Shown here piece after piece: positions 1-64,000 of a stretch of DNA of 64,000 nt. The position numbers and the translations under genes are program-made. Positions within the stretch are counted from its first letter, which is position 1. Each line of letters opens with the position of its first letter. The stretch is from assembly GCA_902630355.1 (NCBI GenBank), contig CACOUL010000011.1, forward strand, positions 1 through 64,000, read 5' to 3'. The stretch is from Planctomycetaceae bacterium. Lineage in GTDB: Bacteria; Planctomycetota; Planctomycetia; Pirellulales; UBA7805. The notes beneath the pieces are model-generated. The model saw nothing but the letters and a program-made list of their open reading frames with translations, did not search any database and was not told the origin of the DNA.

Positions 1-147
1 AAGCGCCGCCAAATCGGACCCATTGCAAAGCAGTTCGAGAGCACTACGGGGCAGGGTGGGGTCAGCCTGCGATAGATCCACCCAGCGGCCGTCCCAGCAA
101 CCGGCGACCGAGGGACCGTCGGGAGTGGCATAATTGAGCAAACGCAT
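1..147 (-). CDS. Fumarylacetoacetate hydrolase family protein, N-terminal fragment
   Basis: Only the first 49 codons are inside the window; the gene runs off the left edge. The peptide begins MRLLNYATPDGPSVAG and continues with a WVDLSQADPTLPRS segment. This matches the N-terminal domain of FAH-family enzymes (hydrolases, decarboxylases or isomerases acting on acylpyruvates and related diketo acids), which typically start with MRLLRY and a GVLDG/VVDL pattern. The metal-binding catalytic core lies outside the window, so the substrate cannot be assigned. The ATG is at 145-147. The BON-domain gene lies 77 nt upstream on the same strand. The family call is fairly safe and anything more specific is not. 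Confidence 0.75.
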   Translation of the reverse strand, partial: MRLLNYATPDGPSVAGCWDGRWVDLSQADPTLPRSALELLCNGSDLAAL

Positions 148-224
148 TTTCGATCCCGGGAAGCCTCCCCAAATTCAAAACTTTTCCTGCGTCGAATACC
201 GGACACTCCAGCCTTTAAATCGCA

Positions 225-473
225 CTAATGCCCGTCGTTTTGGACCTCGAGCAAATTTTCGATTTTGCCGACACCCGGCAAATCGCGAAGGCTCTCCTGG
301 GCAATTTGCTTGTGAAAAAAAGAGTCGACTCGACCCGCCAGACGAATGCCACCATCAGCTTCACGAACATCCAAACGGTAAGTTGCAGGAAAGTGGGGAT
401 TTCGCATCAAGACGCGCGCCGCCTCTTGTTCGAGCGCACTTTCTGCAGGGGAGATCGAACTTGAGTCGTTCAT
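225..473 (-). CDS. BON-domain protein
   Basis: A protein of about 82 residues made almost entirely of one BON domain. The N-terminus is helical, followed by a strand with the pattern GGIRLAGRVDSFFHKQIAQE, and then LPGVGKIENLLEV. BON domains occur in OsmY-like periplasmic proteins and in secretins and are thought to bind phospholipid or membrane surfaces. This copy has no signal peptide and no second domain, so a cytoplasmic or accessory role is possible. I chose the ATG at 473 (MNDSSS...) rather than the upstream in-frame start at 491, because the extra residues look like non-coding extension. It may be cotranscribed with the FAH-family gene downstream of it. Confidence 0.75.
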   Translation of the reverse strand: MNDSSSISPAESALEQEAARVLMRNPHFPATYRLDVREADGGIRLAGRVDSFFHKQIAQESLRDLPGVGKIENLLEVQNDGH

Positions 474-736
474 GGGGCGTGACCTTTGCAAAGATTATTG
501 GCAATGGCGCGGTGGATTTTCTCGACACCGCGCTGCATCCGGTTGCAATGGCCTCCCTGCCGATGCCTCTCTCCAGTAAGGTCGAATACTTTGCTTGAAT
601 TACACCATGAAAGAACAATAAAATAAGCAAATTCAACGACGCGACCGGTGGACGTGACGACCGTAACGGGTATACCGATTGGGGTAGGGTGCGATTTCTG
701 GAAATCGCAAATCGATGAGACCAATCAAACGAAACG

Positions 737-1654
737 GTGCATCAAGTGAAAGTTTCACAATTTAACGCGCATGTCGGGACGTTTCTGGCACTCGTCCCGC
801 TTCTTCTCGCCCTGGCGCTGCAGGCCGAGGCGGCGGACGATGGTTTCCAAGTTCAGGCGGACGTCCCTTATGCGGAACGTGGCGGTGAGACGCTCCGCAT
901 GAACCTCTATATCCCCAAGGGCAAAGGACCTTTCCCGGCGGTTTTACTGGTTCACGGGGGCGCGTGGAAAATGGGCAATCGTTGGCACATGCATTCGGTG
1001 GGCCGGCAACTGGCCTCCCGCGGTTACACGGCCGCATCCATCACGTATCGCTTGGCTCCCGAACACCGCTTTCCGGCACAACTGGAAGATTGTGCCGATG
1101 CCGTACGCTTCCTGCGAAGCCACGCCGCGGAATACAAGATAGATCCTCAACGGGTCGGAGGTTTCGGTTACTCGGCCGGCGGCCACCTGGTGAGTTTGCT
1201 CGGCGTCTGCGGGGAGAACGCGCCATTCCCGTTTCTCGCTCCGAACCCACAGCAACCTTCATCGCGTCTGCAGGCCGTGGTCGGCGGAGGGGCGCCCTGC
1301 GATTTCGACTGGATCGATGAAGACCAGCCGACGCTCGCCTACTGGTTGGGGGACACGCGAAAAAACATTCCGAAGATTTATGAGAAAGCATCTCCAGAAA
1401 CTTTTGTGTCGCCCGACGACCCGCCCATGTTTTTCTATCACGGCGCCCAGGATCGATTGGTTCCGCTCGAGAGCCCCCAAAAGATGTCGGCGGCCCTCAA
1501 AGAGGCGGGAGTAAAAACCTCGGTCTACGCGATTCCACGCGCCGGTCATCTCGGTGCCCGTCGTGATCCGGTGAGCATCGAGAAAGCGATCCGCTTTCTC
1601 GACGAGGTCCTCAAAGGGGATGACGAGGAATCGGCGGAGAAAAAAGCTTCGTAA
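737..1654 (+). CDS. Exported alpha/beta-hydrolase (esterase/lipase, BD-FAE-like)
   Basis: A 305-residue secreted hydrolase. A hydrophobic signal peptide occupies about residues 12-32 and ends near AEA. The fold motifs are all present in order: the oxyanion motif HGGAW at 73-77, the nucleophile elbow GYSAGG at 144-149 (Ser146), an acidic residue in HGAQDRLVPL (Asp239), and the catalytic His in AGHLG (His271). This order is typical of alpha/beta-hydrolase fold-3/BD-FAE enzymes, which cleave acyl or aryl esters such as acetylated polysaccharides; planctomycetes carry many of these. The start is GTG at 737 (a second GTG follows at 746), because no ATG occurs before the signal peptide. The substrate is unknown. 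It is followed by selA after 154 nt. Confidence 0.85.
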   Translation: MHQVKVSQFNAHVGTFLALVPLLLALALQAEAADDGFQVQADVPYAERGGETLRMNLYIPKGKGPFPAVLLVHGGAWKMGNRWHMHSVGRQLASRGYTAASITYRLAPEHRFPAQLEDCADAVRFLRSHAAEYKIDPQRVGGFGYSAGGHLVSLLGVCGENAPFPFLAPNPQQPSSRLQAVVGGGAPCDFDWIDEDQPTLAYWLGDTRKNIPKIYEKASPETFVSPDDPPMFFYHGAQDRLVPLESPQKMSAALKEAGVKTSVYAIPRAGHLGARRDPVSIEKAIRFLDEVLKGDDEESAEKKAS

Positions 1655-1674
1655 TCATACCTCGCGTGCGGTGG

Positions 1675-1694
1675 AAACAGACCCCGGCCTGTTT
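1675..1694 (+). terminator. Weak hairpin downstream of the esterase gene
   Basis: AAACAG at 1675-1680 pairs with CTGTTT at 1689-1694 across an 8-nt GC-rich loop, 20 nt after the esterase stop codon. There is no clear T-tract, so termination is only a possibility. Confidence 0.25.
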
Positions 1695-1808
1695 GACGTC
1701 GCCCCTCACCCCTGGTAGCCTCGTAACTGGAGGCGATGCGAAAGGCGCCGCCAGAACATTAATTATTAAGACACGGAAGGATCCTCTTCCCCAATACGGA
1801 AACGCGTT

Positions 1809-3218
1809 ATGGCTCCGAGTGTTCTACGTCATCTTCCCTCGGTAACGGAACTGCTCGAATCAGGGCCTCTCAAGCCGCTCGTCGAGCGGGTCAGTCACAG
1901 TGTGGTGGTGGAGGGTGTCCGATCCTTCCTCGACGATTACCGCCAGGAAGTGGACCCCGCCAGCGACCCGAAAGATGTGCCGCCACTGGCCCAGATGGCC
2001 GAGCGGATTGCCCGAAGAATTTTGCTCGGCGAACGTTCCTCATTGAAACCGGTCATCAATGCCACGGGAATCCTTTTGCATACAGGACTCGGCCGCGCCC
2101 CGCTTGCCGAGGCAGCCATCGACGAGATGGTCACCATGGCGCGCGATTACGCCAGCCTCGAACTCGATCTCCGCAGCGGACAACGGGCAAACCGCTTCGA
2201 CGCCGTCGAGGGGCTCCTCTGCGAAATCACGGGGGCCGAGGCGGCGGCTGTGGTCAACAACAATGCAGGCGCTACCATGCTGACTCTGGCCGCCCTCGGT
2301 GGCGGTCGCGAAGTGATTGTCTCGCGCGGACAATTAGTTGAGATTGGCGGGAGCTACCGCTTACCGGATGTAATGCAAACGAGCGGCGCTGTTCTGAGAG
2401 AGGTCGGCACGACGAATAAGACGCGGCCCGAAGATTACGAAAGTGCGGTGTGCGATAAGACGGCCGCTTTGATGCGAGTCCACCCGAGCAATTTTCTGGT
2501 GGTCGGTTTCACAGCCGATGTCGAGTTGGAGCAATTGATCCGCATCGGAAAAAAACACGATCTTCCGGTGATCGACGATATCGGATCGGGGGCACTGTTC
2601 GATCTTTCCGCCTACGGTATTCGTGATGAACCCATCGCCCGGCAGAGCATCGCAGCAGGCTCCGACGTGGTGCTCTTCAGTGGTGATAAATTGATGGGGG
2701 GCCCTCAGAGCGGCATCATCGTAGGCAAGCGGAAACAGATCGACCGCATCGTCAAGCATCCGATGGCCCGCGCACTGCGGGTCGATAAGATCACGCTTGC
2801 GGCGCTCGGTGCCACACTGCGACTCCTGAGAGACCCACAACAGGCAGCGCATCAGGTTCCGTTGCTTCAACTTTTGGCCACGCCGCTGGATAACCTGCGT
2901 TTGCGCGCCGAGGGCATTGCCACACAACTACAATTGACGGCGGGAATCGCCAAGAGCGAAGCGGTGGAAGAGGAGGCTTTTCTGGGCGGTGGATCGGTTC
3001 CAACGCAAAGCATTAAAACGTGGTGCGTCGCAATTGATCTCGACTCCGAGTCGCTCAACAACTTCCACACGCGATTGCGGACCGGAACACCATCGCTGGT
3101 GGGCCGCGTACAAAAGGGTCAGTTGTTGATCGACCTCCGCAGTGTTCCTCCCCGGCAAGACGAACAAATCGTGCTGGCCGTGAGTCGTGCCGCGACATCG
3201 ACAAGCGGTACGGATTAG
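1809..3218 (+). CDS. selA: L-seryl-tRNA(Sec) selenium transferase (SelA)
   Basis: This PLP enzyme converts Ser-tRNA(Sec) to selenocysteinyl-tRNA(Sec) using selenophosphate. It is 469 residues, which is normal for SelA. The N-terminal helical tRNA-binding region (LPSVTELL at about 9-16) is followed by PVINATGILLHTGLGRAPL at 81-99, the glycine/asparagine-rich VVNNNAGA segment near 148-155, VIDDIGSGAL near 254-263, and the PLP lysine in SGDKLMGGPQSG (Lys294, equivalent to E. coli Lys295). The start is ATG at 1809, with a weak purine-rich site and a small GGAAG/CTTCC hairpin (1775-1790) just upstream. The usual partner selB is not adjacent; the next gene encodes an unrelated secreted protein. The family call is very secure. 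Confidence 0.95.
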   Translation: MAPSVLRHLPSVTELLESGPLKPLVERVSHSVVVEGVRSFLDDYRQEVDPASDPKDVPPLAQMAERIARRILLGERSSLKPVINATGILLHTGLGRAPLAEAAIDEMVTMARDYASLELDLRSGQRANRFDAVEGLLCEITGAEAAAVVNNNAGATMLTLAALGGGREVIVSRGQLVEIGGSYRLPDVMQTSGAVLREVGTTNKTRPEDYESAVCDKTAALMRVHPSNFLVVGFTADVELEQLIRIGKKHDLPVIDDIGSGALFDLSAYGIRDEPIARQSIAAGSDVVLFSGDKLMGGPQSGIIVGKRKQIDRIVKHPMARALRVDKITLAALGATLRLLRDPQQAAHQVPLLQLLATPLDNLRLRAEGIATQLQLTAGIAKSEAVEEEAFLGGGSVPTQSIKTWCVAIDLDSESLNNFHTRLRTGTPSLVGRVQKGQLLIDLRSVPPRQDEQIVLAVSRAATSTSGTD

Positions 3219-3401
3219 CGAAAACAGATCGGTTGCTCCTTTCCGCAGGCCTCACGGTTTTCTCGCTTTATCTGGTTTTTTAATCGGAAGCCTGCACTAC
3301 CTCTGGCATCTCTGAAGCCATTGGGGCAGAATGAGACGCTCGAAACGCATTCTTTCACTTCACTCGGACAAAGGGTTGGCCAAGCTGTGGGCGAGTCGAA
3401 T

Positions 3402-4271
3402 ATGGCGATGAGCTTCGCGTTGAATTTAAAGAAATGTTTTCTTACTGTTGTCGTCCTCTGCCTGCTGACGGCCATGGCGACTACTGCAACCGCGCAGACC
3501 CGCGATATCCCACGGGAGCACCATGGCTGGGGACGCTGTGATCCGGGCGCTTGGCGTACCGCCAGGATTGTGACCGAATCGTTCGATGCCGATGGTCATT
3601 CAACGGGAATGACCACCACGATCGAACGGATCACCCTGCAACGAAGTCGCCGGGGATATGCGATCCTCCGGATCGAGTCGGTACTGGAGGTTGGCGGCAA
3701 AACCTTTGATTCCCCGGTCCGCACCATATCGGTCGGTTACCACGGGGAAGAGATCGGCAATCGGACGCTGATGCAAGAAGTGGGTCCCGCTGAGACGGTG
3801 GTGGAGGGTAAACCGATTCCCTGTCGGGTACGGGAATACGAGATTGAGAGTCCGGGCCAACGCAAGTCGGTCAAGGTACATTATTCGAGCGAGGTCGCAC
3901 CCCACATCCTCAAGCGTGAAACACGCACAACGCTCGGCGAAGGAGAGGACCCGACACACCTGAATCAACTCACGGTCACTGCACTCAATCGACCGCACCC
4001 GGTTCTCGACGAAATTAAAAACGCAACGCACCAAAAAACAGTAAAGACCAACGGGAAGAGTACGGCAACGACGTGGTCGGTCCATGCGGCCGATGTTCCC
4101 GGAGATCTGGTCAGTTATCGCGCAGAGGAAAAAAACAAGAACGGCGACTTAATACGACAGAGCACCATGGAACTAATCGACTATGGATACGATGCCCCGG
4201 CAGATGCCATGGAAGAGGTCCAACAAAAGGTGAGACGTCGGAGCAAACGCCGTTCACGGCGTCGCAGCTAA
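3402..4271 (+). CDS. Exported protein of unknown function
   Basis: About 289 residues with a clear signal peptide: a short basic start, a hydrophobic core (CFLTVVVLCLLTAMA) and a TATAQ cleavage region. The mature part is rich in beta-strand-like alternation and ends in a very basic tail (RRRSKRRSRRRS). I recognise no catalytic motif. The pattern resembles planctomycete periplasmic proteins that are conserved only within the phylum. I chose ATG 3402 (ATG 3408 is also possible) because the open frame back to 3321 adds a non-signal N-terminus. The arginine-rich end might contact nucleic acid or acidic polymer, but that is a guess. Confidence 0.7.
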   Translation: MAMSFALNLKKCFLTVVVLCLLTAMATTATAQTRDIPREHHGWGRCDPGAWRTARIVTESFDADGHSTGMTTTIERITLQRSRRGYAILRIESVLEVGGKTFDSPVRTISVGYHGEEIGNRTLMQEVGPAETVVEGKPIPCRVREYEIESPGQRKSVKVHYSSEVAPHILKRETRTTLGEGEDPTHLNQLTVTALNRPHPVLDEIKNATHQKTVKTNGKSTATTWSVHAADVPGDLVSYRAEEKNKNGDLIRQSTMELIDYGYDAPADAMEEVQQKVRRRSKRRSRRRS

Positions 4272-4451
4272 AACGGCCCGTTGCAAGCGACATCGGCGCC
4301 GTCAGTGATCGGCTCGCGCGATTCGGCAGTCCCCCGTGCGGATTGTGGCGGGTTTATCTCCCGTCGGCCAACAAACCCCATTTGCGTCGGATCACTGATC
4401 GCGTAATAATGCTCGGTCATTCTTTCTTCTACCGTCGAGGAACAGCACGTT

Positions 4452-5939
4452 ATGAATGAACGGATCGCGTATACCGGAATGACCTTTGACGATGTGCTGT
4501 TGGAACCCGGTTACAGCGAAGTCGTCCCTTCGGACGTTTCGGTCAAAACACGCTTAACGCGACAAATCGAACTCGACGTGCCGCTGTTGAGTTCTCCCAT
4601 GGATACCGTGACCGAGAGCAGCATGGCAATCGCTCTGGCCCAGGAGGGCGGACTCGGCATGATTCACAAAAACATGTCGATCGACCGTCAGACAGAAGAA
4701 GTCGATATGGTCAAGCGATCGGCCAACGGCATCATTGTCGATCCCGTGACGCTACCACCGGATGCACGACTGCAAACGGCCCGCAAGTTGATGGATCAAC
4801 ACAATATTTCCGGTGTCCCGGTAACCGATCCCGACGGACACCTGCGGGGCATTCTCACGCGACGGGACCTTCGCTTTCTCGAGAGCTCGGACTTAAAAAT
4901 CGAAGATGTCATGACCCGTGAGAATCTAGTGACAGCGACGGGGACTGTAACGCTTGCGGAAGCTGAGAAAATTTTAATGGCAAAAAAGGTCGAGAAACTT
5001 TTACTGGTTGACGAAGATTACAGACTGACGGGCCTGATTACGATTAAGGACGTCGACATGATGAAAAGCTTCCCGAACGCTTGCAAAGATAGCCAGGGAA
5101 GGTTGCGGGTCGGGGCCGCCGTAGGAGTTCACGACTACGAGCGAGCCGAGAGCCTCATTCGTCAGGGTGTCGACATCCTGGTCGTCGACAGCGCTCACGG
5201 GCACTCCGCCAACGTCATCGAGACTGTTCGAACGATTAAGAAACGATGGGAAATCGATATCATTGCTGGCAATATCGCCACGGCCCAGGGATGCCGGGAC
5301 TTGGTGGACGCGGGTGCCGATGCTGTGAAAGTGGGAATCGGGCCGGGTTCGATTTGCACGACGCGCATTATCTCGGGCGTCGGTGTCCCTCAGATCACAG
5401 CCATTTCCGAGGCTGCGAAGACGATGGCATCGATCGACCAGGAAGTTCCCATCATTGCAGATGGTGGCATTCGCTACAGCGGAGACATCACCAAAGCGAT
5501 TGCGGCAGGAGCCCACGTCGTCATGGTGGGGGGACTCTTGGCCGGTTTGGAGGAGAGCCCCGGGAAACAGATCCTTTATCAAGGACGTACCTTCAAGGTT
5601 TATCGGGGAATGGGCTCTCTCGGCGCGATGGTCAAGGGTTCGAGCGAACGCTATCGGCAGTCCGGAAAAGAAGAGCAACCCGACAAACTGGTCCCCGAAG
5701 GTGTCGAGGGCCGCGTACCCTACAAGGGTCGTTTGAGCCCCTTCGTTTATCAGCTGATCGGCGGGTTGAAGGCGGGAATGGGGTATTGCGGTACCCCGAC
5801 GATCGACAAGCTGAGATCGGAATCGAAGTTCATTCAAGTCACCGCGGCAAGTGTTAGGGAGAGCCATCCGCATGACATCGCCATTACGCAGGAAGCGACA
5901 AACTACAGCACCGAACACTCCGGAAGCGAAGGCAATTAA
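4452..5939 (+). CDS. guaB: Inosine-5'-monophosphate dehydrogenase
   Basis: Catalyses the NAD-dependent oxidation of IMP to XMP, the first committed step of GMP synthesis in the cytoplasm. It is 495 residues, full length. The N-terminal TIM-barrel start [19 protein letters not shown] is followed by two CBS domains (about 97-205, e.g. [12 protein letters not shown]), and the catalytic loop GPGSICTTR contains Cys302. [18 protein letters not shown] and the flap region [11 protein letters not shown] follow. GAGGAA at 4437-4442 lies 9 nt before the ATG and acts as a good ribosome binding site. The last 68 nt overlap the start of the next gene in another frame. No guaA is nearby. Confidence 0.97.
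5856..5863 (+). promoter_or_regulatory. Shine-Dalgarno sequence inside guaB for the following gene
   Basis: AGGGAGAG lies 8 nt upstream of the ATG at 5872, within the last codons of guaB. It decides the start of the next gene in favour of an overlapping start, and it implies ribosome entry before guaB terminates. Confidence 0.6.
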
Positions 5940-7734
5940 GCGTGCGACGCCGCACTCGATTGCCACCCGGTTGTTGGTTTTCTCCTCGTTCACACTCTCT
6001 CTCGCGTGCGCGCCGACTGCAGTGCACGCCACCGATTGGTCACCCCGATCGCGACCGCTGCCGCGCAGCGAGGCAAAGCCCACCATCGTAAAAAGTTCGA
6101 ATGATGGCTGGGAAAGCCGGGACAACGGACAAGTGTCGCCTCGCACCGCACGCCAGATCCGACCCGCCTCGTCTCGTCAGGATACTGTCCCGCAGAGCAT
6201 ACTCGATAATCCGTTCGACGATCGGGAAACCGAAAAAAACGGAGCGAAGCGGAATCGCGACGAGAGCAACAGGACCACGGCGGAAGAGGCCGATACTACG
6301 ACCTCTCGATTCCCGAACCGGTCACAGTCGAGCGCTCGACCAATCGGACAGACGCGAGATACTGCCTTTCGTTTCGTCGATGGACGAATCTCGCCTCCGG
6401 CCGAACGACTGGAGTTTCCCGCCTCGCAAATGATCGTCCTCGAGTCGAAGACGTCCACCGCGCCGCAGGTCATCACCTTGTTGCCAGCCCGGGCGGAAGG
6501 CACCGACGCGGGTGATGCGACGGCAGAGAATACCGATGCGAAGGACGCAAAGAAAATCGAATTGATCGATCAGACACCGGCATGGGAAGAACAACCGACC
6601 GTGAGGATTGCCGCATCGCCCTCGCTCGCGGAAGATGAAAAATCGATCGTGGTGCAAACCATTTCTCGGGAGAGCGAAGCGAGCGATGAGCCGATTCATC
6701 TCACACCCCGACAGACCACGCAAACGACACCGCTCGTCGAGAATGATGCGTTGGCAGGTGACAGCGGCAGGCAGCCCCTCTCTCTCGGTTCCGAGCGCGA
6801 AAGCCGACCGCAAAGTGAGTTAAGCATCCTCACCCCTCCCTCAGAGCGAGGTGAGGCTCCTGAGTCTCCAAAACCGGATGCCAAAAAACAAGTTTCTGAA
6901 GATACTTCAGATCGCGAACCGCAGAGTACTCCGGGCGAGGACCAACAGACCGAAGCGACTCCACCACAAGAGCCGGTGTCCTCCCCAAGGCCAGCGGAAA
7001 CCGAAAAGCCTGCCGAGTTGGTGGTCCCCACCGGGACAGAGAAGGCGGCAGAGCCACCAGCCAAACCTCAACGTCCGGCGCCACCACCATTCGATTCGTT
7101 GGAACTCGACCCCGAAAAACCGATTACCCCTCCCGTGGCCGCACCGCGGCTAACGCCCGATGCACCGTCACCTGCAGCGCCATCGTCTGCAGCACCGCCG
7201 TCTGCCGGTCCGTCGATCACGGCACCGCCGATCACGGCAGCGACGGATGGGTACGAGCGGGACTGCCGGATTTCGCGCGAGTACCTGCTCAATCGAACCC
7301 TCGCTGATATTAATCTCGATATCGCGGTGGCAGGGGTGCCGGGTGAAGATTTTCCCGTATCGTGCGATATCGAAACGCATCAGATTCCGATCAACGGTTA
7401 TCGACTCGGTCAGCAGGAGCCGCTCAACTTTGCCTGGACCGCATCGGGGCTCTGCCACAAACCGCTCTATTTCCGCGAACTTCAAGCCGAGCGTTACGGA
7501 CACACCATCGGTCCGATCTCTCAGCCGTTCCTCTCGGCGGCACACTTTTTCTGCAACGCGGCGGTGCTGCCGTACAAAATGGGAATGCGACCACCGCAGG
7601 AGTGCGTGTACGCCCTGGGGCACAATTGGCCGGGTGACCCGGCTCCGCGGTACCTGCCCGCCGTGCCGATTTCGCTGCGAGGCGGCATCATGCAGGCAGG
7701 CGCAGTCCTGGGAGCGGTTTACGTACTGCCCTGA
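5872..7734 (+). CDS. Secreted linker-rich protein with conserved planctomycete C-terminal domain
   Basis: About 620 residues. The N-terminus is basic, then hydrophobic ([14 protein letters not shown]), with a cleavage-like AVHA site, so it is exported. Residues from about 45 to 460 are low-complexity, rich in Pro, Glu, Thr, Ser and Ala, and almost certainly disordered. The C-terminal 150 residues are ordered and cysteine-containing, with segments such as [30 protein letters not shown] and [18 protein letters not shown] associate this pattern with a domain found repeatedly in planctomycete hypothetical proteins, of unknown function. The start at 5872 is supported by AGGGAGAG in guaB and by the signal peptide. 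Coupling to guaB is probably positional rather than functional. Confidence 0.75.
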
Positions 7735-7841
7735 CGCGGCGTTGCTTAAAAAAACCACACCCGGTTAACCCGCATCCCCCATGACGGCAGGAGGGACTCG
7801 CTGGCGACACCGCCGGGACAGGGGAAAACACCTCGCTGCGT

Positions 7842-9704
7842 TCATGGCGATGGATACAGACGATCGTCTAAGTGACTGAGCATCGTCTTGATCTGCTGGA
7901 TCGAATCCAGAGCGGTTTCTTCGCCCACCGCCGACAGTTGGTCGGTCTTGGCAAATTCCGTCAACTGGAAATTGGAGACGTCGGGCTCGATCACAATATC
8001 GGCCGGCTGAACCCCGATCGAGTTCATGTTCACGCTCTGGACCAGGTAGCTTCGCAAGACGGTTTGCAGGGTCGAGGCCCTTTTCATGCATGCCGTCGGC
8101 GTATCGGGACGGTTTCTCGCAAATTCGTGTTGCATCTTGGTCGTCACGCTGACGGCAATCACGAAATTGCATCCCTGCGCGACCAGGACATCGGCAGGGA
8201 CGTTGTTAATCAATCCCCCGTCGACCAGTGCTTGGCCCTCCCGGTTAATTGGCGCCGCGAGAACCGGCAGGTTGATACTCTCGATGATGCCATGAACGGC
8301 ATCACCCTCGTTCCGGGTCACGGCCTGCCCCGTCACCAGATCAACGGTAATCGAATGGACCGGAAGTGGCAGTTGTTGCAGACACCTGTTGCCCAGGTAT
8401 TTTCTCAGCATCGGATCAAACTGGCCCGTCCTGTATTTGTACAGCAGGTACCAATGTTCCCCACGGGGCAGATGCCGGAAGAACCAGGACGGTCGCAAAT
8501 CATTCACAAACCGGTCCACGGCGTAGTCGACGGCCATGCCCGATCCGTAAACTATCCCGGTCATCGCTCCCGCGCTCGTCCCGGCGATCCTGTCGACGAC
8601 GATCCCATTTTGCTCCAATACTTTGAGTACGCCCAGGTGAGCCATCCCCCGGGCAGCGCCACCCCCCAGGGCGACGCCGATTTGCACCCCGCGGAGGAAT
8701 TGGATCAGACGCTGGAGGCCATAACTCAATACCTTCCCCTGTTCCGGCAACAGTTTCGCACGACAGATCTTGAAGTCACGGGCTGCCAGGTCGCGCAAGT
8801 CAGAGGCGAGCGGTGCTTCTTCACCGTCCAGTAACCAGACCACGTTGATCTTATTTCGCCAACCGGGCGACCGATCCAATAACTTCTGCAACACGGGAAT
8901 CGAGGCCTGCCAATTCTCTGCTGTGACGCACCAGAAAACCTGTTCACAGACTTCGACCAGGTTGCCGGCTCGCTGAATATCGTACGACGTGGCCAACTCG
9001 CAGACGACCCGCTGAGAATCGGCTAACCATTCACTGACCAAACGGCGGATCTCTTCCGGCCCCAGTTGGTCCTCACCCTCGCTCGGCGCTACTCGCATCC
9101 GAACCTCTTCTACCGGCCGGCGGTCACGGTCATCGGTCAACAAGCAGGGCGACTCTCCCAACGAGCCAAGTCGCTTTAGCAACTGCGTCGTCAGCTGACG
9201 TGTGTCTGGAGATTGATGAAAGAGGGCAATCATTCGGGCGCGAACGGGTGGCCGGTCCTGAAAAAGATTCGCCTTGATGGAAGTTGCCAGAATCCGCAAC
9301 CAGTTCAGCAGGAATTGATCGTACTTCTTCGTTAATTCCAGGCAGCGCGCGTAATCGAAACGGAGCAAGGTCGACGGATCCGCCGCGACGCAATCGATCG
9401 GCATCGGCTCCCCCAGGGCAGCCGAAAGCCCTCCAAACTGTCCGCCCGCGATCTGGTAACGGGTCAACAGGGCTTTCCCTTGCACGTCAAAGACATCCTG
9501 CTTCAATCGGCCATGGACGATCAGGAAAACGGCCGTCATCGGTTGATCACGCCGATGAATCGCGTGCCCCGGTTCCGCGACAACCACCTCGGCGGCGTCA
9601 GCGATCTCACGACACGCCTGCTCGCTCAAACCATGGGAACAGGGGTGGGTTTTAAACAGCAGGTAGGGATCTCTGTTCAATTTACCGCTCGGGGCATAGG
9701 TCAA
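7842..9704 (-). CDS. Cyclic-nucleotide-binding-domain patatin-like phospholipase
   Basis: 620 residues with two recognisable domains. Residues about 36-130 form a cNMP-binding/Crp-like beta-roll (FLIVHGRLKQDVFD, GGQFGGLSAALGE). Residues about 340-560 form a patatin domain with the oxyanion loop GGGAARG (347-353), the nucleophile motif GTSAG (Ser377) and the catalytic Asp in DGG (Asp495), so the Ser-Asp dyad is intact. This layout resembles the neuropathy-target-esterase/RssA-like group, lysophospholipases gated by a regulatory domain. No transmembrane helix is obvious. The start is TTG at 9704; an in-frame TGA lies not far upstream and AGGAG occurs 16 nt before it. It is convergent with the preceding gene; the FmdB gene lies 36 nt upstream. 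Confidence 0.9.
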   Translation of the reverse strand: MTYAPSGKLNRDPYLLFKTHPCSHGLSEQACREIADAAEVVVAEPGHAIHRRDQPMTAVFLIVHGRLKQDVFDVQGKALLTRYQIAGGQFGGLSAALGEPMPIDCVAADPSTLLRFDYARCLELTKKYDQFLLNWLRILATSIKANLFQDRPPVRARMIALFHQSPDTRQLTTQLLKRLGSLGESPCLLTDDRDRRPVEEVRMRVAPSEGEDQLGPEEIRRLVSEWLADSQRVVCELATSYDIQRAGNLVEVCEQVFWCVTAENWQASIPVLQKLLDRSPGWRNKINVVWLLDGEEAPLASDLRDLAARDFKICRAKLLPEQGKVLSYGLQRLIQFLRGVQIGVALGGGAARGMAHLGVLKVLEQNGIVVDRIAGTSAGAMTGIVYGSGMAVDYAVDRFVNDLRPSWFFRHLPRGEHWYLLYKYRTGQFDPMLRKYLGNRCLQQLPLPVHSITVDLVTGQAVTRNEGDAVHGIIESINLPVLAAPINREGQALVDGGLINNVPADVLVAQGCNFVIAVSVTTKMQHEFARNRPDTPTACMKRASTLQTVLRSYLVQSVNMNSIGVQPADIVIEPDVSNFQLTEFAKTDQLSAVGEETALDSIQQIKTMLSHLDDRLYPSP

Positions 9705-9740
9705 CGTACTGCCTTGATAGCCATCTCCTGAGAGAACGAC

Positions 9741-9971
9741 TCATCCACATTCTGGCAAGCCACAGCCACCGCCCCCACAAGGGCCTCTGCCGATCGGCAG
9801 GCTTTCGCACGACGCCCCGTTCTCTTGGCGTCCTCGCGGTATCGCTGGCAGACTCAACAATTTGTCGAGTTGCTCCCCCGCACAGGACGGGCACCGTGGA
9901 ACCTCATCGGATCGCAAAAGCACCTCAAACTCTTTGTGGCAATCCCGACAGGCAAAATCAAAAATAGGCAT
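9741..9971 (-). CDS. FmdB-family zinc ribbon protein
   Basis: A 76-residue protein beginning MPIFDFACRDCHKEFE, with CxxC at 8-11 and CPSC at 27-30. This is the FmdB/CxxC_CXXC_SSSS zinc-ribbon fold, a family of putative regulatory proteins with no settled biochemical function. The C-terminus is Gly/Cys-rich (GRGPCGGGGCGLPECG), as is common in FmdB proteins, and could bind a second metal. It lies 36 nt upstream of the patatin gene on the same strand and is divergent from nnrE. The ATG is at 9969-9971. Confidence 0.9.
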   Translation of the reverse strand: MPIFDFACRDCHKEFEVLLRSDEVPRCPSCAGEQLDKLLSLPAIPRGRQENGASCESLPIGRGPCGGGGCGLPECG

Positions 9972-10008
9972 TCACAGTACCACCATAAAATAATGCGAGA
10001 GAAACAAA

Positions 10009-10014
10009 TATAAT
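10009..10014 (+). promoter_or_regulatory. Possible -10 element (TATAAT) upstream of nnrE
   Basis: A perfect TATAAT lies 41 nt before the nnrE start, in the only AT-rich stretch between the divergent FmdB and nnrE genes. No matching -35 hexamer is visible at 16-18 nt spacing, so this is tentative. Confidence 0.3.
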
Positions 10015-10055
10015 CACAACAGCCCTGCAACGAAATCCCAGATCGGAGTCCATCT

Positions 10056-10748
10056 ATGCATATCCTCACCAAAGAACAAGCCGCGCAAATCGATCGCTGC
10101 GCAAATACAGACTTCGGTATCAGTGGCCTGATGCTGATGGAAAACGCAGGCCGCGGTGCAAGCGACCTGCTCTGTGCGCTGCAAGTCAGCTCTCCGATCG
10201 TGGTCTGCTGCGGGAAGGGGAATAACGCGGGAGACGGTTATGTGATCGCGCGGCATCTGCTGGCAAGAAGCTTCGAGGTCACGGTCTTAAACTGGGAAAA
10301 TGCTGAAAAGATACGGGGCGATGCACGGACCAATTACGAAATTCTGCGGGCGATGCAGGTCGAGATCGTCGAACACGCCGCGAGGGAAGAATCTGCCGCG
10401 CACCGGCTACTTGCGGGGGCGGCATGGATTGTCGACGCACTTTTGGGAACAGGTACAAGCGGGCCCCCGCGAGCGCCGATCGATCGGGCGATCAACGCCA
10501 TCAATCACGCTCCGGCCGAGACGCTGGCAGTCGACATCCCGAGCGGACTCGACTGCAACACCGGCGCTGTACCGGGAGTCGCCGTGCGGGCGAACCACAC
10601 GTGCACTTTTGCCGCTCCGAAGGTAGGGCTCCTGGAGGGAGAGGGGCCAAAGTACACCGGGAACGTGCATGTGGTCGATCTCGGGATTCCACCGGAGGCG
10701 ATCCGACGCGCGATTGCGCAAAACGATGTGGATTCCGATGACTCCTGA
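10056..10748 (+). CDS. nnrE: NAD(P)H-hydrate epimerase
   Basis: Repairs damaged nicotinamide cofactors by epimerising R- and S-NAD(P)HX. The 230 residues cover a single YjeF_N Rossmann domain: LTKEQAAQIDRCA at the start, LMLMENAGRG (about 26-35), the glycine-rich GKGNNAGDGYVIARHLL (about 55-71), WIVDALLGTGTSGPPR, and AVDIPSGLDCNTG with the catalytic Asp region. The C-terminal ADP-dependent dehydratase domain (NnrD) found in fused versions is absent. GGAG at 10045-10048 gives 7-nt spacing to the ATG. The gene is convergent with the diadenylate cyclase gene (28 nt apart) and has no obvious operon partner. Confidence 0.93.
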   Translation: MHILTKEQAAQIDRCANTDFGISGLMLMENAGRGASDLLCALQVSSPIVVCCGKGNNAGDGYVIARHLLARSFEVTVLNWENAEKIRGDARTNYEILRAMQVEIVEHAAREESAAHRLLAGAAWIVDALLGTGTSGPPRAPIDRAINAINHAPAETLAVDIPSGLDCNTGAVPGVAVRANHTCTFAAPKVGLLEGEGPKYTGNVHVVDLGIPPEAIRRAIAQNDVDSDDS

Positions 10749-10776
10749 TCAACCGCTTCCTGATTGCCCGCAGCGG

Positions 10777-11706
10777 CTAATCGATGCTCGGTGGGTCGAA
10801 CTCAAAATCTTTCCACTTCATCGGCATCCGCAGCGGCTCGATACGAAGCATCACCTCGCCGTTTTGGAAGAGCCTCACGGTCCCCGTCGATTGGCTTACC
10901 GTTACGGACACCGCATTGGTTTTACGGCTGATCGCCGCAGCAGCCCAATGGCGTGAACCGAGTCCCTTGGTCATCGTGAGCCCCTCGGCCGACGCATCCA
11001 CGTATTGAGCGGCAGCCATCACCGTACAATCGGGCGAGATGACGAACGCGCCATCCATCTGCGCCACTTCTTTGATTCCCTCCCGTACCCGACGGTCGCT
11101 CAAGCAGCGTTCCGATTTTTTGTAGCCCTTCACCGGGTCGAAGCCGACCGGATGGCAACGTTCCAGCACGGCCTTGGTGCTGCCGACGACGAACATGGTG
11201 CCAATCGCCTTTCCCTCGCGGCCCTCTCTACCGATGTCAACGGCAAGATCGACCACCGTTTTGAGGGTTTCGAGCGGCACCCGAGTTTCAAGCATGCGGA
11301 TATCGCGAACCGTCAACCGGCTCAAGTGTTCATCCAGATGAATCATACTCACCGAATCGTACCGGTCTGCCTCAAATCCGCTGTAAACGGCGACCACGTC
11401 GGCTCCCGGTTGGACGATCTCATCAGCAACGCTCTCCAGGAGTGTTTGCGTCAACTTTTCAAACACCGGCGCCTGAGGCATGTTGATCAGCACCGAGGCA
11501 ATCCCCGCTTCTGCGGCCCCGTGCAGATATTCTTCCCGATCGGCACTCACCAATAATTGGTGATCGGTGACCACCCCGCGAAGTTGCTGCCAGTCGACGG
11601 GTTCCTCGAGCATCACGAGAATGGCGTCAGCCTCATTGTGCACGGCGAGACGATTTGCGACATCGAGAATCGCCGTGAAATCTTCGCTTAACTGGGGCTG
11701 ATTCAT
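10777..11706 (-). CDS. Diadenylate cyclase, archaeal DacZ-like architecture
   Basis: Predicted to make cyclic di-AMP from two ATP. The C-terminal third (about 215-300) is a DisA_N/DAC domain: DGAFVISPDCTVMAAAQYVD carries the DGA motif (218-220), and GLGSRHWAAAAISRKT carries the second nucleotide motif, RHW at 252-254 instead of the usual RHR. A TVSQSTGTVRLFQNGEVM strand pair follows. The N-terminal about 170 residues resemble the pyruvate-kinase C-terminal-like fold that precedes DAC in archaeal DacZ proteins; this is a judgement by eye. No transmembrane segments and no DisA DNA-binding domain are present. The start is ATG at 11706 (MNQPQLSED); the frame extends to 11748 but with a poor start context. 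Confidence 0.8.
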   Translation of the reverse strand: MNQPQLSEDFTAILDVANRLAVHNEADAILVMLEEPVDWQQLRGVVTDHQLLVSADREEYLHGAAEAGIASVLINMPQAPVFEKLTQTLLESVADEIVQPGADVVAVYSGFEADRYDSVSMIHLDEHLSRLTVRDIRMLETRVPLETLKTVVDLAVDIGREGREGKAIGTMFVVGSTKAVLERCHPVGFDPVKGYKKSERCLSDRRVREGIKEVAQMDGAFVISPDCTVMAAAQYVDASAEGLTMTKGLGSRHWAAAAISRKTNAVSVTVSQSTGTVRLFQNGEVMLRIEPLRMPMKWKDFEFDPPSID

Positions 11707-11924
11707 TTCGCACCGGATTACATCATAAAGCCAGAGAATGGGAAGCACGACGCAGAAAAAGCCTTGAAACCAAGGCGCATCTTCCGGCTTCCGCCGTGGG
11801 CATCCTAAATCGGACGCGAAGGAAATTCAAGCCTTGCCGATCTGCAAAAGAAAAGCAGACCGCGGCATGTCCTCCGATGCGACAGGGCCTCAGCTACATC
11901 CCGACTACATCGCTAAGCGGGGTC

Positions 11925-14018
11925 TCAGGATGCCTTGTCAGACTTATGCGACGCGAGGGTACGCGGCTTGGCGGCATTCTTGAACACGCGGTCGTTATAG
12001 ATATTCAGCGCGTGCAGGGCGTGTCCCAGGGGCCCCACCTTCCAACCCGACTGCTTGCCGCGCAAGAGCAACCCCGAGAGATAATCGATCGCCCGGACCA
12101 TCTTGGGATCGGTGAGCCTTTCGCGATCGAGAGAAAAGGCAAGCCACTCGGAAATGTGTCCCGTGGTGAGCAGCCGCCGATCAATATCGTTGGCAGCACC
12201 GCGGCCCGAAAAGAACTTGGTACTGAAACTCCCGTCCGGATTCTGCATCTTAAAGGTGTATTTCTGATAATCTTTCACATAAATGTCGGCCCGACGGAAC
12301 TGCCCTTCGACCGGTTTCCCTTTGTGGCCACATCGATTCACCGCGTACGACAACCCGAAGAGACGATGCGTTCCGCCGCAGGCTGCGCCGATAATGGGCT
12401 GACGCATCTCTTCCTTCATCAAGCGAGGAATATCCCATTTTTCGCCCCGGTCATCTCGCCACGTCTCATCGATATCGAGATAGTGCGAAAGACCGATGAG
12501 CTTGAATGTGAGCTCTGTTTTCGGGCGACAACTTAGCTTTTCTCGCTCAACGAGATCCATGACCGTAAAATCGCGGCCCTCTACCTTCATTGGATAATCT
12601 TGTCGTACACGAGACTGAGCGAGCATTGCGAGAAACTGTCCCTCGTGGCCCTGGTTTCCCGGTCCGAGTCGTCCGTAGATCTGTCCATTTTTCAGATAGA
12701 ACAAGCGAACTCCGCGACACGGGTTGTTGAAGCAAACCCAACCGATGGCGCTGGCCCGATTCCCTTGGTGATCGATTCTCACTTTCTTCTCAACCCCGTA
12801 ACCGATGAAAGAATGCATCACCGACCAAGCACTTTTTTCTCGCACACTGATCTCTTGCTCGCGATACATCTTGAGTACCCGCTGGACCTTGCGTCGCAAG
12901 GCCATCAATTCCGGACTGAGTTCCGTCGATGTCTCCGGCGGTGTCGTCTCTGCGCTCGGTGTAGTCGGTGTAGGAGGCAAGGAGGATTGTGGCACGGCCA
13001 CCTTGATACCTGCCGTATTTCTCGCGGCCGATTCGGTGGGTGTGGCGGAAGGTCTGCTCACGGTGACCGCGGGAGCAGCGGAGTCGAGGGGGGATTTGAC
13101 TTGTTTGACTTGTTTTGTTGAATCGTTGCTTACTTCGCTCGGCACGCGCACCCGCCGCTCCTTCCGCCGGGCGACGCGAAGGGGAGATTCGGTTTTACGT
13201 GGTTCGGCTGCCACGGGCGGAGTCTCGACTTTGGCTGCCGGGACAATCTCGGTGGGTAAGGTGGTGGTGCGGTCGAACTTCGCGAGCGCGGGGGCAGACG
13301 CCGTGGATACCGACTCGGGATCCGCGGTTTCGCCCAAAGGATGGAACTGACCGGTGAGATTGCGGCGGATGCTACGGAAGGCAGTATCCTCGACCGAGAG
13401 GCTCGGCAACGCGGTGACCGGGAGGGTTTTTTCTCGATCAGTTTCTCGATCAGCCTGGGGGGCGATACGCGGGTGTGTCGGTCCGACTGGGGTTCGCACG
13501 ACGGACCGTACCACCGGTGGTTGCTCGATGACATCGGTTTTGACGGTATCGCTTCCGCTTACTGCATCGCTTCTGGCAATGGCCTCGAAACGCGGTATGG
13601 GCTCTGCGAGCGTCGACTCTGTGGGTGTGGTCGGGACAACTTCCACCTGCCGGACTCGCTGTGGCGGGTCGACGGAAGGAAGAACCGGGACCGGTTGAGG
13701 TTTCGACGCCGATTCCGCTGGAGTCGTGGCCGCTGTTGGCGTTTCGGCCGCAAGTCGGGGGAATTCCACCCGGGCAGACGACCGTTGGTCCAGGGCCGGG
13801 GCGAGCGGTTCGCTCGAATCGAGCAGTGCCGCAGGGCCAGTCTCAAAAGCATGGGCAGTCTCAAAAGCCGGGGCCGCCTCGACCCGGGCAACAAACATCC
13901 CCTCTTCAAGACCGGCAGTCTTTGCCGCTGCCGGTTGAAGCAGTTGCGCAACAACCGACCCGCTGACAAACGCGAGTGTCGCAAAAATCCATTTTACGAG
14001 CGACGGGGCCGTGGACAT
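11925..14018 (-). CDS. Membrane-anchored or secreted linker-rich protein with conserved C-terminal domain
   Basis: 697 residues. An N-terminal hydrophobic segment (about 8-27, WIFATLAFVSGSVVAQLL) suggests a signal anchor. Residues about 30-370 are low-complexity Pro/Thr/Ala/Val and probably disordered. From about 380 the sequence becomes ordered and hydrophilic, with a segment around FNNPCRGVRLFYLKNGQIYG, then a helical region (FKLIGLSHYLDIDETW, GAACGGTHRLFGLSYA, HISEWLAFSLD, GHALHALNIYND). The helical part is reminiscent of alpha/alpha-toroid (terpenoid-cyclase-like) repeats, but no catalytic motif is visible. ATG at 14018. It appears to be a monocistronic gene with a 349-nt leader region upstream, and I know of no assigned function. 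Confidence 0.7.
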   Translation of the reverse strand: MSTAPSLVKWIFATLAFVSGSVVAQLLQPAAAKTAGLEEGMFVARVEAAPAFETAHAFETGPAALLDSSEPLAPALDQRSSARVEFPRLAAETPTAATTPAESASKPQPVPVLPSVDPPQRVRQVEVVPTTPTESTLAEPIPRFEAIARSDAVSGSDTVKTDVIEQPPVVRSVVRTPVGPTHPRIAPQADRETDREKTLPVTALPSLSVEDTAFRSIRRNLTGQFHPLGETADPESVSTASAPALAKFDRTTTLPTEIVPAAKVETPPVAAEPRKTESPLRVARRKERRVRVPSEVSNDSTKQVKQVKSPLDSAAPAVTVSRPSATPTESAARNTAGIKVAVPQSSLPPTPTTPSAETTPPETSTELSPELMALRRKVQRVLKMYREQEISVREKSAWSVMHSFIGYGVEKKVRIDHQGNRASAIGWVCFNNPCRGVRLFYLKNGQIYGRLGPGNQGHEGQFLAMLAQSRVRQDYPMKVEGRDFTVMDLVEREKLSCRPKTELTFKLIGLSHYLDIDETWRDDRGEKWDIPRLMKEEMRQPIIGAACGGTHRLFGLSYAVNRCGHKGKPVEGQFRRADIYVKDYQKYTFKMQNPDGSFSTKFFSGRGAANDIDRRLLTTGHISEWLAFSLDRERLTDPKMVRAIDYLSGLLLRGKQSGWKVGPLGHALHALNIYNDRVFKNAAKPRTLASHKSDKAS

Positions 14019-14367
14019 CGAGAGTTCTTCCTACTTGCTTCTGGCTCGGGGGCTGCCAGCAATGAATGTGCGTTATTGGGCGAACCCGATCTCACACGGA
14101 TCAACGGTGGGAAATCCGCAAAAATCGAGTCCGAAAACAATTTCCGGAAAGGCTTACTTTGATATCGGAAGAATCTTTCCCGGCGGTCCACCACGATCTA
14201 AAGGGTGCCAGCAAAAGAGTTCAACTTTGCGCGAAGCTTTGCTGATTTTGACTATTAATCCCAGAACAGCAGTCACGGGAGAAAGACCGTTTCTCCAGCC
14301 TTCACAACCCGGTCGGGGGAAGCCTGTTGGAGGGACCGGCTGTTAAACTTTTCCATCCGGGAAAGTT
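14019..14367. other. 349-nt intergenic region with three hairpins, no gene seen
   Basis: This region lies between two minus-strand genes. No open frame with a credible start or composition is present. Near its right-hand end are three inverted repeats: a perfect 7-bp stem at 14278-14296 (GGAGAAA/TTTCTCC, loop GACCG), a 6-bp stem at 14309-14339 (CCGGTC/GACCGG, 19-nt loop) and a longer hairpin at 14342-14372. The remainder presumably holds the promoter for the gene starting at 14018; no convincing promoter hexamers were found. Confidence 0.5.
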
Positions 14368-14372
14368 TTAAC
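14342..14372 (-). terminator. Hairpin overlapping the stop codon of the HEAT-like lipoprotein gene
   Basis: GTTAAACTTTTCC (14342-14354) pairs with GGGAAAGTTTTAAC (14359-14372) around the tetraloop ATCC. It forms about 13 base pairs, with one wobble and one bulged base. The stem spans the stop codon at 14368-14370. No T-run follows on the minus strand, so it could be a bidirectional or 3'-end-protecting structure rather than a classical terminator. Confidence 0.5.
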
Positions 14373-15111
14373 GCCACCAGAGAAGAGCCCGCTCGGCGAG
14401 AGAAGGGGGACGGCTGGAGGGTTCGGCACCGGCCTTCTCAATTTGCTCGACCACGTAGAGATCCCACGCCTCACGATCGTTGGCCAGTTTCTGTCCCGTC
14501 ATCTTCTGCAGAGCCTGTACTGCCTCGTATTGAATCGCGGGATCCTCACCGGGGTCGAGCAGACTCACCAGTCGCTTTGCCCCGGCAAGTTGTCCGGTCG
14601 CCTCGATGCCATCGATGGCCGCGATCTTCACGTCCAGATCGGTGAGCCTGTTGTCGAGTACTTCCTGCAGGACGCGGACCGACTCTTTCGTCCCCCATTG
14701 TCCCCAACCGCGACAACACTGGATCTGTACATCGATACTCTCATCATTGAGCCCGGCGCGAAGAATCCTACCCGCAGTCGGCGTGTCGCATACGGTGAGG
14801 GTTCGGATCATTTCCTGACGAAGGAACGAATTGGATTCCGCCTGGATCTGTTCTGCCAACTGACTGGAAATTTCTTCCCGAACTTTTGCCGAGCCTTTTT
14901 TTGCCGACGCGCGTTGGCGACTGATCTCCGCAAGTCGATCTTTCGCCGTCGGACCAAAACGATCTACAATCTCCTTGGGAACCGGTTCTACGCTCACAAG
15001 CCCCAAATCATCTGCGAGCGGCACGGATGAAAGGTCGACGTGGCGACAACCGCAGAGAACAGCAATCACACCGGTAAGTAGAAGCGGCAGGTGTTGGAAA
15101 AATCGACGCAT
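14368..15111 (-). CDS. HEAT-repeat-like lipoprotein
   Basis: About 247 residues. The signal sequence MRRFFQHLPLLLTGVIAVLCGC ends in a lipobox-like LCGC, so the protein is probably lipid-anchored. The mature part is entirely helical. Repeats with the HEAT/PBS-lyase flavour are visible: EMIRTLTVCDTPTAGRILRAGL, VQIQCCRGWGQWGTKESVRVL, VKIAAIDGIEATGQLAGAKRL and IQYEAVQALQKMTG. Such scaffolds usually mediate protein-protein contact. ATG 15111 is preferred over the TTG one codon earlier. It is divergent from the metalloprotease-like gene with 162 nt between the starts; no known partner is present. Confidence 0.8.
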   Translation of the reverse strand: MRRFFQHLPLLLTGVIAVLCGCRHVDLSSVPLADDLGLVSVEPVPKEIVDRFGPTAKDRLAEISRQRASAKKGSAKVREEISSQLAEQIQAESNSFLRQEMIRTLTVCDTPTAGRILRAGLNDESIDVQIQCCRGWGQWGTKESVRVLQEVLDNRLTDLDVKIAAIDGIEATGQLAGAKRLVSLLDPGEDPAIQYEAVQALQKMTGQKLANDREAWDLYVVEQIEKAGAEPSSRPPSLAERALLWWR

Positions 15112-15273
15112 CAATCCGATCCTGGTTCAGAGAGCCACCCTTGGAGGGGCGGGACTATAGCAGAGGACCGCACCGCCGGCCAATACCGCCCTTCGCGTCC
15201 CCGACCCGGCAGTGCTAGCGAATTAACGCTCTTTTTACGCCGCAGCAGGCACGGCATTGGCTTTCGGGCTAAG

Positions 15274-16575
15274 ATGGTCGCAATGCTCGATTGTTCACTC
15301 CACCGTTGCCCGAACCCGTCAACCGCGTTTGCTAGCGATGTGGCGCCGCATCACGGTTTGCGGTCCCATTGGCACCGCTTGGCTCTATCGATCGCGTGGG
15401 CAATCGCCTGGTCCGCCACCACCGCAGTGACCATGGAGGCAGTGGCCGTGGAGAACGTCACGATTGATCGTGACGGGGCGGTCGTCACCGTGCAGGGCAA
15501 GGTGATTGCAGAGGACCGAAGCGGCAACGTGATCCTCCAGGATCGCCAAGGAAAAATATGGCCTCTTGCCTCGGAAGTGATTCAATCGCGATCGAGGGAT
15601 GACGTGCCGTTTACCCTCATGGACTCCACGGAACTTGAGAAGACGATTCTTGAGGAACTCCCCGGATTTTCCATTCACAAGACCAAGCACTTCCTCATCT
15701 GCTACAACACCTCGCGGGCTTACGCGCAATGGTGCGGTGGACTCTTCGAGCGTCTTTTTCGCGCGTACAACAACTTCTGGAAACGTCGCGGATTGGAAGT
15801 CTCCGAATCGGAAATGCCCCTGGTGGCGCTCATTTTCAAAAACAAGCAAAGTTATCGTCGCTACGCCGTCCACGAATTGGGGCCCGCCGTGGATTCGGTT
15901 GATGGTTACTACAATACGATCACCAATCGGATTGCGATGTACGATCTCACCGCCGCCTCCCACGGATTTGAACGGTCGATCCAGAAACCGGCAGAAATCA
16001 ACGAACTCCTCTCGCAACCGATGGCCGGACAGCTCGTGGCGACAGTGATCCACGAAGCCACGCACCAACTATCGTTCAACTGCAACGTTCAGCAGCGATT
16101 TTCCGACATCGACGTGTGGCTGAACGAGGGCCTGGCCATGTATTTTGAAACGCCCGATCTTCGCAGCAAAAAGGGTTGGCGAGGGATGGGCGACATCAAC
16201 ACGGAACGACTTGCCCGGTTTCGCAATTACCTGAAGCGTCGACCTGCGGATTCTCTCTACAGTCTGATTGCCAATGGTGACCGCATGCAGGGGCGATCCG
16301 AGGACCGGCGGTTTGAGCACCAGGAGACAATGCTCGATGCCTATAGCGAAGCCTGGGCCCTGACTTACTATCTCCTCACATATGAGCAAAAAACGTTCGT
16401 CGAGTACCTCAAATTCTTAGGAGAGAAAAAACCAGGCATCAAGGAATCTTCGGAAAGAAAAATTGAGGACTTCGAAAAATTCTTCGGCGACCTCGAAGAG
16501 GTCGATAGGCAATTTGTAAGGCGGATGCAGAAAGAGATAAAGCGCAACGCAACGAAATTGGGCGGACAGCGGTAA
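15274..16575 (+). CDS. Exported DUF1570-like protein with gluzincin-type zinc motif
   Basis: About 433 residues with an N-terminal hydrophobic region (SIAWAIAWSATTAV) that acts as a signal peptide. A small N-terminal beta domain (VTIDRDGAVVTVQGKVI) precedes a metallopeptidase-like domain: HFLICYNTSRAYAQWCGGLFERL, then VIHEATHQLSFN with HExxH, and about 25 residues later WLNEGLAMYFE, which supplies the third glutamate ligand expected of gluzincins. DUF1570 proteins are numerous in planctomycetes and the zinc site is intact here, so peptidase activity is plausible though unproven. ATG 15274 (or 15283) fits the signal peptide; the longer frame from 15091 overlaps the divergent gene. Confidence 0.8.
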   Translation: MVAMLDCSLHRCPNPSTAFASDVAPHHGLRSHWHRLALSIAWAIAWSATTAVTMEAVAVENVTIDRDGAVVTVQGKVIAEDRSGNVILQDRQGKIWPLASEVIQSRSRDDVPFTLMDSTELEKTILEELPGFSIHKTKHFLICYNTSRAYAQWCGGLFERLFRAYNNFWKRRGLEVSESEMPLVALIFKNKQSYRRYAVHELGPAVDSVDGYYNTITNRIAMYDLTAASHGFERSIQKPAEINELLSQPMAGQLVATVIHEATHQLSFNCNVQQRFSDIDVWLNEGLAMYFETPDLRSKKGWRGMGDINTERLARFRNYLKRRPADSLYSLIANGDRMQGRSEDRRFEHQETMLDAYSEAWALTYYLLTYEQKTFVEYLKFLGEKKPGIKESSERKIEDFEKFFGDLEEVDRQFVRRMQKEIKRNATKLGGQR

Positions 16576-16584
16576 CGCTCGCAA

Positions 16585-16596
16585 TCGCTCGAGCGA
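16585..16596. repeat. 12-bp perfect palindrome between convergent genes
   Basis: TCGCTCGAGCGA sits in the 24-nt gap between the stops of the protease-like gene and dnaA. It may contribute to bidirectional termination, but the stem has no loop spacing and no T-tract. Confidence 0.3.
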
Positions 16597-16599
16597 CCC

Positions 16600-18042
16600 T
16601 CAGGCACGCATCCGCGATTCCACACGGCGGATGGCGTCTTCAATCGGGCAGTGATGATCTGCCAACTGGACCACATCGCCTCGATCGACCCAACTGGTCA
16701 CCCGCTTCTGAGCAGAGATGACGGTCGCGTGACTGCGATTGCCAAAATATTCGCCGATCTCCGCAAGACCTCGCCGCGTGTACTTGCGGGCGAGCCACAT
16801 CGCCAGCATGCGGGGTTGGGCAATCGATTTGATCTTTCGCGTCGAACGAAGGCTTTTCGGTTCGAGGCCAAACGTATCGCATACTGCCTTTTCGATATCC
16901 TTGAGGTGGATCGCGCGGTCGCGATAGAGAAATAGATCGGCGAGCGACTCCTCTGCGTGCGATAAGGTGAGTTGCTTTCCGGTTGCCATTTCGGTCGCCC
17001 GTAAGCGATTCAGCGCGCCGAAAAGTTCTCGCGGACTCTCACTCATCCGTCCTGCCACCAGTGCCTGAATATCCTCGTGCAGATCCCACTGTCGGTCAAC
17101 GACGTAGCGACCCACGATCTCTTTTCGCATTTTCAAATCGGGCGGCTGCATCTTACAAACCATGCCCCCCGAAAACCTCGAGATCAATTCAGCGGGAAAA
17201 CCCTCGAGTTCCGACGGAGGGCGGTCGGCCGCAAGCACAATTTGTCGACCGTGACGAAGCATCGTCTCAACGGTATGCAGCAATTCTCCGAGCGTTGCCT
17301 TTTTACCGCCGAAAAACTGAATGTCGTCGAGGATCAGCATTTCAAGATTGCGGTATTTGCGGCGAAAGCTGGGAAGTCCACTGTGATGCAACGCCTCAAG
17401 AAAAAGGCTGGTGAACTGCTCGGCGGTGAGAAACAAACCACGGGTGGCCGGCTGCCCGGACAAGGCAGTGCTCCATACACTCTCGAGAAGATGCGTCTTG
17501 CCGACGCCCGTCCCACCATGCAAAAAGAGAGGCGTTAAACATCCGGGGCTCTCAGCAACCATACAGACCGACGCCTGCGCAACACGATTGGCGTGCCCGA
17601 CCACAAAATCATCGATCGACGCATAGGACCGCTGCCGTTTGGTGCTACGCGTCGCTTCGCTCTGCGGTGCATCCACGCGGGTTGCGACCGGCTCAGCCGA
17701 AGTTATGCGGTCTTCAGCGGCCTTCGGTTGCGGGGCGGCATCCACCTTGCGATCCGCCAGCGGAGCAATATCCTTGTCGAACTCTGTCAATTGATCATCG
17801 ACAGTGAAGCGAACGCTGATGCCCTCGCCCAGTGCCGATGTGGTGGCCACTTCAATGGCTTGACGAAAATTTGACCGCAACCAGTCCTGATAAAAGGCGT
17901 TTGTCGCTCTGCAAGTCAACACCTTATCACAATACGAGAAAGCGGCTTTACCCTCAAACCAGAGTTGATACCGCTCTTCGCCGATCCCCTTGATCAGAGC
18001 ATCGCGCAACGGCACACCGATTTCCCTACCCGAGGTGGTCAC
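16600..18042 (-). CDS. dnaA: Chromosomal replication initiator protein DnaA
   Basis: About 480 residues with all four DnaA regions. Domain I is N-terminal (IGEERYQLWFEGKAAFS, YQDWLRSNF); a charged linker (domain II) covers about 90-145. The AAA+ domain has Walker A GGTGVGKTHLL (about 176-186), Walker B LILDDIQFFGGKKATL (about 236-250), an RQIVLAADRPPSEL segment and the Arg-finger region SRFSGG. Domain IV has SIAQPRMLAMWLARKYT and the DNA-binding signature GNRSHATVISAQKRV. The frame begins at GTG 18054, but AAGGAG directly overlaps that codon. GTG 18042, 11 nt after AAGGAG, is therefore the better start. No dnaN or recF is adjacent. Domain IV resembles other planctomycete DnaA proteins, so this may be the main copy. 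Confidence 0.93.
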   Translation of the reverse strand: MTTSGREIGVPLRDALIKGIGEERYQLWFEGKAAFSYCDKVLTCRATNAFYQDWLRSNFRQAIEVATTSALGEGISVRFTVDDQLTEFDKDIAPLADRKVDAAPQPKAAEDRITSAEPVATRVDAPQSEATRSTKRQRSYASIDDFVVGHANRVAQASVCMVAESPGCLTPLFLHGGTGVGKTHLLESVWSTALSGQPATRGLFLTAEQFTSLFLEALHHSGLPSFRRKYRNLEMLILDDIQFFGGKKATLGELLHTVETMLRHGRQIVLAADRPPSELEGFPAELISRFSGGMVCKMQPPDLKMRKEIVGRYVVDRQWDLHEDIQALVAGRMSESPRELFGALNRLRATEMATGKQLTLSHAEESLADLFLYRDRAIHLKDIEKAVCDTFGLEPKSLRSTRKIKSIAQPRMLAMWLARKYTRRGLAEIGEYFGNRSHATVISAQKRVTSWVDRGDVVQLADHHCPIEDAIRRVESRMRA

Positions 18043-18490
18043 GTCCTGAACCACTCCTTCAAACGCCTGAACGGCGCGCTACGATCCAAATTTTAGCCAC
18101 CAAAAACCACCATGCATCAGGAAGCGGGGCGACCACGATGCCCAATGCAAATCACTTAACTCACTTAGCGATTTGCCGGACTTTTGCCACTGGGCGACCC
18201 CCGCTGATCGCGACAAAACAGAGTTCGCCGCGGCATGGCTCTGCGATTTTACGTTAGTGAGGAGGACTGTCAAACCGCCCAAAGACAACTTCCAAACTTT
18301 TTTTCATCCGCACTCCGTCGCGGAACCAAATCGTGCAAAAGCAGGAGTCGGAGACCTCTCTCGGAGATCGAAATAAATGGACCGCGGTTCGTTCGGGCAA
18401 GTACCTCGGATGAATAACCTGTTCATCAATTCCGAGGCACCCCATTTTGTCATTTTGGCATGCCACCCCCTTGCACGCAGAGAGCCCATT
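18043..18490. other. Region upstream of dnaA; no gene, no recognisable DnaA-box cluster
   Basis: About 440 nt between the GNAT gene stop and dnaA, both on the minus strand. It holds the presumed dnaA promoter and a hairpin near the GNAT end. I looked on both strands for TTATCCACA-type boxes, which would mark an origin, and found none with fewer than two mismatches. A short minus-strand frame (18079-18288) has no credible features and is not called. Confidence 0.5.
18404..18437 (-). terminator. Candidate terminator hairpin after the GNAT gene
   Basis: CCTCGGATGAA (18404-18414) pairs with TTCAT (18422-18426) and CCGAGG (18432-18437), leaving a 5-nt one-sided bulge and a 7-nt loop. It starts 54 nt beyond the GNAT stop on the minus strand. 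There is no T-tract. Confidence 0.35.
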
Positions 18491-19396
18491 TTAGCCTTCG
18501 AGAGGCGGCACGCCGCGCAGCAGGGCTTGTTTTTCGCCGAATGTTACGAAATTGAAACTGCCGTACAGGGCCCGAGCCTGCATATTTTGCAAATCGACTG
18601 CCACGGTCACCTGCCGACAGCCGAGACGATTTGCTTGATCGAGCGCAAATGAAACCGCCTCGCGGCCGAGCGAGCGACGACGGAACGACGGAATCACGCC
18701 AAGATAGACAATTTCGAGGGACGCGGTATCCCGGTGATTTCGCAGGAGCAGACAGCCCACATCTTCGCCAGCCACCCGCAATCGCATCCAGAGGTCTCGT
18801 TCTGCGGCGCCCACACTCTGAAAATCCGCCAAGACGCTCTCCGGCTCGCCCCAACGGCCCAGTGCAACGCAGTCGAGCGACTCCTCTGCCGAGTCCATGA
18901 GCGTTTGCGCAAAGGTCTCACGGTTCTCTTCGTCATAGGGGACCATCTCGCAGATACCGGAAGGCAGTGGGGCAGCGACCGCTGCGTGCGGGGCGATCAC
19001 GCAGACAAGAAACTCGAGGCGAATCGTACAATCGTATCCGCAGGCTGTAAACCAACCCGCTTCACGGTGCTGCTTCGGATCGAGCAGCACTTGGGCCACA
19101 CGCGCTTTCTGCCGGTCGATCTCCCGATTTGCAGCATCTAAAAGGAATCGGGCAATCCGATCCGCCTCCTGTTCTCCTTCGTTTGTCTCGGGGCCCCACA
19201 GCCAAACGTTACCGCCCGCCGACCATTCCAATCCTAGAAGTCCCACTTGCCGATCACCACGCCACGCCTGCAACTGGTCGATCTGCGCCGCCGTATCGTG
19301 CGGTCGGTATGCACTCGAGAAATCTTCGGCAGCGGCGTCTAGTGCAAGCCCCGGAATGCGACGTAATTCAAGCGCTGCGAACGATCCTTCAGACAT
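18491..19396 (-). CDS. GNAT-family N-acetyltransferase
   Basis: About 301 residues. The C-terminal half carries a GNAT domain: LEIVYLGVIPSFRRRSLGREAV gives the acetyl-CoA pyrophosphate-binding motif A (R-x-x-[SG]-x-G shape), followed by a helix and VTVAVDLQNMQARALYGSFNF, the usual motif B with Asn and Tyr. The N-terminal half may be a second, degenerate GNAT-like domain (VWLWGPETNEGEQEADRIARFLL); tandem GNAT layouts are common. The acceptor substrate is unknown. The start is ATG 19396 (MSEGSFAALEL); the upstream extension is unlikely. The gene lies 57 nt downstream of the small exported-protein gene on the same strand. Confidence 0.85.
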   Translation of the reverse strand: MSEGSFAALELRRIPGLALDAAAEDFSSAYRPHDTAAQIDQLQAWRGDRQVGLLGLEWSAGGNVWLWGPETNEGEQEADRIARFLLDAANREIDRQKARVAQVLLDPKQHREAGWFTACGYDCTIRLEFLVCVIAPHAAVAAPLPSGICEMVPYDEENRETFAQTLMDSAEESLDCVALGRWGEPESVLADFQSVGAAERDLWMRLRVAGEDVGCLLLRNHRDTASLEIVYLGVIPSFRRRSLGREAVSFALDQANRLGCRQVTVAVDLQNMQARALYGSFNFVTFGEKQALLRGVPPLEG

Positions 19397-19453
19397 GCCG
19401 CCAAGATAGCCTACGAAGAAAAAAGAAGCAGCCCGCAACCCCTTCTTTTTTGA

Positions 19454-20119
19454 TCATTCGTCAAAATTGAATCGACTCAGATGCAACGATATCTCAAATC
19501 GTTGATGGGGCCGCGTCGTGTGAATGATTGTCCGCGGACGGATTCTCAGTTCGCCGACAGTGGATACCTCCTCCGAGGTGCGGTAGAGAAAGACGCCTTG
19601 TTCGGCCGATCGTTGCCGTTGCATCTGAAAACTGCGCGCGACATGGGCGACCAGCCTGCGGGCGTCGCCGGTGTCGCCCGTGAAATCGATGCGGTACAGC
19701 ATTTGATCGGTGCCGAAAAAATAGGTCAGCGAACCAGTCACATCGCTTTCCTCAGTACCACTCACGAACGGCACACGATAACCGAAAAGACCGTCTTCTT
19801 TGATCCCGGTGGATACTTGAGGCCAGTTTCCCAAAATCCGCGGTATGGTCATCTGAAAATTCAACGCCTGCTCAAGCGGAAAGGGCGGGGCGGGCTCGAG
19901 GTGGACCGGACGCCAATCCGCTTGGGGCGTATCTTCGTGCGCTTCGCCGCTTGCTCCATCGATTGCCAACAGCGGCCAAGGGCGAGATTCTCCCGACTCC
20001 GAACCGGCAAAGAAACCAGTGAGCATCTGCGAGAGAGAATCCCCGGCCCCGGGGAAGAAACAAATGCCGAGGCCGATGAGCAGAATCAAAGCGAGAATGA
20101 GACCGATAAACCTTCGCAT
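19454..20119 (-). CDS. Exported or single-pass membrane protein of unknown function
   Basis: 221 residues. The N-terminus MRRFIGLILALILLIGLGIC is a signal anchor or signal peptide. The rest is soluble, with a conserved-looking core: FQMTIPRILGNWPQVSTGIKE, then YFFGTDQMLYRIDFTGDTGDARRLVAHVA, and a C-terminal strand pair (ELRIRPRTIIHTTRPHQRFEISLHL). I recognise this as a planctomycete-type conserved hypothetical, with no catalytic residues evident and no function known. It lies between the GNAT gene and a second exported unknown, all on the minus strand. Confidence 0.7.
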   Translation of the reverse strand: MRRFIGLILALILLIGLGICFFPGAGDSLSQMLTGFFAGSESGESRPWPLLAIDGASGEAHEDTPQADWRPVHLEPAPPFPLEQALNFQMTIPRILGNWPQVSTGIKEDGLFGYRVPFVSGTEESDVTGSLTYFFGTDQMLYRIDFTGDTGDARRLVAHVARSFQMQRQRSAEQGVFLYRTSEEVSTVGELRIRPRTIIHTTRPHQRFEISLHLSRFNFDE

Positions 20120-20132
20120 GCTCGTTCGCCAT

Positions 20133-20178
20133 CCATGTCGTGCCGCATTAGCGAGCCATGTCGTGTCGCATCAGCGAG
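20133..20178. repeat. Two tandem copies of a 23-bp repeat
   Basis: The units at 20133-20155 and 20156-20178 are directly adjacent and differ at only two positions (both C/T). Each unit begins CCATGTCGTG and ends GCGAG. They lie 14-59 nt upstream of the start at 20119, in what should be the leader or promoter of that gene. Confidence 0.85.
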
Positions 20179-20316
20179 GTAGCCACTTGGATTTATCGGC
20201 AAGGGCGACGATCTGCGTTGGCTCCGGTGACCTCGCGGCCGGCAGTTTGGCCCGTTTGGAATCGGCGGAGCCCCTTTTTTCCCATACGACCGGCGCAATT
20301 GGTCCCGCTTTCGACC

Positions 20317-21261
20317 TCAGGGACCCTCTTCACCGTCGACCTCGGTCTGGCGGCGGGCCGTTCTCGCTCCACCGGACAACAGCGATTCGGTAAACCGGGT
20401 GCGGTAATGCATGCTGCTTTTGGCATTCGGATAGCCGGTCACCCGACGATCCAGGTCGATCTGCTGGGACTGCACGCGACCGGTTGCCATATTGAACTGA
20501 ATCACGCCTTCAGATTCGCGCTGAACGAGTTGCGCCTGGATTTCCGGAAACTCGCGGATCGGTGTCAGAATCTGTGTCGCAATGCTGATCCTGGCAATAC
20601 CTTCTTCTACACCGAGCAATTCGAATCGTTGTCGACACTTGATTTTTCTCGTCGTTCCATTCCGCAAGTGGACTACGACATCATCCGGAAAAACCCATTT
20701 GCTCCCCACGGTCACTTTGTTTTGCGGCAGCGGAAGTATCAACTGCGTCGGCGGGGTAGCGCCCGAGGCAAGTTCTTCCCGCTGATGGATGGTGCCCGTA
20801 TCATCCATCACAATCCGAGTGAGAGGAGTGCCGACGCGGCGCGCCACATCTTCAAAGCCGGCAGGCGGCTCACCGTCTTCTCGACTATCGTAACTCACCG
20901 TTTCGCGCCCGGTCACATCATTTTTCATGTCGACATACTCGACCGCATGCTCAAATGTAACGCGGCCCTCCGCATCAATATCGACCACCTTCCACGTCTT
21001 GACCGAGACGCTCACCGTCTTCGCTGTCTGGTTGGTCCCCTCAATCGTCGTTCGTACAGAAGCCTGGTGTACCACCTTGGTGCGGATTGTTTCACCGGGC
21101 CGAAATTGATATCGCAGCAGGTATCGATCATCAACCTTTTCCCCCGACTGATTCGTCTCGGTCTTTACCTCTGCTTCGAGCGCCAGCACCTCTGCTTTCG
21201 CAAAACCAATACAGAGGAGTACCACCCAAAGATTCCAGTAGCGGGGGCAATGAAGCAACAT
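20317..21261 (-). CDS. Exported beta-rich protein of unknown function (DUF6263-like)
   Basis: 314 residues. A signal peptide covers about 1-29 (LWVVLLCIGFAKAEVLA). The mature sequence is a beta-rich protein starting YLLRYQFRPGETIRTKVVHQASV, then VTFEHAVEYVDMKND, a TPPTQLILPLP loop, VTVGSKWVFPDDVVV, and IQFNMATGRVQSQQIDL. The general shape recalls DUF6263/LolA-like planctomycete lipid- or polymer-binding barrels, but I cannot confirm the family by eye. The purine-rich AAGGATCCCCGAG precedes ATG 21261. The C-terminus is charged and probably disordered. Confidence 0.65.
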   Translation of the reverse strand: MLLHCPRYWNLWVVLLCIGFAKAEVLALEAEVKTETNQSGEKVDDRYLLRYQFRPGETIRTKVVHQASVRTTIEGTNQTAKTVSVSVKTWKVVDIDAEGRVTFEHAVEYVDMKNDVTGRETVSYDSREDGEPPAGFEDVARRVGTPLTRIVMDDTGTIHQREELASGATPPTQLILPLPQNKVTVGSKWVFPDDVVVHLRNGTTRKIKCRQRFELLGVEEGIARISIATQILTPIREFPEIQAQLVQRESEGVIQFNMATGRVQSQQIDLDRRVTGYPNAKSSMHYRTRFTESLLSGGARTARRQTEVDGEEGP

Positions 21262-21332
21262 CTCGGGGATCCTTCCCTTCCGATCAACTCACGTGCTTGC
21301 GATCCGGACTGAACTTTGCAGGCCCGGGCCAC

Positions 21333-22205
21333 CTAATCCTGATTCGGCGACCCGAGTCTACCGGCCCAACCCAACTTCTTCCGGAGGGTCTGATAATACG
21401 ATTGACCGGGGACCTGAATCAACTGGAACTTTGGTCCTGCCCGCCGCACATGCACCGAATCTCCCGTCTTGATCGGAGAAAGCAGTTGTCCATCAACAAC
21501 AAGCGATGTTTCCGGGTGTGGCCGAACCACATGCAGCACATATTCGTGGTCGGCCGAATCCACGACCGGACGCACCGTCAGCGTGTGCGCCGCCACCGGT
21601 GTGATCACGAAGGCCTGCACCTCTTTCCGCAAAATCGGTCCTCCCGCCGAAAGATTGTGGGCCGTCGAGCCAATCGGCGTGCTGATGATCAAGCCATCGC
21701 AACTGTATGCGGTGACCCATTCATCGTCGACATAGAGATCGACTTCGAGAATTGCAAAGGGCGGGCCTGCCATGATCGCAACTTCATTCAATCCGATGGA
21801 CTGAACCACGGATGCACCGTCACGCATCACCTCGCATTCGAACATCAGATGATCGATACTGGAAAATTGACCGCATTGAATTTCCTTCAAGACCGCAGGC
21901 AGTTCCGCGGGGGTGAGGTCGGCCAGGAAACCGAGTCTCCCCAAGTTGACGCCCAGGACAGGACGCTGGCGAACCCCCATCTGTCGTGCCGCTCGCAAAA
22001 TCGATCCGTCACCACCGAACACGACCGCCAGGTCGGCCTCGACACTGGAAAGATCTGCCGTCCCTTCGAAGTCTTCGAACACAATGCTGGCAAAAGATTC
22101 AATCTCGGGACGCAGCGCGTCGGCAGCCTCGCGGACAGCCGGATTGTCTCCGTGTCCGAGCAGCAACACATTCAAATGATTCGCCTCACGCTCCGTTTGA
22201 TTCAT
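21333..22205 (-). CDS. nadK: NAD kinase
   Basis: Phosphorylates NAD to NADP using ATP. About 290 residues with the expected order: ADLAVVFGGDGSILRAAR with the GGDG motif, VLGVNLGRLGFLADL, then GLNEVAIMAGPPFAI with the conserved NE, and GLIISTPIGSTAHNLSAGGPIL, the central glycine-rich motif. The C-terminus VVDGQLLSPIKTGDSV is also typical. ATG 22205 is chosen over the in-frame TTG at 22235. It lies 87 nt after dxs on the same strand, ending the xseA-xseB-ispA-dxs-nadK run, an order seen in modified form in many bacteria. Confidence 0.95.
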   Translation of the reverse strand: MNQTEREANHLNVLLLGHGDNPAVREAADALRPEIESFASIVFEDFEGTADLSSVEADLAVVFGGDGSILRAARQMGVRQRPVLGVNLGRLGFLADLTPAELPAVLKEIQCGQFSSIDHLMFECEVMRDGASVVQSIGLNEVAIMAGPPFAILEVDLYVDDEWVTAYSCDGLIISTPIGSTAHNLSAGGPILRKEVQAFVITPVAAHTLTVRPVVDSADHEYVLHVVRPHPETSLVVDGQLLSPIKTGDSVHVRRAGPKFQLIQVPGQSYYQTLRKKLGWAGRLGSPNQD

Positions 22206-22291
22206 CACCCACCGGAACCTTTCTTCATCCCGCAAGCGATCGACGCGACGGCGACAGAGAAACGGTGACCGTCACGGCACGTTTCAAAATT

Positions 22292-24223
22292 TCAACTTGC
22301 CTGCTCCGCCAAATTTGCATGGCCGATTCCGCACTGGCCGGCCAAATCCACGCACGCCTTGACGATGCCGGCAGTATCGAGCCCAAGGTCGGCAAGGAGT
22401 TCTTCCCGGTCGCCATGTTCGATAAAGCGATCGGGGATCCCCAATCGCAGCAACCGCGACCCCATCCCCAGGTCGTTGAGGCACTCCAGCACGGCACTAC
22501 CAAAACCTCCTCCGAGGGCGCCCTCTTCCACGGTCACCAGGAATTGCGATTCACCGGCAACTTTTTCAATCAAGGCGCGATCAAGCGGTTTGACGAACCT
22601 CGCGTTCACAACCCCCACGTCCAACCCTCGCTCCTGCAATCCTCGTCTCGCCTCGCACGCTTCCCCAAGCAGCGTACCGCAACAAAGAATCGTACCATCA
22701 CTTCCCGAGGCGACAACTTCTGCCTTGCCTAACTGAATCGGCGCGCGGTCCGCAATTACCCCTTCGCGCCCGAGACAAGTTGCCGCCGTTTTCGGATAGC
22801 GAATCGAAACAGGTCCGTCATGCTGGAGGGCAAAATCGAGCATCGCCGAAAGATCTTCACCGTCTCCGGGCGCCATCACCGTCATTTGCGGAAACAATCG
22901 CATGTATCCGATATCGAATACGCCGTGGTGCGTGGGTCCGTCGGGCCCTGTCAGACCGGCGCGGTCCAGCATGAATGTCACTGGCAGATTTTGCAGCGCC
23001 ACTTCCTGAAAAATCTGGTCGTAACTTCTCTGCAAAAACGTACTGTAGATGTCTACGATCGGCCTGAGACCCGCCTTCGCCTGACCGGCGGCGAAAGCCA
23101 CCGCATGGCCCTCGCAAATCCCCGTGTCGAAAAAGCGTTTCGGAAAGCGATCGCGGACCGACTCGAGCCGGTTCCCCTGACACATTGCCGCGGTGAGGAC
23201 CGTGACGTCGGAGCGGCGATCGAGTGCCTTTTCGATCGCATCGGCCGCAAGATGCGTGTAGGAGGTGGACGACGAATTTTTGACCGGAAGCCAGCCCTCT
23301 TCTTCAAGCGTGAACGGGGCCGGTGTGTGGAAGTAGACCGGATTTTCGGCCGCCGGCCGAAAACCGTGTCCCTTCTCGGTGACGACGTGCAGCAGGACCG
23401 GTCCTTCGAGATTTTTGACCATCTCAAAATATTTCCGCAACTGGGGAATGTGGTGTCCGTCAATCGGCCCCACATAGCGGAAGCCAAGTTCCTCAAAAAG
23501 CATACCGCCGTGCAATCCGGCTTTGATCGCTTCCTTGAAGTTCCCCAAAAACCGCTCCAAGGGAACGCCCACCAGGGGAACCCTGTCGAGCACACCGGTA
23601 AGACCCGTCTTCAGCCCGGAATAGGAACGCGTAATCCGCATCCGATCGAGCATATCCGCAAGGCCACCCACACGAGGACAAATCGACATCCGATTGTCGT
23701 TGAGCACCACCAACAACTTCTCTCGCATACCGCCCGCATTGTTCATCGCTTCATAGACGATTCCCGAAGGGAAAGCACCGTCTCCGATCACTGCCACCGC
23801 GTGTCGTCCTTCGTCGGGCCGAAGCAAAGCATCGCCACTGCGAAGACCCAGCATCGTTGAAATACTCGATCCGGCGTGCCCCGTCATGAAAAGATCGTAG
23901 GGACTCTCTTTGGGATTGGGGTAGCCCATCAATCCGCCCCGCGTGCGGATCGAACCAAACTCGTGATATCGGCCCGTGATCAATTTGTGTGGGTAGATCT
24001 GGTGCCCCGTATCCCACAGCAAGCGGTCACTTGAGAAATCAAACGCCGTGTGGAGCGCCAAACAGAGTTCTACCACCCCAAGATTCGAGGCAAAGTGCGC
24101 CGCGCGCTGCGAAAGCAAATTACAGAGTGTGTCGCGGATTTCCTCCGCCAACTGGACCAAAGACGCATTGTCCATTGATCGCAACTGTTCGGGGGATTCC
24201 AGTTGAGAAAGAATCTTGTCCAT
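22292..24223 (-). CDS. dxs: 1-deoxy-D-xylulose-5-phosphate synthase
   Basis: Condenses pyruvate and glyceraldehyde 3-phosphate in the first step of the MEP isoprenoid pathway, with thiamine diphosphate. About 643 residues. Visible motifs: DTGHQIYPHKLITGR, GHAGSSISTMLGL, the ThDP signature GDGAFPSGIVYEAMNNAG, VVLNDNRMSI, HVVTEKGHGF, DRAGLTGPDGPTHHGVFD and the C-terminal transketolase region with LRLGIPDRFIEHG. The ATG (24221-24223) overlaps the ispA stop by one base in a TGATG junction, so the two are translationally coupled. The frame extends to 24304, but that part lies within ispA. No missing residues were noticed. Confidence 0.97.
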   Translation of the reverse strand: MDKILSQLESPEQLRSMDNASLVQLAEEIRDTLCNLLSQRAAHFASNLGVVELCLALHTAFDFSSDRLLWDTGHQIYPHKLITGRYHEFGSIRTRGGLMGYPNPKESPYDLFMTGHAGSSISTMLGLRSGDALLRPDEGRHAVAVIGDGAFPSGIVYEAMNNAGGMREKLLVVLNDNRMSICPRVGGLADMLDRMRITRSYSGLKTGLTGVLDRVPLVGVPLERFLGNFKEAIKAGLHGGMLFEELGFRYVGPIDGHHIPQLRKYFEMVKNLEGPVLLHVVTEKGHGFRPAAENPVYFHTPAPFTLEEEGWLPVKNSSSTSYTHLAADAIEKALDRRSDVTVLTAAMCQGNRLESVRDRFPKRFFDTGICEGHAVAFAAGQAKAGLRPIVDIYSTFLQRSYDQIFQEVALQNLPVTFMLDRAGLTGPDGPTHHGVFDIGYMRLFPQMTVMAPGDGEDLSAMLDFALQHDGPVSIRYPKTAATCLGREGVIADRAPIQLGKAEVVASGSDGTILCCGTLLGEACEARRGLQERGLDVGVVNARFVKPLDRALIEKVAGESQFLVTVEEGALGGGFGSAVLECLNDLGMGSRLLRLGIPDRFIEHGDREELLADLGLDTAGIVKACVDLAGQCGIGHANLAEQAS

Positions 24224-25137
24224 CACGAGTTCCGTTCTCCAAGATACGCAGCCAACTCCCGCAAGCAATCGGCACGCGAGCCCAGGGGCCCCAAAGCATC
24301 GCATCCCTGCTGGATCAGCGCAGCGACCCGTGCTTTACTTTCCGCCACACCAACGGCGCCCGGAAAGGTAAGCTTTCCCTGTGAGTCATCCTTCTGCACC
24401 CGCTTGCCCATCTGATCTTCGCTCCCACCCACATCGAGCAGGTCATCGACAATCTGGAATGCGAGTCCCACGTTCTCGCCGTAGGCGGTCAAAGCTGCAA
24501 GTTCCTCCGCAGAGGCGGAAGCCACAAGGCCTCCCATCCGTAAAGCCGCCACAAACAGGGCACCCGTTTTGCAACGGTGTATCGACTCGAGTCGCTGCTC
24601 GCAATGCGCGTTTTCCGACTCTTCATACGTCGCGGTGGCCAATAAGTCCTGCATTTGTCCACCCACCATTCCCTCGGCACCCGCTGCTTGAGCGAGAATG
24701 GATAGACAGGCCACTGCCACATCCGCTGGGCCAAGCTGCGACGCAATCAGTTCAAAGGCTCGCGACAGTAAAGCATCGCCCGCGAGAATCGCCGTCGCCT
24801 CATCAAAGGCTCGATGACATGTCGGTCTTCCGCGGCGCAGATCATCGTCGTCCATTGCCGGCAAGTCATCGTGAATAAGGGAATAGGCGTGTACCATTTC
24901 GATGGCCACGGCAGCCGGCAGCGCCCGGGCAACCGATCCACCACACGACTCACTCGCAAGCAGCACAAGCATCGGTCGCAATCTCTTGCCCGGCCCGAGG
25001 GTCGCATAACGCACCGCCTCGGCAAGTGGAGCAGGGCAGTTATCGGAAAATCGGAGCTGGGTTGCGAGTGCTTGATTGATCTCATCGCGCAGCTGCTCGG
25101 CACGCTCGGTAAAAGCCATCGGCGGAGAAACAGCCAT
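24223..25137 (-). CDS. ispA: Polyprenyl diphosphate synthase (farnesyl/geranylgeranyl type)
   Basis: Elongates allylic diphosphates with isopentenyl diphosphate. 304 residues, with the first aspartate-rich motif in IHDDLPAMDDDDLRRGRPT and the second in FQIVDDLLDVGGSEDQMGK. GPGKRLRPMLVLLASE supplies the Lys/Arg diphosphate-binding residues. The two extra residues in the first motif place it with bacterial short-chain (FPP/GGPP) synthases. GAGG 7 nt before ATG 25137 fixes the start. A 20-bp palindrome lies in the leader. It is coupled to dxs downstream. The chain-length product cannot be fixed from sequence alone. Confidence 0.95.
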   Translation of the reverse strand: MAVSPPMAFTERAEQLRDEINQALATQLRFSDNCPAPLAEAVRYATLGPGKRLRPMLVLLASESCGGSVARALPAAVAIEMVHAYSLIHDDLPAMDDDDLRRGRPTCHRAFDEATAILAGDALLSRAFELIASQLGPADVAVACLSILAQAAGAEGMVGGQMQDLLATATYEESENAHCEQRLESIHRCKTGALFVAALRMGGLVASASAEELAALTAYGENVGLAFQIVDDLLDVGGSEDQMGKRVQKDDSQGKLTFPGAVGVAESKARVAALIQQGCDALGPLGSRADCLRELAAYLGERNS

Positions 25138-25155
25138 GAGGAAACCTCAGCGACA

Positions 25156-25175
25156 GGTAGGGCCCCGGCCCTACC
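25156..25175. repeat. Perfect GC-rich palindrome in the ispA leader
   Basis: GGTAGGGCC and GGCCCTACC form a perfect 9-bp inverted repeat with only CC between them. It lies 19 nt upstream of the ispA ATG. A very stable hairpin is expected in the mRNA, or the sequence could be a copy of a dispersed palindromic element. Confidence 0.8.
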
Positions 25176-25330
25176 GGCACCGGGACAAAGTGCTCCGGCG
25201 CGATTTTGCACCCGAACACCTAACTTCTTTATTCTAGCCGATTAAAGACCAAAAGAAAGGGGAAAGGCGGGAGCGGCAAGCCGGTGCTGGTGGCCTGAAG
25301 CATGACGCTGGCGAGATGCCGGATGGCCTC

Positions 25331-25693
25331 TTAGAACAACTCTTTGTCTCCACCCGCTCGGTCATCCTCTTCCTTTTTTTTCCGCGAAGATTTTGCCCGC
25401 ACGCGTCGAGGCTTGTCGCGATCCTCCGCTGCCGCATCTGCCGATGCTTCGAAGGGTTTTAGTACCGGATTGCCATCCGCATCCTCACCGCTGACTTGCT
25501 CGATCCGCTGCTCTGCGGCCGTCAGTAATTTTTGTCCCTGTTTGAGTAAACCGGCCCCCTCCTCGTAAAGCTTCAACGATTCAGCGAGTCCCACATTGCC
25601 CGCCTCGAGATGCTGTACAATCTCCTCAAGTTTTGCAATCGCCTCTTCAAAACTGGGCGATCCGGAGGACTCGTTTTTTTTCTTTTTTGCCAA
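25331..25693 (-). CDS. xseB: Exodeoxyribonuclease VII small subunit
   Basis: Small subunit of the single-strand exonuclease XseAB. 120 residues: the core SFEEAIAKLEEIVQHLEAG and LAESLKLYEEGAGLLKQGQ is the family signature. The C-terminus is longer and more charged than in E. coli XseB (80 residues), with a Lys/Arg/Glu-rich tail. The start is TTG at 25693 with AAAGGGG 8 nt upstream. Immediately after it the gene has A-runs of 6 and 8 bases (minus strand; 25674-25688), which contain slippery heptamers in frame. It starts 13 nt after the xseA stop. Confidence 0.93.
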   Translation of the reverse strand: MAKKKKNESSGSPSFEEAIAKLEEIVQHLEAGNVGLAESLKLYEEGAGLLKQGQKLLTAAEQRIEQVSGEDADGNPVLKPFEASADAAAEDRDKPRRVRAKSSRKKKEEDDRAGGDKELF

Positions 25694-25705
25694 CGCGCGG
25701 CCCCT

Positions 25706-26950
25706 TTATTCTGACTCGTCTACCTCGATTCCCTCGACCCGACTCACAGCGCGGCCCGAGGAAAATCGGGTGATCAGTTGATCGCCCGCCTTCAGTTGGG
25801 CCGCCGCTCTGATCAACTTGCCATCCGAAACGCTCTCTGTCAACGTATAGCCGCGATCAAGGACCGCTCGAGGGTTAAGAGACTCGAGGCGACTCGCCCC
25901 TGCGACAAGCTTTTGACTGTGAAGCTGAAGGGTTGCCGCAATCGCCCGATCTGTGCGGTGATCCAATTCATCGAGGCGTCGGCTCAAACGCTGAACGCTC
26001 TCATACGGTTTGCCGAAAACGGGACGATTTGCCACGGCCTGCAAACGCAGACGCGAAGCGGTCGCTCGTCCGCGGAGGCCGGCCTGTAGCCGCCGGGCCA
26101 TGCCCCCGAAGTACTCGGCGAGTTCTGCACGATCCGGAGCAACCAACTCCGCTGCCTCGCTCGGAGTCAGCGCACGGACGTCGGCTACCAAATCCGAAAG
26201 ACTCACGTCGATCTCATGCCCGACCGCCGAAATAACGGGAATTGCACAGTCCGCGATTGCACGGACCACCACTTCTTCGTTGAAGGCCCACAAATCCTCC
26301 AATGAACCACCGCCTCGACCCACGACGATCACATCAATGTCTTTACCCAACCGGGTGGCGAGGGATATCCCTTGCGCAATTTCGCCAGCTGCGCTTTTCC
26401 CCTGGACGCGAGCCGGAACAACGACAACGGAGGCCTGCTGCCACCTTCGATGGAGCACCTTGAGAAAGTCCTGGATTGCTGCACCGGTGGGACTGGTGAC
26501 AAACGCGACGCGTCGCGGGAAACGGGGCAGCGGCTGCTTTCGCTGCTTGTCGAAGAGCCCTTCGGCTGCAAATTTTTCTTTTCGCAACCTCAAGAGCTTC
26601 TGCAAATCACCTTCACCCTGAGGCACAATCTTTTTGACGACCAGTTGATACGCGCCCCGCGGTGGATACACATCGAGCGATCCCTGGCAGACGACCGCCA
26701 TTCCGTCAGCAAGCTCAACGCCGAGACGCTGTGCGGTACTTCGCCAGAGAATCCCCCCAATCTGCGCAGCATCATCTTTGATCGAAAAATAGCAATGGCC
26801 GGAGTGCGCGCGGGAAAAATTTGAAATTTCACCAGAAACCCAAACCGAACCGAAATTCCCCTCGAGCAGTGCCTGGATTTGACCGGTCAACTGCTGCACG
26901 GTGAGCGGCTGGTCCTGGTTCGCTCCCGGAGCGGCGTTTTCTACTTCCAT
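25706..26950 (-). CDS. xseA: Exodeoxyribonuclease VII large subunit
   Basis: Catalytic subunit of exonuclease VII, which degrades single-stranded DNA in both directions. 414 residues. The N-terminal OB-fold is visible in LLEGNFGSVWVSGEISNF and HCYFSIKDDAAQIGGILW; the catalytic domain has RVAFVTSPTGAAIQDFL, IDVIVVGRGGGSLEDLWAFN and PVISAVGHEIDVSLSDLVAD. A coiled-coil region and the C-terminal RGYTLTESVSDGKLI strand complete the protein. AAGGGA lies 8 nt before the ATG. It is the first gene of the xseA-xseB-ispA-dxs-nadK run. Confidence 0.96.
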   Translation of the reverse strand: MEVENAAPGANQDQPLTVQQLTGQIQALLEGNFGSVWVSGEISNFSRAHSGHCYFSIKDDAAQIGGILWRSTAQRLGVELADGMAVVCQGSLDVYPPRGAYQLVVKKIVPQGEGDLQKLLRLRKEKFAAEGLFDKQRKQPLPRFPRRVAFVTSPTGAAIQDFLKVLHRRWQQASVVVVPARVQGKSAAGEIAQGISLATRLGKDIDVIVVGRGGGSLEDLWAFNEEVVVRAIADCAIPVISAVGHEIDVSLSDLVADVRALTPSEAAELVAPDRAELAEYFGGMARRLQAGLRGRATASRLRLQAVANRPVFGKPYESVQRLSRRLDELDHRTDRAIAATLQLHSQKLVAGASRLESLNPRAVLDRGYTLTESVSDGKLIRAAAQLKAGDQLITRFSSGRAVSRVEGIEVDESE

Positions 26951-27031
26951 TCCAATTTCCCTTCAAATGCGCACATCATCGAATGGCCCGAGTATAGTCG
27001 ACCGCAACGCGAAAAAGCGTGCGCGCGAAAC

Positions 27032-27469
27032 CTAAAAATCGTCCATCGATCGATCGTTGCGGAGACCCCGCCGACGCCGCTTCTTGAGTGCCAACGCCTG
27101 CTTTTCTGCCAAGCGACGCTCCCTGGCTGATGCGGGGATCCGTGTCCGGCGCCGCTTGCGTGGCGGTCTTTCCACGACTGTTAAAAGTTCATGCAGTTTG
27201 TCGAGACAGGCCCGGGCGTTGCGCGGCCGCTGCCGGAAACGTTGACTCGAGAGGACCAGTTGGCCCTCTTTGTTGATTTTATTGCCGAAAGATTCGATAA
27301 ACCGGGCGCGAACTGCTTCGGGCAGACTAGGCGAGTGCGTCACATTCCAAAAAAGCGTCGCCTTGGTACTCACTTTGTTGACATTCTGCCCCCCCGGCCC
27401 GCTACTCCTGGAAAAGCTCCACTCAAATTCGGCATCGGGTATCGAGAGCGTGGCTGTGACAACCGGCAT
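27032..27469 (-). CDS. arfB: Peptidyl-tRNA hydrolase ArfB / class I release factor-like protein
   Basis: Rescues stalled ribosomes by hydrolysing peptidyl-tRNA in the A site. About 145 residues. The GGQ loop is intact in FSRSSGPGGQNVNKVSTKA, followed by AVRARFIESFGNKINKEGQL. The C-terminal 50 residues are a basic tail (PPRKRRRTRIPAS..., KKRRRRG), as needed to enter the mRNA channel. The start is ATG 27469 (MPVVTATLSIPDAE). The same frame stays open up to 27922, but that upstream part overlaps the divergent gene and has no family similarity. It is divergent from the propeller gene, with 53 nt between the starts. Confidence 0.92.
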   Translation of the reverse strand: MPVVTATLSIPDAEFEWSFSRSSGPGGQNVNKVSTKATLFWNVTHSPSLPEAVRARFIESFGNKINKEGQLVLSSQRFRQRPRNARACLDKLHELLTVVERPPRKRRRTRIPASARERRLAEKQALALKKRRRRGLRNDRSMDDF

Positions 27470-27522
27470 GACACGGTATAGTAACGCGGTCGGGGGCTGT
27501 GTCAACGCGGAAACCAAAGACC

Positions 27523-28905
27523 ATGAAGTTCGTTCTTTCGTGCCTGCTTTTGTTGGTGGCACAAACCGCAAGGGCAGTTCCGGAAAATCATCGCGACGTG
27601 GCGGTGCAGGATCTCGGCACGCGAGCCGGTGGCACAGATTGGCCTGCATTTCTCGGACCACACGGTAACGGCAAATCAACGGAAGTCGGCATCCTGACCG
27701 ACTGGCCTCCGGAGGGACCCAAGAAATTATGGGAGCTTTCGCTCGGTGAGGGTTACGCAATGCCCTCGGTCTCCCGCGGACGACTCCTGCAGTTTGACCG
27801 CATTGGCGAAGAAGCTCGCCTGCGATGCCTGCAGAGTGAAACGGGGGATCTTCTGTGGACCTTCTCTTACCCGACCGATTACCAGGACCTGTACGGCTAC
27901 AGCAACGGACCTCGCTGCGCACCGCTGATTGATGAAAACCGCGTGTTCATTTTTGGTGCCGAAGGGATGCTGCACTGCTTGCGTCTCGACGATGGGCAAT
28001 TGTTATGGAAAGTCGATACGCAAAAGCGATTCGGGGTAGTCCAAAATTTCTTCGGCGTCGGATCCTCGCCCGTCGTGCGCGGCAACCATTTGATTTTGCA
28101 AGTCGGTGGCAGTGGGCCGGATGACCAGCAGATCCCCCCGGGGCAACTCGATCGTGTGCAAGGTAACGGCACGGGAGTCGTAGCGATCGACAAGCGGACC
28201 GGAGAGATCCGCTACACTCTTTCCGATGAATTGGCAAGCTACGCGTCGCCGACGCTCGCCGAGGTCGACGGACGCGGGTGGTGTTTTGTTTTTGCGCGGG
28301 GAGGTCTGCTCGGTTTCAATCCCGATACGGGCGCAATCGATTTTCACTATCCCTGGCGGTCACCCAAATTGGAAAGCGTGAACGCGAGCAATCCGGTGGT
28401 GGTGAATAACGAGGTTTTCATCTCCGAGACGTACGGCCCCGGTAGCAGTCTCCTTCGTTTCGGTCCAAAAAAATATCATGTCGTCTGGAAAGATGATCCA
28501 AAGAGTCGCCGGAAATTAATGCAAACACATTGGAATACACCCATTCATCACGACGGATTTTTGTACGGATGCAGTGGCAGGCATTCGGCCAACGCCGAAC
28601 TCCGTTGCATCGATTGGCGCACCGGAGAGGTGCAATGGTCCGAAAAGGGACTCGCTCGGAGCAGCCTGCTCTATGTCGACGGACATTTTCTCTGCCTCGG
28701 CGAATATGGCACGCTGCGGTTGTTGCGGGCTAATCCCCAACGCTTCGAGCAGATTGCGGAAACGGTCTTGCTTGATGAAGATCCGGGACCCGCCGATCGG
28801 CCCTTGATGTATCCCGCGTGGGCTGCCCCCATTCTCTCACACGGACTCCTCTACGTCCGCGGCAAAGACCGACTGATTTGTCTCGAACTGATTCCGAAAC
28901 CGTAG
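27523..28905 (+). CDS. Exported PQQ-like beta-propeller protein
   Basis: About 460 residues. Signal peptide MKFVLSCLLLLVAQTARA. The mature protein opens with DWPAFLGPHGNGKSTEVGIL, a hallmark of planctomycete PQQ-like propeller proteins, followed by blade motifs such as RLRCLQSETGDLLWTF, LHCLRLDDGQLLWKV, VVAIDKRTGEIRYTL and LRCIDWRTGEVQWSE. PQQ-cofactor residues cannot be confirmed; many of these are non-catalytic scaffolds like BamB. ATG 27523 is supported by the signal peptide; the frame also has a GTG at 27499. It converges with the isomerase-like gene 20 nt downstream. Confidence 0.85.
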   Translation: MKFVLSCLLLLVAQTARAVPENHRDVAVQDLGTRAGGTDWPAFLGPHGNGKSTEVGILTDWPPEGPKKLWELSLGEGYAMPSVSRGRLLQFDRIGEEARLRCLQSETGDLLWTFSYPTDYQDLYGYSNGPRCAPLIDENRVFIFGAEGMLHCLRLDDGQLLWKVDTQKRFGVVQNFFGVGSSPVVRGNHLILQVGGSGPDDQQIPPGQLDRVQGNGTGVVAIDKRTGEIRYTLSDELASYASPTLAEVDGRGWCFVFARGGLLGFNPDTGAIDFHYPWRSPKLESVNASNPVVVNNEVFISETYGPGSSLLRFGPKKYHVVWKDDPKSRRKLMQTHWNTPIHHDGFLYGCSGRHSANAELRCIDWRTGEVQWSEKGLARSSLLYVDGHFLCLGEYGTLRLLRANPQRFEQIAETVLLDEDPGPADRPLMYPAWAAPILSHGLLYVRGKDRLICLELIPKP

Positions 28906-28925
28906 TACAGAGGCGGACGGGGGTT

Positions 28926-29738
28926 TTATACCGCCATTGCTTCGTGATCTTCGATTGTTGCTTGCGCTGAGCTGACCAACGCATCATAATCAATCGACTC
29001 GACATCCTCTCCGAAGAGTTCGAGATCAAGAAACCCTCGATACTCGATCTCAGCGAGCGCGAGCAGGATCCCCGTCAGATCGATACTGCCATCGCCGAGC
29101 GAGCAACGATTTTGCTCAGTCGCGAAGGGCAACCGTCCGTCGGCGAGATGTACCACTGCGATCTGCTCCCCCCACTGGCCGATGCGCTCGGGCAGATCGG
29201 GTTGTTCGGCAAGTTGATAAGTATCTAATACCATCTTCAGGAGCGGATGATTTACGTCCTCGAGGAGTTGTAGCGTTTCCGCCAGCGTATCGAAGACCGT
29301 CCAGTCTCGAAAACAACTCGGATGCATTGGCTCGAGCGCCAGTTGCACACCCTCCCGCTCGGCGATCGGAAGCAGGGCCGCAATCGCATCGCAAAGAATT
29401 CGCCGGGCATGCCGACGCGTGTGCCCACCACGACCGCCACTGTAGAGCACCAGCGTGGGGCATTCGAGAAAACCAGCCAGACGTATCGCAGCAGACGCAT
29501 CCCACACCGATTCGCGATAGGAACGCCCCTCGCTCCCCGTAAATCCACCCGCCCAGAGCAGATTGGAGGGCTGGACATTAAGTTCGCGAAGCAATTCTCG
29601 CGTTTTTTCCTCACCATAGTCCTGGATTTTTTCCCGCCAGAGACCAATCCCCTCGACCCCCATGCGGGCGCAGCGAAACACGTCCTCCTCGAGTGACGAG
29701 CGGTAGGTGGTAAATTGGTTGATCGATAGACGGTACAT
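28926..29738 (-). CDS. Sugar phosphate isomerase/epimerase-like TIM barrel
   Basis: About 270 residues of the xylose-isomerase-like AP-endonuclease-2 barrel. Features: MYRLSINQFTTYRSSLEED, GVEGIGLWREKI, TLVLYSGGRGGHTRR, VQLALEPMHPSCFRDWTVFDT (first metal Glu), MVLDTYQLAEQPDL (Asp), IAVVHLADGRLPFA (His) and GFLDLELFGEDVES (Glu). The set of acidic and His ligands is compatible with a divalent-metal sugar isomerase or epimerase; the substrate is unknown. ATG 29738 is chosen, since the upstream frame to 29897 has no family similarity. The gene is divergent from the barrel gene at 30118. Confidence 0.85.
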   Translation of the reverse strand: MYRLSINQFTTYRSSLEEDVFRCARMGVEGIGLWREKIQDYGEEKTRELLRELNVQPSNLLWAGGFTGSEGRSYRESVWDASAAIRLAGFLECPTLVLYSGGRGGHTRRHARRILCDAIAALLPIAEREGVQLALEPMHPSCFRDWTVFDTLAETLQLLEDVNHPLLKMVLDTYQLAEQPDLPERIGQWGEQIAVVHLADGRLPFATEQNRCSLGDGSIDLTGILLALAEIEYRGFLDLELFGEDVESIDYDALVSSAQATIEDHEAMAV

Positions 29739-30117
29739 GTCATCTCCGGACAAAACACCCGAACCGGGCCGCCAGCAAGCCGCCCAGTATGCCCCGCTCG
29801 AGCAAAAGTGTAAACGCGGCTTTTTGATGCGGTACGTTCGACTTCCGGCATCAATGCCTGCGGGACCAGAAATGCTAGCAAGGTGATCTCGCCTCAAACC
29901 AAGCCGCCGCGAAACGCCGCCCAGGCAGAGCAGGGCAGAGACAAGACAGCAGTGAAGCGTCCGCTATTTTTCACCTCTTTTACCTTTCTTACTCAACTGG
30001 CACCTCTCCTACGACCGATACTACCGGCACGGTGGAAAGTCTGTACGCGTGCCCTCGGCGGCAACGCTCGGACGGCCCGACCGGAGAAAATAGACCTACC
30101 TCAAGAGAGTCGAACAC
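29739..30117. other. 379-nt intergenic region, nothing recognised
   Basis: This region lies between the divergent isomerase-like gene and the putative outer-membrane protein gene and should contain both promoters. No convincing promoter hexamers, riboswitch or RNA gene were found. Several short reading frames occur but none has a plausible start or composition. Confidence 0.5.
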
Positions 30118-31365
30118 ATGCGATATCCTCGTGTCAGGGCACTCGTTGCTGTGAGCCTCCTCGTGTGGCTTGCCGCTTCCACGAGCCACGCACAACGTTT
30201 CCAACCCTTCGGACCGCTTGATTTCACCCAGGATTGGCAACCGTTTGCGCCGGCTGAAATCAGCTCCTATGGTGGTGGCATCAAGCCCAACACAGGTTTT
30301 TTCTTCTCGTACGATCGAATTCATATGTGGGTGGACCGCCCGGAAACCGCAATGCAACCGAATAAGTTCGACCGCACCACCGGGACACGGATCGACTTCG
30401 GCTACATGTCGAACTCGAATAATGGTTGGGTCGGTGAGTTGATGAGTATCGGCGGCCCCAACGTCTACGACGAACCCTCAGATCACCAACGCGACGTGAT
30501 CACGCTGAACCCCTCCGGAATCAACCCAACGAATGGGTCTCCGGTGATCGAAGTTCCGGAAGTGACCACACAACCCTATCCCAACGGGAAAGCGGAAAAC
30601 GTGGGTAGCCTGACCAGTTTTGAATTTTCGAAACTTTGGCGATTCAAGCCCCTGCACGGTCGTGGCAGGGGGGGAAGCCACGTCGAACTCTTTGCCGGCG
30701 GTCGTTATGCGACGATCAAAACGCAGGATTCTTACAATTACAATGAAGGGCTCGCGGTACCGGGCGTGCCTAATGTCTTCCCGCCCGAGGGCCTGCCGCC
30801 AACCTTTGATCCGGCGACTGTGGCAGGGATCACGGTCGCCAATCGATACACACCCCTCGGCGTGATGGCGCAAAACACCATCTTCGGTCCCCAGTTGGGA
30901 CTCCGTTGGTTCCGACAGCGGGGACGCTGGACCCTCTCGGCCGAGGGCCGCGGATTTTTTGCCGTCAATCGCCAGGAACTCTCCGGGGGCTATCCCATCC
31001 AAGAGGCAACCCCCGTTCAAAACCCATTATCTCCCACGGCAGGATCATCAATCGGTTATCCGCTCGATGCCGCAAATCCCTCAACCGTCTCCGGTCCGAC
31101 GACCGTGGCTGATGTACCCGACTCACGAACGGTCCATACCTACAACGTCCATCAGTGGAAATGGGCACCTGCTGGAGATGTCCGAGTGAATGTGAGTTGG
31201 GATATCACCAAATCCTTTGCGCTCGAAGCGGGCTGGGAATGGCTCTACTTCGCCAATGGCATCGCGCGGGGAAAAAGCGACGGGCCCGGAAATCCCTTCA
31301 CCGGTCTCGACAATCAGGACATGATGTTCACCGGCTGGACCGTCGGTTTCGTCCTGAACCGCTAA
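30118..31365 (+). CDS. Putative outer-membrane beta-barrel protein
   Basis: 415 residues. The signal peptide ends near TSHAQ. The mature sequence is rich in alternating aromatic and polar strands: GFFFSYDRIHMWVDRP, TRIDFGYMSNSNNGWVGEL, HVELFAGGRYATIKT, GPQLGLRWFRQRGRWTLSAEGRGFFAVNR, and a final aromatic strand WTVGFVLNR at the extreme C-terminus. A C-terminal strand near or at the last residue is the usual signal for outer-membrane insertion. It belongs with planctomycete outer-membrane barrel-like proteins, but the exact family is uncertain; the ligand is unknown. The ATG follows a weak AGAGAG site. Confidence 0.7.
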   Translation: MRYPRVRALVAVSLLVWLAASTSHAQRFQPFGPLDFTQDWQPFAPAEISSYGGGIKPNTGFFFSYDRIHMWVDRPETAMQPNKFDRTTGTRIDFGYMSNSNNGWVGELMSIGGPNVYDEPSDHQRDVITLNPSGINPTNGSPVIEVPEVTTQPYPNGKAENVGSLTSFEFSKLWRFKPLHGRGRGGSHVELFAGGRYATIKTQDSYNYNEGLAVPGVPNVFPPEGLPPTFDPATVAGITVANRYTPLGVMAQNTIFGPQLGLRWFRQRGRWTLSAEGRGFFAVNRQELSGGYPIQEATPVQNPLSPTAGSSIGYPLDAANPSTVSGPTTVADVPDSRTVHTYNVHQWKWAPAGDVRVNVSWDITKSFALEAGWEWLYFANGIARGKSDGPGNPFTGLDNQDMMFTGWTVGFVLNR

Positions 31366-31384
31366 CGTGGTCAAACGCGAGACG

Positions 31385-31400
31385 CCTCGATTTACCGAGG
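31385..31400 (+). terminator. Weak hairpin after the outer-membrane protein gene
   Basis: CCTCG (31385-31389) pairs with CGAGG (31396-31400) around a 6-nt loop, and a pyrimidine-rich stretch follows. It lies 20 nt past the stop codon at 31365. The stem is short, so confidence is low. Confidence 0.3.
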
Positions 31401-31446
31401 ACGTACTTTCCTCTCTGATTTGCCCCGATTTGCATCAGGCAGCAAT

Positions 31447-31680
31447 TTAGCCGACTTTTTGTCGCAATTCGGCGAGTTCTGCATCCAAGCGGTGACGCAA
31501 CGGACTCTCGGGACGCAAGGCATCGATCAGGCCTTCTGCCTCATCAAATACCTGATCATTCAATTCCTGTCCACTGAAGAGACCTGACCAACTCTGCGAG
31601 ATTTCCTGTTCGGTACGCAAGGGACAACCTTTGGGTGGGAAGGTGGGGTGGGAACCGTCAGCGGAAACCGGTTCGGCCAT
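31447..31680 (-). CDS. Small hypothetical protein
   Basis: 78 residues, cytoplasmic by composition. It starts MAEPVSADGSHPTFPPKGC, then LRTEQEISQSWSGLFSG, and ends in an acidic helix with ESPLRHRLDAELAELRQKVG. The amphipathic helices and lack of low-complexity sequence suggest a real gene. The frame continues to a GTG at 31719 that has GGGAG just before it, so translation could start 13 codons earlier. ATG 31680 is directly preceded by a tandem 10-bp repeat with no Shine-Dalgarno. No known function; it is convergent with the outer-membrane protein gene. Confidence 0.55.
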   Translation of the reverse strand: MAEPVSADGSHPTFPPKGCPLRTEQEISQSWSGLFSGQELNDQVFDEAEGLIDALRPESPLRHRLDAELAELRQKVG

Positions 31681-31700
31681 GTTGCAAAGGGTTGCAAAGG
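31681..31700. repeat. Two tandem 10-bp repeats at the start of a small gene
   Basis: GTTGCAAAGG occurs twice in direct succession, immediately next to the ATG at 31680 of the small minus-strand gene. Both copies are perfect. Confidence 0.7.
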
Positions 31701-31896
31701 CCGCATAACCGATCACCACTCCCGCAGTCTATCAGAAGTTCAACAATGAGTGAACGGGTCTTCTCTTCTTCCGGCGCGCACGATCGATTGCGGTAGGGGC
31801 CGTGGCCAGAGTGTATCGAATCGTTTACAACGGGTGATAGCGAGGGCTCCCCAAAACGGGGGTGCCGGCTGAACCTTTTTTGTCTATCCAGCCAAC

Positions 31897-33525
31897 ATGT
31901 CGACTCTCTTCGCCAAATCGCAGCGTCTTTCTTGCGATGGAGCCTGCGCCGCGCACACGCTTGAAAGATGTGAAATTTCTGCCCCGTTTTGGACCCTGAT
32001 TCCAACCCTGGTAAGTGAACGCGGTGGCGTGCTGCTCGATAGTAGCCTCGGAGCACCCGCAGTGGGCCGCTTCTCTTTTATCGGAATGGATCCGGTGGCG
32101 GTCTTTGCGGCCCGTCGCAACGATCCCCGGAGCCACCCTTTTGATGCCGATATCGAAGTCACCCGGTACAGGTCGGCGACAGGCGAGATGAACCCTCTGG
32201 TTGGCAATTCGCAGCAGCCTTCAACGGACCACTCGCGGGGCGACGTACTCGAGTCGCTGCGGGGACTGCTCGGTGAGTACGCCGTCTCATTCGAACCGCG
32301 TTCAGAGGAATTATTTCCCCTGCTCGGCGGCGCCATCGGATTTTTTGGTTACGAAGCGGGAAGTTGGGGTGGTCCGGGCGAGAAGATCAAGACGGCCTCA
32401 GGCTCGTCGATCCCCGATGTTTACTTCGCTTTGTACGATCAGTTGCTTTGCCACGACCACGCGACAAACGAAACATACATTTCAACCATCGGCCGCGGCG
32501 GCACCATGCCCGGTGCGCGTGCAGCGGCTGCGCAAAGTACCGGGTCGCTCCGTGAGAGATTGCAAAACCCGACGGTCCATCGCGAGTCGCAACCCGTCGA
32601 GGGCGACGCGACCCCGCAGGGCCCGGACCCCTATCCGGAACCACGCGGATGCTTCGATGCGGCGGAGTACTGCGGTGCCGTGGCACGCATACGCGATCAC
32701 ATTGAAGCAGGTGACATTTACCAGGCTTGCATGACGCAACGTTTCGAGAATCGACTCGGTGCGGGCGATCCGTGGCAACTCTATTGTCAACTGAGGGAAG
32801 CCAACCCCGCACCTTTTGCCTGCTACCTGCAGACACCGACATTTTCGATCGTCAGCGCATCGCCAGAGAGATACCTTGCCGTGAATCGTCAGGGGACTGC
32901 CGAAAGCCGCCCCATCAAAGGAACAAGGCCTCGAGGAGAAACAGCAGCGATGGATGTCGCGTTGCGAAAAGAATTGAGCGAAAGTTCGAAGGATCGCGCC
33001 GAGAACGTCATGATTGTCGACCTAGTCCGCAATGACTTCGGGCGCGTCTGCCGCTTCGGCTCGATTGAGGTTTCCGATCTGATGCAGATTGAAACCTATG
33101 CGACGGTGTTCCAGATGGTGTCGACCGTTCGGGGAGACTTGCAGAGCGAATGCGACGCACTCGATCTCGTACGGGCCACTTTCCCGGGAGGCTCGATGAC
33201 CGGTGCGCCCAAGATTGAGGCGATGAAAATTCTGGACCGCTTAGAACCCGTTCGGCGCGGTGTCTACGCTGGGGGGATCGGCTATCTCGACTACGCAGGA
33301 TCGATGGATCTGAATATGGTTATCCGGTCCTTCATTATCGAAGATCGAAACGTCTTCTATCACGGGGGAGGCGGCATTGTTGCCGACTCGATTCCCGAGG
33401 CAGAATACCAGGAATCCCTTGATAAGGTGGTCGCGTTAGAACGGGCACTCGATCGTCTCAAAGCCCGCCCCCCCCGACACGAGAGCGATCCGATCAGTAG
33501 CGGAGATTTTCGCTCGGAGCGGTGA
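31897..33525 (+). CDS. pabB: Aminodeoxychorismate synthase component I
   Basis: Converts chorismate to 4-amino-4-deoxychorismate for folate synthesis. 542 residues, longer than E. coli PabB (453) because of a diverged N-terminus. The chorismate-binding half is intact: GDIYQACMTQRFENR, SASPERYLAV, ESRPIKGTRPRGET with the Lys typical of PabB (TrpE has Ala there), DRAENVMIVDLVRND, TFPGGSMTGAPKIEAMKILD and VYAGGIGYLDYAG. No glutamine amidotransferase (pabA/trpG) is fused or adjacent. Its last 32 nt overlap the TPR gene on the opposite strand. An anthranilate synthase role cannot be excluded, but the Lys argues against it. Confidence 0.88.
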   Translation: MSTLFAKSQRLSCDGACAAHTLERCEISAPFWTLIPTLVSERGGVLLDSSLGAPAVGRFSFIGMDPVAVFAARRNDPRSHPFDADIEVTRYRSATGEMNPLVGNSQQPSTDHSRGDVLESLRGLLGEYAVSFEPRSEELFPLLGGAIGFFGYEAGSWGGPGEKIKTASGSSIPDVYFALYDQLLCHDHATNETYISTIGRGGTMPGARAAAAQSTGSLRERLQNPTVHRESQPVEGDATPQGPDPYPEPRGCFDAAEYCGAVARIRDHIEAGDIYQACMTQRFENRLGAGDPWQLYCQLREANPAPFACYLQTPTFSIVSASPERYLAVNRQGTAESRPIKGTRPRGETAAMDVALRKELSESSKDRAENVMIVDLVRNDFGRVCRFGSIEVSDLMQIETYATVFQMVSTVRGDLQSECDALDLVRATFPGGSMTGAPKIEAMKILDRLEPVRRGVYAGGIGYLDYAGSMDLNMVIRSFIIEDRNVFYHGGGGIVADSIPEAEYQESLDKVVALERALDRLKARPPRHESDPISSGDFRSER

Positions 33526-34258
33526 CCACTTTGGTCAGAGGGTCAGTGGTGAGCAGCGGACTTCCCGTGGTCCCTCCCTTCAAGGAGGCGACCTTGGCGT
33601 GCAGTTGCGGTTGCGCTGAGTTCCGCTGAAGCGCCATCTGGTAGTTGGTCAGTGCCTGCTGGTGATCCCCACGCTGTTCGTGCAGATTTCCGAGCGCGGC
33701 GCGGGCTTGGGGATGCGTCGTATCTTTGGCAATCGCGTCGAGCAGATGCTCCTCCGACGCCTTGTCGTTCCCCACTTCGCCATGTAGTTGTGCCAAAGCA
33801 ATATTGGGCTCCACTAACTGCGGGCTCCTTTGCTTCCATCCTTCCAGCAGCCTGAAAGCCTGATCCTGCCGATCCTGCTGGGCCAACAATACGGCAAGTC
33901 CCCGATAGCACTCGGGATGGTCTTCATAATGATCGAGACACTGGTTGTAGTAGGCTTCCGCCTGGGTGGCGTACGCAGGATCACCCGTAGTCGTTGCCAG
34001 ATGGTGGTACGCTGCAGCCAGATTATAATAGCTGTCCGCATCATCGGGGTTGGTCGCTACCGCCTCCTCAAATTTCTGGATTGCTCTGTCGCAATCGCCC
34101 CGTTTGAAATAGCGGGCACCGGTTGCATTTAAATTATTGGAATGCACACCACAGCCACTACAAAAAGTCAAAACTGCAAGTCCCGCGACGCTCGGCAATA
34201 CCAAACGACCGAACAAAAAATCCAAAACCATCTGCACCGTCAAATTATGATTCGCCAT
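33494..34258 (-). CDS. TPR-repeat lipoprotein
   Basis: About 254 residues. A hydrophobic signal (LVLPSVAGLAVLTFCSGC) ends in a lipobox-like cysteine, so membrane anchoring is likely. The remainder comprises tetratricopeptide repeats: ARYFKRGDCDRAIQKFEEAVATNP, ADSYYNLAAAYHHLA, PECYRGLAVLLAQQ and ARAALGNLHEQRGDHQQALTNYQMAL. TPR scaffolds mediate protein interactions; the partner is unknown. GGAAGAG 7 nt before ATG 34258 decides the start (the frame extends to 34384). Its 3' end overlaps pabB convergently by 32 nt. Confidence 0.85.
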   Translation of the reverse strand: MANHNLTVQMVLDFLFGRLVLPSVAGLAVLTFCSGCGVHSNNLNATGARYFKRGDCDRAIQKFEEAVATNPDDADSYYNLAAAYHHLATTTGDPAYATQAEAYYNQCLDHYEDHPECYRGLAVLLAQQDRQDQAFRLLEGWKQRSPQLVEPNIALAQLHGEVGNDKASEEHLLDAIAKDTTHPQARAALGNLHEQRGDHQQALTNYQMALQRNSAQPQLHAKVASLKGGTTGSPLLTTDPLTKVVTAPSENLRY

Positions 34259-34473
34259 GACTTGTCTCTTCCGAGAATGAGGGCGTGAGGGAACACAAAA
34301 CGAGAGGCTGGTGTCGACGCAATCACCAAAGCAGGGGCGAACGGTAGCGGAGCTGCGCATCTCCCGCAAGGCGGATTCAGTCATTCGAACGCAAACGCCA
34401 GAAAGAGAGACGCCATCGGCGGTGGCACTGCTAGCCGCATCGCTCAGAAATGGACGAAAGAAGGAGGAGAAAA

Positions 34474-35181
34474 CTAACTCTTTTTCTGCTTCTTTTCTCG
34501 AAGTTTGCGAAGGGCGTCGCGAACCGCGGTCTGCGTATCTACCGACTTATCCTTTTCGGACGCCTGAGGCGGTAGTTTTCCCGGTTGCTTGTGAAGCCCG
34601 GAAAGTGAACTCTTCGCCGATTCATTCGAATTTGCGGCCTCGGGAGATTGAGAGGTGAGGATTTTACTATCGGTGACATTGGACTTACTGCCGGTCGCAC
34701 TATGACTCGGGTCGGTCCTTCGCTGAGTCACGTCCTTAATGGAAACCAAGCCTGTATCCGATCCACTCGGGTCCGACTCGTCGAGCCAATCATCGATATC
34801 TGCATCGCCATCGCCGGCCAATTGGGAAGTTCGCTCGGCCGCCTCGGCCACCGATTGAACAGGGGGTCGCTTCTTGCCACCGACCGCTACATCGAATTGG
34901 ACCAGAAAGCGTAGGGGACCGACGGCCAACTCGCAGCCGGCCTGCAATTCCTGTTCGCCCACGACACGCTGCCCATCGACGAAGGTTCCGTTTTTACTGT
35001 TGAAGTCCCTCACCGCAACATAACCGTCTTCCACAATCAACGCGCAGTGGTGACGCGAAATCACATCACTACCCGGTCGTAGTTGGCACTCACGATCACG
35101 ACCGATGAAAAATTTGGGGCCCGAAACCTGGATTTCCTCTCCGTTATGAGAGCCGCCCACTACTACCAGCTTCAGTCGCAC
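34474..35181 (-). CDS. FHA-domain protein
   Basis: About 235 residues. Residues about 1-95 are a forkhead-associated domain: VRLKLVVVGGSHNGEEIQV, KFFIGRDRECQLRPGSD, VISRHHCALIVEDGYVAVRDFNSKNGTFVDGQRV, and ELAVGPLRFLVQFDV. The GR, SRHH and NG residues that contact phosphothreonine are present. The rest is a disordered Ser/Asp-rich tail ending in a basic KLREKKQKKS. It most likely reads Ser/Thr kinase signalling, which is abundant in planctomycetes. The start is GTG at 35181 rather than the open frame to 35400, whose extra N-terminus has no FHA-like sequence. The gene lies downstream of the lipoate ligase gene. Confidence 0.88.
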   Translation of the reverse strand: MRLKLVVVGGSHNGEEIQVSGPKFFIGRDRECQLRPGSDVISRHHCALIVEDGYVAVRDFNSKNGTFVDGQRVVGEQELQAGCELAVGPLRFLVQFDVAVGGKKRPPVQSVAEAAERTSQLAGDGDADIDDWLDESDPSGSDTGLVSIKDVTQRRTDPSHSATGSKSNVTDSKILTSQSPEAANSNESAKSSLSGLHKQPGKLPPQASEKDKSVDTQTAVRDALRKLREKKQKKS

Positions 35182-35402
35182 CTGTTTTCCCCCACAGATT
35201 TCAAACAACGACTCCCGAAGTGCGCAGAGACACCACGCCGACACATCGGTTTCAGGGCGAGGATGAAGGGAAATAATGGGAAATGAAGAGAATACGCCCC
35301 GAAAATCGGCCACCACTTCTTTCCCTGCAGTATAACGGAAATCCAAATGGTGCCAAAGAAATTTAACCGAAATTGCCCCCCCGCTCACGAGTTCATCCAA
35401 AT

Positions 35403-36173
35403 TTAACGCTTTTTTGTCCAGTTTTGGCTGCCATATTTTTCTGCCGCAAGCTGCTCGACCGCCTGTTGCTGACCCCCGTCAAGCTTGAGTGATTCGACGG
35501 TAAGCCCGGCAGTGGCAGCGATGCGAGTCGCCCATAAGCGAGAGACTTGTTGATGTGTCACGGCGAGGCCCTGCTCGCAGAGTCCCTCCAACTGTGGAGT
35601 CAACGGGGAGGCCGAAAGCAGCAGACTTCCATGTTGCAGAAGTCCCTGCTGACGACTTCTCTGTGCAGAGCCAAGTACCTTCATGCCCCCGACCTCGACG
35701 TCCCACTGGCTCCGCCGTTCGAAACAGAGGAACGAATCGCTTTGGCCCGCTGATTCGGATGCAAAGGTCGCCGGCACGCCGAGGGGCCCCAGGACATCGA
35801 TTAACGCCTGATGGATCCAGCGGTACATCCACTCGGTCCCTTTTTCGCCCCCTTTTCCGCCGTCGCATTCCAACTCGGCAGGCGGCCGCCTCGAAGGCCA
35901 GATGAAACTGTAGGTCAGTTCGCGATCGTGCAGGATCGCGCCCCCGCCGGTCGCCCGACGCACCAGTGGTCGGTCGACGCTCGGGGCGTGCAAGGAGCGA
36001 TCTTCCGACGATTGGAAATAGCCGAGCGACAACGTGGGCTCCGACCAGGTGTAGAAGCGAAGGACCGGATGGCCGATCAACCCCACGCTTTCCAAAAGGA
36101 CCTCATCGACCGCCATATTCAGTGGGCCCGAAAGCGGCGGATCTTCAAGCAGGTAGCAAATATGCGGTTTCAT
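35403..36173 (-). CDS. Lipoate-protein ligase / octanoyltransferase-like protein
   Basis: About 256 residues with the biotin/lipoate ligase fold: NMAVDEVLLE, LRFYTWSEPTLSLGYFQ, the signature RRATGGGAILHDRELTYSF, and GGMKVLGSAQRSRQQGLLQHGSLLL with the Lys-containing ligand loop. This class includes LplA ligases and LipM-type octanoyltransferases, and the sequence alone does not separate them. AAGGGG lies 4 nt before ATG 36173. The gene directly follows gcvPB (67 nt), so its natural substrate is probably the lipoyl domain of GcvH encoded upstream in the same run. Confidence 0.88.
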   Translation of the reverse strand: MKPHICYLLEDPPLSGPLNMAVDEVLLESVGLIGHPVLRFYTWSEPTLSLGYFQSSEDRSLHAPSVDRPLVRRATGGGAILHDRELTYSFIWPSRRPPAELECDGGKGGEKGTEWMYRWIHQALIDVLGPLGVPATFASESAGQSDSFLCFERRSQWDVEVGGMKVLGSAQRSRQQGLLQHGSLLLSASPLTPQLEGLCEQGLAVTHQQVSRLWATRIAATAGLTVESLKLDGGQQQAVEQLAAEKYGSQNWTKKR

Positions 36174-36240
36174 CAAACCCCTTGGCCGAAGCCGCACGGA
36201 CGGTATGGTCGCAGCACATCGATCACAGCTTCCCCGTGCA

Positions 36241-37716
36241 TCACTCCTCAGTGGAGGGATTCCAACGCAGCATGGGCTTGCGGGCCGCCGTCACTTCGTC
36301 CGGACGGCTGATCTGCGTGGTGTGCGGTGCCTCGTGCAGTAAATCATCCGGCTCCTCCAAGACCCGAAACAGGGTTTCGGCGAACTGATCCAACATTTCT
36401 TTACTTTCCGTCTCCGTCGGTTCGATCATCACGGCCTCTTTCACCGTCAGAGGAAAGTAGACCGTCGGCGCATGAAAACCGTAATCGAGCAATCGCTTGA
36501 CCAAATCCATCGCAGAGACGCCCCGCTCGTTTTTACACTGCGCCGCCGAAGCGACGAATTCGTGCATACAGCGATCACCTTGCGGAACCGGCAAAAAGTG
36601 TTTCACGCGACTCAAAAGATAGTTCGCGTTGAGCACCGCATTCTCGGACACCTCACGTAATCCATCCGGGCCGTGCGTCCGCAAGTAGCAGTAGGCCCGG
36701 ACCAGAACTCCCGAGTTGCCAAAAAAGCTTCGCACCCGTCCGATCGACTGTGGCTGATCCCAATCGAGACAGTAGCTACATTCACCTTCCGCTTCTTCCC
36801 GTCGGACCCGGGGCACCGGCAGGAAGGCTCCCAACTTCGAGGTCACGGCAATCGGACCTGCACCCGGTCCGCCGCCGCCGTGCGGGCCACTGAACGTTTT
36901 ATGCGGATTGAAGTGCATCATATCGGCACCAAAATCCCCCGGACGGGTCACGCCCAAAATGGCGTTCATATTCGCCCCATCGAGATAAATCAGTCCTCCC
37001 CGGGCGTGTACCTGATCCGCAATTTCCGCCACGTTACGTTCGAACAAGCCCAGCGTGTTGGGGTTGGTGATCATGAAGACTGCCACCGAGTCGTCAAGTT
37101 TGGACTTCAAATCCTCCATGTCGACAAAGCCCGCCGGCGTACTTTTCACAGTCACCGTATCGAAGCCGCACATCCGAGCACTTGCCGGGTTCGTGCCGTG
37201 CGCCGAGTCGGGGGTCAGTACCGTGGTTCGCACCTCCCCCAGGTCGCGGAAGTAGGCGGCCGCAACCATCAGTGCGGTCAACTCGCCGTGCGCGCCGGCA
37301 GCCGGTTGCAAACTCACCGCATCCAAACCGCTGATTTCACCGAGCATCTCCTGGAGTTCGAAAAAGATCTGCAGCAACCCCTGGAGACTTCTCTCCGATT
37401 GGTAAGGGTGTACGTCGACGATCCCTCGAAGCGATGCCAAACGTTCGTTTCGCTTCGGGTTGTACTTCATCGTGCAGGACCCGAGCGGATAAAAATGCGT
37501 ATCGACCGACATATTGAGCGTCGAAAGGTTCGCGTAGTGCCGCACAATTTCCGGTTCGGCAACCTGAGGAAGACCGAGTGTTTTTTTGGCAAGGAATCGT
37601 TCTGGTATCAATTCCTCGACCGGTCGTTCCGGTACGTCGACCTGAGGCAGCGCGACTGCCTTCCGGCCATTCTGCGACAATTCATAAATCAGTTGTGTCG
37701 CGTGTTTATTCCGCAT
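36241..37716 (-). CDS. gcvPB: Glycine dehydrogenase (decarboxylating) subunit 2
   Basis: PLP-containing subunit of the split P-protein of the glycine cleavage system. 491 residues. It begins with the conserved LIYELSQNGRKAVALPQ, then LPQVAEPEIVRHYANLST, YPLGSCTMKYNPKRNE and SLQPAAGAHGELTALM. The PLP lysine lies in HFNPHKTFSGPHGGGGPGAG. The C-terminus has VMIEPTETESKEMLDQF. It overlaps the 3' end of gcvPA by 11 nt, indicating coupled translation. The split form is typical of Gram-positives, archaea and some other phyla. Confidence 0.97.
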   Translation of the reverse strand: MRNKHATQLIYELSQNGRKAVALPQVDVPERPVEELIPERFLAKKTLGLPQVAEPEIVRHYANLSTLNMSVDTHFYPLGSCTMKYNPKRNERLASLRGIVDVHPYQSERSLQGLLQIFFELQEMLGEISGLDAVSLQPAAGAHGELTALMVAAAYFRDLGEVRTTVLTPDSAHGTNPASARMCGFDTVTVKSTPAGFVDMEDLKSKLDDSVAVFMITNPNTLGLFERNVAEIADQVHARGGLIYLDGANMNAILGVTRPGDFGADMMHFNPHKTFSGPHGGGGPGAGPIAVTSKLGAFLPVPRVRREEAEGECSYCLDWDQPQSIGRVRSFFGNSGVLVRAYCYLRTHGPDGLREVSENAVLNANYLLSRVKHFLPVPQGDRCMHEFVASAAQCKNERGVSAMDLVKRLLDYGFHAPTVYFPLTVKEAVMIEPTETESKEMLDQFAETLFRVLEEPDDLLHEAPHTTQISRPDEVTAARKPMLRWNPSTEE

Positions 37717-39076
37717 GTGTCACTCCGCACGGCGCCTGCACCGAAACAAAATCAACTAAACGCTCTATTTCCGGTCGGGTTCTCTTCTCGGTCACGGCGA
37801 CCAGCAAGCAGTCCGAAAGATCAGGATACCACCGACCCAGAGGCACCCCGGCAAAAATACCCGCCTCCTCCGCAACCGCACAGAGCTGCTCCACTGCGTT
37901 TTCGCGATCGCGCAGGACAAATTCCTTGAAGACCGGGCGATCGAATGCGATTTCCAATCGCTCCAAATCCCCGAGCCGCTGCCGCGCATAGGCCGTTTTC
38001 TGCAAACACAATTCCGCCACCTCGCGCATGCCCTGCGGGCCCATCGCCGCAAGATAGACGCTCGCCCTTAAGGCAAAGAGTCCCTGGTTGGTACAGATAT
38101 TGCTCGTCGCTTTGTCGCGTCGAATGTGTTGTTCGCGCGTTTGCAGTGTGAGTACCCAGCACCGCTTCCCACGTCGGTCTCGGGTCTCTCCCGCAATCCG
38201 GCCCGGCAGTCGGCGGACAAACTTTTCCCGGCACGCCATCAATCCCAGGTAAGGTCCTCCATACTGCATCGGCGTGCCCAGCGACTGCCCCTCGCCCACC
38301 ACCACGTCGGCACCGTAGTCGCCCGGGCGTTCAAGCAGTCCCAGACTCACCGGATCGATGACCGTGACCAAAAGAGAACCCGCCGCATGCACTTTATCGA
38401 CAATCTCGTGAACCTCTTCCAGACAACCGAAGAAATTCGGGTGCTGCAGGAGCAAACAGGCCGTATCGTCGGTGAGCTGAGCCTCCAACGCACTGAGATC
38501 CAGGGTGCCCGCAGGGCAGGGGAGCGTGACGACTTCTGTCTCCAACGAGGCAAAATAGGTGTCGACCACTTGCCGATATTCGGGATGGACGCTTTCGGCA
38601 ACCAGCACGCGACCGCGCCGCCGCGTCACATCCAAACTCATCAGCACACCTTCCACCGCAGCCGAACCGCCGTCGTAGAGGCTCTGGTTGGAGACATCCA
38701 TGCCGGTCAGTTCGCTAATCATGGTCTGGTACTCGAACATCGCCTGCAAATTTCCCTGACTGACCTCAGGCTGGTAGGGCGTGTACGAAGTGTAGAATTC
38801 GCCGCGCGACGCAACGTAATCGACGACGGCGGGAACAAAATGGTCGTAGCTGCCACCCCCGAGAAAACAAAGCGTGTCCGCGGGCGATCGATTCTTCTCA
38901 CTCAGGGCGGCAAGGTGCGAGGTTAACTCCATCTCACCCATCGCCGCAGGCAGTTTCAAAGGCCTTTGCAACCGTAAAGATTCCGGGATCGAATCAAACA
39001 GGGCATCGATCGAATCGCAGCCGATCGCCTCGAGCATTGCCTGTTGATCTTGCGGGGTATTGTAGAGATACGCCAT
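37706..39076 (-). CDS. gcvPA: Glycine dehydrogenase (decarboxylating) subunit 1
   Basis: Non-PLP partner chain of the split glycine decarboxylase. About 456 residues. Features: MAYLYNTPQDQQAMLEAIG at the N-terminus, CFLGGGSYDHFVPAVVDY, FYTSYTPYQPEVSQGNLQ, SLYDGGSAAVEGVLM, LLLQHPNFFGCLEEV and GQSLGTPMQYGGPYLG. ATG 39076 is preferred over the longer frame to 39100. It starts 4 nt after the gcvH stop and its end overlaps gcvPB by 11 nt. Confidence 0.97.
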   Translation of the reverse strand: MAYLYNTPQDQQAMLEAIGCDSIDALFDSIPESLRLQRPLKLPAAMGEMELTSHLAALSEKNRSPADTLCFLGGGSYDHFVPAVVDYVASRGEFYTSYTPYQPEVSQGNLQAMFEYQTMISELTGMDVSNQSLYDGGSAAVEGVLMSLDVTRRRGRVLVAESVHPEYRQVVDTYFASLETEVVTLPCPAGTLDLSALEAQLTDDTACLLLQHPNFFGCLEEVHEIVDKVHAAGSLLVTVIDPVSLGLLERPGDYGADVVVGEGQSLGTPMQYGGPYLGLMACREKFVRRLPGRIAGETRDRRGKRCWVLTLQTREQHIRRDKATSNICTNQGLFALRASVYLAAMGPQGMREVAELCLQKTAYARQRLGDLERLEIAFDRPVFKEFVLRDRENAVEQLCAVAEEAGIFAGVPLGRWYPDLSDCLLVAVTEKRTRPEIERLVDFVSVQAPCGVTHAE

Positions 39077-39080
39077 CCTC

Positions 39081-39485
39081 TTAACTCTCCTCATCCGCAC
39101 AGAGCTTACTGTACGCCGTGTGGTCCATCAGATTTTCCAGGGCGGATGCGTCACCTAAACGAATCTTCGCAATCCAACCGCGTCCGTACGGGTCTTCGCC
39201 CAACCATTGCAGTGCCTCGGGCAATTCCTCATTGACTTGCACCACTTCCCCCGTCACGGGACTGTAAATATCGCTCACCGCCTTGACCGATTCCACTTCA
39301 CCGAGTGAATCACCCGCCGCCACCTGTTTTCCGATCTCCGGCAGTTCCAAAAAAACAAGATCCGTGAGCGCTTCGACCGCAAAGGCCGAAATGCCGACGG
39401 TTGCCATGCTGCCATTCCCGCCCTCTGCTGAATCGACATGGACCCATTCGTGTGTTTTTGCGTATTTCAGTTCTTCCGGTTTCAC
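39081..39485 (-). CDS. gcvH: Glycine cleavage system H protein
   Basis: Lipoyl carrier of the glycine cleavage system. 134 residues, slightly longer than usual because of a short insertion (SAEGGNGSM) near the N-terminus. The lipoylation site is Lys68 in LGEVESVKAVSDIYSPVTGEV, and the C-terminus has GRGWIAKIRLGD. The start codon is GTG at 39485, preceded by GGAAGG about 8 nt upstream. It lies 171 nt after gcvT and 4 nt before gcvPA. Confidence 0.97.
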   Translation of the reverse strand: MKPEELKYAKTHEWVHVDSAEGGNGSMATVGISAFAVEALTDLVFLELPEIGKQVAAGDSLGEVESVKAVSDIYSPVTGEVVQVNEELPEALQWLGEDPYGRGWIAKIRLGDASALENLMDHTAYSKLCADEES

Positions 39486-39656
39486 CTCAGTTTCCTTCCC
39501 TGCGTTAGTTAGCCTTCACCATATCTTGATCTTGGTTTTTACGCTCTTGGTCTTCACGGTGTGTTGATTTTCATAGGGAGCCTGGCCAGATATCATATCA
39601 CGCCTCGGCAAACTCTCTGCCCACCTCCCCGCGACTGCGCCGGGAACGCGTGAGCC

Positions 39657-40790
39657 TCACGTATCTCCTCTTCGGTAAAAGGGCAATTCTACCACCTCAG
39701 CGCGTTCCTCTCGCCCCCGCATATCGATTGAAACCTCGGTGCCCACGTCGGCAAATTCACGATCGACGTAGGCCATCGCGATCGGCACACCGAGCGTCGG
39801 TGAGTGTGTTCCACTCGTGATCGACCCGATGCCCCGTCCGGAAACGAGCACCGGGTAGCCCTCTCGCGGGGCTCGTCGACCCGATGACACGAGTCCCACG
39901 CGGCGCCGATAGTCTTGCTGCTCGGCAACTTGCACCAGTGCATCGCGGCCTACAAAAGAGCCTCCTTCCAACTGCACGGCAAATTCAAGACCGGCCTGGA
40001 GCGGTGAAATATCTTCATCGAGTTCGTGCCCATAGAGGGGCATCGCTGCCTCTAATCGCAATGTATCCCGAGCAGCCAAACCGACACATGTCCCACCGAG
40101 TTGACCGGCGACTTGGGCGAGACGGTTCCACAATGTTTCGGCATGAGTTGCCGGCACTATCAATTCCCAACCGTCTTCTCCCGTATATCCCGTCCTGCTG
40201 ACGATCCCTTCTTTCGCATCGATCTCCGTGCACTGGGCGGTGTAGTAGCCCATGCCGGCAAGATCCGCGCTGCACACCTCCGCGAGAACCTCCCCGGCCC
40301 GCGGACCCTGAACCGCTAACATCGCCTGTTGCAGCGTTCGATCTTCAAACTCGAGCGAGCCCTCCTTATCCGCATCCGCGCATTCGCTCCGGTTGCTCTC
40401 AATCCAGGCGGTCACTTTTTGAAGGTTCCCGGCATTGACGACCATCAGGAAAAAAGGTCCCTCGGAATCTTCCAACCGCGAAACCAACACATCGTCGATC
40501 GTGCCACCCCGAGCATTGGTCAGCAACGCATAACGCACCCGGCCCACGCCGAGTTGCGATACGGGCCGCGTGAGCAGATGATCCAAAAAGGGTCCCGCTG
40601 CATCGCCGCGAAAGATCAACCGTCCCATATGAGAGATGTCGAACAGCCCGGCCGCTCGCCGGGTCGCATGATGCTCATCGACGATCGAGCCATACTGGAT
40701 GGGCATCGACCAACCGCCAAACTCAGCCATTTTGGCCCCGTGTGCCGTGTGCCAGCCGTGCAGGGGGGTTTCCGCAAGTGTCAGATTCAT
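39657..40790 (-). CDS. gcvT: Aminomethyltransferase (glycine cleavage T protein)
   Basis: Transfers the methylene group from H-protein-bound aminomethyl to tetrahydrofolate. About 377 residues. Signature pieces: TPLHGWHTAHGAKMAEFGGWSMPIQY, FDISHMGRLIFRG, LTNARGGTIDDVLV, TGYTGEDGWELIVPA, GLAARDTLRLEAAMPLYGHE and the C-terminal GSITSGTHSPTLGVPIAMAYVD. ATG 40790 is used; an in-frame ATG at 40802 is also possible. It lies 87 nt downstream of the RNase R gene and precedes gcvH by 171 nt, which holds no detectable gene or riboswitch. Confidence 0.96.
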   Translation of the reverse strand: MNLTLAETPLHGWHTAHGAKMAEFGGWSMPIQYGSIVDEHHATRRAAGLFDISHMGRLIFRGDAAGPFLDHLLTRPVSQLGVGRVRYALLTNARGGTIDDVLVSRLEDSEGPFFLMVVNAGNLQKVTAWIESNRSECADADKEGSLEFEDRTLQQAMLAVQGPRAGEVLAEVCSADLAGMGYYTAQCTEIDAKEGIVSRTGYTGEDGWELIVPATHAETLWNRLAQVAGQLGGTCVGLAARDTLRLEAAMPLYGHELDEDISPLQAGLEFAVQLEGGSFVGRDALVQVAEQQDYRRRVGLVSSGRRAPREGYPVLVSGRGIGSITSGTHSPTLGVPIAMAYVDREFADVGTEVSIDMRGREERAEVVELPFYRRGDT

Positions 40791-40876
40791 CCGTGTCCAC
40801 ACAATAAAAGGGAAAGCACCGGTATTTTAGCGCCCGTGCCGCACCTCGCCAGGGGGCGCTGTGCTGGGGCCCCGAT

Positions 40877-43174
40877 TCAGCCGCGGCCTCCATCGCGCCG
40901 CCGTCGCGATTTTTTTTTGCCCCGCCTCGCCTCGGGCCGCTGCGTCTGCCCCGCTTTTTTCCGTGATCTTTTCCGCCCGGTTCCTCGCGGCGGCCCCTTC
41001 TTGGGTGGCTGACGCGACCCTTGCTTTCCCCGACGCGGTCGTCCGACGAAGCGAAAATCGAGTTCGCGGCGGTCAATATCGACGTGGGCCACGGCCACCC
41101 GCACTGCGTCTCCGAGACGAAACGTATTGTCGCGCCGGCGACCGGCAAGCGTGTGCGCCCGGGCATCGAACTGGTAATGGTCGTCGGCAAGCGAGGCAAT
41201 ATGAATCAATCCCTCGGCCGGAAGCTTGATCCCCTGCGCGAAGAGCCCGTAATCTTGCACGCCCGTGACCGTCGCATCCATCTCTTTGCCGATCTGGTCG
41301 CTGAGATAGTGCAACAATTTCACCTTCACCAGTTCTCGCTCTGCCTGTTCGGCTCGCTGCTCTCGTTCACTGCAGTGCTCTCCGATGGCATGCAACTGTT
41401 CTTTTTTCTGCTTCGGCTTTCGGCCCAACTCGATGGTCCGCAACAAGCGGTGGATGAGCAGGTCGGGGTAACGGCGAATCGGCGAGGTGAAATGACAATA
41501 GTGGTCGCTCGCTAGCGCGAAGTGGCCCACCGGAAGGGGGCTGTACACCGCGCGCTGCAGGCTGCGGAGCAGGGCGTAATTCACCGCCTGCTGCTCCCGT
41601 CGGCCTTCGACGGTCCGCAGCAAACGCTGCAATGCGAAACGGCTTTCCAAACTCGACGTTTCGACCCCTAGTTCCTCGACAAACTGAGTGAGCGCCCGCA
41701 ATTTCCTCGGTTCGGGCGATTCGTGAATTCTCCGAAGGAAGGGTATTTCTTGGGCTTGGAGCCACGCGGCGATCGCCTCGTTCGCCGCGAGCATAAATTC
41801 TTCGATGATTTGATGGCTTTCGGTGTGCTCTGCCACGTGCGCTCCGGCGACGCGTCCCTTGCGGTCGAGTTCAATCTTGACCTCAGGCATATTGAGTTCC
41901 AACGCGCCGCGTTTCAGCCGCCGACGCCGCAGCAGCATCGCAAGGGTGTGCATCTCCAGCAAAAGCCGATGGACCTCGGGCGTCAGTTTTTTCTTCCAAC
42001 GCACGGGAGAGGCCAGAAACTCATCGACCTCCTCATAGTGAAATCGGCGATCACTGCGAATGGCGGCGGAGAGTGACTGGACATCCACAACCACACCTTC
42101 CGCCGTCATTTCTATCAGCACAGACCGCGTATACCGGACCTGCTCCGGTTGAAGACTCGCCAGATGATTTGAAATCGTCTCCGGAAGCATGGGAATCACG
42201 CGATCGGGCAGATACACGCTTGTCGACCGCTCGTATGCCTCGCGATCGAGTGAGGATTTCTCCTGAACAAAGTGAGAAACATCTGCGATATGCACTCCTA
42301 ACCGCCAATGCCCCTCGTCGGTCCGTTCCAGCGAGATCGCGTCGTCGAAATCTCGAGCGTCGATCGGATCGATGGTCACAACCGTCAACCCGGTCAGATC
42401 GGTGCGGTCGGGTGGAATCGATGCATCAAAGCCTTCAGCGATCGAGCGGGCCTCCTCGAGAACTGATTCGGGAAAATCGCCCGGCAGGCCGTATTCATGG
42501 ATGATCGAAAGAGTATCCACCCCGGGTTGATTCCGGGCACCAAGGACTTCGACAATGACCGCCTCGCCCTCGCGCGCGTGCGATGGAAAACGCACCATCT
42601 CGACGACCACTTTTTCATCCGTTTCTACCTCGCTCGTTGATGCATCACCCACGCGGACCGGAGCTGAAAAAACTTTGCCATCAATCTGTACCAGCGGAAT
42701 GCCCGATTGCTCGAAGTAGGTTCCGACAAAGCGGTGCGTTCCACGATCGAGAACCTCGACAATCTCACCGGCGGGCCCCAGTCCCCGCTTCGAACCTCGC
42801 TTGCCCCGCAACCGCACCAACACGGTATCCCCGCTCGCCGCATCGCGGGCGTTTTTTGCCGCGATGTAGATATCGGGCGGGGGATCGGCACCGTCTGCCG
42901 GTTGCTGCGGCCGCACGAAGCCAAAACCTGCGGGCATCCGTCGGAACGTTCCGGTGACCCGGTCAATTGGCCCTTTGCCCGGAGGCAGAACAGCGTGCCC
43001 GCTCGCATACGCCAGCTTTCCTTGCTTGACGAGTCGCTTGATTTGCTTTTTGAGTTGCCGAGCCTCCGCTTCATCGAGCTTGAGATGATCGGCAATCTTG
43101 CGCGGCTTCACCGGCCGATAGCCGGGGGCGAGGACATGCTGAAGAATCGCCGCCTGCAGAGCTTCCTCATCCAT
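40877..43174 (-). CDS. rnr: Ribonuclease R
   Basis: A processive 3'-5' exoribonuclease. About 765 residues. An N-terminal winged-helix region is followed by cold-shock-like OB domains (IDRVTGTFRRMPAGFGFV; AASGDTVLVRLRGKRGSKRG), the RNB catalytic domain with TIDPIDARDFDDAISLE carrying the metal-binding Asp cluster, HFTSPIRRYPDLLIHRLL, and a C-terminal S1 domain (MDATVTGVQDYGLFAQ, LIHIASLADDHY). A long Lys/Arg-rich tail ends the protein. ATG 43174 overlaps the YhaM-like gene by 8 nt, so translation is probably coupled. The RNB active site looks intact. Confidence 0.95.
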   Translation of the reverse strand: MDEEALQAAILQHVLAPGYRPVKPRKIADHLKLDEAEARQLKKQIKRLVKQGKLAYASGHAVLPPGKGPIDRVTGTFRRMPAGFGFVRPQQPADGADPPPDIYIAAKNARDAASGDTVLVRLRGKRGSKRGLGPAGEIVEVLDRGTHRFVGTYFEQSGIPLVQIDGKVFSAPVRVGDASTSEVETDEKVVVEMVRFPSHAREGEAVIVEVLGARNQPGVDTLSIIHEYGLPGDFPESVLEEARSIAEGFDASIPPDRTDLTGLTVVTIDPIDARDFDDAISLERTDEGHWRLGVHIADVSHFVQEKSSLDREAYERSTSVYLPDRVIPMLPETISNHLASLQPEQVRYTRSVLIEMTAEGVVVDVQSLSAAIRSDRRFHYEEVDEFLASPVRWKKKLTPEVHRLLLEMHTLAMLLRRRRLKRGALELNMPEVKIELDRKGRVAGAHVAEHTESHQIIEEFMLAANEAIAAWLQAQEIPFLRRIHESPEPRKLRALTQFVEELGVETSSLESRFALQRLLRTVEGRREQQAVNYALLRSLQRAVYSPLPVGHFALASDHYCHFTSPIRRYPDLLIHRLLRTIELGRKPKQKKEQLHAIGEHCSEREQRAEQAERELVKVKLLHYLSDQIGKEMDATVTGVQDYGLFAQGIKLPAEGLIHIASLADDHYQFDARAHTLAGRRRDNTFRLGDAVRVAVAHVDIDRRELDFRFVGRPRRGKQGSRQPPKKGPPRGTGRKRSRKKAGQTQRPEARRGKKKSRRRRDGGRG

Positions 43175-44135
43175 CTGCAGTCTGTCCCTTGTAGAGCTTG
43201 CGGCCCAAATTGGGGTGATAGGGTGTCCAGCAGCTTTCCGGGTTACTGTCACTGCGAATCAGTTGATCAAACTGATGAAGCCTCGCATCCAATTCATCCA
43301 CTTGATGCAGCACAAGCGCTTCTCGCGTCATCGGCACCTGCGGACTCCCCGCATCGAGAGTTCCATGATGAGAGACAATCAAATGCTTGAGTTCAACGGC
43401 CCGCTCCGCGGGAAAATCGTTAAATTGCGCCAGCTTCGACTCCAGAAGCTTTAATCCGATCACAATATGACCGAGCAGTTGCCCTTCATTGGTGTAGTGC
43501 AAATCACGATCGTACCCCAACTCTTCCACTTTGCCAGAGTCATGCAATAGTCCACCGAGCAGAAGAAGATCTCGATCTAATTGTGGGTAGATGTCTGCGA
43601 CGCGGTCCAGCAGATCGCAAAGCGTTGCCACATGCTGTAGCAAGCCACCGTGATAGGCGTGATGATTTTTAATTCCTGCCGGCGCCCGACAGAACCGGTC
43701 CATAAATTCGGTGTCATTCAGGTAGGCTTCGGAAAGTTGTCTCAAGTGCGAATCTTCGATCTGCAAAAACCGCTTCTTGAGATTCTCTTGTAAACCTTCG
43801 ATGACCTTTGCCGGCAACACGCGAAAGTCATTTTCATCGACCGATTCGGTCGGAACCTTGTCAACACTTTTGGCAATCAACTGGACGGCGCCCTGAAAAA
43901 GTTGCGTTGTCCCCTGCACGCGGACGTAGTCTCCGTCGCCAAATCGCGAGGCCTTTTCCTCACTTGCATTCCACATTCTCGCCTCGATGGTGCCGGACCG
44001 ATCGGAAAGCCGAAACTGCAAGTAGAGATTCCCTTGCCGATTGGATCGCAGTTGTTTGGCACTGATCAGAAAGGTCTGATCGACGACTTGCTCCGCGCGG
44101 AGTTTACTGACTGAATGGCGGGCCATAGATTGCAT
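43167..44135 (-). CDS. YhaM-like 3'-5' exoribonuclease (OB + HD domains)
   Basis: About 322 residues. The N-terminal OB-fold (about 12-95: LYLQFRLSDRSGTIEARMW, DYVRVQGTTQLFQGAVQL) is joined to an HD-domain phosphohydrolase (about 150-290: IKNHHAYHGGLLQHVATLCDLL, LLLLGGLLHDSGKVEELG, ELKHLIVSHHGTLDAGSP). This is the layout of YhaM/CbfI exoribonucleases, in which the HD domain carries the Mn-dependent nuclease site. The initiator is ATG 44135 or ATG 44126. Its 3' end overlaps rnr by 8 nt, pairing two 3'-5' exonucleases. Confidence 0.9.
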   Translation of the reverse strand: MQSMARHSVSKLRAEQVVDQTFLISAKQLRSNRQGNLYLQFRLSDRSGTIEARMWNASEEKASRFGDGDYVRVQGTTQLFQGAVQLIAKSVDKVPTESVDENDFRVLPAKVIEGLQENLKKRFLQIEDSHLRQLSEAYLNDTEFMDRFCRAPAGIKNHHAYHGGLLQHVATLCDLLDRVADIYPQLDRDLLLLGGLLHDSGKVEELGYDRDLHYTNEGQLLGHIVIGLKLLESKLAQFNDFPAERAVELKHLIVSHHGTLDAGSPQVPMTREALVLHQVDELDARLHQFDQLIRSDSNPESCWTPYHPNLGRKLYKGQTADG

Positions 44136-44398
44136 CCGAATCGACGAATTAAAAAACAGAAAACATGAAAAGGTCGTCAGCATCCCCGAGAACGGCCGAT
44201 TGATGCGGCACGACTCCCGGTCGCGACGGCAGCAGCCCCTCCGGGTCAACCGACTCTTGACGACAAGTTGATTCTAGGAGTACCGACCCGCTTCCCACAA
44301 GGACCAGAGATATTGCGATTAAGGCCAAGGCTGTCATAGAATGCCGCCTGCCCTGATTCCTTTCATTCCTTTCAACATCTCCCACTTGGGTGCTAAGC

Positions 44399-45919
44399 AT
44401 GGCAAAACCGCCCCCTCATGCGATCCAACCGACCCGCAGCGAAGACTATCCCGAGTGGTATCAGCAGGTGATTCGCGCTGCCGATCTTGCCGAAGTTTCC
44501 CCCGTGCGCGGATGCATGGTGATCAAACCCTGGGGATATTCGATCTGGGAAAATATGCAGGCGGCCCTGGACCGCATGTTCAAATCAACCGGACACGTCA
44601 ACGCATACTTCCCGCTGTTTATTCCGATGAGCTACCTGGAAAAAGAGGCAGCCCACGTGGAAGGCTTTGCCAAAGAATGCGCTGTGGTCACGCATCATCG
44701 CTTGGAACCCGATGGAGAGGGGGGACTGCGACCGGCCGGACCTCTCGAGGAGCCTTTGGTCGTCCGTCCGACCAGTGAAACCATCATCGGAGAGATGTAT
44801 TCCAAATGGATTCAATCCTATCGAGACCTTCCCATTCTCATCAATCAATGGGCGAACGTCGTACGCTGGGAAATGCGAACTCGTCTCTTTTTGAGAACGG
44901 CCGAATTCCTTTGGCAGGAAGGACACACGGCCCATGCGACGCAGGCCGAGGCAGAGGAAGAGACTCGCAAAATGCTCGACGTCTACGCCGACTTTGCCGA
45001 GAACTGGATGGCAATGCCGGTCATCAAGGGTGAAAAGACCGCCGAGGAGCGTTTTCCGGGTGCCGTGGCAACCTACAGCATTGAGGCGATGATGCAGGAT
45101 CGCAAAGCGCTCCAAGCGGGCACTTCGCATTTTCTCGGTCAGAATTTTTCCAGAGCGCAAGAAATCAAGTTCCAAGACGAAACCGGCCAAGAGGCCTATG
45201 CCTGGACCACCTCCTGGGGCGTTTCCACACGGCTCGTCGGAGGGCTGATCATGACCCACGGTGACGATGACGGGATGATTGTGCCACCTCGACTCGCGCC
45301 CCAGCATGTCGTCATCCTTCCCGTGCTCCGCGGGGACGACTCGAGTGCCGCGGTCATGGAATATTGCCACACGCTCAAGTCGCAAATCGAGACAGAGTCG
45401 TTCAACGGCCAGCCGGTGCGGGTCACGCTCGATACACGAGATATTCGAGGGGGAGAAAAAACGTGGCAACACATCAAACGAGGAGTCCCGCTTCGCGTTG
45501 AAATTGGCCCCCGTGACATGGAAGGGGACCACTGCTTCGTCGGGCGTCGAGATCAACCGCCCAAACAAAAAGAGAGCATTCCACGGGCACAATTCGTATC
45601 GACGCTTGCCGAACAACTCCAAAACATGCAACAGCAACTCTTTGATCGTGCACTCCAAGCCCGCGAGGAGGCCACCCGCGATATCGATAATCTCGATGAG
45701 TTCCGCGACTTCTTCACACCGAAGAATCCCAAGCAACCGGAAATCCACGGCGGCTTGGCCCGCTGCCATTTTTCCGAAGGTGAAGAGATGTCGGCCATCC
45801 TCAAGGAACTCAAAGTTTCGCTGCGGTGCGTTCCACTCGAGAGCGAGCGAGAGGATGGTGAGTGCATTTTTTCAAAACGCCCGAGTCACCGACGCGCTAT
45901 CTTTGCCAAGGCATATTGA
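44399..45919 (+). CDS. proS: Prolyl-tRNA synthetase, archaeal/eukaryotic-like type
   Basis: Charges tRNA(Pro). About 506 residues. Class II motifs: VVRPTSETIIGEMYSKWI (proline binding), RWEMRTRLFLRTAEFLWQEGHTAHA (motif 2), and AWTTSWGVSTRLVGGLIMTHGDDDGM (motif 3). The anticodon-binding domain follows (PQHVVILPVLRGDD), then a zinc-binding-like C-terminal extension ending in Tyr (IFAKAY). The short form without the YbaK insertion and the C-terminal Tyr are features of the ProS type found in archaea, eukaryotes and some bacteria. ATG 44399 is the preferred start. DUF4416 follows after 19 nt. Confidence 0.96.
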   Translation: MAKPPPHAIQPTRSEDYPEWYQQVIRAADLAEVSPVRGCMVIKPWGYSIWENMQAALDRMFKSTGHVNAYFPLFIPMSYLEKEAAHVEGFAKECAVVTHHRLEPDGEGGLRPAGPLEEPLVVRPTSETIIGEMYSKWIQSYRDLPILINQWANVVRWEMRTRLFLRTAEFLWQEGHTAHATQAEAEEETRKMLDVYADFAENWMAMPVIKGEKTAEERFPGAVATYSIEAMMQDRKALQAGTSHFLGQNFSRAQEIKFQDETGQEAYAWTTSWGVSTRLVGGLIMTHGDDDGMIVPPRLAPQHVVILPVLRGDDSSAAVMEYCHTLKSQIETESFNGQPVRVTLDTRDIRGGEKTWQHIKRGVPLRVEIGPRDMEGDHCFVGRRDQPPKQKESIPRAQFVSTLAEQLQNMQQQLFDRALQAREEATRDIDNLDEFRDFFTPKNPKQPEIHGGLARCHFSEGEEMSAILKELKVSLRCVPLESEREDGECIFSKRPSHRRAIFAKAY

Positions 45920-45938
45920 TCGATGAGCGAGCCGGACC

Positions 45939-46478
45939 ATGGGTGACCCGACCGACGCCGATCGCGTTTTGAGAATTTTAGCCGCATTCAGCCGGGACCG
46001 GCGCGGTTTAGCTTGGGCCAGAGAGCGGGCCGAAGCGCAGTGGGGAAACCATGTCTTATCGGGCCCCACATTCGAATTCGAAGAAACCGATTACTACGAG
46101 AAATCGATGGGTAGCCCGCTGCTCAAAACGCTTTGGGCCTTCGAAACGCTCGTTCCGCCTTCCGAACTGGCGGCATGGAAGCAGGAGACCAACCGTTGGG
46201 AGTGCGACTACGCGCGCGATCACCCGACTGATGTCGCGCGACCTCTGAATCTCGATCCGGGATATCTGACGCTCGGAAAACTGGTCCTCGCCTCTACGAA
46301 GAACCATGCCCACCGCATCTACCTGCACAGTGGCATCTACGCTGAGGTCACGCTCGGTTATCGTAAGGGTCGTTGGCACAACTGGGAGTGGACCTATCCC
46401 GATTACCGTCGCGAGGACGTACAAGCCTTTTTCACGAGTTGTCGTGAATATCTCAAACAGGCGGCGACAAGGCTCTGA
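45939..46478 (+). CDS. DUF4416-family protein
   Basis: 179 residues, no signal peptide. Conserved elements are FEFEETDYYEKSMG near the N-terminus, KLVLASTKNHAHRIYLHSG, and the C-terminal KGRWHNWEWTYPDYRREDV with a final helix FFTSCREYLK. This corresponds to the DUF4416 family, of unknown function. The many His, Asp, Glu and Tyr residues would suit metal or nucleotide binding, but no established mechanism exists. It lies 19 nt downstream of proS and is probably cotranscribed with it, although that pairing is not known to reflect a shared process. Confidence 0.8.
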   Translation: MGDPTDADRVLRILAAFSRDRRGLAWARERAEAQWGNHVLSGPTFEFEETDYYEKSMGSPLLKTLWAFETLVPPSELAAWKQETNRWECDYARDHPTDVARPLNLDPGYLTLGKLVLASTKNHAHRIYLHSGIYAEVTLGYRKGRWHNWEWTYPDYRREDVQAFFTSCREYLKQAATRL

Positions 46479-46479
46479 T

Positions 46480-46509
46480 TTGACGGTCGACACAGAGCAG
46501 CGTTAGAAT
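46480..46509 (+). promoter_or_regulatory. Candidate sigma70-type promoter before the DUF1573 gene
   Basis: TTGACG (46480-46485), 18-nt spacer, TAGAAT (46504-46509). It immediately follows the DUF4416 gene, 80 nt before the TTG start of the next gene. A 9-bp hairpin (46530-46556) follows in the presumed leader. Hexamer match is good for this organism's base composition, but no experiment supports it. Confidence 0.45.
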
Positions 46510-46589
46510 ATGCGTACTGTGTTCACGATAAGAATCGCAGTTGAATCGCGGTTCTTCTTCCGGGTTATCAGACGGAGAAATCGACTGTC

Positions 46590-47822
46590 TTGAGAATACT
46601 CATTTGTGCCATTTTTGCTGCTGCACTCGGCATCGGACTCGGCTTCTTGCGGACTGCAAACGAGTTTGGCTGGACGGTCGGAGTCCCCGCGATTGCGGGA
46701 ACCGAGCTGGCGACCGCCCCCTCAACGCATCCCCGACTCGTGATTTCTGCCGACACCTATGCCTTTGGCCGGATGAAGCAAAATGCAACGGGAACCCACA
46801 CCTTCATCTTACGAAATGAGGGATTGGCAAATCTGAAGATCACCCCGGGCAAACCCTCGTGCAAATGCACGGTGAGCAAGGTTTCGCGAAAAGTGATCCC
46901 CCCCGGAGAAACCGCAGAAGTGACTTTGACTTGGAAGACGGGGAAATCGAAAGGGAAGTACCGCAAGCGGGCACCGATTTCGACAAATGACCCGACCCAA
47001 CCGAAAGTGCAACTGAAAATCGAGGGAACGGTCACCCCCGCCTTCGCCTTCCGGCCTCCGACACTTTTCGCCTCCTCGCTAGCGACCGACACCGAACGAA
47101 CGCTCGAAGCAGAACTCTTTTTTTACAATGACGGAAACGTGCAATTGCTCGAGCAAACGCTGGGCGATGAAAGTTCGGCGTCTCGCTTCGCCATCGATTA
47201 CGTTCCCATTGCAGAAGATGCGCTAGAGGAACCGTACGCCACGTGTGGTTATCGAGTCCGAGTGACTATTTTGCCCGGCATGGAGGTCGGAAATTTTCAC
47301 CAGTCGGTGATTTTCCGCACTGAACCGGAGATGGTTCAGCCCGTTCGTTTGAACATCAACGGATCGGTACGCCAACCGGTCAACATTTTTGGTCCGCATC
47401 TCGACAAAGCGACAGAGACGTTCGACATGGGCACGATCAAGGAAGGGCAAAGCAAACAAATGCGATTGCTCCTGCAGGCGGCGGGTGAACATCGCAAGGA
47501 AATCGCTCCACGACTCATCCGGAGCGAACCGCCGGGCATAGAATTGAACGTGGGGAAGAACAGAGTACTGGCAAAGGGCACGCTGAGTCAATTCTCACTG
47601 ATCTTCAGCTTGCCGAAGCAGATCGCCCCGGGCGTTTATGGGCCTTCGAGTGACCACCCGGGGGAACTTGTCATCGCAACAGGACATCCGGACTATCCGG
47701 AAATCACACTCCATGTCAAACTGCACGTGAAACCGGGAGGTGAGGAAACGGATCGCGATACGGCAACCGAACCGTCCCGATCGCCGACTGAAACGCTACG
47801 GACAGAGACACCGATCAAATAA
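46590..47822 (+). CDS. Exported DUF1573-domain protein
   Basis: 410 residues. N-terminal membrane segment (RILICAIFAAALGIGLGFL). Residues about 55-150 are a DUF1573/Ig-like domain: AFGRMKQNATGTHTFILRNEGLANL, GKPSCKCTVSKV with a CxC pair, IPPGETAEVTLTWKT and RKRAPISTNDP. A second beta-rich region (PVRLNINGSVRQPVNIFGP, KEGQSKQMRLLLQAA) completes it. DUF1573 proteins are exported, with unknown function. The start is TTG at 46590, with GGAG 12 nt upstream. The next gene begins 38 nt downstream on the same strand and is likely in the same transcript. Confidence 0.8.
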   Translation: MRILICAIFAAALGIGLGFLRTANEFGWTVGVPAIAGTELATAPSTHPRLVISADTYAFGRMKQNATGTHTFILRNEGLANLKITPGKPSCKCTVSKVSRKVIPPGETAEVTLTWKTGKSKGKYRKRAPISTNDPTQPKVQLKIEGTVTPAFAFRPPTLFASSLATDTERTLEAELFFYNDGNVQLLEQTLGDESSASRFAIDYVPIAEDALEEPYATCGYRVRVTILPGMEVGNFHQSVIFRTEPEMVQPVRLNINGSVRQPVNIFGPHLDKATETFDMGTIKEGQSKQMRLLLQAAGEHRKEIAPRLIRSEPPGIELNVGKNRVLAKGTLSQFSLIFSLPKQIAPGVYGPSSDHPGELVIATGHPDYPEITLHVKLHVKPGGEETDRDTATEPSRSPTETLRTETPIK

Positions 47823-47860
47823 AAATATCCAACCGTAGCGCCTTGTGGGGAAGGAACCCA

Positions 47861-49495
47861 ATGGACCATCGATTTACGGGAACTCTTCTTACAGCCACAC
47901 TCGCAGGGCTCATGCTTTGCTTTTCAGGCTGCGGAGATAAAAGAACCGCTGAGCCGCGGTCTGAATTTTCAGTGACCCTGATTGCCGACCCTGGTCAAAG
48001 CCCCTCCTTTGCCCCCCCGGACCGTGCCCTTGAGGGGGCCGGGCCTAAAGCCGCTCCACACAAAACCGATCACAAACAACCCGAGAACGCGAAGGGGTAC
48101 GCTCAAAACAAAACAAAAGATTTCGTCAGCCTTAACGGGGCCATCTTCACCGATTGGAAAAAACCGAAAGCAGCCATCATTCTTTCCGGCGTACTCGACG
48201 GTTACATCGAGCCGTGCGGTTGTGCAGGACTCGAAAATCAAAAAGGTGGCCTTTCGCGAAGGATGGCACTGATCAAATCACTCAAGGAGAAGGGATGGCC
48301 TCTGATGGCGGCCGATCTGGGTGGTATGGTGCGTCGCTTCGGCCCTCAGGCGTCGATCAAATATCAGGTGGCAATCGACGCCTACCGCACGTTGGGCTAC
48401 GGAGTGATCGGATTGGGCGCACACGATTTACAACTGCCCTCAGAGGCAATTTTAGCGCAGTTGGGTCAAGATGGTGATTCTCCATTTGTGTCGGCGAACG
48501 TGAGTTCCATTTTTGATGAGGATTTTGGGCTCACTCGACGCTACCGCATTCTTGAAACCGATGGAGTACGGATTGGTGTCACGCAGGTGTTGGGCGAAAA
48601 GTTCGCCGCGGATATCCAGAATAACGACTACGAATATGTTTCCCCGAGTACCGCGCTGAAACCGGTGCTCCAGAGCCTCAAAGCGGAACAGTGCGACCTG
48701 CGGATACTTTTGGCCAACACGACCGTCGAGGAAGCGCGAACGTTGGGAGAAAAGTTCACCGACTTCGATTTCGTCGTCGTCGCGGGAGATAGCGACCCGC
48801 CACCACCCCAACCCGAACGACTCGACGGCGGCGCCGAATTGATTGAACTGGGACACAAGGGCATGTACGTCGGAGTGTTGTGTCTTTACGAGAAGCCGGC
48901 GTCGACCCGATACCAACGCGTACCGCTCGATGGTCGATTTCCCGATGATCCGGCAATCGGACGGTTGCTGACTGCCTACCAGGACCAACTCAAGACCCAG
49001 GGACTCGCGGGATTGGGCCTGCGGGCAGCGGCGCATCCGACCGGACGCCGGTTCGTGGGCAGCACAAGCTGCGCGGACTGCCACAGCGAGGCTTTTGAAA
49101 TCTGGGAATCAACGCCCCATGCGCACGCAACGGCGACGCTCGTCGAACTTCCTCTACCGCGACAATTCGACCCGGAATGCCTCAGTTGCCACGTGACGGG
49201 CTGGGAACCTCAAGAGTATTACCCGTTTGCAAGTGGATACCAGGACCTGGAATCGACCCCACACCTCACGGGAAATGGTTGTGAGAACTGCCACGGGGGT
49301 GGTGCAGCGCACGTTGCTGCCGAGAATGGTGATGTCGATGTCGACGAGGCCGAAGTGGAGCGACTTCGCGAACAGATGCGCGTGAGTCGTGCCGAGGCGA
49401 AACAAAATGTTTGTATCCGCTGTCACGACCTGGACAACAGCCCCGATTTTGATTTCGAAACGTATTGGCCTCAGGTGGAACATTACGAGAATTGA
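47861..49495 (+). CDS. Phosphoesterase-like tetraheme c-type lipoprotein
   Basis: 544 residues. Signal peptide with lipobox (CFSGC, Cys24). A middle domain (about 100-350) resembles metallophosphatase/5'-nucleotidase-like modules: AIILSGVLDGYIEPCGCAGLENQKGGLSRR, VIGLGAHDLQL, VVVAGDSDPPPPQ. The C-terminal domain has four CxxCH heme-c sites: Cys404ADCH, Cys440LSCH, Cys474ENCH and Cys518IRCH, in a cytochrome c554-like arrangement. The phosphoesterase half seems to lack several canonical metal ligands, so catalysis is uncertain. GGGGAAGGAA precedes the ATG. It would sit in the periplasm, attached to a membrane. Confidence 0.85.
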   Translation: MDHRFTGTLLTATLAGLMLCFSGCGDKRTAEPRSEFSVTLIADPGQSPSFAPPDRALEGAGPKAAPHKTDHKQPENAKGYAQNKTKDFVSLNGAIFTDWKKPKAAIILSGVLDGYIEPCGCAGLENQKGGLSRRMALIKSLKEKGWPLMAADLGGMVRRFGPQASIKYQVAIDAYRTLGYGVIGLGAHDLQLPSEAILAQLGQDGDSPFVSANVSSIFDEDFGLTRRYRILETDGVRIGVTQVLGEKFAADIQNNDYEYVSPSTALKPVLQSLKAEQCDLRILLANTTVEEARTLGEKFTDFDFVVVAGDSDPPPPQPERLDGGAELIELGHKGMYVGVLCLYEKPASTRYQRVPLDGRFPDDPAIGRLLTAYQDQLKTQGLAGLGLRAAAHPTGRRFVGSTSCADCHSEAFEIWESTPHAHATATLVELPLPRQFDPECLSCHVTGWEPQEYYPFASGYQDLESTPHLTGNGCENCHGGGAAHVAAENGDVDVDEAEVERLREQMRVSRAEAKQNVCIRCHDLDNSPDFDFETYWPQVEHYEN

Positions 49496-49625
49496 GTGAT
49501 ACGCCCCGATGAGAGGTGGCTTAAGGACGGACCAAACGGTGGCCACAGCGGGTATTCTATCGGGTAGAATAAGAGGGGCCCATTCGATCCGCACACGCAA
49601 TGTGCTGTTCGCTCGCGGCATTTGT

Positions 49626-49658
49626 CCGGAACCGAGCCGGAACCGAGCCGGAACCGAG
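49626..49658. repeat. Three tandem 11-bp repeats upstream of the giant membrane protein
   Basis: CCGGAACCGAG occurs three times without interruption and ends 11 nt before the ATG at 49670, exactly where the ribosome binding site should be. If translation began at the TTG at 49622, the repeats would encode an N-terminal peptide, and a change in copy number would shift the frame. Confidence 0.8.
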
Positions 49659-49669
49659 AGAGTTTGGCG

Positions 49670-52600
49670 ATGGAACAGACGCTACAAGACAGCATCCGCA
49701 GAGTGCGTCGCCGCGCATTTGCCGTGAAGTGGATCTTCAGCTGCGGTTGGTTTTTGGCAATCGTCAGCGGATGCTTGCTCGTGGTCGGCTGTGTCGATTT
49801 CTTGCTTCGCCAGGATGACCGTGCATCTCGCGTTACACTCACCCTGCTGCTGATCGGGGCAGTCGGCCTACTTGCGGCCCGCGTCGTTTTACCTCTGCTG
49901 CGTCAAAGATGGACCGACGTCTTCCTGGCGCAAAAAATCCAAAAACATTTCCCGAGCCTGAAGCACAAGCTTTCGACTGCCGTCGAGTTTGCGGCGAAAA
50001 CGGAGCATCCGGACGTTGAATCAAAAGCGATGCGAAGTGCCGTAATCCGCGAAACGACGAGCGAGCTTTCGCATCTGCCGCTGCACGAGATCGTGCATTA
50101 CCGTGCCGCGACCAGAGCAGCCATCATCGCAGCGGTGAGCATCTCCGTGCTGCTGGCTATTCTCTTCCTCTCCCCCATCGGAGCTCGCATCGCTCTGGCA
50201 CGCCTGGCAAATCCTTTCGGAGACACTGTGTGGCCTAAGATCAACGATCTCGTGTTTCAAAACACACCATCGCACCTCGCCGTGGGAGCGGTATTTGAAG
50301 CAGAAGTCATCGATCGCAACAACCGTCTCCCGCGCGCGGTCGAGATCGAATATCGCTTCGAAGAGGATGGGCAAGTGCGGACTGTCGCCGAACCGATGAA
50401 ACGCATCGACAACCTCATGTTCGCCCAGCGCAAGAACGTGCAAAATGCTTTTGCTTTTCGTGCCGTCGGCGGGGATGACCGGACCGGATGGCATCGGCTG
50501 CAAACCGTCGTTCCCCCGCGGGTCGAGGAGATTGTCTTTGAAGTCCAGCCTCCCGAATACACGGCGTGGCCCGTGGATCAACAGAGGCAAAGCGTCTGGG
50601 GACTGCAGGGTAGCGAAGTTCTCCTTCGGGGTTCGGCAAGCGTGCCACTGAAGAAGGCCACTTGGGTTACCGCGGAGGGCGAAGCGATTGCCCTGCAGGT
50701 CGATTCAAACACGTTCTGGCTTCCCGCAGATGCGAGCCCGGGCTGGACATTGAGCAAAACGGGTAGCGCGTCAGTGCAACTCGTCGATCAATACGGGATC
50801 GTCGGTGGAGCAGACGAAAGATTTTCGGTACGCGTCGTTCCCGAATCGCCTCCCTCGGTGCAAATCGAAAAACCTCGAGGTGTGTACAGGGCGAGTCCGG
50901 ATGCCATCCTGCCGCTTCAAGTTTCCGTCAAAGACAATCTTGCGATTCGTGATATCGCACTACACTTTCAACCGAGCGATCAACCGAGCGATCAACCGAG
51001 CGATCAACCGAGCGATCAACCGGATAATGAGTCCCGAACGATCGGGCTCTTTCAAGGACCAACGATCATGCCCCCTGCAGGTACCGATCTGTCGGAGCGA
51101 CGCATGCTGGGGGGTGACCACCGGATGGTCGAGCGTGAGTGGAACCTCGCCGCGGAGCAGTGGAAACCGGGAACGGAGATCACGTTTTACGCGTCAGCAC
51201 ACGATTACCGTGGCGCGGAGGGTCGCAGCGCGCCACCACACACGCTGCAGATCGTGGGCAAAGAAGAGTTGGCAGAGGAAATGGGCTTGCGGCAGCAGGG
51301 CTTATTGGCAGAACTTGCCCGCATCGTCACGCGTCAAAAAGAATCGAACCAGGAAACCACCGACCTGGAAATCGCTTGGGCACAGACCGGCACATTAAGC
51401 GAGACCCAAATGCAGTCGCTTCGCGGTATCGAACTAGCGGAGCGAGAAATACGCCGCTCGATCGGCAGCAGCGACAGCGGGCTGCAGAAGCAAATCGCCG
51501 AACTCGAGGCGGACCTGGCATATAACCAGATCGACGATGCGGCGACTTCGTCGCAGTTGAAGGACATGCGACAGACGCTCGAACAAGTCGATGCGCAACA
51601 GCTCGGGCCGCTCCAAGAAGCCCTCCGATCGGCCCGCAAAGAGGCGCAGAGCGACCACACCGCGGCAACTCCGGAGCAACCGACCTCCGATCGCCAGGAG
51701 GATCATTTAGCCGCCGCTGCCGATCATCAACAAAAGGCAATCGATCAACTACAACCGCTCGTCGACAGGTTATTGAAATTCAACCAATATCGTCGCGCCG
51801 TCGGCCGACTCGCGGCACTCGCCGAGCGACAGCAGCAAATCCGCACCGAAACGCAGCAAATGACCGAATCCCATTCGGGCAAAGATCTCGGCGAGCTTGC
51901 GCAAGATGAGCGGATCAAACTGGAGCAAACGGCATCGCAACAGCAAAGTATTAATCTCCAAACCGAACAGATGCTTTCCCAAATGCGACAAAGCGGCCAA
52001 AGCTTGAAAACGAGCGATCCGCTTGCCGCATCTCGATTAAAATCAGCGGTCGAGGCGGCAAAGCAACAGAAGGTTGCGCACCAGATGCGTGAGGCCGGTG
52101 AGCAACTCGAGCAGAACCGGATCGGACAGGCGCTCGAACAACAGCAAGCGGCAGAAGAAGGCCTCGCGACAATGCTCGACATCCTTCGTGGCAGTCGGCA
52201 AGCGGATCTCGGAGAGTTGGTGGAAAAACTTCGGCAGGCCGAAGCGGAACTAGAAACGATTACGAACAACCAAAAACAATTGGCCGAGCAGCAGGGTGCC
52301 GCGCTCGAACCGGTTAAGCGAGGAGAGACACTCACCGAAGAAGAACGTCAACAGCTTCAAGACCTCGACCGACAGCGAAAACTTCTCGAGCAGCAAATTC
52401 GTGAGCTTGCCGAACGCGTTGAAAATCTTGAGGCGGCCCCCTCGGCGCGGAGCATGAATGCAGCGGCTCAAAAAATGCGCGATGCGGGCACGAAGGCGGG
52501 AGCAAAAGATGCCGATGGGAGTGCCGAGCAAGATCGCGAGGCAGGCAAGCTTTTGGCCGACGCACGCAAGCAACTCGAGACGGCAAGGAGAAAGGCCGAG

Positions 52601-53299
52601 ATCGAGCAACTTGACCAGCAACTGGCAAAACTTCCACAACAACTCGAGCAATTGCTTGAAAAGCAGCAGGAACTGCTCGAGCAGACAGGTGCTTGGACAG
52701 AAAAACCAGCTGCAGAGTTAAGTCGAGTGGACAAGGCAAAGATCATCAAACTCGGTCGCGATCAATTGACACTTGTCGCTGAGACACAGCCGATAAAGGA
52801 AGGATTGAAGCTTGCCGAAATCCTCCAATACGTTGTGGTGGGGGCCGCTGCCAAGATGCAAAAGGCGGCGGAGCGACTTGCCCAATTCCAGGCCGATCGG
52901 TCAACGCAGGACCTCCAAATGCAGGCCATCGCTCAGTTGCAAATGATTTTAGAATCACTCGATGCGGCAGTAGCAGAGAATCAAACGGAACCGCCCGGTG
53001 GTGGTGGCGAAGGAGGGCAGGGCGGGGGACAGGCGGAGGAAGACCAACAGCGGTCGCTGGCAGAAATCCGCCTGCTCAAACTGCTGCAGCAGGACCTGAA
53101 TCACAGAAGCGATCTTCTGCGCACGGAGATCGATGCGACGGTTGCACGCGGCGAGGACCCCAATGGACTGATTGAGCAAATGCGACAGCTTGGACACGAG
53201 CAAACCAAACTTGCCATCTGGACTCTGGGAATCCTCCGGGACGAAAATCAGCGACCGGGAGCGGAAGACGACTCTGACGCTGAGAGGAGAGCACTGTGA
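49670..53299 (+). CDS. Giant membrane coiled-coil protein (DUF4175-like)
   Basis: About 1209 residues. Three hydrophobic segments lie near the N-terminus (about 18-46, 52-77 and 150-172), then a long soluble beta-rich region with Ig-like features (VVPPRVEEIVFEVQPPEYTA, VPESPPSVQIEKPRG), and from about 530 to 1130 an extremely Gln/Glu/Leu-rich coiled coil. This matches the overall plan of DUF4175-like proteins, which I recall as encoded near MoxR/DUF58/BatA genes in other bacteria. A PSDQ minisatellite interrupts the region near residue 440. The start is ATG 49670. It is coupled to the next gene by a 4-nt overlap. Confidence 0.75.
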   Translation: MEQTLQDSIRRVRRRAFAVKWIFSCGWFLAIVSGCLLVVGCVDFLLRQDDRASRVTLTLLLIGAVGLLAARVVLPLLRQRWTDVFLAQKIQKHFPSLKHKLSTAVEFAAKTEHPDVESKAMRSAVIRETTSELSHLPLHEIVHYRAATRAAIIAAVSISVLLAILFLSPIGARIALARLANPFGDTVWPKINDLVFQNTPSHLAVGAVFEAEVIDRNNRLPRAVEIEYRFEEDGQVRTVAEPMKRIDNLMFAQRKNVQNAFAFRAVGGDDRTGWHRLQTVVPPRVEEIVFEVQPPEYTAWPVDQQRQSVWGLQGSEVLLRGSASVPLKKATWVTAEGEAIALQVDSNTFWLPADASPGWTLSKTGSASVQLVDQYGIVGGADERFSVRVVPESPPSVQIEKPRGVYRASPDAILPLQVSVKDNLAIRDIALHFQPSDQPSDQPSDQPSDQPDNESRTIGLFQGPTIMPPAGTDLSERRMLGGDHRMVEREWNLAAEQWKPGTEITFYASAHDYRGAEGRSAPPHTLQIVGKEELAEEMGLRQQGLLAELARIVTRQKESNQETTDLEIAWAQTGTLSETQMQSLRGIELAEREIRRSIGSSDSGLQKQIAELEADLAYNQIDDAATSSQLKDMRQTLEQVDAQQLGPLQEALRSARKEAQSDHTAATPEQPTSDRQEDHLAAAADHQQKAIDQLQPLVDRLLKFNQYRRAVGRLAALAERQQQIRTETQQMTESHSGKDLGELAQDERIKLEQTASQQQSINLQTEQMLSQMRQSGQSLKTSDPLAASRLKSAVEAAKQQKVAHQMREAGEQLEQNRIGQALEQQQAAEEGLATMLDILRGSRQADLGELVEKLRQAEAELETITNNQKQLAEQQGAALEPVKRGETLTEEERQQLQDLDRQRKLLEQQIRELAERVENLEAAPSARSMNAAAQKMRDAGTKAGAKDADGSAEQDREAGKLLADARKQLETARRKAEIEQLDQQLAKLPQQLEQLLEKQQELLEQTGAWTEKPAAELSRVDKAKIIKLGRDQLTLVAETQPIKEGLKLAEILQYVVVGAAAKMQKAAERLAQFQADRSTQDLQMQAIAQLQMILESLDAAVAENQTEPPGGGGEGGQGGGQAEEDQQRSLAEIRLLKLLQQDLNHRSDLLRTEIDATVARGEDPNGLIEQMRQLGHEQTKLAIWTLGILRDENQRPGAEDDSDAERRAL
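50969..51016. repeat. In-frame 12-bp minisatellite encoding Pro-Ser-Asp-Gln
   Basis: Four perfect copies of CAACCGAGCGAT lie head to tail, followed by a degenerate fifth unit (CAACCGGATAAT, 51017-51028). Since 12 is divisible by three, copy-number changes keep the reading frame and would simply lengthen the linker of the giant membrane protein. Confidence 0.9.
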
Positions 53300-53952
53300 T
53301 TTTTCCGTCCACCATATTTCGGTCCATCAGATTATCGAGATCGGCTCTGTTCGTTCTCTGCTTTGGTGTCATCAGCCAAATAGTCTCAGCAGCTGAATCC
53401 CCCAATCCGGAGTCGAGTCAACCCGGTCTTCCGGCAGCCGGTGGCGAACCGATTGTGAAAATCGGCAAAGACATGGAAGAATTGGCCAAGCGATTCGCCG
53501 AGACATCGCGCGACGACGATCCCAGGGCGACGCAACTCAAAGAGAGGATCATCGTGCAACTCGATGCACTGCTGGAGCAATTGCAAAAACAATCTCAGCG
53601 GCAACCGGCCGGGGGGCAGTCGTCGAGTGGTGCCCGCCCGGGACAACAACAGGATTCCCGAACTTCGCTGGGGAGCGAGGGGCCGCGCGGGTTGACGGTC
53701 AGCGGCGAAACGAAAGACTCGCAGGGACCGTCGCGAGAGAGTAGCCAGCGGATCGGTAAAGCCGCGCCCGAGATCAATCTCGCTCAACTGCTCGAAGTGG
53801 TAAAAGATGTCTGGGGACACCTCCCGGAGAAAGAGCGGGAACGATTGCGACAGCACGCAGCCGACCAAGTGGTACCCGGACACGATCTGGCGGTCGAAAA
53901 ATATTTTCGTCGCCTCGCTGCCGAATCCACGGAAGATGCGGACTCACAATGA
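53296..53952 (+). CDS. Small exported helical protein
   Basis: 218 residues. Signal-like N-terminus (SALFVLCFGVISQIVSAAES). The mature part has two helical zones, KDMEELAKRFAETS with KERIIVQLDALLEQLQKQ, and INLAQLLEVVKDVWGHLPEKERERLRQHA, separated by a disordered Gln/Ser/Gly linker. No known domain. The GTG start (53296) overlaps the previous stop (GTGA), and its own stop overlaps the next start (ATGA), so it is translated as the middle of a coupled block. The helical charge pattern suits partnership with the coiled-coil protein upstream. Confidence 0.75.
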   Translation: MIFPSTIFRSIRLSRSALFVLCFGVISQIVSAAESPNPESSQPGLPAAGGEPIVKIGKDMEELAKRFAETSRDDDPRATQLKERIIVQLDALLEQLQKQSQRQPAGGQSSSGARPGQQQDSRTSLGSEGPRGLTVSGETKDSQGPSRESSQRIGKAAPEINLAQLLEVVKDVWGHLPEKERERLRQHAADQVVPGHDLAVEKYFRRLAAESTEDADSQ

Positions 53953-55013
53953 AATCGAACATCGATGTTGTTTTTTCGCGGCGGCATTGGCTCCGCGCCG
54001 GTTGCGGCGGGGGGATCGGGCTTTTGCTCCCAGCGTGGCTGCGTGCCGTTGAGTCCGATCCCGAGCGAACGGCCATCAAGTTGATCACTCCGGATACCGA
54101 TCGTGCCATCGCCCGCGGGATTGCCTATTTGGCGGAGCAGCAGACCGAAGACGGGGCTTTCGGCACAAGTGGTTACCAACGCAACGTCGCCATCTGCGCA
54201 CTCTCCGGCATGGCGCTGATGGCCAGTGGCAGCACGCCGGGGCGAGGACCGTACGGGAAGCAAATCGACCGCTGCGTTGATTATCTGCTGTCCTGCTCCC
54301 AGCAAAGTGGCTTTATTTGCGATGCCCCGGCCAGCAGTCACGGACCGATGTACGGGCACGGATTTGCCACGCTCTTTCTTGCCCAGGCGTACGGGATGTC
54401 GCAACACCCCGAACTCCGCGAAAAACTTGCGATGGCCGTGAAGTTGATTGCGACGACGCAGAATGCCGAGGGGGGGTGGCGGTACCAACCGCAACCGGCC
54501 GATGCCGATATCTCGGTCACTGTCTGTGAAATGATGGCGCTGCGAGCGGCCCGCAATGCAGGACTTCACGTTCCTAACGAAACGGTCGATCGATGTATCG
54601 AATATGTACAGAAGAGCCAAAATTCGGACGGAGGATTCCGTTACATGCTCTCGGGCGGACCGAGTGATTTCCCTCGGTCGGCCGCCGGGGTAGTTGCGCT
54701 CTTCAGCGCGGGCGTCTACGAGGGTCCCGCCATTCAGCGTGGGCTCGACTACCTGTCGCGGTATCGTCCTCAACCCCGTCGCTTTGTCCGCACCAACCAC
54801 TATTTTTATGGTCACTATTACGCCATTCAGGCCATGTGGCACGCAGGGGGAAACGCCTGGGCCATGTGGTACCCTGCAATCCGCGACGAGTTGACGAGCG
54901 CACAAAAGCCGAATGGCTCCTGGGTGGATGCGATCTGCCCCGAGTACGCAACGGCCATGGCCTGCATCATCCTTCAGATCCCCAACAACAATCTACCCAT
55001 TTTCCAACGGTGA
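53949..55013 (+). CDS. Tat-exported squalene-cyclase-like alpha/alpha-toroid protein
   Basis: 354 residues. The N-terminus has a twin-arginine motif, SRRHWLRAG, and a hydrophobic stretch (GGGIGLLLPAWLRA), indicating export by the Tat system. The mature part has prenyltransferase/squalene-oxidase repeats: GIAYLAEQQTEDGAFG, CVDYLLSCSQQSGFIC, LIATTQNAEGGWRYQP, CIEYVQKSQNSDGGFRY, GLDYLSRYRPQ and SAQKPNGSW. The catalytic DxDD of true cyclases is not present, so a scaffold or binding role is more likely. The ATG overlaps the previous stop. The repeats resemble those of other planctomycete toroid proteins. Confidence 0.88.
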   Translation: MKSNIDVVFSRRHWLRAGCGGGIGLLLPAWLRAVESDPERTAIKLITPDTDRAIARGIAYLAEQQTEDGAFGTSGYQRNVAICALSGMALMASGSTPGRGPYGKQIDRCVDYLLSCSQQSGFICDAPASSHGPMYGHGFATLFLAQAYGMSQHPELREKLAMAVKLIATTQNAEGGWRYQPQPADADISVTVCEMMALRAARNAGLHVPNETVDRCIEYVQKSQNSDGGFRYMLSGGPSDFPRSAAGVVALFSAGVYEGPAIQRGLDYLSRYRPQPRRFVRTNHYFYGHYYAIQAMWHAGGNAWAMWYPAIRDELTSAQKPNGSWVDAICPEYATAMACIILQIPNNNLPIFQR

Positions 55014-55066
55014 AAGTCCGCCGCATCCCTCACGCGATGTCCGGTACGTGGTCCGAGCCGAGTCTC

Positions 55067-56317
55067 ATGAAATACCAGCTGTTCTTTTCTCTCTGCCTGA
55101 TCTTCAGCGGCGCGACGCAGCTTCCCGCCGTCCCCTCCGCTGCACTGCTGTTGCCGGTCGAGGGCAAGCCACAGATGGCGCGTTTGCTCGGCGGCACCGC
55201 GGAGGGCAACTGGGAATTTGCTCAGGGGGCGAAGGGTCAGGAGAAAATCATACTTGCGCCGGCCGATTTCATTCGTTGGGGCCAGCCAGCGGCCACGCTT
55301 GCAGGACCTTCGCTCTTTCTTACCGGGGGGAGTTGCCTTGTCGCCGACGAAGCTTTTACGCAACTGAAAATAGAAAATGACCAACTGCGATTCGATTCAC
55401 GAAGTCTCGGTGAAAACATTCGAATTCCACTTCAGCTGATTGAAGGTGTCGTGCTGAAGCCGAACGGCAACAAGCAGCAAAAGTATCGCTGGATCGATCA
55501 GGTGCGATCCCGACACCGCGACCACGATCTGGTCGTGATGGAAAATGGGGATCGCCTCTCCGGTACGCTCATCGAACTAAGCGACTCGGAACTCACACTC
55601 CAAACCGACGCGGAGAATCCGCTGAAGCTGCCTCGAAAAAATGTCCGTGCGATTGCATTCCAACCGGCACTCCTGGAAAGACCGGATGCACCGGATCGCT
55701 CGTTGATGATCCAGTTAGCGGATGGCTCGAGCCTACGGGCCGTATCCTGGAACGGCAACACAGATCGCGTGTACACCGTCACACCGACCGATTTGAAATT
55801 TACGGTTGACCTAAAAATCGACAGCCGCCAACCCAACCTCATCGGGTTGCTTCCCGTCGGCTTCGGCTGGGACTTTCTCTCCGAACGGGAGCCTGCCGCA
55901 TATCGGCATACTCCGTTCCTATCACTCAAATGGCCGTACCACCGCGATCGGAATGTCCTCGGCGACACGCTACAAATTGACGGCATCGAGTACGAAAAAG
56001 GAATCGGAATGCATGCCGACTCCGAGTTGACGTATCGGCTGAACGGTCCTTGGAAGCGGCTGGAAGGACTGGTGGGCATTGACGATACGGCAAGGCACAA
56101 GGGAAGTGTTATTTTCCAAGTCGAATTGGAGCGGGATGACGCCGGTTGGCAAACGGCATTCACCAGCCGGGTGCTGCGAGGCGGTGAACCTCCGGAAGCA
56201 TTTTCGCTCAGTCTCGATCGCGTACAGCGAATCCGCCTCAAGACACTGCATGCGGATGGAGGTGCTGTGCTGGATCGCGCGAATTGGGCTCTCGTCCGCC
56301 TCATGCCCGCGAACTGA
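55067..56317 (+). CDS. Exported NPCBM-domain protein
   Basis: About 416 residues. Signal peptide MKYQLFFSLCLIFSG. The middle part has an SH3-like repeat (LVVMENGDRLSGTLIELSDS, LKLPRKNVRAI), and the C-terminal 150 residues are an NPCBM/galactose-binding-like domain: QIDGIEYEKGIGMHADSELTY, RLEGLVGIDDTARHKGSVIF and RVQRIRLKTLHADGGAVLDRANWA. NPCBM domains bind sugars next to glycosidases, but there is no catalytic partner in this chain. ATG 55067 is chosen for the signal peptide; a GTG at 55010 overlapping the previous stop is also possible and would add 19 codons. It ends the block, 11 nt before a convergent gene. Confidence 0.82.
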   Translation: MKYQLFFSLCLIFSGATQLPAVPSAALLLPVEGKPQMARLLGGTAEGNWEFAQGAKGQEKIILAPADFIRWGQPAATLAGPSLFLTGGSCLVADEAFTQLKIENDQLRFDSRSLGENIRIPLQLIEGVVLKPNGNKQQKYRWIDQVRSRHRDHDLVVMENGDRLSGTLIELSDSELTLQTDAENPLKLPRKNVRAIAFQPALLERPDAPDRSLMIQLADGSSLRAVSWNGNTDRVYTVTPTDLKFTVDLKIDSRQPNLIGLLPVGFGWDFLSEREPAAYRHTPFLSLKWPYHRDRNVLGDTLQIDGIEYEKGIGMHADSELTYRLNGPWKRLEGLVGIDDTARHKGSVIFQVELERDDAGWQTAFTSRVLRGGEPPEAFSLSLDRVQRIRLKTLHADGGAVLDRANWALVRLMPAN

Positions 56318-56328
56318 AAAACCTCGCG

Positions 56329-57534
56329 CTACGCGCCGTATTTACCCAAGCGATCAGCATGGGCGAGCGCAAGAGGCATCAGATATTTTGCCTCGAACTG
56401 CCCCAAACCTCCGCTAACGCAGTCCGCTTCGCCAAAGGTCGTGCAGCGATCGGGGCGGCAACTCGCGGCAGCAATCAGCGTGGGCACCGGATGCCAACTA
56501 TGCGCTTTGAGCAGACTCGGTGTGCTGTGGTCTCCGGTCACAATGGTGACGGCCGGATTGAGGTCCGTGATCGCGGGAATCGCAGCATCGAATTCCTCAA
56601 TGCGTTTCACCTTGCCGGCAAAATCACCGTCCTCGCCCGTGCTATCGGTGTATTTAAAATGGACAAAAAAGAAATCGTAATTCTCCCATTGATCTTTGAC
56701 GATCTCCATTTGTTCACCCAACGTCTTGGCATCGCCCACGACTTCCATTCCGACGAGTTTTGCGAGCCCCTTGTACATCGGGTAGACCGCAACGGCGGCC
56801 GCCCGCAAACCATAAACCTCCTCGAATGAGGGAAGTGCCGGTCGCGCTGAAAATCCCCGCATCGAAAACGCGTTGGCCGCCTTTTGATCGGTAAGCAGTT
56901 CCGCACCCTGTCGCGCAAACTCTGCGGCCACCTCGGCGGTCCGTTGACTCTCGGAGTTGTGAGGCACCGGCGCCAAGAGCGGAACTCCCGTTGCCTGAGG
57001 ATCGGTATCCGCGACGTCACCGCCCAAGCCTTCACCTCGCAGTACGACCACAAACCGATGTTCTTTCACCGGTTCCACAAACACCTCAATGCCGGGGATC
57101 GAAATATCGCGAAGACGCACAGCCAGCGGCGCACTCTCCTCGGTGGGGATGCGTCCGGCCCGCCGATCGGTGATATTGCCCGAGGCATCGAGAGTGCAAA
57201 AATTGCAGCGGATCGCAACGTCGTTGGCCCCCAGATGAAATCCGATCCCCGTTGCCTCGAGGGCCCCGCGGCCGATGAGGTACTCTAGCGGATCGTAACC
57301 GAAAAGCCCCATGTGCCCCGGACCGCTGCCCGGGCTGATGCCCGGCTTGACCGGAATACTGAGGCCACACGTGCCACGTGCTACCATCGCATCGAGATTC
57401 GGGGTCCGGGCTGCCTCCAGTTCAGTCGGCCCGGCAGCCTCGATCGGCAGACCTCCGATGCCGTCCGCCACGAGCATCACGATCTTGTTCTCATTTTTTA
57501 CATTGAGTTCTCGGGTCAGCCGATGCATGTCCAT
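56329..57534 (-). CDS. apgM: 2,3-bisphosphoglycerate-independent phosphoglycerate mutase, archaeal type
   Basis: Interconverts 3- and 2-phosphoglycerate. 401 residues, the length of the archaeal aPGAM family rather than the ~510-residue GpmI. Motifs: KIVMLVADGIGGLP (metal and nucleophile region), TPNLDAMVARGTCGLSIPV, GSGPGHMGLFGYDPLEYLIGRG, NFCTLDASGNITDRRAGRI, VHFKYTDSTGEDGDFAGKV and VTIVTGDHSTPSLL. The alkaline-phosphatase-fold metal ligands look intact. AGAGG lies 8 nt before the ATG. It converges with the NPCBM gene. Confidence 0.93.
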   Translation of the reverse strand: MDMHRLTRELNVKNENKIVMLVADGIGGLPIEAAGPTELEAARTPNLDAMVARGTCGLSIPVKPGISPGSGPGHMGLFGYDPLEYLIGRGALEATGIGFHLGANDVAIRCNFCTLDASGNITDRRAGRIPTEESAPLAVRLRDISIPGIEVFVEPVKEHRFVVVLRGEGLGGDVADTDPQATGVPLLAPVPHNSESQRTAEVAAEFARQGAELLTDQKAANAFSMRGFSARPALPSFEEVYGLRAAAVAVYPMYKGLAKLVGMEVVGDAKTLGEQMEIVKDQWENYDFFFVHFKYTDSTGEDGDFAGKVKRIEEFDAAIPAITDLNPAVTIVTGDHSTPSLLKAHSWHPVPTLIAAASCRPDRCTTFGEADCVSGGLGQFEAKYLMPLALAHADRLGKYGA

Positions 57535-57674
57535 TGCCTATCCTCTCTAGATGGTAAACCGCGCCTGCAACAATCGGAAAGTTGTGATTTCGAGTAGCAT
57601 AACAGGAACCGTGTGGGCGTGGCAGGAGGTCGTGGCAGGCGTCAGAGACGGAGCAGGGCAGGGCACCCCCCGCA

Positions 57675-58001
57675 TCACCCGTCCGCTTCTTCCGGAGAGA
57701 GACGAATCTGAATTTCGTCCCCCGCGACGCGCACTTCATGCGAAGAGACTTTCATCTTCGGGTTGTCGACCCACTGACCGTTGCACACGTCGAACCGCCA
57801 TGCATGCCAGGGACAACTCACGGTCGTGCCCTCCAGATGTCCTGCACCAAGGGACGCCCCCATGTGAGGGCACAAATCGTCGATCGCACGATAACCCTCG
57901 GCCGTGTGAAATACGGCAACGAGTCGTCCGTCAACCGTAAAGGTACTCCCCGTGCCTTCGGGTAATTCCCCGCTGCGGGCGACCGTGACAAAATCTTCCA
58001 T
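57675..58001 (-). CDS. Rieske [2Fe-2S] ferredoxin-like protein
   Basis: 108 residues forming one Rieske domain. The cluster ligands are Cys44-Pro-His46 in IDDLCPHMGASLGAG and Cys63-Pro-Trp-His66 in VSCPWHAWRFD. No signal or membrane segment is present, so it is a soluble electron carrier or small reductase subunit, like NirD or dioxygenase ferredoxins. GAGG, 7 nt before ATG 58001, fixes the start. No oxygenase or nitrite reductase is adjacent. It sits upstream of apgM on the same strand with 140 nt between, and is divergent from the radical SAM gene. Confidence 0.93.
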   Translation of the reverse strand: MEDFVTVARSGELPEGTGSTFTVDGRLVAVFHTAEGYRAIDDLCPHMGASLGAGHLEGTTVSCPWHAWRFDVCNGQWVDNPKMKVSSHEVRVAGDEIQIRLSPEEADG

Positions 58002-58184
58002 CGCGAAACCTCATTTGATTGCAATCCGTTGATTCTATCTTGAAATTCGGCCGCGCGACAAGCGACGCCTCGGCCGATCACCCCGTGCCGCACGATGAGC
58101 GGGCAAACTACCCTACAGTCTCCTGCTCTAATCTGGCATAATCGGTCGTAGCGTTTGTTGGCACTTGGCGAAGGCAGGTGGTGT

Positions 58185-60026
58185 GTGGAAATAAGCGGCG
58201 AGCAACTCAAGGCATATCTCGAGCGGCACGTTTTGCCACAGGTGCAGTCCCCACTGCAGTACCTGGGTGGCGAACTCAATAGCATTCGCAAAGAACATGC
58301 CCGCCATCCGGGTAAACTCTGCCTTGCATTCCCCGACACCTACTCGATCGGAATGAGCCATCATGGCCTTCAGGTTCTTTATACGTTGATGAACGAGAAG
58401 GAGGGCTGGCTGTGCGAGCGAGCATTTACTCCGTTGCCGGACATGGAACAAGCACTGAGGCGAGAAGGTCTACCGCTCTACAGCCTTGAGTCGTTCACGC
58501 CGCTCCATCACTTTGACGTGTTCGGGTTCACGCTCCAGTATGAAGTCTGCTATCCGAACATGCTCACGATGTTGGATTTGGGGAAAATCCCGATCCACTC
58601 CAGCGAACGGACACTCGACGACCCGTTGATCGTAGTAGGAGGTCCCTGCACGCAGAACCCGGAACCGGTAGCGCCCTTTATCGATGTGGCTGTGACCGGC
58701 GATGGCGAACCCTCACTCCCTCTGATCTGCGAAGCGTGGCTCCGAGCAAAGCAGGAGGCAATCGATGCCGAGGGCCTGCTGCAGGGCGATGCCGGCAAAC
58801 GGCAGCGCCGGGAGTTGCTGGCCCAATTGGCCAGCCAGTTGCCGTTTGCCTATGTACCGCAGTTTTATCAACCCGAATATTACCCCGATGGACGTTACGT
58901 CACGCTCAATCGAGTACGCAGCGAGGTCCCCGAGACCATCGAGCCTTCGGTGATCTCCGATCTCGAGGAAATTCCACTACCGGTCAAACCGATCGTTCCC
59001 TACGTCGAATGCATCCACGATCGAATTGCAATTGAGATTATGCGAGGCTGTCCGTGGCAATGCCGTTTCTGCCAAAGCACTGTCATCAAGCGGCCGTTGA
59101 GAATCCGAAGCGTCGAAACGATCGTCGACGCCGCGCTGGAGTCGTACCGCAACACGGGGTTCAATGAAATATCGCTCTTATCCCTTTCCACGAGCGACTA
59201 TCCTCATTTCGAGGAGTTGGTCATCCGCATGCAGGAGGTCTTCCGGCCGCTTGGCGTTAATGTTTCGGTACCGAGTTTGCGGGTCAACGATCAACTCAAG
59301 AGTGTCGCAGCGCTGCTCCCGAGTGGACGCCGAAAGAGCTTGACCTTGGCCCCGGAGGTCGCCAGGGATGACATGCGCGAGCAGATCCGAAAAAAAATCA
59401 AAAACCAAGATCTCTACGATGGATGTCGAGTGGCATTCGAAAACGGTTACAGTCAGGTCAAACTCTACTTCATGTGCGGCCTTCCGGGTGAACGCGAAGT
59501 CGATTTGGACGGAATCATCGAGATGGCCGAAACCATCGCTCGCATCGGCAAAGAAACAATCGGTCGCTACCCGAAAGTGACGGCGAGTGTATCGAACTTT
59601 GTTCCCAAAGCACACACGCCGTACCAGTGGAACGGCATGCAAACCCGAGAGTATTTCCAGTGGGCGCACCGCTATCTCTTCAGTCGCCGACGAATCCGCG
59701 CAGTCCAAATCAAATGCCACGACATTGAGACGAGTTTGCTTGAAGCCGCCTTGAGTCGCGGGGATCGGCGGATGGCTCGGGCCATTGAGATTGCCTGGAA
59801 AAACGGTAGCCGTCTCGATAGCTGGCAGGAATACATGGACGCCGATCGCTGGTGGGAAGCCATCGAAGAGGCAGAGATCGATCCGGAGCAGGCGATCCAC
59901 AAACCGTACGATCTTTCCGACCGTCTTCCCTGGGATCACGTGAATGTAAAATACGGTAAAGCATTTCTTGAGAAAGAACAGAATCGATCGATGGTGCAGT
60001 TGGCGTCCATGGCTGAAGCCGAGTAA
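58185..60026 (+). CDS. B12-binding-like radical SAM protein (TIGR03960-like)
   Basis: About 613 residues. The N-terminal half resembles a cobalamin-binding Rossmann domain (LAFPDTYSIGMSHHGLQVLY, LIVVGGPCTQNPEPVAPF, TGDGEPSL). The radical SAM cluster motif is Cys289-x3-Cys293-x2-Cys296 in MRGCPWQCRFCQS, followed by SLSTSDYPHF, a GLPGEREVDLDG segment and a VSNFVPKAHTPYQW region. The overall pattern fits the TIGR03960 family, whose role is unknown; it is often encoded near a partner with a DUF2344 domain, which is absent here. The start is GTG 58185; a TTG at 58155 is possible. Confidence 0.85.
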   Translation: MEISGEQLKAYLERHVLPQVQSPLQYLGGELNSIRKEHARHPGKLCLAFPDTYSIGMSHHGLQVLYTLMNEKEGWLCERAFTPLPDMEQALRREGLPLYSLESFTPLHHFDVFGFTLQYEVCYPNMLTMLDLGKIPIHSSERTLDDPLIVVGGPCTQNPEPVAPFIDVAVTGDGEPSLPLICEAWLRAKQEAIDAEGLLQGDAGKRQRRELLAQLASQLPFAYVPQFYQPEYYPDGRYVTLNRVRSEVPETIEPSVISDLEEIPLPVKPIVPYVECIHDRIAIEIMRGCPWQCRFCQSTVIKRPLRIRSVETIVDAALESYRNTGFNEISLLSLSTSDYPHFEELVIRMQEVFRPLGVNVSVPSLRVNDQLKSVAALLPSGRRKSLTLAPEVARDDMREQIRKKIKNQDLYDGCRVAFENGYSQVKLYFMCGLPGEREVDLDGIIEMAETIARIGKETIGRYPKVTASVSNFVPKAHTPYQWNGMQTREYFQWAHRYLFSRRRIRAVQIKCHDIETSLLEAALSRGDRRMARAIEIAWKNGSRLDSWQEYMDADRWWEAIEEAEIDPEQAIHKPYDLSDRLPWDHVNVKYGKAFLEKEQNRSMVQLASMAEAE

Positions 60027-60123
60027 CAAGTTCGGCGCAGACTATGCATCGCTTTTTCCGCACGTATGCAAGCGAATCCTCTGAGAAGGGCGTACATCAC
60101 CTGAGTACGCGTCTGCCGAGAAT

Positions 60124-60471
60124 ATGAACGTTGAAAATTCGGGAGATCCTCCGAACCGCGGCCCCAGCGATTTTTCGCTCGCAGAATTTCAACAGTTGAT
60201 TCGGCGGATGTATCATGAGAAGGATGCCGCACGCGGCATCGATGGGACCTTCATGTGGCTTGCCGAAGAATTCGGAGAATTAGCCGCCGCACTCCGTGGC
60301 GGAAGTCCCGCCGAGCAACGAGAGGAATTTGCCGATGTGTTGGCGTGGCTCGCAACCATTGCCAACGTGGCGGAGATTGACCTGACCGAAGCAATTCAGA
60401 CAAAGTATGGATCGGGGTGTCCCGGATGTGGTCGACTCGTCTGCAATTGCTGCGATGCCGAGAAACCGTGA
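60124..60471 (+). CDS. MazG-like nucleotide pyrophosphohydrolase with Cys-rich tail
   Basis: 115 residues. A helical MazG-like core: DFSLAEFQQLIRRMYHEKD, WLAEEFGELAAAL with the metal-binding E48E49xxE52, and REEFADVLAWLATIAN with E68xxD71. These enzymes hydrolyse (d)NTPs to monophosphates and PPi and are thought to clean non-canonical nucleotides. After the core comes a short tail with five cysteines, CPGCGRLVCNCC (C99, C102, C107, C109, C110), which suggests a zinc site. The ATG is at 60124. The next gene starts 10 nt downstream, so they are probably cotranscribed. Confidence 0.85.
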   Translation: MNVENSGDPPNRGPSDFSLAEFQQLIRRMYHEKDAARGIDGTFMWLAEEFGELAAALRGGSPAEQREEFADVLAWLATIANVAEIDLTEAIQTKYGSGCPGCGRLVCNCCDAEKP

Positions 60472-60481
60472 TCGAACTGGC

Positions 60482-62767
60482 ATGAATCGAAGCATACTGC
60501 TCATCATCTCTTTGCTCGCCGGCTTCGGGACGTCGGTGCCGAGTGGCTGCTTTGGCAGTGCGACCGATTCCTCGATCCGGATCGCACATTTTGAAATCGG
60601 CTTTGCCGGCAAATACAAACTCGGCTACTGGGCCCCCCTCTTTGTCACCATCGACGCTCCCGGGGGCACTGAACTTGCGATCGAACTTACGGTGCCCGAT
60701 GGCGACGGCGTCCCGACCACAATCACGCGCAAGCATATCGTTCCAGCAAATCGTACAGCCGTTACTTCGGTCGTTGAGATGTTTTGTAAAATCGGTCGAA
60801 CCGACGGGCAAATCCAACTGGTCGTCTGGTCGTCAGAAGATACCCTCCCGGCTGCCACCGCCGTTTACGATCTGGAATCTGCCGACTATCGGCCGTTGCC
60901 TTCAGCGTCTCATTTGGTAGTCGCTCTCGGCGCCTCTCCCAACCTGCAATATGCAGCGACGCAGGCGCGCTATTTCAAACGGCCCCTTACGGTCATCGAA
61001 TTGGGTACGGAACACCGGTTACCGACCCGGGCCCTCGGCTACGATGGAGTCAACGAGGTTTTTCTTGCGGGAAGTCGTCCCGCCGTAAAACAACTGCTCG
61101 GCAAAGAAAAAACGACGCAGGCTCTCGGCGATTGGATCCGGCAGGGGGGGCGGCTCATCATGTCGATCGATGGGGAGGAAACCAAACTTTCCGAAGGGCA
61201 GGGGCCTCTGCAAAAATTTCTCCCTGGCCGAATCGTCGAATCGTTGCCGCTCCGTGGACTGGAGCCGCTCGAACTTTTTGCCGATGCCACCGATCCACTG
61301 GTCAAAGAGGATTCTAGGGGGCAGCGGGAAGCATTTATCGTCCCTGTGCTGGAACTCGAACGCGGAAACATCGTCGCTGCTCTCAAGCAGGGGAGTCGTA
61401 CAATTCCGCTGTTGGTACTCTCTTCGCTCGGATTCGGTCAAATCACGCTCCTTGCGGTGGATGTCGAGCGACCCGAGTTCACCTCGTGGAATGGCACTCG
61501 TCATCTGATTCAAAAGATACTCTCCCTCGATCAGCAAGCAGAGCAACAGGGAAACCGGTTAAGCCGGAGCGAACTGGCGCATGCCGGATACGACGATTTG
61601 GCCGGGCAACTGCGATCGGCGTTGGATCAGTTCGGAGAGCAGGGCGTTTGGTTTATCCCTTTCGAACTGCTTTTTCTCTGCGGCGTCGTCTACTTACTGC
61701 TTATCGCACCGGGGGACTATCTCTTCCTCCAGCGGACACTGCGAAAAATGGAACTCACTTGGATCACTTTCCCTTCGGTCGTGATTCTCTGTAGCGTTGC
61801 CGCTTACATGGCCGCCAACGCGACGAAGGGAGATCGATTGCTCGTGAATCAAGCGGAAGTTGTGGACGTCGACGTCCGCACGGGCCAGATGCGCGGTGCA
61901 TGTTGGCTCTCATTATTTTCCCCCCAGACGCAACGCTTTGATCTTTCCACCCAATTCCTTCCGCCGGTCGCACAATCTTTGGCCAGCGATACGGAAGACG
62001 CAACTCGCGAGTCGCTTCTTTTTTCTTGGATGGGCCTGCCTGGGACTGGCCTGGGGGGCATGGAGTCACCACTCGTCGCACCTCTCTTCGAACGCGGATA
62101 TCGCTACGGCCCTGCATTCTCTTCGCTCGAGCAAGTTCCTCTCTCGATCGGTTCGACCAAGTGTTTCAGCATCCGCTCCCATCAGTCGCACGCGCGATGG
62201 ATGGAAACACAACTCCAGGAAAGAAACTCCGGCCAAGATGCGCTGGTGGAGGGCCAGATTACCAGTCACTTGAAGGAACCGCTCCGCAACTGCGTACTGC
62301 TTCACAATGGTTGGGCCTATCCTCTCGGGACGCTTGCGCCCGGAAAACCGTATCGCATCGATCGCAATCAGTCGGTGCGCACGATCCGCAATTATCTCGC
62401 CCGCCTCGGACCACTGGAAATGGAAAGTGACGCGGAGCGATATCAGGTATCTCGTATTTTTGAGCGCATGCTTCTCTATCAGGCTGCTGACGGCAACAGC
62501 ACGATTCCATTGGCAAATAATTATCTCACCCAACTCGATATGAGTCATTTACTGGAAAGCAAAGAAGGGATCCTGATGGGGCAAATCGACTCACACTCAT
62601 TCGAAATCAAAAATCATGGGCAACCACTCACCGATTCGCAATCATTGCGTGGCGCGATCTGGCGGTTTGTGGTACCGATCCAGCGATTCAAGCCAAAAGA
62701 CCAAACGTCTTTCGACTCTCCTACTGCACATTCGACTCACGCATCACTTGCAAGTGAGGATTACTAA
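60482..62767 (+). CDS. Exported and membrane-anchored large protein coupled to an ABC ATPase
   Basis: 761 residues. N-terminal signal-like segment (ILLIISLLAGFGTSVPSGC) with a possible lipobox. A large soluble region (about 30-380) has beta-rich sequence plus ALGDWIRQGGRLIMSIDG, a GATase1-like turn, and a FLAGSRPAVKQLLG loop. Two transmembrane helices follow at about 390-445 (FIPFELLFLCGVVYLLLIAPGDYLFL; TWITFPSVVILCSVAAYMAA). About 300 residues of soluble C-terminus complete it. The stop (TAA) overlaps the ABC start by one base, which strongly suggests one functional unit. The role is unknown; a permease partner is not next door. Confidence 0.75.
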   Translation: MNRSILLIISLLAGFGTSVPSGCFGSATDSSIRIAHFEIGFAGKYKLGYWAPLFVTIDAPGGTELAIELTVPDGDGVPTTITRKHIVPANRTAVTSVVEMFCKIGRTDGQIQLVVWSSEDTLPAATAVYDLESADYRPLPSASHLVVALGASPNLQYAATQARYFKRPLTVIELGTEHRLPTRALGYDGVNEVFLAGSRPAVKQLLGKEKTTQALGDWIRQGGRLIMSIDGEETKLSEGQGPLQKFLPGRIVESLPLRGLEPLELFADATDPLVKEDSRGQREAFIVPVLELERGNIVAALKQGSRTIPLLVLSSLGFGQITLLAVDVERPEFTSWNGTRHLIQKILSLDQQAEQQGNRLSRSELAHAGYDDLAGQLRSALDQFGEQGVWFIPFELLFLCGVVYLLLIAPGDYLFLQRTLRKMELTWITFPSVVILCSVAAYMAANATKGDRLLVNQAEVVDVDVRTGQMRGACWLSLFSPQTQRFDLSTQFLPPVAQSLASDTEDATRESLLFSWMGLPGTGLGGMESPLVAPLFERGYRYGPAFSSLEQVPLSIGSTKCFSIRSHQSHARWMETQLQERNSGQDALVEGQITSHLKEPLRNCVLLHNGWAYPLGTLAPGKPYRIDRNQSVRTIRNYLARLGPLEMESDAERYQVSRIFERMLLYQAADGNSTIPLANNYLTQLDMSHLLESKEGILMGQIDSHSFEIKNHGQPLTDSQSLRGAIWRFVVPIQRFKPKDQTSFDSPTAHSTHASLASEDY

Positions 62768-63705
62768 TGGCTCAACACGTTATTCGCGCCGTGGGACTCA
62801 ACAAAAAGTACGGAACGTTCCACGCTGTCAAATCACTCGATCTCGAACTTGATGAAGGTGATGTGTTTGGCTTCATCGGGCCCAACGGCGCAGGCAAAAC
62901 GACGACCATGCGGATGCTTGCTACGCTTCTCGATCCCACCAGTGGTGAAGCATACGTTTGTGGACACTCCATCTATCAACGACCGAGAGAAATTCGTCGT
63001 CTTGTCGGTTACATGCCTGACTTCTTTGGCGTCTACGATGACATGAAAGTTATCGAATATCTGGAGTTTTTCGCCGCAACCTATCGAATAGCGCCGGAAA
63101 AGAGGATCGATATCTGCGAGCGGGTACTCGACTTGGTCGACCTTATGTTCAAGCGCGATAATTTGGCCAACACGCTCTCGCGCGGCCAGACGCAGCGACT
63201 CGGCCTGGCACGGGTATTGGTTCACGATCCGCAAGTGCTGCTATTGGATGAACCCGCAAGTGGACTCGACCCGCGTGCGCGGATCAAAATTAGGGAACTG
63301 ATCAAGCGATTGCGGGACATGGGAAAAACGATCATGGTCTCAAGCCATATTCTTCCCGAACTGGCCGACATCTGTAATAAGGTCGGCATTATCGAACGGG
63401 GCGAATTGATTGTGAACGAGCGGGTCTCGGAAGTGATGCAGAGGATTCGTAGCGCAGCGGTATTGAGAATCAGTGTGCGAAACGATCTGCAGCGGGCAGC
63501 CCAATTGATCGAAGCCTCTCCGATGGTCGACCGCGTCGAAACGGACCATGACGGCATCAAGGCGACGCTCGTGGCCGGGGAGGAGGATTACAGCGCACTG
63601 GCAAAACAACTCGTCGATGCCGGCTTCGCGCTCCAGCGATTCCAGGAAGAGGAAATGAACCTGGAAACCGCCTTTATGCACCTGACCGAAGGAGTCAGTG
63701 CCTGA
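62767..63705 (+). CDS. ABC transporter ATP-binding protein
   Basis: 312 residues. Walker A is GPNGAGKTTTMRM (38-50), the signature is LSRGQTQRLGLARVL (137-151), Walker B is VLLLDEPASGLDP (157-169), and the H-loop is in TIMVSSHILPE. The C-terminal 90 residues form a regulatory extension of the type found in ABC-2 exporters (CcmA/NatA-like). GAGG at 7-nt spacing and a TAATG junction couple it to the preceding gene. The following gene does not look like a permease, so the membrane component may be encoded elsewhere or be the upstream protein itself. Confidence 0.93.
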   Translation: MAQHVIRAVGLNKKYGTFHAVKSLDLELDEGDVFGFIGPNGAGKTTTMRMLATLLDPTSGEAYVCGHSIYQRPREIRRLVGYMPDFFGVYDDMKVIEYLEFFAATYRIAPEKRIDICERVLDLVDLMFKRDNLANTLSRGQTQRLGLARVLVHDPQVLLLDEPASGLDPRARIKIRELIKRLRDMGKTIMVSSHILPELADICNKVGIIERGELIVNERVSEVMQRIRSAAVLRISVRNDLQRAAQLIEASPMVDRVETDHDGIKATLVAGEEDYSALAKQLVDAGFALQRFQEEEMNLETAFMHLTEGVSA

Positions 63706-63893
63706 CGGGGCAGGGGGGCCGGAGAGGGCAGAGAAAGCACACAAAGAGAGGAAAATAAGGCTTTTTTTATTTTACCCAAGCTTTGATGCTGCTTTTTTCA
63801 CCCCAGACCGCTTGTTTTACCATTTTGAGCGATTATCCTCGGAGACAGTTGATTTTTTACACGTCTCGCTGGGTTCATGAGGGGATCGTTTCG

Positions 63894-64000
63894 ATGGCAT
63901 CTAAAGAGTGGAAATTGGCAGTCACGCTCTGCCTGGGTATCGCAGGGCTCGTGATCATGACGTCCGATGCCGAGGCATGGGGACGGCATCGTCGCCACGG
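63894..64000 (+). CDS. Exported protein, N-terminal fragment
   Basis: Only the first 35 codons are present before the window ends. MASKEWKLAVTLCLGIAGL is followed by a TSDAEA cleavage region and then WGRHRRHG, so it is a secreted protein with a basic start to the mature chain. GAGGGG lies 11 nt before the ATG. The family cannot be told from this fragment. A T-rich stretch at 63762-63775 after the ABC gene may separate the two transcripts. Confidence 0.65.
   Translation, partial: MASKEWKLAVTLCLGIAGLVIMTSDAEAWGRHRRH

Follow-up and report, generated by a model that had tools for sequence, protein, structure and literature searches.

Comparison of gene order across related genomes indicates that the four genes studied here, named A to D, form the second half of an operon of nine genes and are separated here from the first half; in most relatives the operon runs as a PQQ/BamB-like propeller gene, MoxR (AAA_3), DUF58, VWA1 (BatA and VWA domains), VWA2 and then A-B-C-D. 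The genes lie in a window of 64,000 nucleotides (the whole stretch of DNA that was analysed) from a Planctomycetaceae bacterium. The parts list, the order of the genes, the split between the two halves and the existence of a paralogous copy are well supported by the sequences compared. By analogy with known pairs of MoxR ATPases and VWA proteins, A to D together with the MoxR/VWA genes probably form an ATP-driven machine for the assembly or quality control of an envelope component. A sequence-only reading of this DNA had taken the four genes for a self-contained module with no described system to compare it with. The free-standing system was abandoned because A to D directly follow MoxR-DUF58-VWA1-VWA2 in most relatives, and the module does have described relations, as its genes belong to a MoxR-DUF58-BatA/VWA operon and A is of the DUF4175 type. 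No description of this planctomycete gene set was found in the open-access literature. The genes and their immediate neighbours in the window are listed in Table 1.

Table 1. Genes A to D and their flanking genes in the window.
Feature	Coordinates	Strand	Description
Gene A	49670..53299	+	ATG start, 1209 aa; DUF4175-like inner-membrane protein
Gene B	53296..53952	+	218 aa; exported linker protein, rich in Q and S, whose C-terminal block is conserved
Gene C	53949..55013	+	354 aa; exported single-domain alpha/alpha toroid, squalene-cyclase/prenyltransferase fold
Gene D	55067..56317	+	416 aa; signal peptide, ~270-residue N-terminal region, C-terminal NPCBM (CBM51-like) domain
DUF1573 protein and UshA-like protein with multiheme cytochrome domain	46590..49495	+	genus-specific neighbours upstream of A; outside the system
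Phosphoglycerate mutase gene	56329..57534	-	conserved right-end marker of the operon; outside the system; converges with D in many genera

The close joins first described from the sequence alone are correct in the DNA: A and B overlap by 4 nt (GTGA at 53296-53299), as do B and C (ATGA at 53949-53952). The further overlap that had been proposed between C and D, through a GTG at 55010 which overlaps the stop of C, is doubtful, because a signal peptide (MKYQLFFSLCLIFSG...) begins right at the ATG at 55067, while the GTG would prepend 19 residues to it and give a protein of 435 aa; judged by the sequence, the ATG is the likelier start of D. Overlaps of 4 nt recur among the same-strand pairs found in sequence in genomes of the same taxonomic order, in 13 of the 30 A/B pairs, 6 of 28 for B/C and 7 of 26 for C/D, and since the gene order also persists across the taxonomic order, the coupling of A to D goes beyond chance. 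Just 5' of the ATG of A, between a TTG and that ATG, a short tandem repeat (approximately GGAACCGAGCC, three copies, 49630-49662) is present, which may be a spacer or influence the start of translation.

All four products are membrane-bound or exported, in agreement with the earlier reading, with signal peptides in B, C and D and three hydrophobic segments in A (residues 18-48, 52-78 and 145-180) which are present in most orthologues. Protein A is laid out as three N-terminal membrane helices, ~340 residues of Ig-like sequence and a coiled coil of ~680 residues rich in Q, A, L and E, and from its hydrophobicity a large part of it is predicted to be periplasmic. The AlphaFold model of residues 1-575 (pLDDT 87.5) consists of helices, Ig-like beta domains from ~190 to 530, and the start of a long helix; it is least certain at an SDQP run in the Ig-like region, encoded by a 12-base tandem repeat (approximately CAACCGAGCGAT) at 50973-51025. 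As Foldseek returned strings of Ig domains at low TM scores (0.13-0.23), no specific fold is assigned to the N-terminal half and only "Ig-like" is claimed. A relation of A to a solved structure was likewise sought by sequence and set aside, the matches being designed helical bundles and coiled coils only, and matches to Sap/SfLAP and PT, which were below cut-off, were taken as chance. No relation between A and D was found by profile comparison. DUF4175 (Pfam PF13779) matches 11 of 29 A orthologues at E<=0.001 (best 9e-10), and one orthologue reaches 37.7 bits against a cut-off of 27.3; the Pfam scan gave no direct DUF4175 match for the window's own A, whose membership is therefore assigned by orthology. 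Protein B has a Sec-type signal peptide and, in an alignment of 25 orthologues, a conserved C-terminal block (WG.LPER.RE...LP.YE..IE.YFRRLAE), and had no match in Pfam, NCBIfam or PADLOC. The NPCBM domain of D (PF08305) is matched in Pfam at 3.8e-30, with 105.1 bits against a cut-off of 23.9, and has matches in the PDB such as 2vmg.

Conservation is far stronger in protein C than in the other three, with 51-80% identity and a large number of invariant residues (H, Y, W, R and D). Its AlphaFold model (pLDDT 88.6) is an alpha/alpha toroid, whose nearest folds according to Foldseek include the squalene-hopene cyclase 8paj (TM 0.61), the transaldolase AprG (TM 0.62) and the hydrolase MmpH, and it matches the Pfam family SQHop_cyclase_C at 1.7e-10. 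Of the Tat-exported toroid read from the sequence alone, the fold is borne out and a twin-arginine signal (SRRHWL) is indeed present in the window, but Tat export is not a fixed property, since the twin-arginine pattern occurs in 18 of 25 orthologues. The window's C contains no D.DD; at the place comparable to the DxDD general-acid motif it has DADI, which is mostly DAD[ILV] in the orthologues, with the middle D (D187) invariant, and a terpene cyclase was rejected on account of the missing motif. One may still imagine C as an active enzyme, a terpenoid cyclase-like or glycan-active toroid working on an envelope lipid or glycan, to which A, B and D would present the substrate and which MoxR/VWA would mature, for instance by insertion of a metal. 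The invariant residues, D187 among them, and the true enzymes among the nearest folds are in keeping with this idea, and a Tat signal would suit a folded, cofactor-loaded enzyme. We consider it unlikely, however, as the signal is not conserved and the DxDD is missing, TM values of ~0.6 single out no activity, and the operon contains no biosynthetic enzymes. The protein ends in LPIFQR (54993-55010), an ending found with small changes in nearly every C examined and in its paralogue C' described below (common form LPI[FY]QR), which suggests, at the level of sequence, a binding or recognition element. Comparison of C with the PHROGs phage families gave nothing beyond one weak match to a family without a named function.

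The order MoxR-DUF58-VWA1-VWA2-A-B-C-D is complete in eleven of the loci compared, and partly present in many others. In the window's own genome, the operon genes do not form one linked set but are split between VWA2 and A: the MoxR half is found on contig 21, with MoxR at 5848-6918 (AAA_3, 1.2e-63) not adjoining A, and VWA2 no longer followed by A. This is why no ATPase is visible in the window. DUF58 and BatA are recognised in this half at 2.6e-41 and 2.6e-14, respectively, and the DxSxS motifs of DUF58, VWA1 and VWA2 read DTSES, DSSYS and DRSAS. On one side of this half there are serA/serC-like genes, so named from their sequences. The same holds for the MoxR half of another genus, in which a serC-like gene stands before the propeller gene and A right after VWA2; in that genus and two further ones the two halves are joined to the extent that the contigs cover them, which is also the arrangement in most of the taxonomic order. 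At the other end, A to D in the window's genus keep the ancestral right flank, the phosphoglycerate mutase gene, which also follows D in other genera. Upstream of A, the DUF1573 and UshA-like genes are present in three loci of the same genus and absent from this position in the other genera examined, and they occupy the place which MoxR-DUF58-VWA1-VWA2 has there. The simplest reading of these arrangements is that one rearrangement took place between VWA2 and A in an ancestor of the window's genus. The UshA-like protein itself (47843-49495) is of the NF041198 type, a family with selenoprotein members, and carries multiheme cytochrome motifs.

The sequence-only reading had named a lack of co-occurrence beyond close relatives as the result that would speak against it, and co-occurrence was found across the taxonomic order, with breaks in some families. 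A-like genes are present in 58 of the 58 relatives searched, in some of them as weak paralogues only, and in other families of the order the 20-kb stretches around A have B, C and D following it on the same strand. When named genomes were scanned with C, 80 loci came up, among them those of Blastopirellula marina and Botrimarina colliarenosi; many of the 80 read VWA1-VWA2-A-B-C-D, and in a sample of the phylum (among the matches listed, and thus not a census) A and C lie on one strand within 12 kb in 57 of the 82 genomes that have both. As for the breaks, B-C are apart from A in one family, C-D are apart from A-B in the Planctomycetales genomes examined, and the genera of two further families gave weak matches only and seem to have lost the operon. 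As most of the genomes are drafts and gene calling relied on a simple script, an individual locus may show gaps that are not real. Around many of the deeper-branching A-C loci, the 20 kb examined contain neither MoxR nor VWA genes. In four loci from deep planctomycete branches, A-like and C-like genes are close to each other while MoxR and VWA genes are missing over ~20 kb, which suggests another use of the A-C pair.

The joint retention of both halves in a second, paralogous operon of the same genome is, among the sequence comparisons made here, the strongest evidence that A to D and MoxR/VWA form one system. This operon (contig 8, 46000-64000) reads PQQ-C'-MoxR'-DUF58'-VWA1'-VWA2'-A'N-A'C-B'-D'-HtrA, with A split into two genes and with an HtrA-type protease made up of trypsin and PDZ domains. 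Profile comparisons relate A to A'N (4e-54), C to C' (1e-52) and D to D' (3e-39), as well as the coiled-coil part of A to A'C (8e-25 to 3e-44) and B to B' (4e-19 to 3e-30). Similar clusters in three other loci contain two or three trypsin-like genes. The HtrA neighbour of the second copy fits a role in quality control, without being proof of it.

The paralogous operon also bears on the possibility that A to D are a passive scaffold, spanning the envelope or binding a polymer and working alone, with a merely historical link to MoxR/VWA and two independent halves. Such a scaffold would account for the halves standing apart with A to D intact in the window's genus, for the deep A-C loci that lack MoxR and VWA neighbours and for the sugar-binding-type domain of D. 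It is made distinctly improbable by the second operon, which keeps both halves joined, by the drafts of the window's family, nearly all of which have the MoxR/VWA half if they have A (one draft is a possible exception), and by the fact that A adjoins MoxR-DUF58-BatA even in Gemmatimonadota. That A to D have nothing to do with each other and share no more than a promoter is very hard to credit: gene order does break in some families, but it is kept across most of the taxonomic order, and the duplication of all four as a set with MoxR/VWA argues strongly against this reading. The earlier claim that the four belong together is supported. We give next to no credence to a role in defence, as a MoxR-vWA-propeller conflict system like those reported in eLife 2020;9:e52696. 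MoxR does have a secondary match to Pfam bpMoxR (50.6 bits, where AAA_3 scores 213), and a gene for a PQQ propeller stands ahead of it, but A to D, DUF58, VWA1, VWA2 and the propeller have no PADLOC match and MoxR only a 20-bit one to DolB, the Pfam and PADLOC scans gave no effector and no VMAP/iSTAND/FtsH third component, and the architecture is steady across the order, whereas conflict systems have variable effectors (PMC7159879).

For the ATP-driven machine favoured here, the topology, contacts and activity that we infer are as follows. MoxR would form an AAA+ ring in the cytoplasm and use the VWA domains in DUF58, VWA1 and VWA2 as adaptors, and VWA1 and VWA2 would transmit its work across the inner membrane. 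A, fixed in the membrane by its three helices, would reach into the periplasm with its Ig-like domains and long coiled coil, and B, C and D may dock on it there; the toroid cavity of C could bind a hydrophobic or peptide ligand, and D is predicted to bind a glycan through its NPCBM domain. The ensemble would then remodel an envelope component as NorQ/NorD remodels its target. Against this machine, the linkage is not absolute, given the broken families and the deep A-C loci, and deletion of the bat genes in Leptospira had no morphological phenotype (PMC3557215). More tentatively, the system could be a planctomycete-specific transenvelope machine, leading from the MoxR ring over the membrane VWA proteins to a periplasmic Ig/coiled-coil/toroid/glycan-binding apparatus, with each cell having two versions of it, of which one is teamed with HtrA-type proteases; if so, it would be an ATP-powered system for periplasmic assembly or quality control. 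The strings of Ig domains and the toroid may recall a dismantled alpha-2-macroglobulin, a weak resemblance of predicted folds only. Since A to D have kept their gene order and were duplicated as a set, the planctomycete operon names likely periplasmic partners of MoxR-DUF58-BatA, namely a DUF4175-like anchor, B, the toroid C and the NPCBM protein D, and the statement that MoxR affects the envelope becomes a matter of testable protein pairs, in bacteria with an unusual envelope.

The link of A to MoxR and VWA is, as far as gene order tells, found outside the planctomycetes as well. Gemmatirosa kalamazoonensis, which belongs to another phylum, has MoxR-DUF58-BatA followed by an A-like protein (A profile 7e-45; DUF4175 2.9e-6, just under cut-off), with no B-, C- or D-like gene in the stretch examined, and from this B, C and D look like additions to an A-MoxR-VWA set. 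DUF4175 directly beside MoxR was also looked for in Sinorhizobium and Paracoccus and was not seen in the 22-kb stretches; in Paracoccus, MoxR-DUF58-VWA adjoins fabZ-lpxA-lpxI-lpxB, a neighbourhood that points to the envelope. The DUF4175 profile covers the Ig-like part of A and, weakly, the coiled-coil part of A'C; coverage is only partial, and the coiled coil of A, a protein of ~1200 aa, is very long. TIGR02302 is taken here as the NCBI model for a DUF4175-type protein. Such proteins are already tied to envelope regulation in Proteobacteria: RSP_0730 of R. sphaeroides (TIGR02302) belongs to the CenKR envelope regulon, as does a MoxR gene, and is activated by CenKR (PMC9275681).

Among known toroids, C is like the squalene-hopene cyclases in its SQHop_cyclase_C match and its fold, and differs from them in being a single small exported domain that lacks DxDD and has invariant residues of its own and the C-terminal LPIFQR. 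The domain of D, unlike other NPCBM/CBM51 modules, is not joined to a glycosidase, and the region of ~270 residues that precedes it is also present in D'. MoxR-DUF58-BatA operons are widespread in bacteria. The mechanistic analogue is provided by NorQ/NorD and other MoxR-VWA chaperone pairs, which likewise combine a MoxR ATPase with DxSxS VWA partners and in which MoxR rings and VWA proteins remodel clients (PMC13036017, PMC9976466); NorD, however, is soluble and cytoplasmic and serves a single oxidase, whereas the planctomycete VWA1 and VWA2 are predicted membrane proteins with periplasmic partners. Closest in gene order are the Bat/MoxR (MRP-type) operons (for instance Bacteroides batI, Borrelia BB0170-BB0176 and Rhizobium RL3499-RL3502, cmdA-D), which have the same sequence of MoxR AAA_3, DUF58 and BatA/VWA and share with the planctomycete operon a predicted membrane complex. 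In Rhizobium, mutation of RL3499-RL3502 leads to defects in the envelope and in morphology, according to work cited by PMC5700661 and PMC3893208. Compared with these operons, the planctomycete one has no assigned BatD or TPR protein, and it adds A, B, the toroid C and the NPCBM protein D, together with the upstream PQQ propeller; the window contains the added half only.
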